A stretch of DNA of 35,062 bases from Acidimicrobiales bacterium (GTDB taxonomy: Bacteria > Actinomycetota > Acidimicrobiia > Acidimicrobiales > RAAP-2). The stretch lies in contig JADGOG010000012.1 of NCBI GenBank assembly GCA_017883065.1, forward strand, positions 1 through 35,062, read 5' to 3'. Below the pieces are notes generated by a model. It was given only the letters and a program-made list of their open reading frames with translations. It did not search any database and was not told the origin of the DNA. This document shows positions 1-35,062 of this stretch, in pieces. The position numbers and the translations under genes are program-made. Each line of letters opens with the position of its first letter. Positions within the stretch are counted from its first letter, which is position 1.

Positions 1-689
1 GTCACTGTGAACGTCTCCCCCTGTGCAGCACCACGTCGGCGTCATGTCCCCGTGCCCCGAGCAACGCTAGACGGATCGGCGGTCGACCGACGGTCTCGCC
101 GCAGCGCTGCCGACGAAGCGGCGGCATCGAGGAGTTCGCCACTGGGCACGGTGGAGGTTCACAATCGTCAGTCCTGGGTAGCTACCGATACGATCGATGC
201 ATGAGCGATCAGCCTGCTGATCTGCCGAAGGGCATCGGAGCGCCCGCCACGAGGGCGCTGCACGGTGCTGGTTGTGCGGGATCGGACCAGCTCGACGGCG
301 TGCCGGTCTCGGATCTGAGCGCGCTCCACGGGTAGGGAAGAAGGCGCTGCGAGTCCTCCAAGAGGCTCTTGAGCAACGGGGACTGTCGCTCGGCTGACCG
401 AAACCACACGGTGTCCACGCCCGTCGGAGAGGGAGTCGACGCACGGGAATCCGGTTCGACGGAGTGACGACGGGGTGAGGGTCTGACAACCCGACCAGCG
501 GGAATGGGGGTACATGGCCTGCGATGACCCGGAGGCGGACCCCGACGGACGCTCAAAGCCTCGGAGCTTCCCTGTGCGACCCCGATTGAGACACGCGGCG
601 GGTTCCCCGTGATGGGTACGGTGTGCGGGGGATCTGATCCGAATCGATGTCCCGGCCTGACCCGCGGCCGGACTCAGGGGGAGGCGTCC
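1..689. other. Non-coding or unassigned region
   Basis: I see no supportable gene here. Several open frames exist on both strands, but their translations are arginine/serine/proline-rich, overlap one another and match no family I know. The stretch contains two short symmetric elements: the 10-base palindrome GGTAGCTACC at 177-186 and the 7-base inverted repeat GATCAGC-CT-GCTGATC at 207-222. No tRNA clover-leaf could be built. It may be a decayed gene or the regulatory region of a gene lying off the left edge. Confidence 0.5.
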
Positions 690-2135
690 ATGGGACGGCA
701 GAGCAGTCTGTCCGCGCTGGTGGTGTCTGCGGTGATGGCGAGTGTGCTCTTGGCATCGTGCAGCTCATCGTCATCCTCGTCGTCGACCGGCGCGGTGGCG
801 TCGTCCGGTCCGGTGGCCCACGGGGCGCCGGGCTCGGTGCCCGAGTCGGTGTTCACGGTGGCCACGCCGGCCGTAGCCGGGACTCCCTCCCGGTACGACC
901 GGGTACGGGTGCGTCGGTTCGGGTCACCGACCGCCACCCACGTCCTAGTTCTCGTCCCCGGCACCAACGGGGGGGCCGGCGACTTCGACATCGTGGCCCC
1001 CTACCTGGCCACCCACGTCCCCGACCTCCAGGTGTGGGCCCAGATGCGCCGGGAAGGTGCGCTCCAGAACACCTCGGTGATCGAATCGACCCTGACCGGG
1101 GCCACCACCTATCAGAAGGCCTTCGACTACTACCTCGGTTGGCTGTCCGATCCCTCGATCACCGATCACTACCAGCCGCTCGACAAGGCCGACTACCGGT
1201 ATGTGGCCCAGTGGGGGATGGCCGTGGCCATGAACGACCTGCACGCAGTCATCGAGAAGGCCCGCCACGACGGGAGTCGGACCGTCACCCTCGGCGGGCA
1301 CTCGCTCGGCGGCGTCGAGGCTGCGGTGTATGCCGCCTGGGACTTCGACGGGCACGCCGGATACCGCGACATCAACGGGATCATGTGCATCGACGGATGC
1401 GCACGGGCCGGGGCGAACACCACCACCCTGGCCTCGGCACAGCAGGCCATCGCGTCCATGGACACCAAGGGTCCCTGGCTCGACCTCCTGGGTGTCGGGC
1501 TTCCCTGGGCCAGCGGCGCTTTCAGCCAGGTCGGTGCCCTGGCTGCCCTCAAGGCACCTGATGGCCCTGCCATCCTCCAGGGATTCCCCCTGTTGCCCAC
1601 GTCCTTCAAGCCGTCCAGGCCGGTCACCAATCAGGCGCAGTTCGGCTACGCCTTCGACGCCTCGACCTCGCCGGCATCGCTGGCCTTGATCCATGTGCAC
1701 TCCGGACACGTGGCCGCCACCGGCGATCCTGCCGGATGGGTCGACAGCGGCCCCACCCCGGTGCGGAACGTGGTCGACGTCTTCGCTCAGGACCCCCTGG
1801 CCGCTGCCGACTGGTACTACCCCGAGCGCCTTTCCATCGATGCCGGTCCCGCCGCCTCACTCCAGCAGTCGGCGCTCGCCTCCTACCTCGGTCTGCGCCT
1901 CTTGCACACCGGCCAGGTCGACGTCCCCCTCTACGCCTTCCAGACTTCGCTGGGTGGTACCGCCAACGCGGTGGCCGACGGTGCCCACTTCTACCAGCAG
2001 GAGTCGAAGATCCCGGGTGTGACCGTGGTCAGCCGCACCGACACCTACAGCCACCTCGACCCACTGCTGGCCACACCATCCAAGAACGCCTTCGTCCAGT
2101 CCGTCATCCCTTGGCTGAAGAAGGTCGATTCGTAG
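690..2135 (+). CDS. Secreted alpha/beta-hydrolase lipoprotein
   Basis: Predicted exported lipid-anchored serine hydrolase of 481 residues. The start is ATG 690, behind an AGGGGGAGG ribosome binding site at about 676-684; a longer frame from 609 would bury the signal peptide. Residues 1-24 form a lipoprotein signal ending in the lipobox LASC (Cys24), followed by eight consecutive serines and a disordered linker. The hydrolase domain starts near residue 80 (HVLVLVPGTNGG, a strand and oxyanion-type loop). The nucleophile elbow GHSLG is at 203-207 (Ser205) and a likely catalytic His is at 455 (YSHLD). The substrate is unknown; lipase or esterase is the family expectation. The 3' end overlaps the convergent DUF3089 gene by 32 bases, so the two may interfere by antisense transcription. 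Confidence 0.8.
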   Translation: MGRQSSLSALVVSAVMASVLLASCSSSSSSSSTGAVASSGPVAHGAPGSVPESVFTVATPAVAGTPSRYDRVRVRRFGSPTATHVLVLVPGTNGGAGDFDIVAPYLATHVPDLQVWAQMRREGALQNTSVIESTLTGATTYQKAFDYYLGWLSDPSITDHYQPLDKADYRYVAQWGMAVAMNDLHAVIEKARHDGSRTVTLGGHSLGGVEAAVYAAWDFDGHAGYRDINGIMCIDGCARAGANTTTLASAQQAIASMDTKGPWLDLLGVGLPWASGAFSQVGALAALKAPDGPAILQGFPLLPTSFKPSRPVTNQAQFGYAFDASTSPASLALIHVHSGHVAATGDPAGWVDSGPTPVRNVVDVFAQDPLAAADWYYPERLSIDAGPAASLQQSALASYLGLRLLHTGQVDVPLYAFQTSLGGTANAVADGAHFYQQESKIPGVTVVSRTDTYSHLDPLLATPSKNAFVQSVIPWLKKVDS

Positions 2136-3489
2136 GAGCGGGTGACCTCCCGCCAGTGCCGTAGTGCTGGGCCTGGTGCTGAAGGTCGGTGACCAGGTTT
2201 CCGAGTGCGATGTTGACATCCAACAGGTGGAGGCCCCAAGCGGGCCCGAGCGTCTGCTGGACGACCGGTCGGCTGTCGCCCTTCCTGGCGGTGTTGTCGA
2301 CCTGGAGCCAGGTGGCTCCCCCCTGGCTCAGGCAGGTGGCCCGGTACTGCCGGGGGAAGGCGACCCACGGTGTGGTCAGGGCGACAACCCCCTTTCCCAT
2401 CTTCATCGACGGCACCGACGGACTGGGGAAGGCCTTGGTCGGGAAGTAGGGAGTCAGATTCCCCGTGAGCCCGCCTGTGTTGGCCGCGTTGGCCGTGCTC
2501 GTCGTAGTGGCCGCACTGGTGCTGGTCGAGACGGCCGAGGTCGTCGCGGTGGTCGATGGTGGCGTGACGGTGGTGCCGGCAACCGGGTTGACGCAGACCA
2601 CCTGGTCCTGTCCGCTCGGCGTTTGGCCGCTCAGGGCGTTGATGGGCGACGACAGCCGTCCGAAGATGCTGTTGGCCGGAGGCGCCTTTGAGTAGCTCGA
2701 GTAGGCGATGACGCACCCGGGGCTGTTGACGTTGGTGCACACCGGGATGTGGGCGAACGTACCGCCCACCAGTTGGCCCACCGGAACGGTGACGTTGCCG
2801 CCGAGCAGGATGGCCGACACCAGGTGGGCACGAACGGCCGGCACCGGGTCCACCTCGGACTTCAGCAGGGCGATGAGCATGGCCGAACCCTGGGAGTGAC
2901 CGATGAATGCCACGCCCCGCCCGTGATTGTCATGGGCCAGGTAGTAGTTCCACGCGTAGAGCACGTCGCCATAGGCGATCGCACGATCCGCCGGCGTCGC
3001 CCCCGCTCTGCCGGAGATCGCGGACACGGTGAGCTGGCGGTACATGGGGGCATAGACGTTGCACGCCTGCGAGAATCGGGACGCCTGGTCCACGGCGACC
3101 GCCGTCTCCTGGGGATCGACGGTGAGGTCGGCGTTGGCGGTGGGCTGCGCGCTCACCGTCGGGTAGACGTAGAAGCAGTCGATCTTGGGGTCGACGGCCG
3201 GGCTGGCGGTGACCACCCGCCCGCGCCCGCTGGGGCCGATCACCGTCGTGGTGAGGCTGGACAGACATGGATTGTTGGCCATCCCCGGACGACAGAGCCA
3301 GGTCGGGGGGGCGGGGGCCGCCGTCGTCGGGGTGGTGGAGGTGGGCGGTGGGGATGTCGTCGTGGTCGGCCGGACGGTGGAGCCGGTGCCCTCGTCGGCC
3401 GAGTTGGAGCTCGAGCATGCGCTGAGCACGCCCCCCAGCGCGACCACACCGATCAGTGCCGCCACGATGCCATCGCGTCGGCCCGTCAC
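2104..3489 (-). CDS. DUF3089 lipase-like lipoprotein
   Basis: Predicted secreted lipoprotein of 461 residues with a DUF3089 alpha/beta-hydrolase domain. The start is GTG 3489, which overlaps the TGA of the upstream hydrolase (GTGA), implying translational coupling; the open frame continues far upstream but only as a shadow of that gene. The signal peptide ends in LSAC (Cys25), followed by a Thr/Pro/Ser-rich spacer to about residue 63. DUF3089 hallmarks are FYVYPT (about 106-111), the nucleophile elbow GHSQG (197-201, Ser199) and a C-terminal WGLHLLDVNIALGNLV segment carrying a candidate His421. A low-complexity Thr/Ser/Ala segment (about 306-340) interrupts the domain between Ser and His, probably a surface loop. 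The substrate is unknown. Confidence 0.8.
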   Translation of the reverse strand: MTGRRDGIVAALIGVVALGGVLSACSSSNSADEGTGSTVRPTTTTSPPPTSTTPTTAAPAPPTWLCRPGMANNPCLSSLTTTVIGPSGRGRVVTASPAVDPKIDCFYVYPTVSAQPTANADLTVDPQETAVAVDQASRFSQACNVYAPMYRQLTVSAISGRAGATPADRAIAYGDVLYAWNYYLAHDNHGRGVAFIGHSQGSAMLIALLKSEVDPVPAVRAHLVSAILLGGNVTVPVGQLVGGTFAHIPVCTNVNSPGCVIAYSSYSKAPPANSIFGRLSSPINALSGQTPSGQDQVVCVNPVAGTTVTPPSTTATTSAVSTSTSAATTTSTANAANTGGLTGNLTPYFPTKAFPSPSVPSMKMGKGVVALTTPWVAFPRQYRATCLSQGGATWLQVDNTARKGDSRPVVQQTLGPAWGLHLLDVNIALGNLVTDLQHQAQHYGTGGRSPAPTNRPSSAKG

Positions 3490-4358
3490 GGAGCGGTGAG
3501 GAACCGGAGGATGTGACCGTTGACCACGTCGGGCTGCTCGACATGGAAGAAGTGCCCGGCCTGCTCGACGGACACCATCTCCGAGCCCGGGGCCAGGTGG
3601 TCGGTGACCGGCCCGATGATGTCGATCCCCATGCACCCGTCGTCGGCACCGTGGAGGTAGAGCGTGGGCTGGGGGGCGACGGTGTTCCCGGCCTCCTGGG
3701 CCGCCGCGGTGGTGGCGTCGTCGGAGGGACCGGCGAACATGGTCCGGTAGTAGCCGATGGCCGCGGCCACCCGTTCGGGGGTCCCGAGCGCCTCTTTGAC
3801 ACGGGCGGCGTCCCAGGCCCCGTCGTAGCCGGGGGACCAGTCCGACCACAGCCGGTCGATGAACTCGTATCCGTCGAGGGAGACGGCGTGCTCGGCGAAG
3901 GGCGTCTGGAAGAAGAAGACGTACCAACTGCGACGCAGCTGGTCGAAGGTGAAGAAGCCGGCGGCCATCGACGCGAAGGGCGGGACGGCACCCGTCACCA
4001 CCCGGCGCCACCGGTCGGGCTCGATGGCGGCGGCGACGTAGGTGGCAAAGGCGCCCCAGTCGTGGCCGATGATCACCGCGTCGCCGTCCCCACCCAGTGC
4101 CTCGTGCAGGGCGCAGGCGTCGAGGCCCAGGGTGCCGGTGTCGAAGCGGCCGTCGGCGGGGATGGCGGTGGGCGCGTACCCCCTGAGGAACGGCGCCACC
4201 GCGTGGTAGCCCGCCTCGCCGAGCCGGGGGAGGAGGTACCGCCAGGTGTGGGCGGTGTCGGGGAAGCCGTGCAGGCACAGGGCGAGCGGGCCGTCGCTGG
4301 GGCCGTCGCTCAGGTACGCGAACTCGATGCCATTGGCGGTGACGGTGGACTGCTGCAT
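3486..4358 (-). CDS. Alpha/beta hydrolase, epoxide hydrolase/haloalkane dehalogenase type
   Basis: Cytosolic alpha/beta hydrolase of 290 residues with no signal peptide. HGFPDTAHTW at 30-39 supplies the oxyanion HG motif. GHDWGA at 98-103 places an aspartate nucleophile at Asp100, as in epoxide hydrolases and haloalkane dehalogenases rather than esterases. LYLHGADD (233-240) holds the acid, and QAGHFFHVEQP holds the catalytic His269. A cap domain lies at roughly 130-215, with tyrosines in YVFFF and GYYRT that could polarise an epoxide, so epoxide hydrolase is slightly favoured. The start ATG 4358 lies 7 bases behind TACCCT, giving a leaderless arrangement. The gene is followed, with a GTGA overlap, by the DUF3089 lipoprotein. 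Confidence 0.8.
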   Translation of the reverse strand: MQQSTVTANGIEFAYLSDGPSDGPLALCLHGFPDTAHTWRYLLPRLGEAGYHAVAPFLRGYAPTAIPADGRFDTGTLGLDACALHEALGGDGDAVIIGHDWGAFATYVAAAIEPDRWRRVVTGAVPPFASMAAGFFTFDQLRRSWYVFFFQTPFAEHAVSLDGYEFIDRLWSDWSPGYDGAWDAARVKEALGTPERVAAAIGYYRTMFAGPSDDATTAAAQEAGNTVAPQPTLYLHGADDGCMGIDIIGPVTDHLAPGSEMVSVEQAGHFFHVEQPDVVNGHILRFLTAP

Positions 4359-4365
4359 GGTCCGG

Positions 4366-4371
4366 AGGGTA
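4366..4371 (-). promoter_or_regulatory. -10 box for the hydrolase at 4358
   Basis: Reads TACCCT on the minus strand and ends 7 bases before ATG 4358, with no Shine-Dalgarno between. The expected transcription start falls on or next to the start codon. Confidence 0.45.
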
Positions 4372-4427
4372 GTCCGAGGCCCGCCCAGGCGCCGGACAGG
4401 GCATCGACCGGCCTGATCGGGAGCCGA

Positions 4428-4433
4428 TAGCCT
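4428..4433 (+). promoter_or_regulatory. -10 box for the MBL cassette
   Basis: TAGCCT, 9 bases before GTG 4443, the first gene of the four-gene cassette. The box is divergent from TACCCT at 4366-4371, so the intergenic region carries two back-to-back promoters. Confidence 0.45.
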
Positions 4434-4442
4434 CCCTGTTCG

Positions 4443-5303
4443 GTGAGAGTCTCATACTTCGGAGTCCGGGGCTCGTGCCCGTGCTCGTCCGACCAACACC
4501 GCCGCTACGGGGGGAACACGTCCTGCGTCCTGGTGGAGGTGGACGGGGCCCTTCCCCTGATCCTCGATCTGGGGACCGGCCTGCGCGCCCTGGGTGAGTA
4601 CCTCCGTGCATCGTCGACGACGGACGGGCCGCTGCGGGCAACCGCCCTACTCACCCATCTGCACTACGACCACGTGCTCGGTCTGCCCTTCTTCGCTCCG
4701 ATGCGTGACCCTGGTGCCGTCCTCGACGTCCACGGGCCCTCGCAGGTCGGCGGGACGCTCCACGACGTGGTGGCCGGCATCGTCCAACCCCCCTTCTTCC
4801 CCATCCACATGGGGCAGTTCCAGGGCACCATCAACTTTCACGAGCTGGACGGCTCGGAGAAGTTCGCCGTCGGGCCCATCGAAGTGACGGCCCGGTCGGT
4901 CCCACACATCGGGCACACGCTCGGCTACCGGATCGAGGCGGACGGCGCGGTCGTGGCCTATCTGTCCGACCACCAGGCACCGATGGACCGCCGCTCGGTG
5001 GGCGAGCACGTGCTGGCCCTGTGCGACGGAGCGGACCTGGTCGTCCACGACGCCCAGTACTCGAACCAGGAGTTCGACGCGCTCCCCGACTGGGGCCACT
5101 CGACGGTCGACTATGCCGTCCATGTGGCCGCCGAGGCGGGGGCACGCCGGCTGGCCCTGTTCCACCACGATCCCGCCCACGACGACAGCGTGATCGATAC
5201 CATGCTCGCCCACGCACAGCACCTCGCCTCCGGGGTCCCCACACTGGAGGTCAGCGCCGCCTCGGAGGGGACGACGATCGACTTGGGAAAGGCAGGCAGA
5301 TGA
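4443..5303 (+). CDS. MBL-fold metallo-hydrolase
   Basis: Metallo-beta-lactamase-fold hydrolase of 286 residues, GTG start. The opening FGVRGSCP followed by RYGGNTSC is characteristic of the PhnP/RNase Z-like branch that acts on phosphodiester or cyclic phosphate substrates. The metal site THLHYDH at 71-77 gives His72, His74, Asp76 and His77. Further ligands are likely in SVPHIGHTLGY, YLSDHQAP and VVHDAQY, and a C-terminal FHHDP supplies the last histidine. The protein is cytosolic and the substrate is unknown. It is the first gene of a cassette; its TGA overlaps the ATG of the flavin reductase (ATGA at 5300-5303), so the two are translationally coupled. Confidence 0.85.
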   Translation: MRVSYFGVRGSCPCSSDQHRRYGGNTSCVLVEVDGALPLILDLGTGLRALGEYLRASSTTDGPLRATALLTHLHYDHVLGLPFFAPMRDPGAVLDVHGPSQVGGTLHDVVAGIVQPPFFPIHMGQFQGTINFHELDGSEKFAVGPIEVTARSVPHIGHTLGYRIEADGAVVAYLSDHQAPMDRRSVGEHVLALCDGADLVVHDAQYSNQEFDALPDWGHSTVDYAVHVAAEAGARRLALFHHDPAHDDSVIDTMLAHAQHLASGVPTLEVSAASEGTTIDLGKAGR

Positions 5304-5800
5304 CGTTCGACATGGCCAAGTTCAAGGAGGCCATGAGCACGTTCGCCACCGGCATCACCGTCGTGGCCGGCATCGAGGACGGCAAACCGGTCGGCTTCAC
5401 CTGCCAGAGCTTCGTCTCGCTCTCCATCGACCCGCCGTATATCGCCGTCGCCCCGGCACGAACCTCCACCAGCTGGCCCCGTATCGCCAAGGCCGGGAGC
5501 TTCTGCGTCAACGTCCTGGGCGAGCACCAGCGGGAGCTGTGCCAGGGCTTCGCTGTCTCCGGGGGCAACAAGTTCGACGGGGTGGCCTGGAGCCCGGCAC
5601 CGGAGACCGGATCGCCGCTGATCGAGGGCAGCCTGGCCTGGGTCGACTGCTCGGTCGAGCTGGTCCACGACGCGGGAGACCACGAGTTGATCATCGGCCG
5701 GGTCCTCGACCTCGACGTCGGGGAAGGCTTGCCGCTCCTGTTCTTCAGGTCCAAGTTCGCTACGGTCACGGGGCGCACCGGCGCCGAAGAAGGGGAGTAG
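5300..5800 (+). CDS. Flavin reductase domain protein (HpaC-like)
   Basis: FMN-binding split-barrel flavin reductase of 166 residues, the type that uses NAD(P)H to make reduced flavin for a two-component monooxygenase. The start ATG 5300 overlaps the preceding stop; an open frame reaching back to 5021 is only a shadow. Family features are FATGITVVAG near residue 12, GFTCQSFVSLSIDPP (about 33-47), SFCVNVL (about 74-80) and a C-terminal HELIIGRVLDL. No oxygenase partner is encoded in the window, so the reduced flavin must be used by an enzyme elsewhere or the protein acts alone. It is the second gene of the 4443-7143 cassette. Confidence 0.85.
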   Translation: MTFDMAKFKEAMSTFATGITVVAGIEDGKPVGFTCQSFVSLSIDPPYIAVAPARTSTSWPRIAKAGSFCVNVLGEHQRELCQGFAVSGGNKFDGVAWSPAPETGSPLIEGSLAWVDCSVELVHDAGDHELIIGRVLDLDVGEGLPLLFFRSKFATVTGRTGAEEGE

Positions 5801-5803
5801 ATC

Positions 5804-6355
5804 GTGCCAGAGATCATCGAGTCCGAGGTCATCGCCGACGTCATCGTGGTGGAGCCCAATGCCCACGGCGACGAGCGCGGGCGGTTCGTCGAGACCTACC
5901 GACGCAGCTGGTTCCCCCTGGGCAGGGAGATGACCCAGGCCAACCGTTCCGAGAAGCAGGCCGGTGCCATCGTGGGCCTTCACTACCACCTGCACCAGGC
6001 CGACTACTGGTACGTGCTGCGGGGTACCGCCCGGGTGGTGCTGCACGATCTACGAGAGGGGTCGCCCACCGACGGGGCCACCCTCTCCCTCGACCTCGAG
6101 GGGGAGCACGACCGGGGGCTGTTCATCCCCCCCGGCGTGGCCCACGGGTTCGCCTCGCTCACCGACCTGACCCTCTGGTACCTGGTGGACGGCTACTACA
6201 ACCCGGCCGACGAGCTGGGCGTCGCCTGGGACGACCCTGCCATCCACGCCGACTGGGGCCTGACCGACCCGGTGCTCTCGGAACGGGACCGATCGAATCC
6301 GCTGCGCTCGGAGATCCCACCGGGCGTGCAGCCGAGGATGGGACTGCGCACCTGA
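5804..6355 (+). CDS. RmlC-like cupin (dTDP-sugar epimerase family)
   Basis: Cupin of 183 residues resembling dTDP-4-dehydrorhamnose 3,5-epimerase. The start is GTG 5804 behind AAGGGGAG, 3 bases after the previous stop. Family landmarks are RGRFVETYR (26-33), GLHYH (59-63), the turn RGTARVVLHDLREGSPT, IPPGVAHGF (108-116) and YYNPADELGVAWDDP (131-145). The likely base is His60, with tyrosine at 131/132 and Asp143/144 also conserved. True RmlC enzymes have Arg before GLHY and Lys in the following QAKLV-type strand. Here those positions read Val and Asp (VGLHY, QADYWYV), so classic rhamnose epimerisation is doubtful. No rmlA, B or D neighbours are present. The stop overlaps the SDR start (TGATG). 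Confidence 0.75.
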   Translation: MPEIIESEVIADVIVVEPNAHGDERGRFVETYRRSWFPLGREMTQANRSEKQAGAIVGLHYHLHQADYWYVLRGTARVVLHDLREGSPTDGATLSLDLEGEHDRGLFIPPGVAHGFASLTDLTLWYLVDGYYNPADELGVAWDDPAIHADWGLTDPVLSERDRSNPLRSEIPPGVQPRMGLRT

Positions 6356-7143
6356 TGGCTGGCACCGGAGGCGACCGACTCGGATCGCCCGGCACCGGCG
6401 TCCTGGTCACCGGGGGTGGCTCGGGGATCGGCCGCGAGACGGCCCTGGCCCTGGCCGAGGTGGGCCGTCCCGTCGCCATCTGGGACCTCGACGCGGCTGG
6501 AGCCGAGGAGACGGCGGCGCTCTGTCGCGACCGACACGGGGTGACCGCCGACTGGTCGGTGGTGGACGTGGCTGACACCTCGGCCATCGAGGCGGCGGTG
6601 CCCGAGACGGAGACCGCACTGGGATCGCTCGGCGGGTTCGTCCATGCCGCCGGGGTGTCGGGACCGATGGCCCTCGACTTCATCGACGATGAGTTGTGGG
6701 ACCTCACCCTCAACGTGAACCTGCGGGCCGGCGTGATGATCTCGCGCGTGCTGATCGAGCCCTTCCGGCGGGCCGGGCCCGGATCGGCCATCGTGCTCAT
6801 CTCGTCCATCGAGGGGCTGTACGGGAGCACCTTCCTGACCGCTTACTGCGCCTCCAAGGGTGGCGTCCTGGGGGTCATGCGCTCGATCGCCCAACGGCTC
6901 GCCTCCGAGGGCTTCCGGGTCAATGCGGTGTGCCCGGGAGCGGTGGCCACCCCGATGCTGGCTCCTGCCTTCGAGCTTCCCGGTTTCCGCCAGCAGCTGG
7001 AGGAGCGGACGCCCCTCCAGCGAGTGTCCACACCCGACGAGATCGCCCGGCCCATCCGATTCCTCCTCTCCGACGAGGCCTCGTTCATCACCGGGGCCCA
7101 CCTCACCATCGACGGCGGGCTCACCGCCGTTACCGCCATCTGA
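6355..7143 (+). CDS. SDR-family oxidoreductase
   Basis: Classical short-chain dehydrogenase/reductase of 262 residues. The start ATG 6355 shares one base with the upstream stop (TGATG). The nucleotide-binding motif TGGGSGIG is at 19-26. Asp44-Leu-Asp46 after the second strand suggests NAD(H) preference. HAAG at 97-100 replaces the usual NNAG. The catalytic residues are Ser150/Ser151, Tyr164 and Lys168 (AYCASK). The C terminus ITGAHLTIDGG is typical. The substrate is unknown. It is the last gene of the cassette, followed by a strong hairpin terminator. Co-occurrence with the cupin and the flavin reductase suggests a small-molecule oxidation or epimerisation step, which is inference only. Confidence 0.85.
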   Translation: MAGTGGDRLGSPGTGVLVTGGGSGIGRETALALAEVGRPVAIWDLDAAGAEETAALCRDRHGVTADWSVVDVADTSAIEAAVPETETALGSLGGFVHAAGVSGPMALDFIDDELWDLTLNVNLRAGVMISRVLIEPFRRAGPGSAIVLISSIEGLYGSTFLTAYCASKGGVLGVMRSIAQRLASEGFRVNAVCPGAVATPMLAPAFELPGFRQQLEERTPLQRVSTPDEIARPIRFLLSDEASFITGAHLTIDGGLTAVTAI

Positions 7144-7174
7144 GGTTCCGACCAGCACCGGAGCACCGTTTCGA

Positions 7175-7209
7175 CCCCCCGTCGGGGAGCCACGCTCCCC
7201 GACGGGGGG
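7175..7209 (+). terminator. Perfect 16-bp hairpin after the SDR
   Basis: Left arm CCCCCCGTCGGGGAGC (7175-7190), loop CAC, right arm the exact reverse complement (7194-7209). No U-tract follows, only CCTCTTCGGGTT. This strongly suggests termination of the 4443-7143 unit before the promoter of the next gene. Confidence 0.8.
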
Positions 7210-7219
7210 CCTCTTCGGG

Positions 7220-7225
7220 TTGAAT
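7220..7225 (+). promoter_or_regulatory. -10-like box for the RodZ-C-like gene
   Basis: TTGAAT ends 7 bases before ATG 7233. It overlaps the alternative ATG 7224, so if this box is used the start must be 7233. Confidence 0.35.
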
Positions 7226-7232
7226 GGATGGG

Positions 7233-8255
7233 ATGGTGCTCATCCTGGTCGCAGTCGTGGTTGTGGCAGCCGTGGTTGCTGTCGTCGTACTGCGTGGGCG
7301 CCCCCGGGGGACCGATCTGGACTCGGTGCGCAGCTATCACACCGCACTCGGTACCCTCGAGCACCTCTCCGAGCGCCAGGGCCCGTCGATCCGGGTGGTC
7401 GGCCCATCCGACGATCCGGACGATCTTCGCGTGACGCCCCGGGTGGGGAGCGGGACGCTGCCGGTGGGTCGTGGAGCCGGCGGCACGGCCGAAGTTCCTC
7501 CCGTCCCGGTCCGAGGCAACGACGAGTTCCCCGACCCCGAGGCCCCGCTGGTCTTCGACGACGCCCGTCCCCGCGACCGGTACCGGGGGGATCCGGCCAC
7601 CGAAGGCGTCCCGGCACACCGGGTCGACCGGGCCCAACGACATGCCCTCGAGTCGATGAACCACCGACCGCGCAGGGGTCTGTACATCCTGGTGGTGGTG
7701 GCGATCGTGGCGGCCTTCGCCGTGCTGGCCTACACCGGCTCCAAGCGCTCGACCCCCACCAAGCGCACGGGAGGGTCGACCCCGTCGACCACCACCGCCC
7801 GGGGCACCGGCGGTTCGTCCCCGTCGTCCACCACCCACCCGAAGCACTCGGGATCGCCGGCGCACACCCCCAAGCCCACGCCCACCACCCTTCCCGCGAC
7901 CCTGGTGGCGGTGACGTCGACCGACACGTCGGCCACCTACACGGTCCCGTTCGGCACCTATCAGCTGACCGTCACCACCACCTCCCCGAGCTGGGTGCAG
8001 GCGACCACGGTGTCGACAGGGTCCGTCTTGTGGGCCGGGACGGTGCAGCCGGGCATCAAGCAGGTGATCCAGGCGGCCGGCGCCGTCTCCGTCCAGATCG
8101 GCGTCCCCTCGGTGACCATGGCCGTCGGGAAGATCCCCGTCGTGCTCCCGACAGTCGTGCACACCCCGTTCGTGGCCACGTTCCAGCCGGCGGTGGCCAG
8201 CGTGCCGACCACGACCACCACGACGTCGGTCCCGGTCACCACCACCTCCGGGTGA
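7233..8255 (+). CDS. Membrane protein with RodZ C-terminal-like outer domain
   Basis: About 340 residues; I chose ATG 7233 because of the box at 7220, and ATG 7224 is possible. Visible parts are an N-terminal hydrophobic helix of about 20 residues rich in Val, a charged cytosolic segment, a second helix (RGLYILVVVAIVAAFAVLAY, about residues 149-168), a Thr/Ser/Pro/Gly linker, and an outer domain ending in a Thr-rich tail. The outer domain contains SWVQATTVSTGSVLWAGTVQPG, then VSVQIGVPSVTMAVGKIPV. It reads like DUF4115, the C-terminal domain of the shape protein RodZ, but no helix-turn-helix is present. A role at the cell envelope is inferred. Convergent with the oligopeptidase gene, 27 bases apart. 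Confidence 0.65.
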   Translation: MVLILVAVVVVAAVVAVVVLRGRPRGTDLDSVRSYHTALGTLEHLSERQGPSIRVVGPSDDPDDLRVTPRVGSGTLPVGRGAGGTAEVPPVPVRGNDEFPDPEAPLVFDDARPRDRYRGDPATEGVPAHRVDRAQRHALESMNHRPRRGLYILVVVAIVAAFAVLAYTGSKRSTPTKRTGGSTPSTTTARGTGGSSPSSTTHPKHSGSPAHTPKPTPTTLPATLVAVTSTDTSATYTVPFGTYQLTVTTTSPSWVQATTVSTGSVLWAGTVQPGIKQVIQAAGAVSVQIGVPSVTMAVGKIPVVLPTVVHTPFVATFQPAVASVPTTTTTTSVPVTTTSG

Positions 8256-8282
8256 ACCGTTGACACTCCTCTCGATGGCCGA

Positions 8283-10439
8283 TCAGTCGGTGCCCGAGGG
8301 ACCCCCGCCCATGCCCAGGGCGTCGAGGATGAAGGCGTAGACGAAGGCTTCGTCCCGCCAGGCGTCATAGCGACCAGACGGTCCCCCGTGACCGGCCCCG
8401 AGCTCGGTCTTCAAGAGGACTCGGTTGTCCGGATTGGCGGCACGCAGTCTGGCCACCCACTTGGCCGGCTCCCAGAATCCCACCCGGGGATCGGAGAGCC
8501 CGGCCGTGGCCAGGATGTCCGGGTAGCGGACCGGGGCACCTGAATCGTCGACAGAGCGGACGTTGTCGTAGGGCGAGTACGACTTCATCACCGCGTAGAT
8601 CGTCGGGTCGTCGACCGGGTTGCCCCACTCCTCCCACTCCAGCACGGTGAGGGGGAGGGTCTCGTCCAGGATGGTGGTGAGGCAGTCGACGAAGGGGACC
8701 TCGGCCACCACCGCGGCGAACAGCTCGGGCGCCAGGTTGGCGACGGCCCCCATCAGCAGGCCGCCGGCGCTCCCGCCCCGGGCCACCAGGCGGTCGGGTG
8801 AGGTCAACCCTTCGGCGATCAGGCTCCGGGCACAGGCGATGAAGTCGGTGAAGGTGTTCGGCTTGGCCGCGAACTTCCCTTCCTCGTACCAGTGGCGGCC
8901 CATCTCCCCGCCGCCCCGGACGTGGGCGATGGCGAAGACGAAGCCCCGGTCGAGCAGGCTCAGGCGCAGCGACGAGAAGATCGGGTCCATCGACGCCTCG
9001 TACGATCCGTAGCCGTAGAGCAGGCACGGGGACCCCCCGTGCCGGTCCGCCAGATCGGGTCGGTAGACCAGGGAGATGGGCACCCTGGTCCCGTCGTCCG
9101 CGGTCGCCCACTGGCGCTCGGTCCGATAGCGGCCCGGGTCGAAGTCGCCGAGCACCGGCTGGCGCTTGCGCAGCTCGACCTCGCCCGTCGAGAGGTCGAG
9201 GTCGTACACAGAGCGGGGGGTGGACAGCGAGGTGTACTCGTAGCGCAAGGTGGTCGAGTCGTACTCGGGGTTCGCCCCTCCCCACACCGTGGAGGGTGAC
9301 TCGGGCTGCTCGACCACCGTGGCACTGCCGGTGGCGGCGTCGATCACCCTGATCCGGGTCTGGCCCCCCTCCCGCTCGTAGACCACCAGATGGTCGGCGA
9401 ACGGATCCACGTTGTCCAACCTGATGCCGGGGCGGGCCGGGATCACCTCGTGCCAGTGAGCCCGACCGGGCGTGGCGTCGGGGGCCTCCATCAACCGGAA
9501 GTCCTCGGCGTCCTCGTTGGTGACGATGAGGAATCTGCTCTCCCGCCCGGCGCCCGGGTCGCCCCGGTCGTGGTCGACGTGGTACTCGATCCCCTGACGC
9601 CGGGGCTCGATCACCGCGAAGTCGCCGAGGGGATCGTCGGCGTCCAGGGCCCACGCCTCGGAGGAGGTCTTCGAATCCATCCCCATCAGGATGAACCGGT
9701 CGTCTTTGGTGCGGCCGACCCCGAGGTAGAAGCGGTCGTCTGGCTCCTCGCGGACCAAGACGTCTCCGGAGGGATCGCCGCCCACTCGGTGGCGCCAGAG
9801 CTGATGGGGCCGCATGGCCTCGTCCACGCGCACATAGAAGACCGTGGCGTTGTCGTTGGCCCAGGCCACTCCATAGGAGGTGTCCTCGATCGCCTCGGGC
9901 GACACCGCTCCGGCGTCCAGGTCGACGAAGCGCATGGTGTAGCGCTCGCCCCCGGAGGTGTCGGTCGAGTACGCCAGCCGGCCGTGGTCGGGGCTGACCG
10001 AGAGGTTGCCGACGGCAAAGTAGTCGTGGCCCTCGGCCAGAAGGTTCTCGTCGAGGAGGATCTCCTCGCCCTCGGCGCCCTGGCCTTCGGTGCCGACGGG
10101 TCGCCGGCAGTGGATGGCGTAGCTGCTGCCTTCGACGGTGCGGCCGTAGTAGAGCCAGGGGCCCTTGCGGACCGGTACCGACAGATCGGTCTCCTCGATG
10201 CGGGCCACGATCTCGTCGAAGAGCGCCTCTTGCAGCCCGGCGGTCGGGGCCATCTCCGCCTCGGTATAGGCGTTCTCCTCGTTCAGGTGCTCGATCACCG
10301 CCGGATCGTCCTTGTCCCGGAGCCAGTACCAGTCGTCGATCCTGAGGTCGCCGTGGGCGGCCAGCTCGACCGGCCGGCGCTCGGGGGAGGGCGGAGCCAC
10401 GCGGGGGGAGGGCGGCTGAGGATTCGACGGGGCGGTCAC
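8283..10439 (-). CDS. ptrB: Oligopeptidase B (S9A serine peptidase)
   Basis: Prolyl-oligopeptidase-family serine peptidase of 718 residues, cleaving short peptides, probably after basic residues (oligopeptidase B). The N-terminal part starts with WYWLRD and carries a seven-bladed propeller with repeated [12 protein letters not shown]-type strands. The C-terminal alpha/beta-hydrolase domain has [30 protein letters not shown] and the nucleophile elbow GGSAGG (Ser557), then [10 protein letters not shown] (Asp650) and GAGHGG (His684). The length fits the family. Start GTG 10439: a longer frame to 10604 has no family similarity, and CATCCT lies 6 bases before this GTG. It is transcribed divergently from sufB. 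No signal peptide is visible, so it is cytosolic. Confidence 0.88.
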
Positions 10440-10445
10440 CTGACC

Positions 10446-10451
10446 AGGATG
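10446..10451 (-). promoter_or_regulatory. -10-like box for oligopeptidase B
   Basis: CATCCT on the minus strand, 6 bases before GTG 10439. The first base deviates from TANNNT, but the spacing matches the other leaderless starts. Confidence 0.3.
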
Positions 10452-10545
10452 GCACGTCGTCCGCCGTGTCCGGGGTCCCGTGGGCCGCCCGGCCGAGCTG
10501 GCGAGGGCTGCCTCCCCGGGGGCCCGCGCTGCCTGGCGTGTGGGG

Positions 10546-10574
10546 TTGTTACTATCTGTATAGGAGAAATCCTC
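10546..10574 (+). promoter_or_regulatory. Shared SUF promoter/operator, copy 1 (sufB)
   Basis: Reads TTGT-TA-CTAT-CTGTA-TAGGAGAAA-TCCTC toward sufB. The last part contains the small inverted repeat AGGA-GAAA-TCCT. TACTAT at 10550-10555 is a plausible -10 box, which would put the inverted repeat over the transcription start, as for a repressor site. The same pattern precedes the second SUF unit on the opposite strand near 20141-20168. The element ends 32 bases before the sufB start codon. Confidence 0.65.
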
Positions 10575-10606
10575 TGCATGCCCCGACGGCACCCTCAGGA
10601 GCACAC

Positions 10607-12007
10607 ATGACGGCCACGGATCTCGATCTCGGAAAGTACAAGCTTGGGTGGTCCGACGAAGAGGACTACGTCTTCAAGCCGAAGAAGGGTCTGAACGAGT
10701 CCATCGTGCGGGAGATGTCGGCGATGAAGAAGGAACCGGAGTGGATGCGCGAGTTCCGTCTCCGTGCCCTCCAACGCTTCGAGAAGCGCCCGATGGCCGA
10801 GTGGTTCGCAGTCAACATGCCCGACCTCGACTTCGACGACATCTACTACTACATCAAGCCGACGTCGGGGCAGGTGGAGGACTGGAACGACCTTCCCGAC
10901 GCCATCAAGAACACCTACGAGAAGCTGGGCATCCCCGAGGCGGAGCGCAAGTACCTCGCCGGGGTCACCGCCCAGTACGAGTCCGAGGTGGTCTTCCATC
11001 GCAATCGCGAGGACCTCGAGGCCCTGGGCATCATCTTCTGCGACATGGACACCGCGGTGCGCGAGTACCCCGACCTGGTCCGCAAGTACTTCGGGACGAT
11101 CATCCCTCCCAACGACAACAAGTTCGCCGCCCTCAACTCGGCGGTGTGGTCCGGTGGCTCGTTCATCTACGTCCCGCCCAACGTGATCGTGGACCAGCCC
11201 CTGCAGGCCTACTTCCGGATCAACGCCGAGAACATGGGCCAGTTCGAGCGGACCCTGATCATCGCCGACGTGGGCTCCCAGGTGCACTACATCGAGGGCT
11301 GCTCGGCACCGGTGTACACCAGTGACTCGCTCCACTCCGCCGTTGTGGAGCTGGTCGCCCTCGAGGGCTCACGGATCACCTACACGACCATCCAGAACTG
11401 GTCGAACAACGTCTACAACCTGGTCACCAAGCGGGCCCGGGCCGAGGCCGAGGCCCACGTGGAGTGGATCGACGGCAACATCGGCTCGAGGCTGACCATG
11501 AAGTACCCGTCGGTCTACCTGATGGGCCCCAAGGCCTCGGGCGAGGTGTTGTCGGTGGCCTACGCCGGCGCCGGCCAGCACCAGGACGCCGGGGCCAAGA
11601 TGGTCCACGCCGCACCGGAGACCACGTCGACCATCGTGTCGAAGTCGATCTCCAAGGACGCGGGCATCACCACCTATCGGGGTCTGGTCCACGTGGACGA
11701 GGGCGCCAAGCACGCCAAGAGCTTCGTGCGGTGCGACGCCCTGCTCCTCGACGAGACCGCCGTGTCGGAGACCAAGCCCTACATGGAGGTGGCCGAGCGA
11801 GACGCCCGGATCGGCCACGAGGCCACCGTGTCCAAGGTCGGCGACGACCAGCTCTTCTACCTGATGAGCCGGGGCCTGTCCGAGACCCAGGCCATGGGCA
11901 TGATCGTCAACGGGTTCATCGAGCCCATCACCCGGACCCTGCCCATGGAGTACGCGGTGGAGTGGAGCCGCCTCATCGAGCTGCAGATGGAGGGCTCGGT
12001 AGGCTGA
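10607..12007 (+). CDS. sufB: Fe-S cluster assembly scaffold SufB
   Basis: SufB, the scaffold on which Fe-S clusters are built, working with SufD and the SufC ATPase; 466 residues, normal for the family. The start ATG 10607 follows AGGAG at 10597-10601; the open frame extends to 10466 but without similarity. Diagnostic segments are [10 protein letters not shown] near the N terminus, [25 protein letters not shown] in the middle, and the beta-helix region HYIEGCSAP. The C-terminal [13 protein letters not shown] includes the cysteine that corresponds to the essential scaffold cysteine of E. coli SufB, and [11 protein letters not shown] with the glutamate follows. No sufR-type regulator lies upstream, unlike many actinobacterial suf operons; oligopeptidase B is there instead. 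Confidence 0.96.
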
Positions 12008-12073
12008 CCGCCGGTACCGTCCCGCCGAACGGGGCTTTCCCGACGGTGAACGGCATCGATGCCCACGGAAAGG

Positions 12074-12079
12074 CAGAAT
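12074..12079 (+). promoter_or_regulatory. -10-like box for the four-cysteine protein
   Basis: CAGAAT, 6 bases before ATG 12086. Weak, because the first base is C, but the spacing matches. The gene could instead be read through from sufB. Confidence 0.25.
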
Positions 12080-12085
12080 GGCGCC

Positions 12086-12430
12086 ATGCCGATGAGGGAA
12101 GAGTGCAAGAACTTCCAGAGCCGGACCTACGACTCTGGCGAGGTGGCCCGGTTCTGCATCTTGGACCTGGCGCCGGAAGCACCGTGGAAGTGCCCCGAGG
12201 GCTGTCCCTCCTACGCCCCCCGGCTGGCCGATGTCGGCTGGTCCCACGGCTCGCTGGTCGAGCCGGCGCTCGAGCCGATGCCCGACGTCCCCGGCGACCA
12301 GGCGGCCAAGCTGCTCGACGAAGCCGAGAACATCATCAACGCGGTCGGACCCGACATTCTGGCCGAGGTGCGCAAGGAGGACGAGCGCAACGAGGACAAG
12401 GACCGGCGCTGGTGGCGTCGAAAGCACTGA
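12086..12430 (+). CDS. Small four-cysteine protein next to sufB
   Basis: 114-residue soluble protein that I cannot assign to a named family. Start ATG 12086 is preferred; ATG 12059 and 12092 are possible. The N-terminal half holds all four cysteines: Cys7 (REECKNFQSR), Cys24 (ARFCILDLAPEAPW) and the pair Cys36-x3-Cys40 (KCPEGCPSYAPRLAD). The C-terminal half is a charged helix (AAKLLDEAENIINAV... EVRKEDERNEDKDRR). The cysteine spacing suggests a metal or Fe-S site. Position directly after sufB (78-base gap) suggests an accessory role in cluster assembly or a client protein. It converges with the isomerase gene. Function is inference only. Confidence 0.75.
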   Translation: MPMREECKNFQSRTYDSGEVARFCILDLAPEAPWKCPEGCPSYAPRLADVGWSHGSLVEPALEPMPDVPGDQAAKLLDEAENIINAVGPDILAEVRKEDERNEDKDRRWWRRKH

Positions 12431-12463
12431 GTCACCCGGTGGGTCGCCCAGCCACGTCGACGG

Positions 12464-13327
12464 TCACTTGCCGGTGAAGACCGCCGGACGCTTCTCGATG
12501 AAGGCCGCCATCGCCTCGGTGAGGTCGTCCGAGGCCAGGAACCCTGCGTTCCAGGTAGCCACATAGTCGAGCCCGTCGGCCACGGAGCGGTCCTCACCGG
12601 CGGTGAGCACCGCCTTGGTGCCCTGGACCGCCAGTGGTGAGTTTGCGGAGATCTCCGCGGCCATCTCCCGGGCAGCTGCCAGGACGGCGTCGGAGTCGTC
12701 GCTCACCTGGTTGACCAGCCCGATGGACTCGGCCCTCGCCGCAGTGATGTCCTTGCCGGTATAGGCGAGCTCGGCAACGTGGCCCTTGCCGATGATGTGG
12801 GGGAGGCGCTGCAGGCTCCCGATGTCGGCCACGATGGCCACCTTGGCCTCCCGCACCGAGAAGACGGCGTCGGCACTGGCCAGTCGGATGTCGCAGGCCG
12901 CCGCCAGATCGACCCCACCCCCGATGCAGTAGCCGTGGATGGCGGCGATGACCGGCAGCGGGGACTCGGCCACCGCGGTGACCGACGCCTGGAGGCGGAC
13001 GATCTCGGCCCGTGCCGCCTTGGCCCTGGCCGCCGCCGACGCCGGTGCGCCCGAGGAGCTGCCGGCTGGGCCGACCAGCCCGGACATGGCCACCAGGTCC
13101 AGTCCGACGGAGAAGTGGGGGCCCTTGGCGGCGATCACCACGGCTCGTATCTCCGGGTCCGACCCGATGGCGGCCATAGCCACGGGGAGGTCGGACCAGA
13201 ACGCCGGGCCCATGGCGTTGCGCTTTTCGGGACGGTCGAGCCAGAGGGTGGCCACGTGCCCGTCCACCTCGATGGAAAGGACCTCCGAGGAGAAGGAGCC
13301 GAGGGTCGGTGCAGGTGGAGGCGTCAT
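12464..13327 (-). CDS. Crotonase family, dienoyl-CoA isomerase type
   Basis: Enoyl-CoA hydratase/isomerase-fold protein of 287 residues. The start ATG 13327 has TACGCT 7 bases upstream; a frame to 13432 would enter the sufD upstream region. The oxyanion-hole segments are KGPHFSVGLDL (68-78) and IHGYCIGGGVDL (130-141). The acidic residues Asp140, Glu160 and Asp168 have exactly the 20- and 8-residue spacing of the catalytic Asp/Glu/Asp of delta3,5-delta2,4-dienoyl-CoA isomerase (ECH1), in the contexts GGGVDL, VREAKV and VADIGSLQRLP. The expected role is beta-oxidation of odd-position polyunsaturated acyl-CoA. It sits alone on the minus strand between sufB and sufD, breaking the suf gene order. 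Confidence 0.88.
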   Translation of the reverse strand: MTPPPAPTLGSFSSEVLSIEVDGHVATLWLDRPEKRNAMGPAFWSDLPVAMAAIGSDPEIRAVVIAAKGPHFSVGLDLVAMSGLVGPAGSSSGAPASAAARAKAARAEIVRLQASVTAVAESPLPVIAAIHGYCIGGGVDLAAACDIRLASADAVFSVREAKVAIVADIGSLQRLPHIIGKGHVAELAYTGKDITAARAESIGLVNQVSDDSDAVLAAAREMAAEISANSPLAVQGTKAVLTAGEDRSVADGLDYVATWNAGFLASDDLTEAMAAFIEKRPAVFTGK

Positions 13328-13334
13328 CAACCAG

Positions 13335-13340
13335 AGCGTA
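13335..13340 (-). promoter_or_regulatory. -10 box for the isomerase gene
   Basis: TACGCT on the minus strand, 7 bases before ATG 13327; a leaderless arrangement. Confidence 0.45.
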
Positions 13341-13407
13341 GATCGACCGGCGGCGGTGCGTAGCAGGGGAGCGCTCCGCTTCGGGTGGGAGGTCCGAAAC
13401 GGGCAGG

Positions 13408-13413
13408 TAGTAT
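13408..13413 (+). promoter_or_regulatory. Possible -10 box for sufD
   Basis: TAGTAT, about 48 bases before the proposed sufD start. It would give a leader of roughly 40 bases carrying GAGAGG. The 10-base palindrome GGAGCGCTCC at 13368-13377 lies just upstream. The TAGGAGAAA motif of the other two SUF units is absent here. Confidence 0.3.
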
Positions 13414-13461
13414 GGGTGCCGAGGCTCGTCATCGGGCCTCCTTGCGCGAGAGGCCCTTGTT

Positions 13462-14817
13462 CTGTCCACGTTCACCCCGGAATCCGTTGCCGCCCTGCCC
13501 GGGCTGCCCTGGCTGCAGAAGCGGCGACTCCGTGCCCTCGAGGCGTTCACCGCGGCCCCGCTGCCCAGCGAGAAGGATGAGGTCTGGCGGTACAGCCGGA
13601 TCGACCAGCTCGATCTCGACCGGTTCCGTCCGGCCGGCATCGAGGTGTCCCCCGTCGCGGAGGGTCCGGGCCCGTCCCCGTCGGACCGGGTCCACTCGCT
13701 GGTCACCAGCCTGGGAGCGCGTTCGGCACTGATGGTGACCATCGACGGCGTGTTGGCGACCGTGGCGTCCTCGGTCGGTGAACAGCTCCTCTCGCTGGGA
13801 CGGGCCACCGAATGCAGTGATGTGGAGGACGTCCTGGGCTCGGTGGTCACCGATCCCCGTGACTTCCTGCTCTTGAACGATGCGTTCGCGGTGGACCCGC
13901 TCCTGGTCGACATCGCCACCGGGGCGACCATCGCCGATCCGATCGTGATCATCCACGTGGTGAGTGGCGGCCCGGGACTCGCCGTGTTCCCCCGGACGGT
14001 CATTCGGGGAGGTGCAGGGTCCGAGGCCGGCGTGATCGAGATCGTGGTCGATGCCGACGCCGGACTGCTGGCCGACCTTCCGTCTCGGTCCTCCTCGCCC
14101 CGGGCTCGCCCGTCGTCGACGAGCAGCCCCGAGCGCCTGGTGGTCCCGGTCACCGAAATCAGCGTGGCCGACGACTCGTCACTGTCCTATGTGAGCGTCC
14201 AGGCCCTCGGCACCGACACGTGGCAGCTGGCCCATCAGGCCAGTGTCATCGGTGCCAGCGCGACCCTGGAGAGCTTTGCGGTGGCTCTGGGCGGCGGGTA
14301 TGCCCGGCTCCGGACCGACTCGGCCCTTCGGGGCGTGTCGGGGACCAGCAAGCTCCGTGCCGCCTTCATCGGACGTGACGAGCAGATGCTCGACTTCCGC
14401 ACCTTGCAGGATCATCTCGCCCCACGGACCACCAGCGATCTGCTCTTCATGGGGGCGGTCGCCGACCACTCGCACTCGGTCTACAGCGGACTGATCCGAG
14501 TGCATCGGGGAGCGGTCCGCTCGGATGCCAGACAGACCAACCACAACCTGGTCCTCGACGAAGGAGCCCACGCCGATTCCGTGCCCAACCTCGATATCGA
14601 GGAGAACGACGTGTCCTGCAGCCACGGATCGACGGTCGGCCCGGTGGACGAGGATCAGCGTTACTACCTCGAGTCCCGGGGTGTGGAGCCCGATGTGGCA
14701 GAGCGGCTGATCATCGCCGGATTCTTCGAAGACATCGCCGACCAGGTGCCCATCGCCGGCACCCGATCGATGATCGGCCAGGCGCTGGCCGACCGGACCG
14801 GAGCCCACGGTGTCTGA
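13462..14817 (+). CDS. sufD: Fe-S cluster assembly protein SufD, CTG start
   Basis: SufD, the SufB paralogue of the SufBC2D scaffold complex. Homology-like coding clearly extends upstream of GTG 13645: residues such as FTPESVAALPG, PWLQKRRLRALEAF and EVWRYSRIDQLDL are the expected SufD N terminus. Upstream in this frame there is no ATG, GTG or TTG back to the stop TAG at 13408. The best start is CTG 13462, which gives an MSTFTPES beginning and lies 8 bases after GAGAGG (13448-13453); that predicts 451 residues. The beta-helix body and the C-terminal VSCSHGSTVG (His388) match the conserved SufD histidine. The gene overlaps the Rieske gene by 8 bases. A frameshift error near 13440-13460 is the alternative explanation. 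Confidence 0.88.
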   Translation: MSTFTPESVAALPGLPWLQKRRLRALEAFTAAPLPSEKDEVWRYSRIDQLDLDRFRPAGIEVSPVAEGPGPSPSDRVHSLVTSLGARSALMVTIDGVLATVASSVGEQLLSLGRATECSDVEDVLGSVVTDPRDFLLLNDAFAVDPLLVDIATGATIADPIVIIHVVSGGPGLAVFPRTVIRGGAGSEAGVIEIVVDADAGLLADLPSRSSSPRARPSSTSSPERLVVPVTEISVADDSSLSYVSVQALGTDTWQLAHQASVIGASATLESFAVALGGGYARLRTDSALRGVSGTSKLRAAFIGRDEQMLDFRTLQDHLAPRTTSDLLFMGAVADHSHSVYSGLIRVHRGAVRSDARQTNHNLVLDEGAHADSVPNLDIEENDVSCSHGSTVGPVDEDQRYYLESRGVEPDVAERLIIAGFFEDIADQVPIAGTRSMIGQALADRTGAHGV

Positions 14818-15193
14818 ACCGACGGAGTTTGCGCCGACGGAGTCTGCGTCGACAGAGTCTGCGTCGACAGGAACAGGAACCGGCACGGTCCGCCTGTGCT
14901 CCCGTGGCGAGATCGCTCCCGGCGAGGCCCGGCGTTTCGACACCCACGGCCTGCGGGTGGCCCTGGTGCGGATCGATGACGAATTCTTCGCCGTCGGGGA
15001 CCGGTGCAGCCACGAGGACTTCTCGCTGGCCGACGGAGAAGTGTGGCCAGCCGAGTGCGAGATCGAGTGCGCCAAACACGGCTCCACCTTCGACCTGCGC
15101 ACCGGTGAGCCGTGCTCGCTGCCCGCCACCCGCGCCGTGCCGGTCTACGAACTGGTGATCGACGGGGACGACATTTCGGTGGTGGTGCCGTGA
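14810..15193 (+). CDS. Rieske [2Fe-2S] ferredoxin in the suf operon
   Basis: Small Rieske-type ferredoxin of 127 residues with GTG start 14810, inside the end of sufD. Cluster ligands are CSH at 66-68 and CAKH at 87-90, the C-x-H ... C-x2-H pattern of NirD/BphA3-like ferredoxins. Residues 4-20 are a low-complexity lead-in built from a 15-base tandem repeat. The stop TGA overlaps the sufC GTG (GTGA). A Rieske gene between sufD and sufC is a known arrangement in actinobacteria. Electron supply to cluster assembly or repair is a plausible role but is not shown by the sequence. Confidence 0.88.
   Translation: MSEPTEFAPTESASTESASTGTGTGTVRLCSRGEIAPGEARRFDTHGLRVALVRIDDEFFAVGDRCSHEDFSLADGEVWPAECEIECAKHGSTFDLRTGEPCSLPATRAVPVYELVIDGDDISVVVP
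14822..14866 (+). repeat. Three 15-base tandem repeats in the Rieske gene
   Basis: Units at 14822-14836, 14837-14851 and 14852-14866 follow the pattern ACRGAGTYTGCGYCG and encode TEFAP, TESAS and TESAS. They are in frame, so copy number could vary without breaking the gene. Confidence 0.8.
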
Positions 15194-15936
15194 GTACGGG
15201 AGAGCTGTGCATCGAAGGACTGCGAGCGGGGATCCCTGGTCGCGAGATCCTCCAAGGGGTCACCCTCACCGTCCGCAGCGGTGAGGTCCACGCGGTGATG
15301 GGCCCCAACGGGTCGGGCAAGAGCACGCTGGCCCACGTCCTGATGGGCCGTCCCGGTTACGAGGTCCTCGACGGTTCGGTGACCCTCGACGGGATCGACC
15401 TCTTGTCGCTCCCCACCTGGCAGCGGGCCCGGGCCGGCCTGTTCCTGGGCATGCAGCATCCCATCGAGGTGCCGGGCGTGTCGTTGACCCGCACCCTGCT
15501 TGCCGCACGGGCTCCGGTGGCCGACGACGGTTCCCACCGGCCTGAGAAGGAGATGGACGTCCGACTCCACGATGAGGCCCGCCGGATCGGCTTCGACGAG
15601 CGTTTTCTCGACCGTCCGCTCAACGTCGACCTCTCGGGAGGGGAGCGCAAGCGCAACGAGACCCTGCAACTGGGCGTGCTGCGACCCCGGTTCGCCATCC
15701 TCGACGAGATCGACTCGGGTCTCGACGTCGATGCCCTCGGTGCGGTGGGACGTCGGGTCGAGGAAGCCACCACCGAGTGGGGACTCGGCGTGCTGGCCAT
15801 CACCCACTTCCGCCGGCTCCTCAATGTGCTCCATCCCGACGTCGTCCATGTCCTGTCCGAGGGCCGGGTGGTGGCCACCGGCTCGAGTGAACTGGCCGAG
15901 TTGGTCGATCGCACCGGGTACGCGGCCTACAGCTGA
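15190..15936 (+). CDS. sufC: SufC ATPase, first copy
   Basis: ABC-type ATPase of the SufBC2D complex, 248 residues, start GTG 15190 overlapping the Rieske stop. Walker A is GPNGSGKST (38-46). The Q-loop segment GMQHPIEVPGVS (88-98) is typical of SufC. The signature is LSGGERKRNE (148-157), Walker B is FAILDE (168-173) followed by the SufC-specific IDSGLDVDAL, and the switch histidine is His206 in THFRRLL. It shares its operon with sufD and the Rieske gene and so is the natural partner of the SufB/SufD pair. It differs clearly from the second SufC at 19341-20117. Confidence 0.93.
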   Translation: MSTGELCIEGLRAGIPGREILQGVTLTVRSGEVHAVMGPNGSGKSTLAHVLMGRPGYEVLDGSVTLDGIDLLSLPTWQRARAGLFLGMQHPIEVPGVSLTRTLLAARAPVADDGSHRPEKEMDVRLHDEARRIGFDERFLDRPLNVDLSGGERKRNETLQLGVLRPRFAILDEIDSGLDVDALGAVGRRVEEATTEWGLGVLAITHFRRLLNVLHPDVVHVLSEGRVVATGSSELAELVDRTGYAAYS

Positions 15937-16038
15937 GCGGCGCTGCGGGACCGGTCCGACGGTCTCCCTGGTCCGACCATGCAGGTGCCAGCCCTCCGAG
16001 GGGCGCCGACTCGACACCAGTAGCGCTCCGGCGGTTGC

Positions 16039-16044
16039 TAGCGT
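16039..16044 (+). promoter_or_regulatory. -10 box for the LCP gene
   Basis: TAGCGT, 6 bases before ATG 16051; leaderless arrangement. The upstream gap after sufC contains the palindrome GGACCGGTCC at 15948-15957, possibly part of a terminator. Confidence 0.5.
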
Positions 16045-16050
16045 CAGCGC

Positions 16051-17415
16051 ATGGCACGCCGAGATCGCAGACGGGGCGGTGCCCACAGTGCCTCCCGCGG
16101 CGGCTCTCGGCCATCCACCACTCCGTCGATCGACGAGGAGGGTGCGGCCACTGGCGCAGCGGCCGTGGCCGACCCCGGCGTCCCCCTGAGCCGCAAGGAG
16201 CGCCGGGAGGCCAGATCCTCCGATGACGGCGCCACCGGCCCACGCAAGAAGAAGCGTTCCAAACACCCCTGGCTCGACCGGGTCCTGCTCGCCGGTGTGG
16301 TGCTGGTGGCGTTGGCCCTGGTGGGGGTGGGGTTCAGCTACTTCTACGTCGAGTACCGCTTCAGCCAGGTCACCAAGGTGGCGGTCCGGCACCTGAAGAA
16401 GGCTCCGGTCGGCCAGCCCTTCAACGTGTTGCTCATCGGCTCGGACTCGAGAGTCGGCCTGACCCCGGCCCAGCAGACCCACCTCGGCGATCAGTCCAAC
16501 GCCGGCGGGCAGCGGAGCGACGTGGTCAAGATCGTGCACATCGTGCCGGCCACCGGCCAGATCAGCGTGCTGTCGATCCCGAGGGACACCGTGGTCACTG
16601 TGGCCGGTGACACCAGTGAGATCGGCAAGTACAACCGGATCAACTCGACCTACAACGCCGGTCCCGACCAATTGGTCCAGACCATCGAGGCCAACTTCGG
16701 GATACCCATCGAGCACGTGGTGCAGATCAACTTCGACGGGCTGCAGGGTGCGGTCGACGCCATCGGAGGGATCCGGCTCAACTTCCCGTTTCCGGCCAAG
16801 GACACCTATACCGGGCTGATCGTCACCCAACCGGGGTGCCAGGTGCTCAACGGGGGCTATGGGCTGGCGCTTGCCCGCAGCCGCCACTACCAGTACGAGA
16901 AGAACGGCTACTGGCAGTACGACGGCACCAGTGACTTCGGTCGGATCCAGCGACAGAACGCCTTCTTGAAGGCGGTGATCAACGAGGCCGAAACCAAGTA
17001 CAACCCCCTCACTCTGAACGCATTCATCGGATCGGTCGTCCAAGGGGTGACCATCGATTCCACCTTCACGGTGAGCGACCTGGTCAACCTGTCCCGCGAG
17101 TTCCACACGTTCGCTTCGGACTCCCTGGCCACGGCCACGCTGCCCACCTACTCGCAGTACTCCTCGGAATTCGGTTATCTCGGGTCGGTGCTCTACGTCG
17201 AACAGCCCCAGGCCACGGCGGTGATCACCCAATTCCTCAGCGGCCCTCCCGACCAGGCGCTAGCACCGCCACCGGGACCCTACGGCGTAGCGGCGACCAC
17301 CACCACGACCGCCCCGGTCTCCACCGTGGTCAGCGGCGGGACGACGCCGGGGACGAGTGCTCCGTCCAGCACCACCACATCGATCGAGACGGACTTCGAC
17401 CCGACCCCCTGCTGA
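16051..17415 (+). CDS. LytR-CpsA-Psr family cell-wall ligase
   Basis: LCP-family phosphotransferase of 454 residues, the class that attaches lipid-linked glycopolymers to peptidoglycan outside the cell. A basic cytosolic N terminus (residues 1-76, with KKKRSKH) precedes one membrane helix (about 77-99). The LCP domain begins at FNVLLIGSDSR (124-134) with Asp132 and Arg134, then QRSDVVKIVHI (Arg155, Asp157) and SIPRDT (Arg178), the expected pyrophosphate-binding set. RINSTYNAGP and ALARSRHY are further LCP segments. The C-terminal 60 residues are Pro/Thr/Ser-rich. The gene separates the two SUF clusters but has its own promoter, so a functional link to SUF is unlikely. Confidence 0.9.
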   Translation: MARRDRRRGGAHSASRGGSRPSTTPSIDEEGAATGAAAVADPGVPLSRKERREARSSDDGATGPRKKKRSKHPWLDRVLLAGVVLVALALVGVGFSYFYVEYRFSQVTKVAVRHLKKAPVGQPFNVLLIGSDSRVGLTPAQQTHLGDQSNAGGQRSDVVKIVHIVPATGQISVLSIPRDTVVTVAGDTSEIGKYNRINSTYNAGPDQLVQTIEANFGIPIEHVVQINFDGLQGAVDAIGGIRLNFPFPAKDTYTGLIVTQPGCQVLNGGYGLALARSRHYQYEKNGYWQYDGTSDFGRIQRQNAFLKAVINEAETKYNPLTLNAFIGSVVQGVTIDSTFTVSDLVNLSREFHTFASDSLATATLPTYSQYSSEFGYLGSVLYVEQPQATAVITQFLSGPPDQALAPPPGPYGVAATTTTTAPVSTVVSGGTTPGTSAPSSTTTSIETDFDPTPC

Positions 17416-17446
17416 TCGGCGGCGTACAGGCCGGCTCACCGTCGTC

Positions 17447-17467
17447 CGGTCCGCCGGAATCGGACCG
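17447..17467. terminator. Bidirectional hairpin between LCP and sufU
   Basis: CGGTCCG (17447-17453), loop CCGGAAT, CGGACCG (17461-17467): a perfect 7-bp stem in the 68-base gap between two convergent genes. No U-tract. Confidence 0.5.
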
Positions 17468-17483
17468 TGGCCGGCAACAGGAG

Positions 17484-17996
17484 TCAGCCGGCCGACTCGA
17501 TCTCGTCGAGGCCCTGGGCCAGCGTGTTCCAGCTGAGGGTGGCGCACTTGATGCGCACGGGGAACTTGACCACACCCTGCAGGGCGGCCAGCTCGCCGAG
17601 GGCGTCGATGTCGATGGCCTCGGGCTCGGGAACGTCGATGGTCGCCTCGGCACCTTCGCCTTGCTGGCCGGCGCCGGGCGGGAGGGTGGACTCGTGGATG
17701 GACATCATCCCCTTGAACGTCTTGATCAGGTCACGCACCTCGGTGACCGGCCTGCCCTTGACGGCGGCCGACATCAGCGACGCCGAGGACTGGCTGATCG
17801 AGCATCCGGTCCCGGCAATCTTGATGTCCGACACGACGCCGTCGTGCACGTCGAGGGTGACCACGATCTCGTCACCGCAGAGGGGATTGAACCCCTCGAC
17901 CCTCTGGGCCGGGGGTGACTCCAACTCGCCGCGGTTCCGCGGCGAGCGGTAGTGGTCCAGGATGATCTCGCGGTAGAGGTCCTCGAGTCCGGGCAT
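17484..17996 (-). CDS. sufU: SufU sulfur-transfer protein
   Basis: Zinc-dependent sulfurtransferase that accepts persulfide sulfur from SufS; 170 residues. The start ATG 17996 lies behind GAAGGG, 67 bases after the sufS stop. The conserved opening is LYREIILDHYRSPRNRG. Zinc ligands appear as Cys40 and Asp42 (NPLCGDE), Cys65 (GTGCSIS) and Cys151 (KCATLSW). It is longer than the usual roughly 150 residues because of an acidic, Gly/Pro-rich insertion (about 102-128) before the IDALGELAALQGV helix, a region where B. subtilis SufU has only a short loop. It is the last gene of the minus-strand unit sufC2-sufS-sufU. Confidence 0.93.
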   Translation of the reverse strand: MPGLEDLYREIILDHYRSPRNRGELESPPAQRVEGFNPLCGDEIVVTLDVHDGVVSDIKIAGTGCSISQSSASLMSAAVKGRPVTEVRDLIKTFKGMMSIHESTLPPGAGQQGEGAEATIDVPEPEAIDIDALGELAALQGVVKFPVRIKCATLSWNTLAQGLDEIESAG

Positions 17997-18063
17997 CAGC
18001 GAACGCCCTTCGGGCGACGACGGTCACAGGCAGGGCGCACGGGAGCAGCGTACCTGTCGCGGC

Positions 18064-19353
18064 TCATGCGAAGAACGCTCCCGCCTCGGCCAGAGCGTCG
18101 GCCAGGGTGTCCACATCGGACTCGTCGTTGTAGAGGCCGAAGGAGGCCCGGGCGGTTGCGTTGACGCCCAGTCGGCGCATCAGGGGTTTGGCACAGTGAT
18201 GGCCGGCGCGCACGCACACGCCGTACTGGTCGAGGATCTGGGAGATGTCGTGGGGGTGCACGTCACGGTAGGAGAAGGAGAGCACGCCTCCCCGTGCGGC
18301 CGGGTCGGCCGGCCCGAAGATGAGGAGGTCGTCACCGAATCGGTCGGCCAGCGTGGTCATGGCGTAGTTGGTGAGGCCGATCTCGTGGCGACGGACGGTC
18401 TCCATGCCGATGGCGCCGAGATAGTCGACGGCCGCGCCCAGGCCGATGGCCTCGGTGATCGGCGGGGTGCCCGCCTCGAACCGCCAGGGGATGTCGTTGG
18501 GCGTGAACCCTTCCTTGCGCACGTCGAGGATCATCTCGCCGCCCCCGAGGAACGGTGGCAGGCTGTTCAACAGTTCCTCCTTGCCCCACAGCACCCCGAT
18601 GCCGGTGGGCCCGAGCATCTTGTGGGAGCTGAAGGCCAGGAAGTCGACGCCCAGGGCGGTCACGTCGGTGGGGAGATGGGGAACCGACTGTGCCCCGTCG
18701 GCCACCACCAGCGCACCGGCGGCGTGGGCCACATCGGCGATGTGTCGGATCGGGGGCAGGGTGCCGAGCACGTTGGACATGCAGGTGACCCCCACAAGCT
18801 TGGCCCCGTCGACCAGCCGGTCGAGCCGGTCGAGCTCGAGCTGCCCGTCGTCGTCGACCGGGATCCAGCGAATGGTGATGCCCCGCTCCTCGGCCAGCAT
18901 CTGCCAGGGGACGATGTTGGCGTGGTGCTCCATTTCGGTGAGGACGACGACATCGCCCGAGTGCAGGTGGGTACGACCCCAGGAGTGAGCTACCAGGTTG
19001 AGGCCCTCGGTGGCGTTCTTGGTGAAGACGATCTCACGGGACGGGTCGGGTGCCCCGATGAAGCGACCGACCTTGCGGCGGGCTTCCTCGAAGCGCCGGG
19101 TTGCCTCCTCGGCGATGGTGTAGACCCCGCGGTGCACATTGGCGTGGGTGGTCTCGTCGTACTCACGCATGGCGTCGAGTACCTGGGTGGGTCGTTGGGA
19201 CGACGCCGCCGTGTCGAGGTAGGTGATCGGGTGCCCGTGCACCTCTCGGCTGAGCAGCGGGAAGTCCTTGCGGAGGGTGGCCACGTCGAGCGGCTGGGCG
19301 CCGGTCGACATCACGGCGTCAGTGGTGGAGTCGGCGTCGTTCACGTGCGCCAT
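18064..19353 (-). CDS. sufS: SufS cysteine desulfurase
   Basis: PLP-dependent cysteine desulfurase of 429 residues that supplies sulfur for Fe-S clusters. Landmarks are YLDTAASSQRP (45-55), THANVHRGVYTI (69-80), MEHHANIVPW (141-150) and DGAQSVPH (219-226). The PLP-binding lysine is Lys245 in SSHKMLGPTG and the catalytic cysteine is Cys387 in RAGHHCAKPLM, the group II (SufS) context that works with SufU. The start ATG 19353 lies 13 bases inside the end of sufC2 with GAAGGG 8 bases upstream, so the two are probably translationally coupled. Confidence 0.95.
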   Translation of the reverse strand: MAHVNDADSTTDAVMSTGAQPLDVATLRKDFPLLSREVHGHPITYLDTAASSQRPTQVLDAMREYDETTHANVHRGVYTIAEEATRRFEEARRKVGRFIGAPDPSREIVFTKNATEGLNLVAHSWGRTHLHSGDVVVLTEMEHHANIVPWQMLAEERGITIRWIPVDDDGQLELDRLDRLVDGAKLVGVTCMSNVLGTLPPIRHIADVAHAAGALVVADGAQSVPHLPTDVTALGVDFLAFSSHKMLGPTGIGVLWGKEELLNSLPPFLGGGEMILDVRKEGFTPNDIPWRFEAGTPPITEAIGLGAAVDYLGAIGMETVRRHEIGLTNYAMTTLADRFGDDLLIFGPADPAARGGVLSFSYRDVHPHDISQILDQYGVCVRAGHHCAKPLMRRLGVNATARASFGLYNDESDVDTLADALAEAGAFFA

Positions 19354-20117
19354 GCATCGTACCCTTCGGCTTCGAGTTGCTCGGCCAGCTCGGGCCCGCC
19401 CTCGGCCACGATCACGCCGTCCACCAGCAGGTGGACCCGGTCGGCGGCCAGCTCGTCGAGCATGCGCTGGTAGTGGGTGATGACCAGGACGCCCAACTCG
19501 GGCCGGGTCTCCCGAACCGTGTGCACGCCGCGGGCCACCGTGCGCAGGGCGTCCACGTCGAGCCCGGAGTCGGTCTCGTCGAGCACGGCCAGCTCCGGCT
19601 CGAGGATGGCCATCTGGAGGATCTCGTTGCGCTTCTTCTCTCCGCCGGAGAAGCCGTCGTTGAGGTGCCGCTCACCGAACGCCGGGTCCATGCCCAGCTT
19701 CTCCATCCACTCCATCATCATCAGCCGCACCTCGAGCACGGACATGTCCATGCCCCGTCGGGCGGACAGTGCCTGGCGGAGGAATTGGATGACCGGCACG
19801 CCGGCGATCGACTCGGGCTCCTGGAAGGCCAGGAACATGCCGGCCTTCCCCCGGACGTCAGTCGACCAGGAGGTGACGTCCTCGCCCTTGAACCGGATGG
19901 CTCCCGAGTCGACCACGTAGGCCGGGCTACCCAGCAGGACATTGGCCAAGGTGGACTTTCCCGAGCCGTTGGGCCCCATCAGGGCGTGGACCCGGCCCGA
20001 CTCCACGGTGAGATCGACGCCCTTGAGGATGGGGACGCCCTCGACCGACACGTGCAGGTCCTCGATCTCGAGGAGCGGCGGCGGAGGTTCGGGGTCGGCT
20101 GCGGCTTCACTGGACAC
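19341..20117 (-). CDS. sufC: SufC ATPase, second copy
   Basis: Second SufC-type ABC ATPase, 258 residues, start GTG 20117. Walker A is GPNGSGKST (48-56), the Q-loop segment AFQEPESIAGVPV (97-109), the signature FSGGEKKRNE (156-165), Walker B LAVLDE followed by TDSGLDVDAL, and the switch histidine His215 is in THYQRML, which is closer to the canonical SufC sequence than the first copy. It leads a unit with sufS and sufU and no scaffold gene. It has a TAGGAT box 7 bases before the GTG, and the shared SUF element lies upstream. Either ATPase could pair with SufB/SufD, or the two could form a mixed SufC dimer. Confidence 0.93.
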   Translation of the reverse strand: MSSEAAADPEPPPPLLEIEDLHVSVEGVPILKGVDLTVESGRVHALMGPNGSGKSTLANVLLGSPAYVVDSGAIRFKGEDVTSWSTDVRGKAGMFLAFQEPESIAGVPVIQFLRQALSARRGMDMSVLEVRLMMMEWMEKLGMDPAFGERHLNDGFSGGEKKRNEILQMAILEPELAVLDETDSGLDVDALRTVARGVHTVRETRPELGVLVITHYQRMLDELAADRVHLLVDGVIVAEGGPELAEQLEAEGYDAWRT

Positions 20118-20124
20118 GCTGTTG

Positions 20125-20130
20125 ATCCTA
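20125..20130 (-). promoter_or_regulatory. Possible -10 box or RBS for sufC2
   Basis: TAGGAT on the minus strand, 7 bases before GTG 20117. It can be read as a leaderless -10 box like many others here, or as a weak ribosome binding site (AGGA) if transcription starts at the upstream shared element. Confidence 0.35.
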
Positions 20131-20140
20131 GCTCCATTCC

Positions 20141-20168
20141 GGAGTTTCTCCTACAAGAATAGGGACAA
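20141..20168 (-). promoter_or_regulatory. Shared SUF promoter/operator, copy 2 (sufC2)
   Basis: On the minus strand reads TTGT-CC-CTAT-TCTTG-TAGGAGAAA-CTCC toward sufC2-sufS-sufU. GGAG-AAA-CTCC is a perfect inverted repeat, and TATTCT within it is a good -10 box. The TTGT, CTAT and TAGGAGAAA blocks and both spacers match the copy before sufB. Confidence 0.65.
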
Positions 20169-20223
20169 TGCGGTGCCTGTCCCCTGGTGCCCCGGCAATT
20201 ACGCAGCAGCCCAGGTCAGCCGG

Positions 20224-20229
20224 TACGGT
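20224..20229 (+). promoter_or_regulatory. -10 box for the debranching enzyme
   Basis: TACGGT, 6 bases before ATG 20236; leaderless. It lies in the same short gap as the divergent SUF element. Confidence 0.45.
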
Positions 20230-20235
20230 ACCGGC

Positions 20236-22422
20236 ATGGCCGACCCGTGGAATTATGCCGGCCCGGTGGCCCAGTCGGATTCGAGCACCGGATCGGTCAC
20301 CCTGGTCGACGAGTCCACCTTCACCATCAGCGGGGGAGCCGGCGACATCCTGGCCGGAGTGGCCCAGGGCCTCTTCTTCCGGGACACCCGCATCCTGTCA
20401 CGCTTCGAGGTGGTGGTGAACGGGGCCCGGACCGAGCCGCTGGCCGCGGTCACCGACGATCCATTTTCGGCCACCTTCGTGTCGCGGTGCCCACCTGCTC
20501 CCGGCCGGGCCGACTCCACCTTGATGATCTTCCGATCCCGCTATGTGGGACAGGGCATGCGCGAGGACCTGTCCATCCGCAACTTCGGGGACGAGCCGGC
20601 CGCCTGCACGGTCGAAGTCCTCATGGAGTCCGACTTCGCCGACCTGTTCGCGGTGAAGGAGGGTCGGGCCGAGTCCGACCCTCCGTCAGGGACCCTCTCC
20701 ACCTCGGTGCCGGACGCACCCGGTGGTGGATCCGACACCGGACGGAGGACGGTGGTCCACTCCATCAAACGGGCAGGCGTGTCCCGGGGGGTGGAGATCC
20801 GCTTCAACGGAACGAGAAGCGTGAGCGCCGACATGGCCACCTTCGAGGTCAGCGTGCCGCCTCGCAGCGAGTGGTCGACCTGTATCGAGTTCGCCCCGAT
20901 CATCGACGGGGTGGCCATCAACCCGAGGTACCGGTGCGGCGAGCCGGTCGACCGGGCCACCCCCACCGAGCGCCTGGCCCAGTGGCGGCGGCTGGTCCCC
21001 CAGGTCGAGACCGACCATCCCGGGATCAAGGGGGTGATCGCCAGGAGCAACGAGGACCTGGGGGCCCTACGCATCTTCGACCCTGACTACCCCGAGCGGG
21101 TGGTGGTGGCGGCAGGCGCTCCCTGGTTCATGACCGTCTTCGGCCGCGACTCGCTGCTCACCGCGTGGATGGCGCTGCTCGTCGACCCCGACCTGGCCCG
21201 GGGCGTGCTCCAGACCCTGGCCCGGTTCCAAGGGAACGACGTCGACCCGCGCCACGACGAGGAGCCCGGCAGGATCCTCCACGAGATGCGTTTCGGGGAT
21301 GCCGCATCGCTTTCCCTCGGGGGCGGCAGCATCTACTACGGCACGGCCGATGCCACCCCGCTCTTCGTGATGCTGCTGGGCGAGATGCGCCGGTGGGGGG
21401 TGGCCCGCGAGATGGTCGACGAGCTCCTGCCCAACGCGGCCCGCGCCATCGAGTGGATCGAGCACTTCGGGGACGCCGACGGGGACGGCTACGTGGAGTA
21501 CCAGCGGGCCACCGAACGGGGGCTGGCCAACCAGGGGTGGAAGGACAGCTGGGACGGCATCCGCTACGCGGACGGGACGGTGGCGGAGGGCGCCATCGCC
21601 CTCTGCGAGGTGCAGGCCTACACCTACGGCGCCTATCTGGCCAGTGCCCACTTCGCCTTCGAGGTCGGTGACACCGCCACCTACGACCGCTTCCGGACCA
21701 AGGCCACCCAGCTGAAGGCGGCGTTCAACCGCGACTTCTGGCTGGAGGACGAGGGGTGGTTCGCCGTCGGACTCGACGCCGACAAGCGGCCCATCGACTC
21801 ACTCACCTCCAACATCGGGCACTGCCTGTGGACCGGGATCGTGGACGAGGACAAGGCCCACCGGGTGGCCGAGGCGCTCATGTCGCCGGCCATGTTCACC
21901 GGCTGGGGCGTGCGCACCCTGTCCTCCAAGGGCGGCGGCTACAACCCGATCAGCTACCACTGCGGATCGGTGTGGCCGCACGACACCGCCATCGTGGCCG
22001 CCGGACTGGCCCGGTACGGCTACGACGACGCCGCCCAACGATTGATCTTCGGGCTGTTCGACGCCGCCCAGGCCCAGGGTGGCCGACTGCCCGAGCTGTT
22101 CAGCGGCCTGGATCGGGGCGAGCTGTCGGTCCCGGTCGGCTACCCCACGTCGTGCTCGCCCCAGGCGTGGGCGGCCGCCTCGCCGCTGCTCTGCCTGCGG
22201 ACCCTGCTCCGGCTCGACCCGTGGGTCCCTTACGGCAAGACCTGGCTGTCGCCCAACCTCCCCGAGTCGATCGGCTACCTCAAGGTGGAGGGCATCCCCC
22301 TGGCCGGCTCGCGGGTGACCGTCGAGGTGGGCACCGAGGTCCCCGGGGGAGTGTCGGTCACCGGGCTGCCCTCCGACATCGAGTTGATCCGCGAGCCACG
22401 GAGGCCCTCCACCGCGGTGTGA
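20236..22422 (+). CDS. Glycogen debranching-type amylo-alpha-1,6-glucosidase
   Basis: Predicted cytosolic glycoside hydrolase of 728 residues. The start ATG 20236 is chosen over an open frame to 19942 that is a shadow of sufC2. The N-terminal beta domain (about 15-230) has the pattern of the debranching enzyme N-terminal domain: STFTISGGAGDILAGVAQGLFFRDTRILSRFEVVVNG. The catalytic six-hairpin toroid domain follows from about 275, with PWFMTVFGRDSLLTAWMALL (around residue 300), DGDGYVEYQRATERGLANQGWKDSWD and NPISYHCGSVWPHDTAIVAAG, which carry the expected acidic residues. Expected role: release of alpha-1,6 branches from glycogen or related glucans. Single-gene unit. Confidence 0.85.
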   Translation: MADPWNYAGPVAQSDSSTGSVTLVDESTFTISGGAGDILAGVAQGLFFRDTRILSRFEVVVNGARTEPLAAVTDDPFSATFVSRCPPAPGRADSTLMIFRSRYVGQGMREDLSIRNFGDEPAACTVEVLMESDFADLFAVKEGRAESDPPSGTLSTSVPDAPGGGSDTGRRTVVHSIKRAGVSRGVEIRFNGTRSVSADMATFEVSVPPRSEWSTCIEFAPIIDGVAINPRYRCGEPVDRATPTERLAQWRRLVPQVETDHPGIKGVIARSNEDLGALRIFDPDYPERVVVAAGAPWFMTVFGRDSLLTAWMALLVDPDLARGVLQTLARFQGNDVDPRHDEEPGRILHEMRFGDAASLSLGGGSIYYGTADATPLFVMLLGEMRRWGVAREMVDELLPNAARAIEWIEHFGDADGDGYVEYQRATERGLANQGWKDSWDGIRYADGTVAEGAIALCEVQAYTYGAYLASAHFAFEVGDTATYDRFRTKATQLKAAFNRDFWLEDEGWFAVGLDADKRPIDSLTSNIGHCLWTGIVDEDKAHRVAEALMSPAMFTGWGVRTLSSKGGGYNPISYHCGSVWPHDTAIVAAGLARYGYDDAAQRLIFGLFDAAQAQGGRLPELFSGLDRGELSVPVGYPTSCSPQAWAAASPLLCLRTLLRLDPWVPYGKTWLSPNLPESIGYLKVEGIPLAGSRVTVEVGTEVPGGVSVTGLPSDIELIREPRRPSTAV

Positions 22423-22446
22423 GCGTGTCCGGTCCGGGTCCTGCGA

Positions 22447-23064
22447 TCACCAGCCCCGGTCGACCCACTCCTGGAGGTGCGGCGTCTCTGCGCCGATCGA
22501 GGTCCCGACCCCGTGTCCGGGCAGCACCAGGGTGTCCGGGCCGAAGGCGGCGAAGAGACGACCCTCGATGGACTCGATGATGGTGCCGAAGTCGGAGTAC
22601 TCGAACGACGTGTTGCCCGGCCCTCCCGGAAACAGCGTGTCCCCGGTGAACAGCAATGGCGTGCCCTCGACGGTGAAGCACATCGAGCCCGGGGTGTGGC
22701 CCGGGGTGGCGATGGTCCCCACCCGCAGCCGCCCCACCTGGAGGGTCGAGCGGTCCTCGAGGATCTGGTCGTAGGAGGGAAGCATGGCGGCGTCGGCCTG
22801 GGTGACCGCCACGTCGATTCCCGCGTTGCGCACCGCCTCCACCGCCTGGATGTGGTCCCAGTGCCCGTGGGTCTCGACCACCTGGCGCACATTGAGGGCC
22901 GAACACAGCTCGAGGAGCTTGTCGTGCTCGTTTGCCGCGTCGATCAGAAGGGACTCGCCGGTCGACCGGCAGCGCAGGATGTAGACGTTGTTGTCGACCG
23001 GGCCGACCACGAGGCGGTGGACCTCGACCGCGGTGTCTTGATAGTCGATGACGGTGGCGACCAC
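22447..23064 (-). CDS. MBL-fold hydrolase, glyoxalase II-like
   Basis: Metallo-beta-lactamase-fold hydrolase of 205 residues, GTG start 23064 with a perfect AGGAGG 9 bases upstream, the strongest ribosome site in the window. The metal motif THGHWDH at 65-71 gives His66, His68, Asp70 and His71. PGHTPGS (His123), FTGDTLFPGGPG (Asp142) and LPGHG (His184) complete the binuclear site, as in glyoxalase II-type hydrolases. It is cytosolic and single-domain, lacking the C-terminal glutathione domain of true GloB, so another thioester or lactone is likely. It is convergent with the debranching gene, 24 bases apart, and divergent from the acyl-CoA dehydrogenase. Confidence 0.85.
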   Translation of the reverse strand: MVATVIDYQDTAVEVHRLVVGPVDNNVYILRCRSTGESLLIDAANEHDKLLELCSALNVRQVVETHGHWDHIQAVEAVRNAGIDVAVTQADAAMLPSYDQILEDRSTLQVGRLRVGTIATPGHTPGSMCFTVEGTPLLFTGDTLFPGGPGNTSFEYSDFGTIIESIEGRLFAAFGPDTLVLPGHGVGTSIGAETPHLQEWVDRGW

Positions 23065-23087
23065 TGATTGAGACCTCCTCCCAGGTC

Positions 23088-23093
23088 AGCGTA
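23088..23093 (-). promoter_or_regulatory. -10 box for the MBL gene at 23064
   Basis: TACGCT on the minus strand, 23 bases before GTG 23064. The short leader carries AGGAGG, so this gene is not leaderless. Confidence 0.4.
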
Positions 23094-23192
23094 GTTGGCC
23101 GCCCGGACGTGCTGGTCACCGGCGGTCCGGTTCTGGTAGACAAACGGGGAACATCGCTCCCGGGTCGGAGCGTTCACGAGATGGAGAACACG

Positions 23193-24308
23193 ATGAACTT
23201 CGCCTTCAGCGAGGAGCAGGACGAGCTGCGCAAGTCGGTCAAGCGCTTCCTCGACGACAAGTCTCCCGAGACGGAGGTGCGCCGGCTCATGGAGACCACC
23301 GAGGGGTACGACCCGGCGGTGTGGACCCAAATGGCCGAGCAGCTGGGCCTCCAGTCGCTCACCATCCCCGAGGAGTACGGCGGCTCGGGCTTCTCCTATG
23401 TCGAGCTCATCGTGGTGCTCGAGGAGATGGGAAGCGCCCTGCTGTGCGCACCGTTCTTCTCCACGGTGGCCCTGGCCGCCAACGCCATCCTGACCTCCGG
23501 CGACACCAAGGCCATGGAGTACCTCCTGCCCGGCATCGCCGCCGGCGAGACCATCGCCACCCTGGCCTTCACCGAGGACTCCGGTCGGTGGGATGCCGAG
23601 GGCATCACCCTTGCCGCCGTGCCCTCGGGCGACGGCTGGGCCCTCAACGGGCACAAGTCCTTCGTTATCGACGGCCACGTGGCCGATCTGATCCTGGTGG
23701 TGGGCCGCACCTCTGCCGGCCTCTCCCTCTTCGGGGTGAAGAGCGACGCCGCCGGCCTCATCCGCACTCCACTCGCCACCATGGACCAGACCCGCAAGCA
23801 GGCCCGCCTCGAGTTCGCCGACACCCCGGCCTGGCTGATCGGGACCGACGGCGGGGCCGAGCCCGGCCTCTCCAAGACGCTCGACCTGGCCGCCGTGGCC
23901 CTGGCCGCCGAGCAGGTCGGTGGCGCCCAGCGCTGCCTCGACAGCTCGGTCGAGTACGCCAAGACCCGCATCCAGTTCGGCCGCCCGATCGGCAGCTTCC
24001 AGGCCATCAAGCACAAGTGCGCCGACATGCTGTTGGAGGTGGAGTCGGCCAAGTCCGCCGCCTACTACGCCGGATGGGCCGCCGCCGAGGACTCCGACGA
24101 GCTGCCGGTGGTGGCCAGCCTGGCCAAGTCCTACTGTTCGGAGGCCTACTTCCACGCCGCCGCAGAGACCATCCAGATTCACGGAGGCATCGGCTTCACC
24201 TGGGAGCATCCCGCCCACCTGTACTTCAAGCGGGCCAAGTCCTCCGAGCTGATGCTGGGTGACCCCTCCTACCATCGTGAGCTGCTGGCTCAACGCATCG
24301 GCATCTGA
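23193..24308 (+). CDS. Acyl-CoA dehydrogenase family protein
   Basis: FAD-dependent acyl-CoA dehydrogenase-fold protein of 371 residues. The start ATG 23193 lies 6 bases after GGAG; ATG 23181 is possible. Features are the N-terminal helical domain FAFSEEQDELRKSVKRFL, IPEEYGGSGFSYVE, the middle-domain AFTEDSG, and the C-terminal RIQFGRPIGSFQAIKHKCADM and HGGIGFTWEHPAHLYFKRAK. Where well-studied members have the catalytic base in a YEGT motif, this one reads MLGDP (Leu355 at the Glu position), as seen in many actinobacterial FadE proteins, some of which work as non-catalytic partners. Substrate unknown. No partner acyl-CoA dehydrogenase lies in the window. Confidence 0.88.
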   Translation: MNFAFSEEQDELRKSVKRFLDDKSPETEVRRLMETTEGYDPAVWTQMAEQLGLQSLTIPEEYGGSGFSYVELIVVLEEMGSALLCAPFFSTVALAANAILTSGDTKAMEYLLPGIAAGETIATLAFTEDSGRWDAEGITLAAVPSGDGWALNGHKSFVIDGHVADLILVVGRTSAGLSLFGVKSDAAGLIRTPLATMDQTRKQARLEFADTPAWLIGTDGGAEPGLSKTLDLAAVALAAEQVGGAQRCLDSSVEYAKTRIQFGRPIGSFQAIKHKCADMLLEVESAKSAAYYAGWAAAEDSDELPVVASLAKSYCSEAYFHAAAETIQIHGGIGFTWEHPAHLYFKRAKSSELMLGDPSYHRELLAQRIGI

Positions 24309-24396
24309 CCAACGACCATGAAGGCCTACGCGCCGGCGCCCGTGGGGGCTGCCACGCTCCGAACCGCCCGTGACCCTGGCGTGCTCCGAACTGGCC

Positions 24397-24402
24397 TAGC
24401 GT
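24397..24402 (+). promoter_or_regulatory. -10 box for the gene at 24410
   Basis: TAGCGT, 7 bases before ATG 24410; leaderless. The same hexamer precedes the LCP gene. Confidence 0.5.
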
Positions 24403-24409
24403 CTGTCCG

Positions 24410-25057
24410 ATGAGTGATCCCAGAAGACTGATCGGCTGGCTCCTCCTCGGCCTGTTGACCGCGGTGGGCCTTGGCGGGGCGATACTCGGCATCACCTTGG
24501 CGCCGAAGAACGCCACCCTGGACGAGGCCGCCTCCAACACACTGGCCGCCCCCAACTACTCCGAGGCGGTCACCGAGACGACCGCGCAGGGGTCGCAGAC
24601 CGACTATCTCGTCTACCAGGCGCCCGGCCGCCTGGGTGGCTACATCCAGAGCGCCACCAAGCGCACCTACGTCTACGTCATCGGATCGGTCCAGTACCAG
24701 AGCGTGTCGGTGGCGGCCAACGCCTCCACCAAGCACCTGGTGTTCTACCGGCAGGCCAGCCAGCCGGCCTCGGTCCTCGACCCCGCCCACAACTACCTCC
24801 GGTATGCCAACCAGGCCAAGAACGTGACCAAGGACGGCAGCACCTACACCTTCGTCCTGCACCAGAAGGGCCAGACCGGAACGTTCGTCTACACGGTCAA
24901 CGGCAAGTACATCTCGTCGTTCAACCTTGCCGTGCAGAACGCGTCGGTGCACCTGGTCATCTCCCAGGTGGGCACCTCTCCGCCGGTGAAGCTGCCGGCC
25001 GGCTCCAAGGTGATCGGGCTCCCGTCCTCCGGCGGCGGCACCGGGGCAGCCGGCTAG
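24410..25057 (+). CDS. Membrane-anchored exported protein, LolA/LppX-like
   Basis: 215-residue protein with an N-terminal hydrophobic segment (about 8-30) that acts as a signal or anchor; there is no lipobox cysteine. The exported part contains TDYLVYQAPGRLGGYIQSATKRTYVYVIGSV and further strands, ending with a Gly/Ser tail. The alternation of beta strands with an 'APGRLGG ... VYVIG' pattern resembles the half-barrel LolA/LppX lipid-binding fold, but I rate this as a guess. It is convergent with thiE, with 9 bases between. The function would be lipid or lipoprotein handling at the envelope if the fold assignment is right. Confidence 0.7.
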   Translation: MSDPRRLIGWLLLGLLTAVGLGGAILGITLAPKNATLDEAASNTLAAPNYSEAVTETTAQGSQTDYLVYQAPGRLGGYIQSATKRTYVYVIGSVQYQSVSVAANASTKHLVFYRQASQPASVLDPAHNYLRYANQAKNVTKDGSTYTFVLHQKGQTGTFVYTVNGKYISSFNLAVQNASVHLVISQVGTSPPVKLPAGSKVIGLPSSGGGTGAAG

Positions 25058-25066
25058 GCGAACCGG

Positions 25067-25738
25067 TCAGGAGCCGAGCCGGGCCACCGCGTCGTCGATG
25101 GCCCGACACAGCAGCCGTGCATTCGAACGTGGATCGTCGGCCTCGGTGAGCCACCGCACGACCACGAAGTGCCGGGCCCCGGCGGTCACCAGTTCGCCCA
25201 CCGATCCGGGGTCGACCCCACCGGTGACCCAGACCGTCCACGGCGACCGCTGGACCGCCTCGGCGATGTACGCCACTCCGGTTCCCTCACGCCCCGGCTT
25301 GGTGGGGGTGGGCACCACGGGTCCCGCCGACACGTAGTCGACCGGCGCCGGGTCGGGACCGAGGGCGTGGGTCAGCTCGGAGGATGCGTGAGTGGACAGG
25401 CCGACGATGGCCGCGTCGCCGACCAGCCGGCGGGCCTCCTCCGGGGAGAGGTCGTCCTGGCCGACGTGGACCCCGTCGGCACCGATGGCCGCGGCCAGAT
25501 CCGGTCGGTCGTTGAGGATGAAGGGGACGTGGTTGTCGGCGCACACCCGTTGGACCGGGGCCGACCTGCGTGCCACCTGGTCGTCGGGCAGGTCCTTGTC
25601 ACGGAGCTGGACGATGTCGACGCCGCCCTCGATGCAGGCGGCCACGAAGGGCACGAGGTCCGGCCGGTCGGGCGTGCACAGGTAGAGGCGTCGAGCGCCG
25701 AGATCCCAGCGGTCAGGCCGGCTCGTCGGGTTGCTCAA
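25067..25738 (-). CDS. thiE: Thiamine-phosphate synthase
   Basis: ThiE joins the thiazole and pyrimidine halves of thiamine to give thiamine phosphate; 223 residues. The start is TTG 25738, which overlaps the TGA of the HhH-GPD gene (TTGA); the frame continues to 25882, but only as shadow sequence. Motifs are VDIVQLRDKD (40-49), FILNDRPDLA (73-82), ADGVHVGQDDL (87-97), GLSTHAS (113-119), AGPVVPTPTKPG (138-149) and VWVTGGV near the C terminus, together the pyrophosphate and pyrimidine sites of the TIM barrel. No other thiamine gene is nearby. The window also encodes AceE, a thiamine-diphosphate enzyme, about 2 kb away. Confidence 0.9.
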   Translation of the reverse strand: MSNPTSRPDRWDLGARRLYLCTPDRPDLVPFVAACIEGGVDIVQLRDKDLPDDQVARRSAPVQRVCADNHVPFILNDRPDLAAAIGADGVHVGQDDLSPEEARRLVGDAAIVGLSTHASSELTHALGPDPAPVDYVSAGPVVPTPTKPGREGTGVAYIAEAVQRSPWTVWVTGGVDPGSVGELVTAGARHFVVVRWLTEADDPRSNARLLCRAIDDAVARLGS

Positions 25739-26316
25739 GCCGGAGCCGACGCCTTGGCCTTGGCTGCCGCCTTCATCTTCTGCTTGTACTGGCGGACCTT
25801 GGCCAACGCCTCCGGCGAGTCGATGTCCGCCACCGAGCGGAACGTGCCGGCGTCGCCGAAGGGGGATGCGGCCTTCTCCCAACCGGGCGGGCGGACTCCC
25901 AGCTGCTTGCCGAGCAGGGCGATGAAGATGCGGGCCTTCTGCTCCCCGAAGCCGGGGAGCCCCTTCACGTTGGACAGCAGCTCAGTGCCGTCCGCAGCGC
26001 TGGTCCAGATGGCCGCCGGATCCCCGCCGTACTCGGCCTCGACGATGGCGCACAGCTCCTGTACCCGTCCGGCCATGGAACGGGGGAACCGGTGGAGTGC
26101 GGGCTTCTCGCCGAACACGTCGGCCAGGGCCTCGGGATCCATGGCGGCCAGGGACGCGACATCCAGTGGACCACCCAGGCGCTGCTGGAGGTCGTAGGGC
26201 GACTTGAACGCCCGTTCCAGCGGGATCTGCTGGTCGAGGACCATGCCGATCAACAGGGCCAGTGGGTCCTCGGAGAGGAGCTGGTCGGCGGCTTCGTCGG
26301 CGGAGAGGTAGAGCAC
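25735..26316 (-). CDS. HhH-GPD family protein (DNA repair-like)
   Basis: 193-residue helix-hairpin-helix protein matching an actinobacterial HhH-GPD family usually described as a base-excision repair protein. GTG start 26316 lies 6 bases behind TAGCCT. Features are LIGMVLDQQIPLERAFKSPYDLQQRLG (22-48), equivalent to the start of the glycosylase fold, and the hairpin KGLPGFGEQKARIFIALLG (118-136). The usual catalytic lysine and the downstream Asp of EndoIII/MutY-type enzymes are not obvious after the hairpin, and there is no Fe-S cysteine cluster. The C terminus is Lys/Ala-rich. Coupled to thiE through a TTGA overlap, which probably reflects compaction rather than shared function. Confidence 0.8.
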   Translation of the reverse strand: MLYLSADEAADQLLSEDPLALLIGMVLDQQIPLERAFKSPYDLQQRLGGPLDVASLAAMDPEALADVFGEKPALHRFPRSMAGRVQELCAIVEAEYGGDPAAIWTSAADGTELLSNVKGLPGFGEQKARIFIALLGKQLGVRPPGWEKAASPFGDAGTFRSVADIDSPEALAKVRQYKQKMKAAAKAKASAPA

Positions 26317-26322
26317 CCGGTC

Positions 26323-26328
26323 AGGCTA
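26323..26328 (-). promoter_or_regulatory. -10 box for the HhH-GPD/thiE unit
   Basis: TAGCCT on the minus strand, 6 bases before GTG 26316; leaderless. Confidence 0.5.
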
Positions 26329-26438
26329 CCCGGGGGCGTCCGGATCGGACCATCCGGCTCATCCTTCCGAGCCGGGTGCCCTGGCCGACTCGCCGGTCAT
26401 CGCCGGCCGGGCGCGCTGACTTCTGCCCCCTCCACCCC

Positions 26439-26444
26439 TACGCT
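26439..26444 (+). promoter_or_regulatory. -10 box for the PAP2-like gene
   Basis: TACGCT, 6 bases before ATG 26451; leaderless. Confidence 0.5.
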
Positions 26445-26450
26445 CGAACC

Positions 26451-27155
26451 ATGACACCGGTCCCCTCGGCCAACGCACGGATCCGCGGACCCCGGGCGTC
26501 CTCCCTCGGGGGGACCGCGGCAGAGCTGCTGGTCGGAGCGGTGGCACTGGGCGTGGCGGCCGTCGCCGGCCTGGCCTTCGTCCACCGACCGTGGCCCAAT
26601 CGGCTCGACGTGCTGGGCTACGGGGTGTTCCCAGCCGACAGCGGCGCCCCGTGGGCCCATGACGCGGTCTCGCTCGGCTCGCTCACCGCGCTGCTCATCG
26701 GCGTGGCCGCCGTGTTCCTGGTGGCGGTGGCACGGGACTGGGTCCGGGCCCTCGCCTGTGCCGCCGCCCCGGTCATCGCCGTGGTCATCGTTCAGGACCT
26801 GGCCAAGCCGCTGGTCGGTCGCCACCTGGGGCTGAACGGTCCGTCATCGTTCCCCTCGGGGACGGTGGCCGCCGTCGCCGCGCTGGCCACAGCCGCCGCC
26901 TTGGTGGTTCCGGCGCTGCTCCGCCCGGTCTTCATCGTGGCCGGTGCCGCGGCGGTCACCGCCACCTGCGCCGCCGTGGTGGTGCTGCGCTGGCACTATC
27001 CGACCGACGCCCTCGGCGGCGTGGCCGTGGGGGTGGGTGCCGTTCTGGCCCTCGACGCCCTGGCCCATCTCCCGTGGGCCCTGGCCAACGGCTTCCGCTC
27101 GACCGGGTCGGGACCGCCGCTGGTCCGGCCGGGCCAGCGGCCGCGGATGGCGTGA
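26451..27155 (+). CDS. PAP2-like membrane protein with altered active site
   Basis: 234-residue integral membrane protein with about five to six helices, resembling membrane PAP2 lipid phosphatases. The start ATG 26451 is set by the -10 box; the frame to 26262 is antisense to the HhH gene. The three phosphatase motifs are present but changed. Motif 1 reads KPLVGRH (Lys119, Arg124). Motif 2 reads FPSGT (134-138), with Thr in place of the catalytic acid His of PSGH. Motif 3 reads VVLRWHYPTDALGG with His182, but Val at the usual Arg position six residues earlier. It may be an inactive relative or a subfamily using other residues. Confidence 0.75.
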   Translation: MTPVPSANARIRGPRASSLGGTAAELLVGAVALGVAAVAGLAFVHRPWPNRLDVLGYGVFPADSGAPWAHDAVSLGSLTALLIGVAAVFLVAVARDWVRALACAAAPVIAVVIVQDLAKPLVGRHLGLNGPSSFPSGTVAAVAALATAAALVVPALLRPVFIVAGAAAVTATCAAVVVLRWHYPTDALGGVAVGVGAVLALDALAHLPWALANGFRSTGSGPPLVRPGQRPRMA

Positions 27156-27181
27156 GCAGCCCGGTGCGACTGGCTCCGGCG

Positions 27182-27187
27182 TAACGT
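27182..27187 (+). promoter_or_regulatory. -10 box for the DUF2510 gene
   Basis: TAACGT, 6 bases before GTG 27194; leaderless. Confidence 0.5.
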
Positions 27188-27193
27188 GGGGCC

Positions 27194-27676
27194 GTGCTCG
27201 CCACGGTGACCAACTCGGATCTGGGCGGGGCCGGGATCGCCGCCCTGATCATTGCCTGGTTCGTGGTGTGGGGAGGGTCCCTGGTCATGCTGGTGGTGGC
27301 TCTGGTGGACATCGTCCGCCGCCCGGAGTGGCAGTGGAAGCTGGCCGGCCAGGAGAAGGTGCTCTGGCTGCTGCTGGTCATCCTGGTCAACATCTTGGCC
27401 ATCCCCTCGCTCATCTACTGGTTCTCCATCCGCAAGAAGCTGGTGGCGGTGGAGCAGGCGGCCGCCGCCGGCCAGTTCGGTCCCGGCCAGATGACCTACG
27501 CGGGGTGGGCGCCGGTGCCACCGAACCCGTATCCGGGGATGGTCCCGCCGGGATGGCACCCCGACCCGAGCGGGCAGCAGCAGTGGCGCTGGTGGGACGG
27601 GACCCGGTGGACCGACCACACCTGGAGCGAACCGCCTCCGCCCCCGGCTCCGGCCGCCGATCCACTGGTCACCTGA
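27194..27676 (+). CDS. Two-helix membrane protein with DUF2510 tail
   Basis: 160-residue protein, GTG start. Two membrane helices (about 13-41 and 56-80) flank a short cytosolic loop, an arrangement resembling the N-terminal region of cardiolipin synthase-like proteins. After a Gly/Pro spacer comes a DUF2510 motif (about 118-142: PPGWHPDPSG, then WRWWDGTRWTDHTW), a Trp-rich module common at the ends of actinobacterial membrane proteins. The C terminus is proline-rich. Function unknown. Convergent with aceE. Confidence 0.8.
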   Translation: MLATVTNSDLGGAGIAALIIAWFVVWGGSLVMLVVALVDIVRRPEWQWKLAGQEKVLWLLLVILVNILAIPSLIYWFSIRKKLVAVEQAAAAGQFGPGQMTYAGWAPVPPNPYPGMVPPGWHPDPSGQQQWRWWDGTRWTDHTWSEPPPPPAPAADPLVT

Positions 27677-27686
27677 GGAGGGACTT

Positions 27687-27708
27687 CCCCGGGCGGAACC
27701 CGCCGGGG
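27687..27708. terminator. Bidirectional hairpin between DUF2510 gene and aceE
   Basis: CCCCGG-g-CGG (27687-27696), loop AAC, CCGCCGGGG (27700-27708): a 9-bp stem with one bulged G in the 33-base gap between convergent genes. Confidence 0.55.
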
Positions 27709-27709
27709 C

Positions 27710-30460
27710 TCAGTTCGACCAGGGGTCGGCGATCTCCGGATCGATGCCGTAACGCTCGATGGCCTGGTGGACGGTGCGGGTGGGAATGGCGCCCTCGCCG
27801 GCCAGGCCGTGCAGCACGGCCACGACCACGTGGGCCTCGTCGACCTCGAAGAACCGGCGCAGGACGTCCCGGGTGTCCGAACGGCCGAAGCCGTCGGTGC
27901 CGAGCGAGGTGAACGGGCGGGGCATCCACCGCGACACCTGGTCGGGCACCGACCGCATGAAGTCGGTGACGGCGACGATGGGCCCGGTCGAGCCGGACAG
28001 GTTGTCGGTGACCAGGGGGGCCCTGGCCGTCTCGCCCGGATGGAGCCGGTTCCACCGCTCGATGGAGAGGGCATCCTCGCGCAGCGACTTGTAGGAGGTC
28101 ACCGACCAGAGGTCGGCGTCCACGCTCCAGTCGGAGGCCAGGCTGCGTTGGGCGGCCATGGCGGCCTGGCATGACGAGCCCGAGAAGAGGATCGTGGCCC
28201 GCGACCGACCTTTCGACTTCTTGGATCCGGGCCCCTTGCCGCCGTCGCCCGATGCGGGGGCGTCCGGGACGTAGCGGTACATGCCCCGGATCACCCCCAG
28301 CCGGACCCGCCGGGCCTCGGCCGGGTCGGCGGGTAGTGCCGGCATCGGGTAGTTCTCGTTGTAGAGGGTGAGGTACCAGGTCCGATCCTCGGGCTCCGGC
28401 CCGGTCATCCGCTCGATGCCGTTCTGGATGATGGCCGCCACCTCGTAGGAGAAGGCGGGGTCGTAGGCGGCCACGGCCGGGTAGGTCGAGGCAAGCACCA
28501 ACGACTGCCCGTCCTGGTGCTGGAGCCCCTCACCGTTGAGCGTGGTCCGCCCGGCGGTGCAGCCGAGCAGGAATCCTCGCCCGCGGCTGTCCCCGAGCGC
28601 CCACATCAGGTCGCCCACCCGCTGGTAGCCGAACATCGAATAGAAGAGGTAGAAGGGGATGGTGGCCTCGCCCCAGGTGGCGTACGAGGTGGCGGCAGCG
28701 GAGAAGGCGGCCACCGCCCCGGCCTCGCTGATCCCCTCTTGGAGGACTTGGCCGGACTCGCTCTCGGCGTAGTGGAGGGCGAGTCCGGCGTCCACCGGGG
28801 TGTAGCGCTGACCCTCGGGGGCGTAGATCTGCACCTCGCTGATCAGGGATTCCAGCCCGAAGGTGCGGGCCTCGTCGGACACGATGGGCACGATCCGCCT
28901 GCCGATCGACGGATCCCGCACCAGGGAGCGCAACAGGCGGGCGAACGCCATGGTGGTCGACACCGCCTGCTTGCCCGATCCGGCCTCGAGGTCGTCGAAG
29001 GGTGCGGGGCCCGGAGCAGCGAGCGGCTGGGCACGGACCACCCGGCGGGGGAGCGGTCCGCCGAGGGCAGCGCGGCGCTCGGCGAGGTAGCGCGCCGCCT
29101 TCGAGTCGGGTGCCGGCCGGTAGTAGGGCGGCATGTCGGCGTCGAGGTCGGACTCGGGGATCTCGTCGTGCAGGAAGAGGCGATTGCGCAGGGCGAGCAG
29201 CTGGCCCTTGGTCATCTTCTTGATCTGGTGGGTGGCGTTGCGGGCCTCGATCGCCGGACCGAGCGTCCACCCCTTGATGGTCTTGGCCAGGATCGTGGTG
29301 GGGGCCCCAACGTGCTCGGTGGCCGCCTTGTAGGCGGCGAACAGCTTCCGGTAGTCGTGGCCGCCGCGGGGGAGCGACTGGAGGTCCTCGTCGGAGAGGT
29401 GGGCGACCAGCTCCTGCAGCCGAGGGTCGGGACCGAAGAAGTGCTCCCTGATGTAGGCACCCGACTCGGTGGCGTACTTCTGGAACTCACCGTCGACCGT
29501 CGAGTTCATCTTGTTGAGCAGGACGCCGTCCACGTCCTTGGCCAGAAGCTCGTCCCAGGTCCGGCCCCAGATGACCTTGATCACGTTCCAGCCCGCACCC
29601 CGAAAGAGCGCCTCGAACTCCTGGATGACCTTGCCGTTGCCGCGTACCGGGCCATCGAGGCGCTGCAGGTTGCAGTTGACCACGAACACCAGGTTGTCGA
29701 GGTGCTCACGGCCGGCCATCCCCAGGGCACCGATCGTCTCGGGCTCGTCGAATTCGCCGTCGCCCACGAAGCACCAGACCCGGCTCTGGCCGCTGTCGAT
29801 CAGGCCACGGGCGTGGAGGTAGCGGGCCACGTGAGCCTGGGCGATGGCGTTGAGTGGGCCGAGCCCCATCGACACCGTCGGGTACTCCCAGAACTCGGGC
29901 ATCAGGCGCGGGTGGGGGTAGGAGGAGAGGCCGTCCACCCCCACCTCGAAGCGGAAGTTGTCCAGCTGCTCCTCGGAGAGCCGACCCTCGACGAAGGCCC
30001 GGGCGTAGATGCCGGGTGACGCGTGCCCCTGGAAGTACACCTGGTCCCCGGGCATCCCGTCGTCCTTGCCCCGGAAGAAATGGTTGAACCCCACTTCGTA
30101 GAGCGAGGCCGAGCTGGCGTAGGTGGACAGGTGGCCCCCGATCGACTCGGAGCGCATATTGGCCCGCACCACCATCGCCGCCGCGTTCCACCGGATGAAC
30201 GCCCGGATCCGCCGTTCGAGGTACTCGTCGCCGGGGAAGTCGGGCTCCTCGTCGGTGGGGATGGTGTTGACGTAGGGACTGGACACGGTGGCCGGGAAGT
30301 CGACCAGCTTCTGCCCCGCCCGATCGAGGATCCGCATCAGCAGGTAGCGCGCCCGCGTCCTGCCGTAGGTGTCGACCACGTCGTCGAAGGCGTCGAGCCA
30401 CTCGCCGGTCTCTTGTGGGTCGCGGTCGGGAAGCTGGTGGCTAACGCCGTCGAACAACAT
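27710..30460 (-). CDS. aceE: Pyruvate dehydrogenase E1, homodimeric
   Basis: Thiamine-diphosphate E1 component of the pyruvate dehydrogenase complex, 916 residues, the full-length single-chain type found in proteobacteria and actinobacteria. The start ATG 30460 lies behind GGGAG. Active-site features are [11 protein letters not shown] (His110), [15 protein letters not shown] (His146), the diphosphate/Mg motif [17 protein letters not shown] (233-249) with NCN at 262-264, KTIKGWTLG, and the transketolase-like second half ([38 protein letters not shown]). A low-complexity Gly/Lys/Ser stretch ([16 protein letters not shown]) separates the middle and C-terminal domains. E2 is absent from the window, while a probable E3 begins at 34858. 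Confidence 0.95.
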
Positions 30461-30504
30461 GTGCCCATGCTCCCACCACGCGGCAGTCCCCGGGGGGAAT
30501 CGTG

Positions 30505-30516
30505 AGAACGCGTTCT
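30505..30516. promoter_or_regulatory. 12-base palindrome between aceE and rnhA
   Basis: AGAACGCGTTCT is a perfect palindrome 45 bases upstream of the aceE start and 68 bases upstream of the divergent RNase HI start. A dimeric regulator site is plausible. It is not the GAAC-N4-GTTC LexA pattern, since only two bases separate the arms. Confidence 0.35.
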
Positions 30517-30571
30517 ACTGGACGCCGCCCTCCGATCCCGCCCGGTGCACTCGTGGGACCGGTGGAGCGGG

Positions 30572-30577
30572 CATGCT
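30572..30577 (+). promoter_or_regulatory. -10-like box for rnhA
   Basis: CATGCT, 6 bases before ATG 30584. The first base deviates, but the spacing fits the leaderless pattern. Confidence 0.3.
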
Positions 30578-30583
30578 GTCCCG

Positions 30584-31036
30584 ATGCACCCAGAGCCTCC
30601 TGCGCCCGATCCGGCGCCGACCGTCGTCTTCACCGACGGCTCCTGTCGCGGTAACCCGGGACCCGGGGGTTGGGCCTGGTTGGTGGACGGGGGCCCCTCG
30701 GACAGCGGGGGCGAGCCCCACACCACCAACCAGCGCATGGAGGTCACCGCCGTGGTGCGTGCCCTGCAGGCGCTGCCCGGCCCGCTGCACGTGGTGAGCG
30801 ACTCGACCTACGTGGTCAACTGCTTCAAGGACCGGTGGTGGGCCGGGTGGCAGCGTCGGGGCTGGCGCAACACCCAGGGCAAGCCGGTGGCCAACCAGGA
30901 CCTGTGGAAGGAGCTCATCCCCTTGGTCCTCGAGTCGGGACGCCCGGTGACCTTCGAGTGGGTCAAGGGTCATTCCGGACACCGGATGAACGACCTGGTC
31001 GACCTGCTGGCCACCCAGGCGGCCGACAGCCAGTAG
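30584..31036 (+). CDS. rnhA: Ribonuclease HI
   Basis: Cleaves the RNA strand of RNA-DNA hybrids; 150 residues. The start ATG 30584 removes an unrelated extension back to 30545. The four metal-binding acids are present in their standard contexts: Asp18 (FTDGSC), Glu53 (TTNQRMEV), Asp73 (VVSDSTYV) and Asp140 (GHRMNDLVDLLA). The catalytic histidine is His130 in WVKGHSGH. WWAGWQRRGWRNTQGKPVANQDLW is the basic handle region of the E. coli-type enzyme. No separate hybrid-binding domain is present. Divergent from aceE. Confidence 0.93.
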   Translation: MHPEPPAPDPAPTVVFTDGSCRGNPGPGGWAWLVDGGPSDSGGEPHTTNQRMEVTAVVRALQALPGPLHVVSDSTYVVNCFKDRWWAGWQRRGWRNTQGKPVANQDLWKELIPLVLESGRPVTFEWVKGHSGHRMNDLVDLLATQAADSQ

Positions 31037-31049
31037 GCGGATCGTCCCG

Positions 31050-31073
31050 ACCGGGGATCAGCGGCCGGTTTTT
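31050..31073 (+). terminator. Possible terminator after rnhA
   Basis: ACCGG (31050-31054), 10-base loop, CCGGT (31065-31069) running into TTTTT. A short stem but the only U-tract terminator I see. It overlaps the -35 of the next gene. Confidence 0.35.
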
Positions 31074-31100
31074 GGGATCCTGTCGCACTGGACCTAATCT
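31072..31100 (+). promoter_or_regulatory. Promoter for the SDR at 31107
   Basis: TTGGGA (31072-31077), 17-base spacer, TAATCT (31095-31100), then 6 bases to ATG 31107. This is the clearest full sigma-70-type promoter in the window, and it predicts a leaderless mRNA. Confidence 0.6.
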
Positions 31101-31106
31101 GGCGGC

Positions 31107-31874
31107 ATGGAGATCAACGGAAGTTCAGCAATCGTCACCGGTGGGGCCTCGGGGCTCGGAGAGGCGACCGCCCGCAAGCTCGCAGCCGAGGGTGTCCGGG
31201 TCACCGTCTTCGACCGGAACGAGGAGAGGGGCAAGGAAGTCGTCGCCGAGATCGGTTCGGGTGCCAACTTCGCCGGGGGCGATGTGACCGAGCCCGATGA
31301 CTGCCAGAAGGCGGTCGACCAGGCGGCCGACGGGGGCAACCTCCGGATCGCCGTCAACTGCGCCGGCACCGGGTGGGTGGGCCGGGTCATCAATCGCGAC
31401 GGCTCCCCCCACGACCTGCAGCCGTTCCAGTTCATCCAGACCCTGAACGTGATCGGCACCTTCAATGTGATGACCAAGGCCGCATCGGCCATCGCCACCG
31501 TCGAGCCCCAGGCCAACGGCGAGCGCGGCGTCATCGTCAACACCGCCTCGGTGGCCGCCTTCGACGGCCAGATCGGCCAGCTGGCCTACTCGGCGTCCAA
31601 GGGCGCCATCGTGGGGATGACCCTTCCCGCCGCACGCGACCTGGCCGTGGTGGGGATCCGGGTACTGGCCATCGCCCCCGGCCTGTTCGACACCCCACTA
31701 CTGGCCATGCTCCCCGACGAGGCCCGCGATGCGCTGGCCCAGTCGGTCAACTTCCCCAAGCGTCTGGGGAACCCGGCCGAATTCGGCGAGCTGGTGGCCC
31801 AGATCGCCACCAACAGCTACCTCAACGCCGAGGTCATCCGCCTCGACGGCGGCATCCGGATGCCGCCCAAGTAG
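31107..31874 (+). CDS. SDR, 3-hydroxyacyl-CoA dehydrogenase type II-like
   Basis: Classical SDR of 255 residues resembling the HSD10/type II 3-hydroxyacyl-CoA dehydrogenase group. The NAD-binding motif is TGGASGLG (11-18), Asp36 (VFDRN) favours NAD, and NCAG is at 84-87. Catalytic Ser148, Tyr161 and Lys165 lie in NTASVAAFDGQIGQLAYSASK. The C-terminal IAPGLFDTPLLAMLPDEARDAL and IRLDGGIRM match the same group. Expected role: oxidation of 3-hydroxyacyl-CoA in fatty or branched-chain acid breakdown, or of a hydroxysteroid. Monocistronic, with a good promoter and a 14-bp hairpin behind it. Confidence 0.88.
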   Translation: MEINGSSAIVTGGASGLGEATARKLAAEGVRVTVFDRNEERGKEVVAEIGSGANFAGGDVTEPDDCQKAVDQAADGGNLRIAVNCAGTGWVGRVINRDGSPHDLQPFQFIQTLNVIGTFNVMTKAASAIATVEPQANGERGVIVNTASVAAFDGQIGQLAYSASKGAIVGMTLPAARDLAVVGIRVLAIAPGLFDTPLLAMLPDEARDALAQSVNFPKRLGNPAEFGELVAQIATNSYLNAEVIRLDGGIRMPPK

Positions 31875-31898
31875 TTCGACGGGCCGCGTCCGCCTCGG

Positions 31899-31928
31899 GG
31901 TCCGGGCAGCCGATCGGTTGCCCGGACC
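31899..31928 (+). terminator. 14-bp hairpin after the SDR
   Basis: GGTCCGGGCAGCCG (31899-31912), two-base centre AT, then its reverse complement with one G-T pair (31915-31928), followed by GTCGGTTTCGG. A strong stem without a long U-tract. Confidence 0.7.
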
Positions 31929-32007
31929 GTCGGTTTCGGCCATGTCCGTCCCGGGTCCGTCCCAGGTCCGGCCGGCCGCCTCCGGCGGTAGTGTCGGCGG
32001 GAACGCC

Positions 32008-32999
<992 letters not shown>

Positions 33000-33003
<4 letters not shown>

Positions 33004-33899
33004 GTGCCGAGGGGCCGACCGTCGACGACGGGACGGGGATGCCGGCTTTCCGGATCGGCCTGCGGCCCACCCGCTCGACCTTCGACGCCGGTCGCATCGC
33101 CCTGTGGGCCCTGATCCTGCGCGACCTGGTGGTGCTGCGCAAGCACGTCTTCGAATTCGTCATCCGGGTGCTGGTCCAGCCCTTCTTGCTGTGCTTCGTC
33201 TTCCTCTACGTGTTCCCGAAGATCGGCCAGGGCATCGGAGGGGGCGGGGGACCAGGGGCCGAGTCGGCCTTCGCCACGCTGCTGGTGCCCGGCGTGGTGG
33301 GCATCTCCATCCTGTTCCAGGGCGTGCAGTCGGTGGCGCTGATCATGGCCCAGGAATTCGGGTTCACCCGCGAGATCGAGGACCGGGTGCAGGCGCCGTG
33401 CCCCATCTGGCTGGTGGCGATGGCCAAGGTCCTCTCCGGGGCGGTGCAGGGGCTCATCTCGGCGATCATCGTCCTGCCCATCGCCTCGGTGGTCCATGCC
33501 CAGGGGGTGGAGGCCCACCTCAATCTGCACTGGTGGATCATCGTGACCCTGGTGCCTCTGGCCTGCGTGACCATGGCCTCGCTCGGTCTGCTCCTCGGGA
33601 CCAGCTTCGAGCCCCGCAACATCGGACTCATGTTCGGCTTCATCATCCTGCCGGTGACCTTCCTGGGCGGGACCTACTACGAGTGGACCCGCCTGGCACC
33701 CATCCAGGTCGGCGGGTGGCACTGGCTGCAGACGGTGGTGCTGGTCAACCCGCTGATCTACGTCAACGAGGGCATGCGGGCCGCGTTCACCGACGCCCCC
33801 CACATGAACCTCTACGTGATCTACCCGGTCCTGCTCGGCTTCCTCGCCCTCTTCCTCGGACTCGGGCTCCGGAACTTCCGCCGACGGGTGCTCTCGTAG
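33000..33899 (+). CDS. ABC-2 type permease (DrrB-like)
   Basis: Membrane subunit of the exporter, 299 residues, start ATG 33000 overlapping the ATPase stop. After a soluble N terminus of about 35 residues come six predicted membrane segments, including VLVQPFLLCFVFLYVF, TLLVPGVVGISILFQG, AVQGLISAIIVLPIASVV, IIVTLVPLACVTMASLGLLLG, IGLMFGFIILPVTFLGG and a last helix ending at GLRNFRRRVLS. EFGFTREIEDRVQAP is the conserved cytosolic loop of this family that contacts the ATPase. Drug, lipid or polysaccharide export are all possible. Confidence 0.9.
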
Positions 33900-33912
33900 G
33901 CTGACCCGGTCC

Positions 33913-33918
33913 TACGAT
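33913..33918 (+). promoter_or_regulatory. -10 box for the methyltransferase
   Basis: TACGAT, 6 bases before ATG 33925. With this box, GTG 33922 would be too close, which favours ATG 33925. Confidence 0.45.
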
Positions 33919-33924
33919 GCGGTG

Positions 33925-34731
33925 ATGACCGCCGAGGACGGCTATCTGCTGGACAACCGCCAGGTCGAGGCGGGCGAGCGCCTCGCCGCCCTCGCCTCCT
34001 TGTTCGACCCCACCACGTTCCGCCTCCTCGAACGCCTGGGCATCCGGCCCGGGTGGCGGTGTTGGGAGGTGGGTGCCGGCGGGGTCTCGGTGGCCTCGTG
34101 GATGGCCGACCGGGTGGGCACCGACGGTTCGGTGCTGGCCACCGATCTCGACCTGTCGTGGATGCCGGCGGGCGACAGCACCTCGTTCGAGGCGCAGGTC
34201 CACGATGTGGGCACCGACCCGCCGCCGGGCGGTCCGTTCGACCTGGTACATGCCCGGCTGGTCCTGGTCCACGTGCCCCGCCGGCACGAGGCCATGGCCG
34301 CCATGGTCGGGGCCCTGCGCCCGGGTGGCTGGCTCGTCGTGGAGGACGCCGATCCCGCACTCCAGCCGCTCACCTGTATCGACGAGTACGGGCCCGAGCA
34401 GGAGCTGGCCAACAAGCTCCGACGGGGCTTCCGTGCACTGCTGGCCGACCGCGGTGCGGACCTGGCGTTCGGCCGGACGCTCCCGCGGATCTTCCGCCTC
34501 CACGGACTGGTCGACGTGGGGGCCGAGGGCTTCTTCCCCGTGACCGGCCCGGAGTGCACCCTGCTGGAGCGGGCGACGGTGGAACAGACCCGGGACCGCC
34601 TGGTGGAGGCAGGACTGGCCACCGACGAGGAGGTCGACCGCCATCTGGCCGCCGTCGCCCGGGGCGGTCTCGACTTCGCCACGTCGCCGATGATCTCGAC
34701 CTGGGGCCGGAACCCGCCAGCGCCCGGGTGA
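33925..34731 (+). CDS. SAM-dependent methyltransferase
   Basis: Class I methyltransferase of 268 residues. A short N-terminal helix region (YLLDNRQVEAGERLAALASLFDP) precedes motif I CWEVGAGGVSVASWMADRV (about 46-64). Then VLATDLDLSWM (acidic loop binding the ribose of SAM), FDLVHARLVLVHVPRR (motif IV, about 104-119) and LRPGGWLVVEDAD (motif V). The C-terminal half is helical and variable and does not reveal the substrate. Single-gene unit directly after the exporter (25-base gap) with its own promoter-like box. Confidence 0.85.
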   Translation: MTAEDGYLLDNRQVEAGERLAALASLFDPTTFRLLERLGIRPGWRCWEVGAGGVSVASWMADRVGTDGSVLATDLDLSWMPAGDSTSFEAQVHDVGTDPPPGGPFDLVHARLVLVHVPRRHEAMAAMVGALRPGGWLVVEDADPALQPLTCIDEYGPEQELANKLRRGFRALLADRGADLAFGRTLPRIFRLHGLVDVGAEGFFPVTGPECTLLERATVEQTRDRLVEAGLATDEEVDRHLAAVARGGLDFATSPMISTWGRNPPAPG

Positions 34732-34732
34732 G

Positions 34733-34748
34733 CCGGGACCGGTCCCGG
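34733..34748. repeat. 16-base perfect palindrome before lpd
   Basis: CCGGGACCGGTCCCGG directly follows the methyltransferase stop. It can form a hairpin (possible terminator) or be a two-fold operator for the downstream lpd. Confidence 0.45.
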
Positions 34749-34818
34749 TGGCGGGCCGGAACGCGCCCGGTCCACCGCAGTGGTGCCGCCTGGCAAGTGG
34801 GCGTCCGCTCCCGACCGG

Positions 34819-34824
34819 TAGGCT
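34819..34824 (+). promoter_or_regulatory. Possible -10 box for lpd
   Basis: TAGGCT, 33 bases before ATG 34858. It would give a leader of about 25 bases. The in-frame TTG 34837 is an alternative start 12 bases after the box. Confidence 0.3.
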
Positions 34825-34857
34825 GGTCCGAGACGATTGAGACCGCGTGAGCGCGAG

Positions 34858-35062
34858 ATGGAGGTGGTCCCCACGGCATCCGAGATGGCGACAGAGGCAA
34901 CGGCATCGGGGGATGGCACCACTGGCGACGGGGGGACTGAGCAATTCGATGTGGTGGTGATCGGCGGTGGGCCGGGAGGATACGCGGCCGCCCTCTACGG
35001 TGCCGCCGCCGGACTGTCGGTGGCCATCGTGGAGCTGGACAAGGTCGGAGGCACCTGCCTCC
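34858..35062 (+). CDS. lpd: Dihydrolipoyl dehydrogenase, N-terminal part (runs off window)
   Basis: First 68 codons of an FAD-dependent disulfide oxidoreductase. After a disordered Thr/Glu/Gly lead of about 30 residues comes the FAD-binding strand [20 protein letters not shown], then [19 protein letters not shown]. This last segment contains the first redox cysteine context (GGTC) of lipoamide dehydrogenases. Mercuric reductase or glutathione reductase relatives cannot be excluded from this fragment, but GGPGGYAAA and VGGTCL fit Lpd best. The gene continues beyond position 35062. With aceE in the same window, it is probably the E3 of the pyruvate dehydrogenase complex. Confidence 0.8.

Follow-up and report, generated by a model that had tools for sequence, protein, structure and literature searches.

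Which signal could act on the dispersed Fe-S cluster biogenesis genes of an Acidimicrobiales genome is the question raised by the window (the whole stretch of 35,062 nucleotides analysed here), in which two SUF units on opposite strands, sufB and sufC2-sufS-sufU, are preceded by the same 24-base element (Table 1). The original prediction was that this element is a shared promoter/operator bound by an Fe-S or iron-responsive repressor. Both copies were found where they had been placed and agree at 17/17 fixed bases, and a search of the whole genome (3,094,555 bases, 235 contigs, 94.9% complete) gave only these two, exact or with up to three mismatches, which bears out the claim that there is no third copy of the full pattern; the reversed pattern, as a control on the same genome, gave 0 exact matches and 1 with up to three mismatches.

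Table 1. Features of the SUF units in the window and the candidate regulator gene on another contig
Feature	Position	Strand	Location or basis
Operator, 24-bp dyad before sufB	10546..10569	+	TT-N4-CTA-N6-TAG-N4-AA
-10 element TACTAT of sufB	10550..10555	+	within the operator's left half
AGGAG, likely ribosome-binding site of sufB	10597..10601	+	sequence
sufB	10607..12007	+	TIGR01980
sufD, middle SUF unit	13645..14817	+	TIGR01981, just under cut-off (211.1 of 222 bits)
sufC1, middle SUF unit	15112..15936	+	TIGR01978
sufU, NifU_N domain	17484..17996	-	PF01592
sufS, cysteine desulfurase	18064..19353	-	TIGR01979
sufC2	19341..20117	-	TIGR01978
-10 element TAGGAT of sufC2	20125..20130	-	14 nt downstream of the operator
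Operator, 24-bp dyad before sufC2-sufS-sufU	20145..20168	-	pattern match
sufR1	contig C198, 4229-4930		flanked by mrp and an iscS-like desulfurase gene

The 24-base repeat proved to be a genuine control site, broadly conserved before Fe-S-cluster-building genes in one order of environmental bacteria. Among 61 genomes we found 65 sites with up to two mismatches, and all 65 precede Fe-S biogenesis genes (49 sufB, 8 sufR, 6 sufC2, 2 sufD), while the reversed pattern gave 2 matches in the same genomes; the element is thus conserved upstream of suf genes throughout the order and is not scattered at random over the genome. The site also lies upstream of nfu-type genes in family f32 and of sufD in some relatives (loci L047, L049, L330); no site stands upstream of sufD in the window. 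At least 37 sites were found 8-116 bp upstream of a SufR1 match among the matches listed (four genomes of these 37 sites overlap with the eight genomes having sufR sites). In genome G035 the site is 108 bp upstream of the sufB start, G022 and G294 carry degenerate sites, and in G023 both half-sites are altered in parallel.

The conserved symmetry of the element, as read from 110 sufB promoters, is the 24-bp dyad itself, and the small inverted repeats at its end to which attention had been drawn (AGGA-GAAA-TCCT; GGAG-AAA-CTCC) are not kept by relatives. Similarly, of the two -10-like hexamers proposed within the element, TACTAT is conserved at sufB and TATTCT is not. T5, A6, C7, T8, A9 and T10 of the dyad are each 94-100% conserved across the 110 sufB sites, positions 5-6 of the right half are mixed, and TG at 10547-10548 makes the sufB element an extended -10 (TGtTACTAT); no -35 conservation was seen among these promoters. 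Before sufC2 the arrangement is different, with a TANNNT -10 element following the site in 8/8 site-bearing sufC2 promoters of the window's family (13 nt after it in one genome, 14 nt in the others), and a GTG start codon 7 nt beyond TAGGAT predicts a leaderless sufC2 mRNA. The order-wide conservation, the position of all 65 sites at Fe-S genes, the dyad symmetry and the overlap with the -10 element therefore support well a shared operator for a regulator of Fe-S biogenesis.

The families named beforehand as candidate binders were Rrf2, ArsR and Fur; of the two compared here, Rrf2 and ArsR, the evidence favours an ArsR-type SufR homologue, SufR1. The gene order mrp - sufR1 - iscS-like was found in most loci read, that of this genome (L102) included. 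SufR1 combines an ArsR-like winged-helix HTH with a C-terminal C-X12-C...C motif of three conserved cysteines, which is kept in 58/58 SufR1 loci of 40 genomes, and HTH_20 scored above its cut-off for SufR1 of two relatives. Compared with four ORFs that immediately precede sufB in other Actinobacteria and were assigned to SufR by this position only, the SufR1 profile gave an hhalign probability of 99.3% (E 4.6e-20), with its three cysteines aligned to cysteines of the four. SufR1 scores of 28.2 and 36.7 are far under the 178.8-bit cut-off of SufR_cyano (TIGR02702), a cyanobacterial equivalog model, and we therefore name SufR1 a remote homologue of SufR and not that equivalog. The best solved matches of a medium-quality structure model (mean pLDDT 72.5) were ArsR-like regulators, in the HTH part and with TM 0.3 over the whole query, so that the model adds just the ArsR-like HTH.

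Observations in favour of SufR1 as the binder include the site in sufR1 promoters outside the window's family, the missing site in many groups that lack SufR1, and an analogy with the -10 overlap in Streptomyces avermitilis. Outside the window's family, 12/20 sufR1 loci, not chosen by site, carry the site in the promoter; within that family, 0/41 sufR promoters do. Among genomes whose sufB start could be read, a fixed rule found the site in 89/91 that have SufR1, the two exceptions being G023 and G294, and in 25/52 SufR1-lacking genomes (absence meaning a genome not among the 234 matched ones, or with a weak match only), and many groups without SufR1 are also without the site. The association over these 143 genomes (Fisher p 1.2e-12) ignores kinship and comes from an enriched, non-random sample, in which one batch of 80 genome handles consisted largely of genomes lacking SufR1 and their close relatives, and another of 36 largely of genomes that have SufR1 but gave no match within two mismatches; G003 (69% complete), G281 (another SufB type) and genomes without a readable sufB start were left out before counting, and the weak sites of SufR1-lacking G061, G097 and G168 were counted as sites here and excluded from the 110-site profile. 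On the SufB tree, with G023 scored as site-bearing, SufR1 differed in the same direction in 3.2 and in the opposite direction in 0 of 6 supported sister pairs differing in the site (p 0.25), and the site differed in the same direction in 2.1 and showed no difference in 8.9 of 11 pairs differing in SufR1 (p 0.5). Neither tree result is significant, and both count against SufR1 as the binder, as do the 25 site-keeping genomes that lack it, the 0/41 of the window's family, the low SufR_cyano scores and half-sites that differ from the published CAAC-N6-GTTG. Many of those 25 genomes are drop-outs in drafts 84-97% complete, from genera that otherwise have SufR1; in genus g4, SufR1 is missing in 6/9 genomes listed, more than assembly gaps should give. 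In genus g11 the SufR1 recognition helix reads NAARHH instead of NVARHH in 3/3 cases, and the right half of the operator reads ATTG, not ATAG.

A solitary IscR-like Rrf2 protein (Rrf2-A, G000:C95:4589-4984), with SufR1 merely one of its targets, looked like the best binder at first, because PF02082 matches occur in 61/61 genomes, including those that keep the site and lack SufR1. IscR is also the best named relative of Rrf2-A below the superfamily (7.7e-29, below cut-off), the protein retains CDHEGQC or CEHEGQC, and IscR type 1 sites of Escherichia coli are described as preceding Fe-S genes (PMC8593673). However, the Rrf2-A gene itself has no site upstream in 36 loci of 35 genomes (a single chance match falls beyond a 3' end), and its recognition helix is unchanged both in G023, where the operator is altered, and in G056, where the site is lost; moreover, the sole PF02082 match of G022, which has a degenerate site, is of another type, and the neighbours of Rrf2-A in this genome, judged by eye, do not resemble Fe-S genes. 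With the case so weakened, we regard this protein as quite unlikely to be the binder. The IscR consensus is unlike the 24-bp dyad in sequence and spacing. Unlikely, too, is another regulator such as a SufR-like paralogue, which would occupy the site on its own or stand in for SufR1 in genomes that lack it: several ArsR-type paralogues with C-X12-C...C coexist in the same genomes, and one lies divergent to an mrp gene in G040, which keeps the site without SufR1, but G028 keeps the site with no SufR-like match at E 1e-3 (one query), none of the paralogue genes in the loci read is preceded by the 24-bp site, and one paralogue group seems to own a different dyad, TTATTC...GAATAA (the last two judged by eye).

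The near-invariant extended -10 in the left half at sufB might also suggest a plain promoter, recognised by a dedicated sigma factor and free of any operator role, a reading made very improbable by the dyad symmetry, the missing -35 conservation, the placement of the site relative to the -10, which varies among sufB, sufC2 and sufR, and the parallel change of both halves in G023. That two intergenic stretches are alike by chance is practically negligible and was refuted by 100 shuffles of the sequence, which gave 0 matches with up to three mismatches, and by the conservation throughout the order.

The element is probably the operator of a SufR-type repressor whose dispersed Fe-S-biogenesis regulon has this site laid across its promoters. 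The sequences show the element with its conservation, symmetry and gene context, the overlap with a conserved -10, the SufR homology and the sites at sufR in other families; the role of SufR1 as binder, cluster sensing, repression, dimer binding and the start sites are what we infer. According to this model, the 24-bp dyad would be occupied by a SufR1 dimer carrying an Fe-S cluster. The left half-site at sufB doubles as the extended -10 and the right half covers the start site, predicted within positions 16-18 of the dyad, so that the bound dimer would exclude RNA polymerase; at sufC2-sufS-sufU the dyad would lie at about -50 to -27 and obstruct the -35 region. A shortage of clusters or of iron, or oxidation of the clusters, may leave SufR1 in its apo form, which would release the DNA, and the SUF genes would be switched on together.

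Previous studies, as told in PMC11995493, described SufR of S. avermitilis as a repressor of suf genes with its operator in the sufR promoter, an inverted repeat with 6 bp between its halves, its first part lying over the -10 and its last base being the start site. In the 110 sufB sites 6 bp separate CTA from TAG and the left half is the conserved -10, and a similar coverage of the start site is predicted here. Unlike the CAAC...GTTG half-sites given there, those of the 110 sufB sites are CTA...TAG with outer TT...AA arms (24 bp), the regulator gene is not adjacent to sufB, and the putative targets form a number of distinct units. We would also lean, with somewhat greater reserve, towards an Acidimicrobiales SufR lineage that uses TT-N4-CTA-N6-TAG-N4-AA and not CAAC-N6-GTTG for a scattered regulon (sufB, sufD, sufC2-sufS-sufU, sufR-iscS, nfu). 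In this reading the same bases serve as operator half-site and -10 box, autoregulation of the regulator would have been lost in the window's family while the other targets were kept, and in several lineages the operator would outlive the regulator gene.

A 2021 review (PMC8593673) states that just two Actinobacteria had had their SufR described and, in its account of Gram-positive bacteria, calls suf regulation unknown in most that lack SufR; among open-licence papers we found none on suf regulation in Acidimicrobiales. A predicted operator, regulator and regulon can now be proposed for a whole environmental order, with a case of coinciding promoter and operator bases and one family, that of the window, where regulator autoregulation appears lost. 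The most likely controller is a SufR-type Fe-S sensor whose known relatives use another DNA sequence.

Among these relatives, cyanobacterial SufR is described as an Fe-S-dependent repressor of suf and of itself that binds the palindrome CAAC-N6-GTTG (PMC8593673, PMC6034842), with cysteines spaced C-X12-C-X13-C-X14-C, whereas SufR1 has C-X12-C and a further cysteine about 32-37 residues on. The IscR (Rrf2 family) regulon outlined in PMC8593673 comprises Fe-S building genes including nfuA, and the IscR type 1 system thus has a regulon of the same kind as here under a different protein family. SufR of Mycobacterium tuberculosis (Rv1460) is reported in PMC6034842 to repress itself and the suf genes, to have a leaderless start and to possess three functional cysteines (203, 216, 244); its gene heads the suf operon, whereas sufR1 stands with mrp and an iscS-like gene.

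The spaced 24-base pattern that had been reported before the two outer SUF units is present there exactly, and the claim that it has no third copy was borne out at up to three mismatches both in the window (0 in 100 shuffles) and in the genome assembly of 3,094,555 bases (reversed-pattern control 0 and 1). No site is located in front of the middle unit of the window, sufD-sufC1.

Features of the window, in gene order, and the SufR1 gene of the same genome
Feature	Position	Strand	Remark
Site, first copy	10546-10569	+	before sufB
sufB	start 10607	+
Enoyl-CoA hydratase gene		opposite to sufB	between sufB and sufD-sufC1
sufD-sufC1			middle SUF unit
LCP-family gene			between sufD-sufC1 and sufC2-sufS-sufU
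sufC2-sufS-sufU		-
Site, second copy	20145-20168	-	before sufC2-sufS-sufU
SufR1 gene	C198:4229-4930		on another contig (C198)

As the original prediction required of a suf operator, the pattern is conserved before suf genes in relatives: with up to two mismatches, 65 sites were found in 51 of 61 genomes (the source genome and 60 relatives), and the reversed control gave 2. Forty-six sites are located 18-112 bp upstream of a SufB match, 8 are 5-95 bp upstream of a helix-turn-helix (HTH) gene, and the other 11 lie before sufC2 (6), sufD (2) and sufB (3: genomes G018, G035 and G031, the last at a contig end and assigned by eye from the first residues). These positions and the reading of the 11 place all 65 sites before Fe-S biogenesis genes. 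Four of the ten match-less genomes have no usual sufB (another type in G015, G032 and G055; no match at E 1e-100 in G052), and the promoters of the other six, read directly, hold a recognisable variant in five and none in G056. Order-wide, 193 of 298 genomes of at least 90% completeness had a match; the control gave 35 matches in 31 genomes, and therefore about one genome in ten is expected to match by chance at this scale. Eighty named loci were also compared, and an Acidimicrobiales MAG came closest, at 99% SufB identity. Of the 79 that could be read, 42 were called with the site, L373 and L388 weakly; the 27 loci farthest away (L390-L416, SufB identity 68% or less), whose record titles are of other phyla and actinobacterial groups, gave no call. 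In our estimate it is virtually certain that the element is genuine and serves Fe-S biogenesis genes across the order as an operator-promoter.

In G015, G032, G055, G350 and others, the usual sufB gives way to a second SufB type with about 46% identity, and the first three genomes have no match to the site. In-frame stretches of about 1-1.3 kb, which are most likely inteins, break up the SufB of G025, G035, G046, G049, G097, G118, G120, G127 and G352 near residue 294, around residue 120-125, or at both places; that of the window is uninterrupted.

Across 110 sufB sites (97 distinct 24-mers), conservation is confined to the 24-mer except for T at position 25 (87%), and the TT, CTA, TAG and AA blocks of its dyad, TT-N4-CTA-N6-TAG-N4-AA, are each 96-100% conserved. 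Positions 5-6 of the left half complete TACTAT (94% T, 99% A) and their right-half counterparts are mixed; therefore, the left half-site and the -10 are identical bases at sufB. G at position 3 in 73% gives the TG of an extended -10, no -35 conservation was seen in these promoters, and the transcription start is predicted inside the right half of the dyad. All 8 site-bearing sufC2 promoters of the window's family have a TANNNT -10 downstream of the site, at a distance of 14 nt (13 nt in one), and the start codon, where visible, comes at most about 10 nt later, a spacing suggestive of a leaderless mRNA. The -10 of sufR promoters in other families, like that of sufC2 at loci L327 and L333, overlaps the right end of the site or lies directly beside it. 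Given these varying -10 positions, a single putative protein site takes up a different place over the core promoter from target to target.

Passages of two papers describe CAAC-N6-GTTG as bound by cyanobacterial and S. avermitilis SufR (PMC8593673, PMC11995493), the S. avermitilis box having its first part over the -10 and its last base at the start site (PMC11995493). Compared with the box as described there, the inner half-sites of the element are likewise 6 bp apart, but the half-sites themselves differ and the outer arms are longer. The element appears to work like the known box, and we therefore regard it as a novel SufR-type operator variant rather than a copy. M. tuberculosis SufR is described as a repressor of itself and of suf genes; three of its cysteines matter for its function, and its start is leaderless (PMC6034842). 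In the open-licence literature, no paper joining SufR or Rrf2 with Acidimicrobi was found, and the ten papers listed of the 65 matched by a wider search do not contain Acidimicrobi.

In relatives, the site is also located before a gene of 230-250 aa, SufR1, whose neighbours are mrp, for an Fe-S carrier, and an iscS-like desulfurase gene. Its domain is HTH_20/ArsR, its cysteine pattern C-X12-C...C is kept in 58/58 loci (40 genomes), and its best NCBIfam match is SufR_cyano, at a score far below cut-off. The SufR1 profile matched four ORFs directly upstream of sufB (Mycobacterium, Saccharothrix, Actinomadura, Cellulomonas), taken as SufR by position, at 99.3% probability over 202 columns with the three cysteines in register. 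Among the matches listed for the order-wide genomes, at least 37 sites have a SufR1 match 8-116 bp downstream. Among 61 SufR1 loci chosen independently of the site, it was upstream in 12 of 20 outside the window's family and in 0 of 41 within it. The sufR promoters read in that family (L102, L104, L107-L109, L113-L117, L251-L271 and others) mostly show a TANACT-type -10 soon followed by a start codon, without a dyad; sufR is probably leaderless and not autoregulated there.

In a deliberately enriched sample of 143 genomes with a readable sufB start, scored by a fixed rule, the site was present in 89 of 91 SufR1-bearing genomes, the exceptions being G023, both half-sites of which have changed in parallel to CAAT-N4-ATTG, and the degenerate G294. 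Both site and SufR1 are missing, with sufB kept, in the sampled genomes of families f35 (4/4), f50 (3/3), f27 (4/4) and f37 (3/3), of genus g148 of f34 (4/4) and of genera g73 and g113 of f53 (5/5). SufR1-lacking genomes had the site in 25 of 52 and no site in 27, and these site-keeping genomes, many from genera otherwise with SufR1, are the main difficulty for SufR1 as binder. SufR1 is absent in 6/9 genomes listed for genus g4, including G350, which has no usual sufB. In G016, G028, G029, G033, G035 and G040, six genomes with the site but no SufR1, the sole mrp match ends at residue 366-367, differing from sufR-linked mrp (mostly 374-377), so the mrp neighbour of sufR seems missing too; a genome gap and a true sufR loss look alike there. 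A SufB tree of 142 genomes gave only 6 supported independent pairs that differ in the site; SufR1 differed in the same direction in an average of 3.2 of them and in the opposite one never (p 0.25). In the 11 pairs differing in SufR1, the site followed in 2.1 and did not differ in 8.9 (p 0.5).

An IscR-like Rrf2 protein could be the binder instead, since PF02082 matches occur in 61/61 genomes and the IscR-like form in nearly all (the match in G022 belongs to a different type). However, no site lies upstream of the Rrf2 gene in 36 loci of 35 genomes (one chance match falls past a 3' end), and its recognition helix is unchanged both in G023, with its altered operator, and in G056, from which the site has been lost. 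For SufR1, genus g11 has the recognition helix NAARHH, not NVARHH, in 3/3, and the operator right half ATTG, not ATAG; this joint change is one evolutionary event and so no more than suggestive. We consider SufR1 the probable binder of the site.

Several genomes of the window's family (seen among G014, G018, G022, G023, G024, G027 and G030) have a second Rrf2 type on the sufB contig, about 12-17 kb away from sufB; where read, it has no C-terminal cysteine pair. Three further sites, in G182, G258 and G134 of family f32, precede nfu-like genes of 110-116 aa; the G182 protein matches NifU/NfuA models, all below cut-offs, and the other two were likened to it by eye. The nfu-like genes (NifU C-terminal, CSSC) at loci L325, L326 and L334 of f32 carry the 24-bp site, with a start codon shortly after a -10. 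A group of SufR-like paralogues (L171-L176, L178, L179, L181) has a recurring promoter block, seen by eye as TATAGNCTAGAA with TTATTC...GAATAA in several members, which is possibly an operator of its own.
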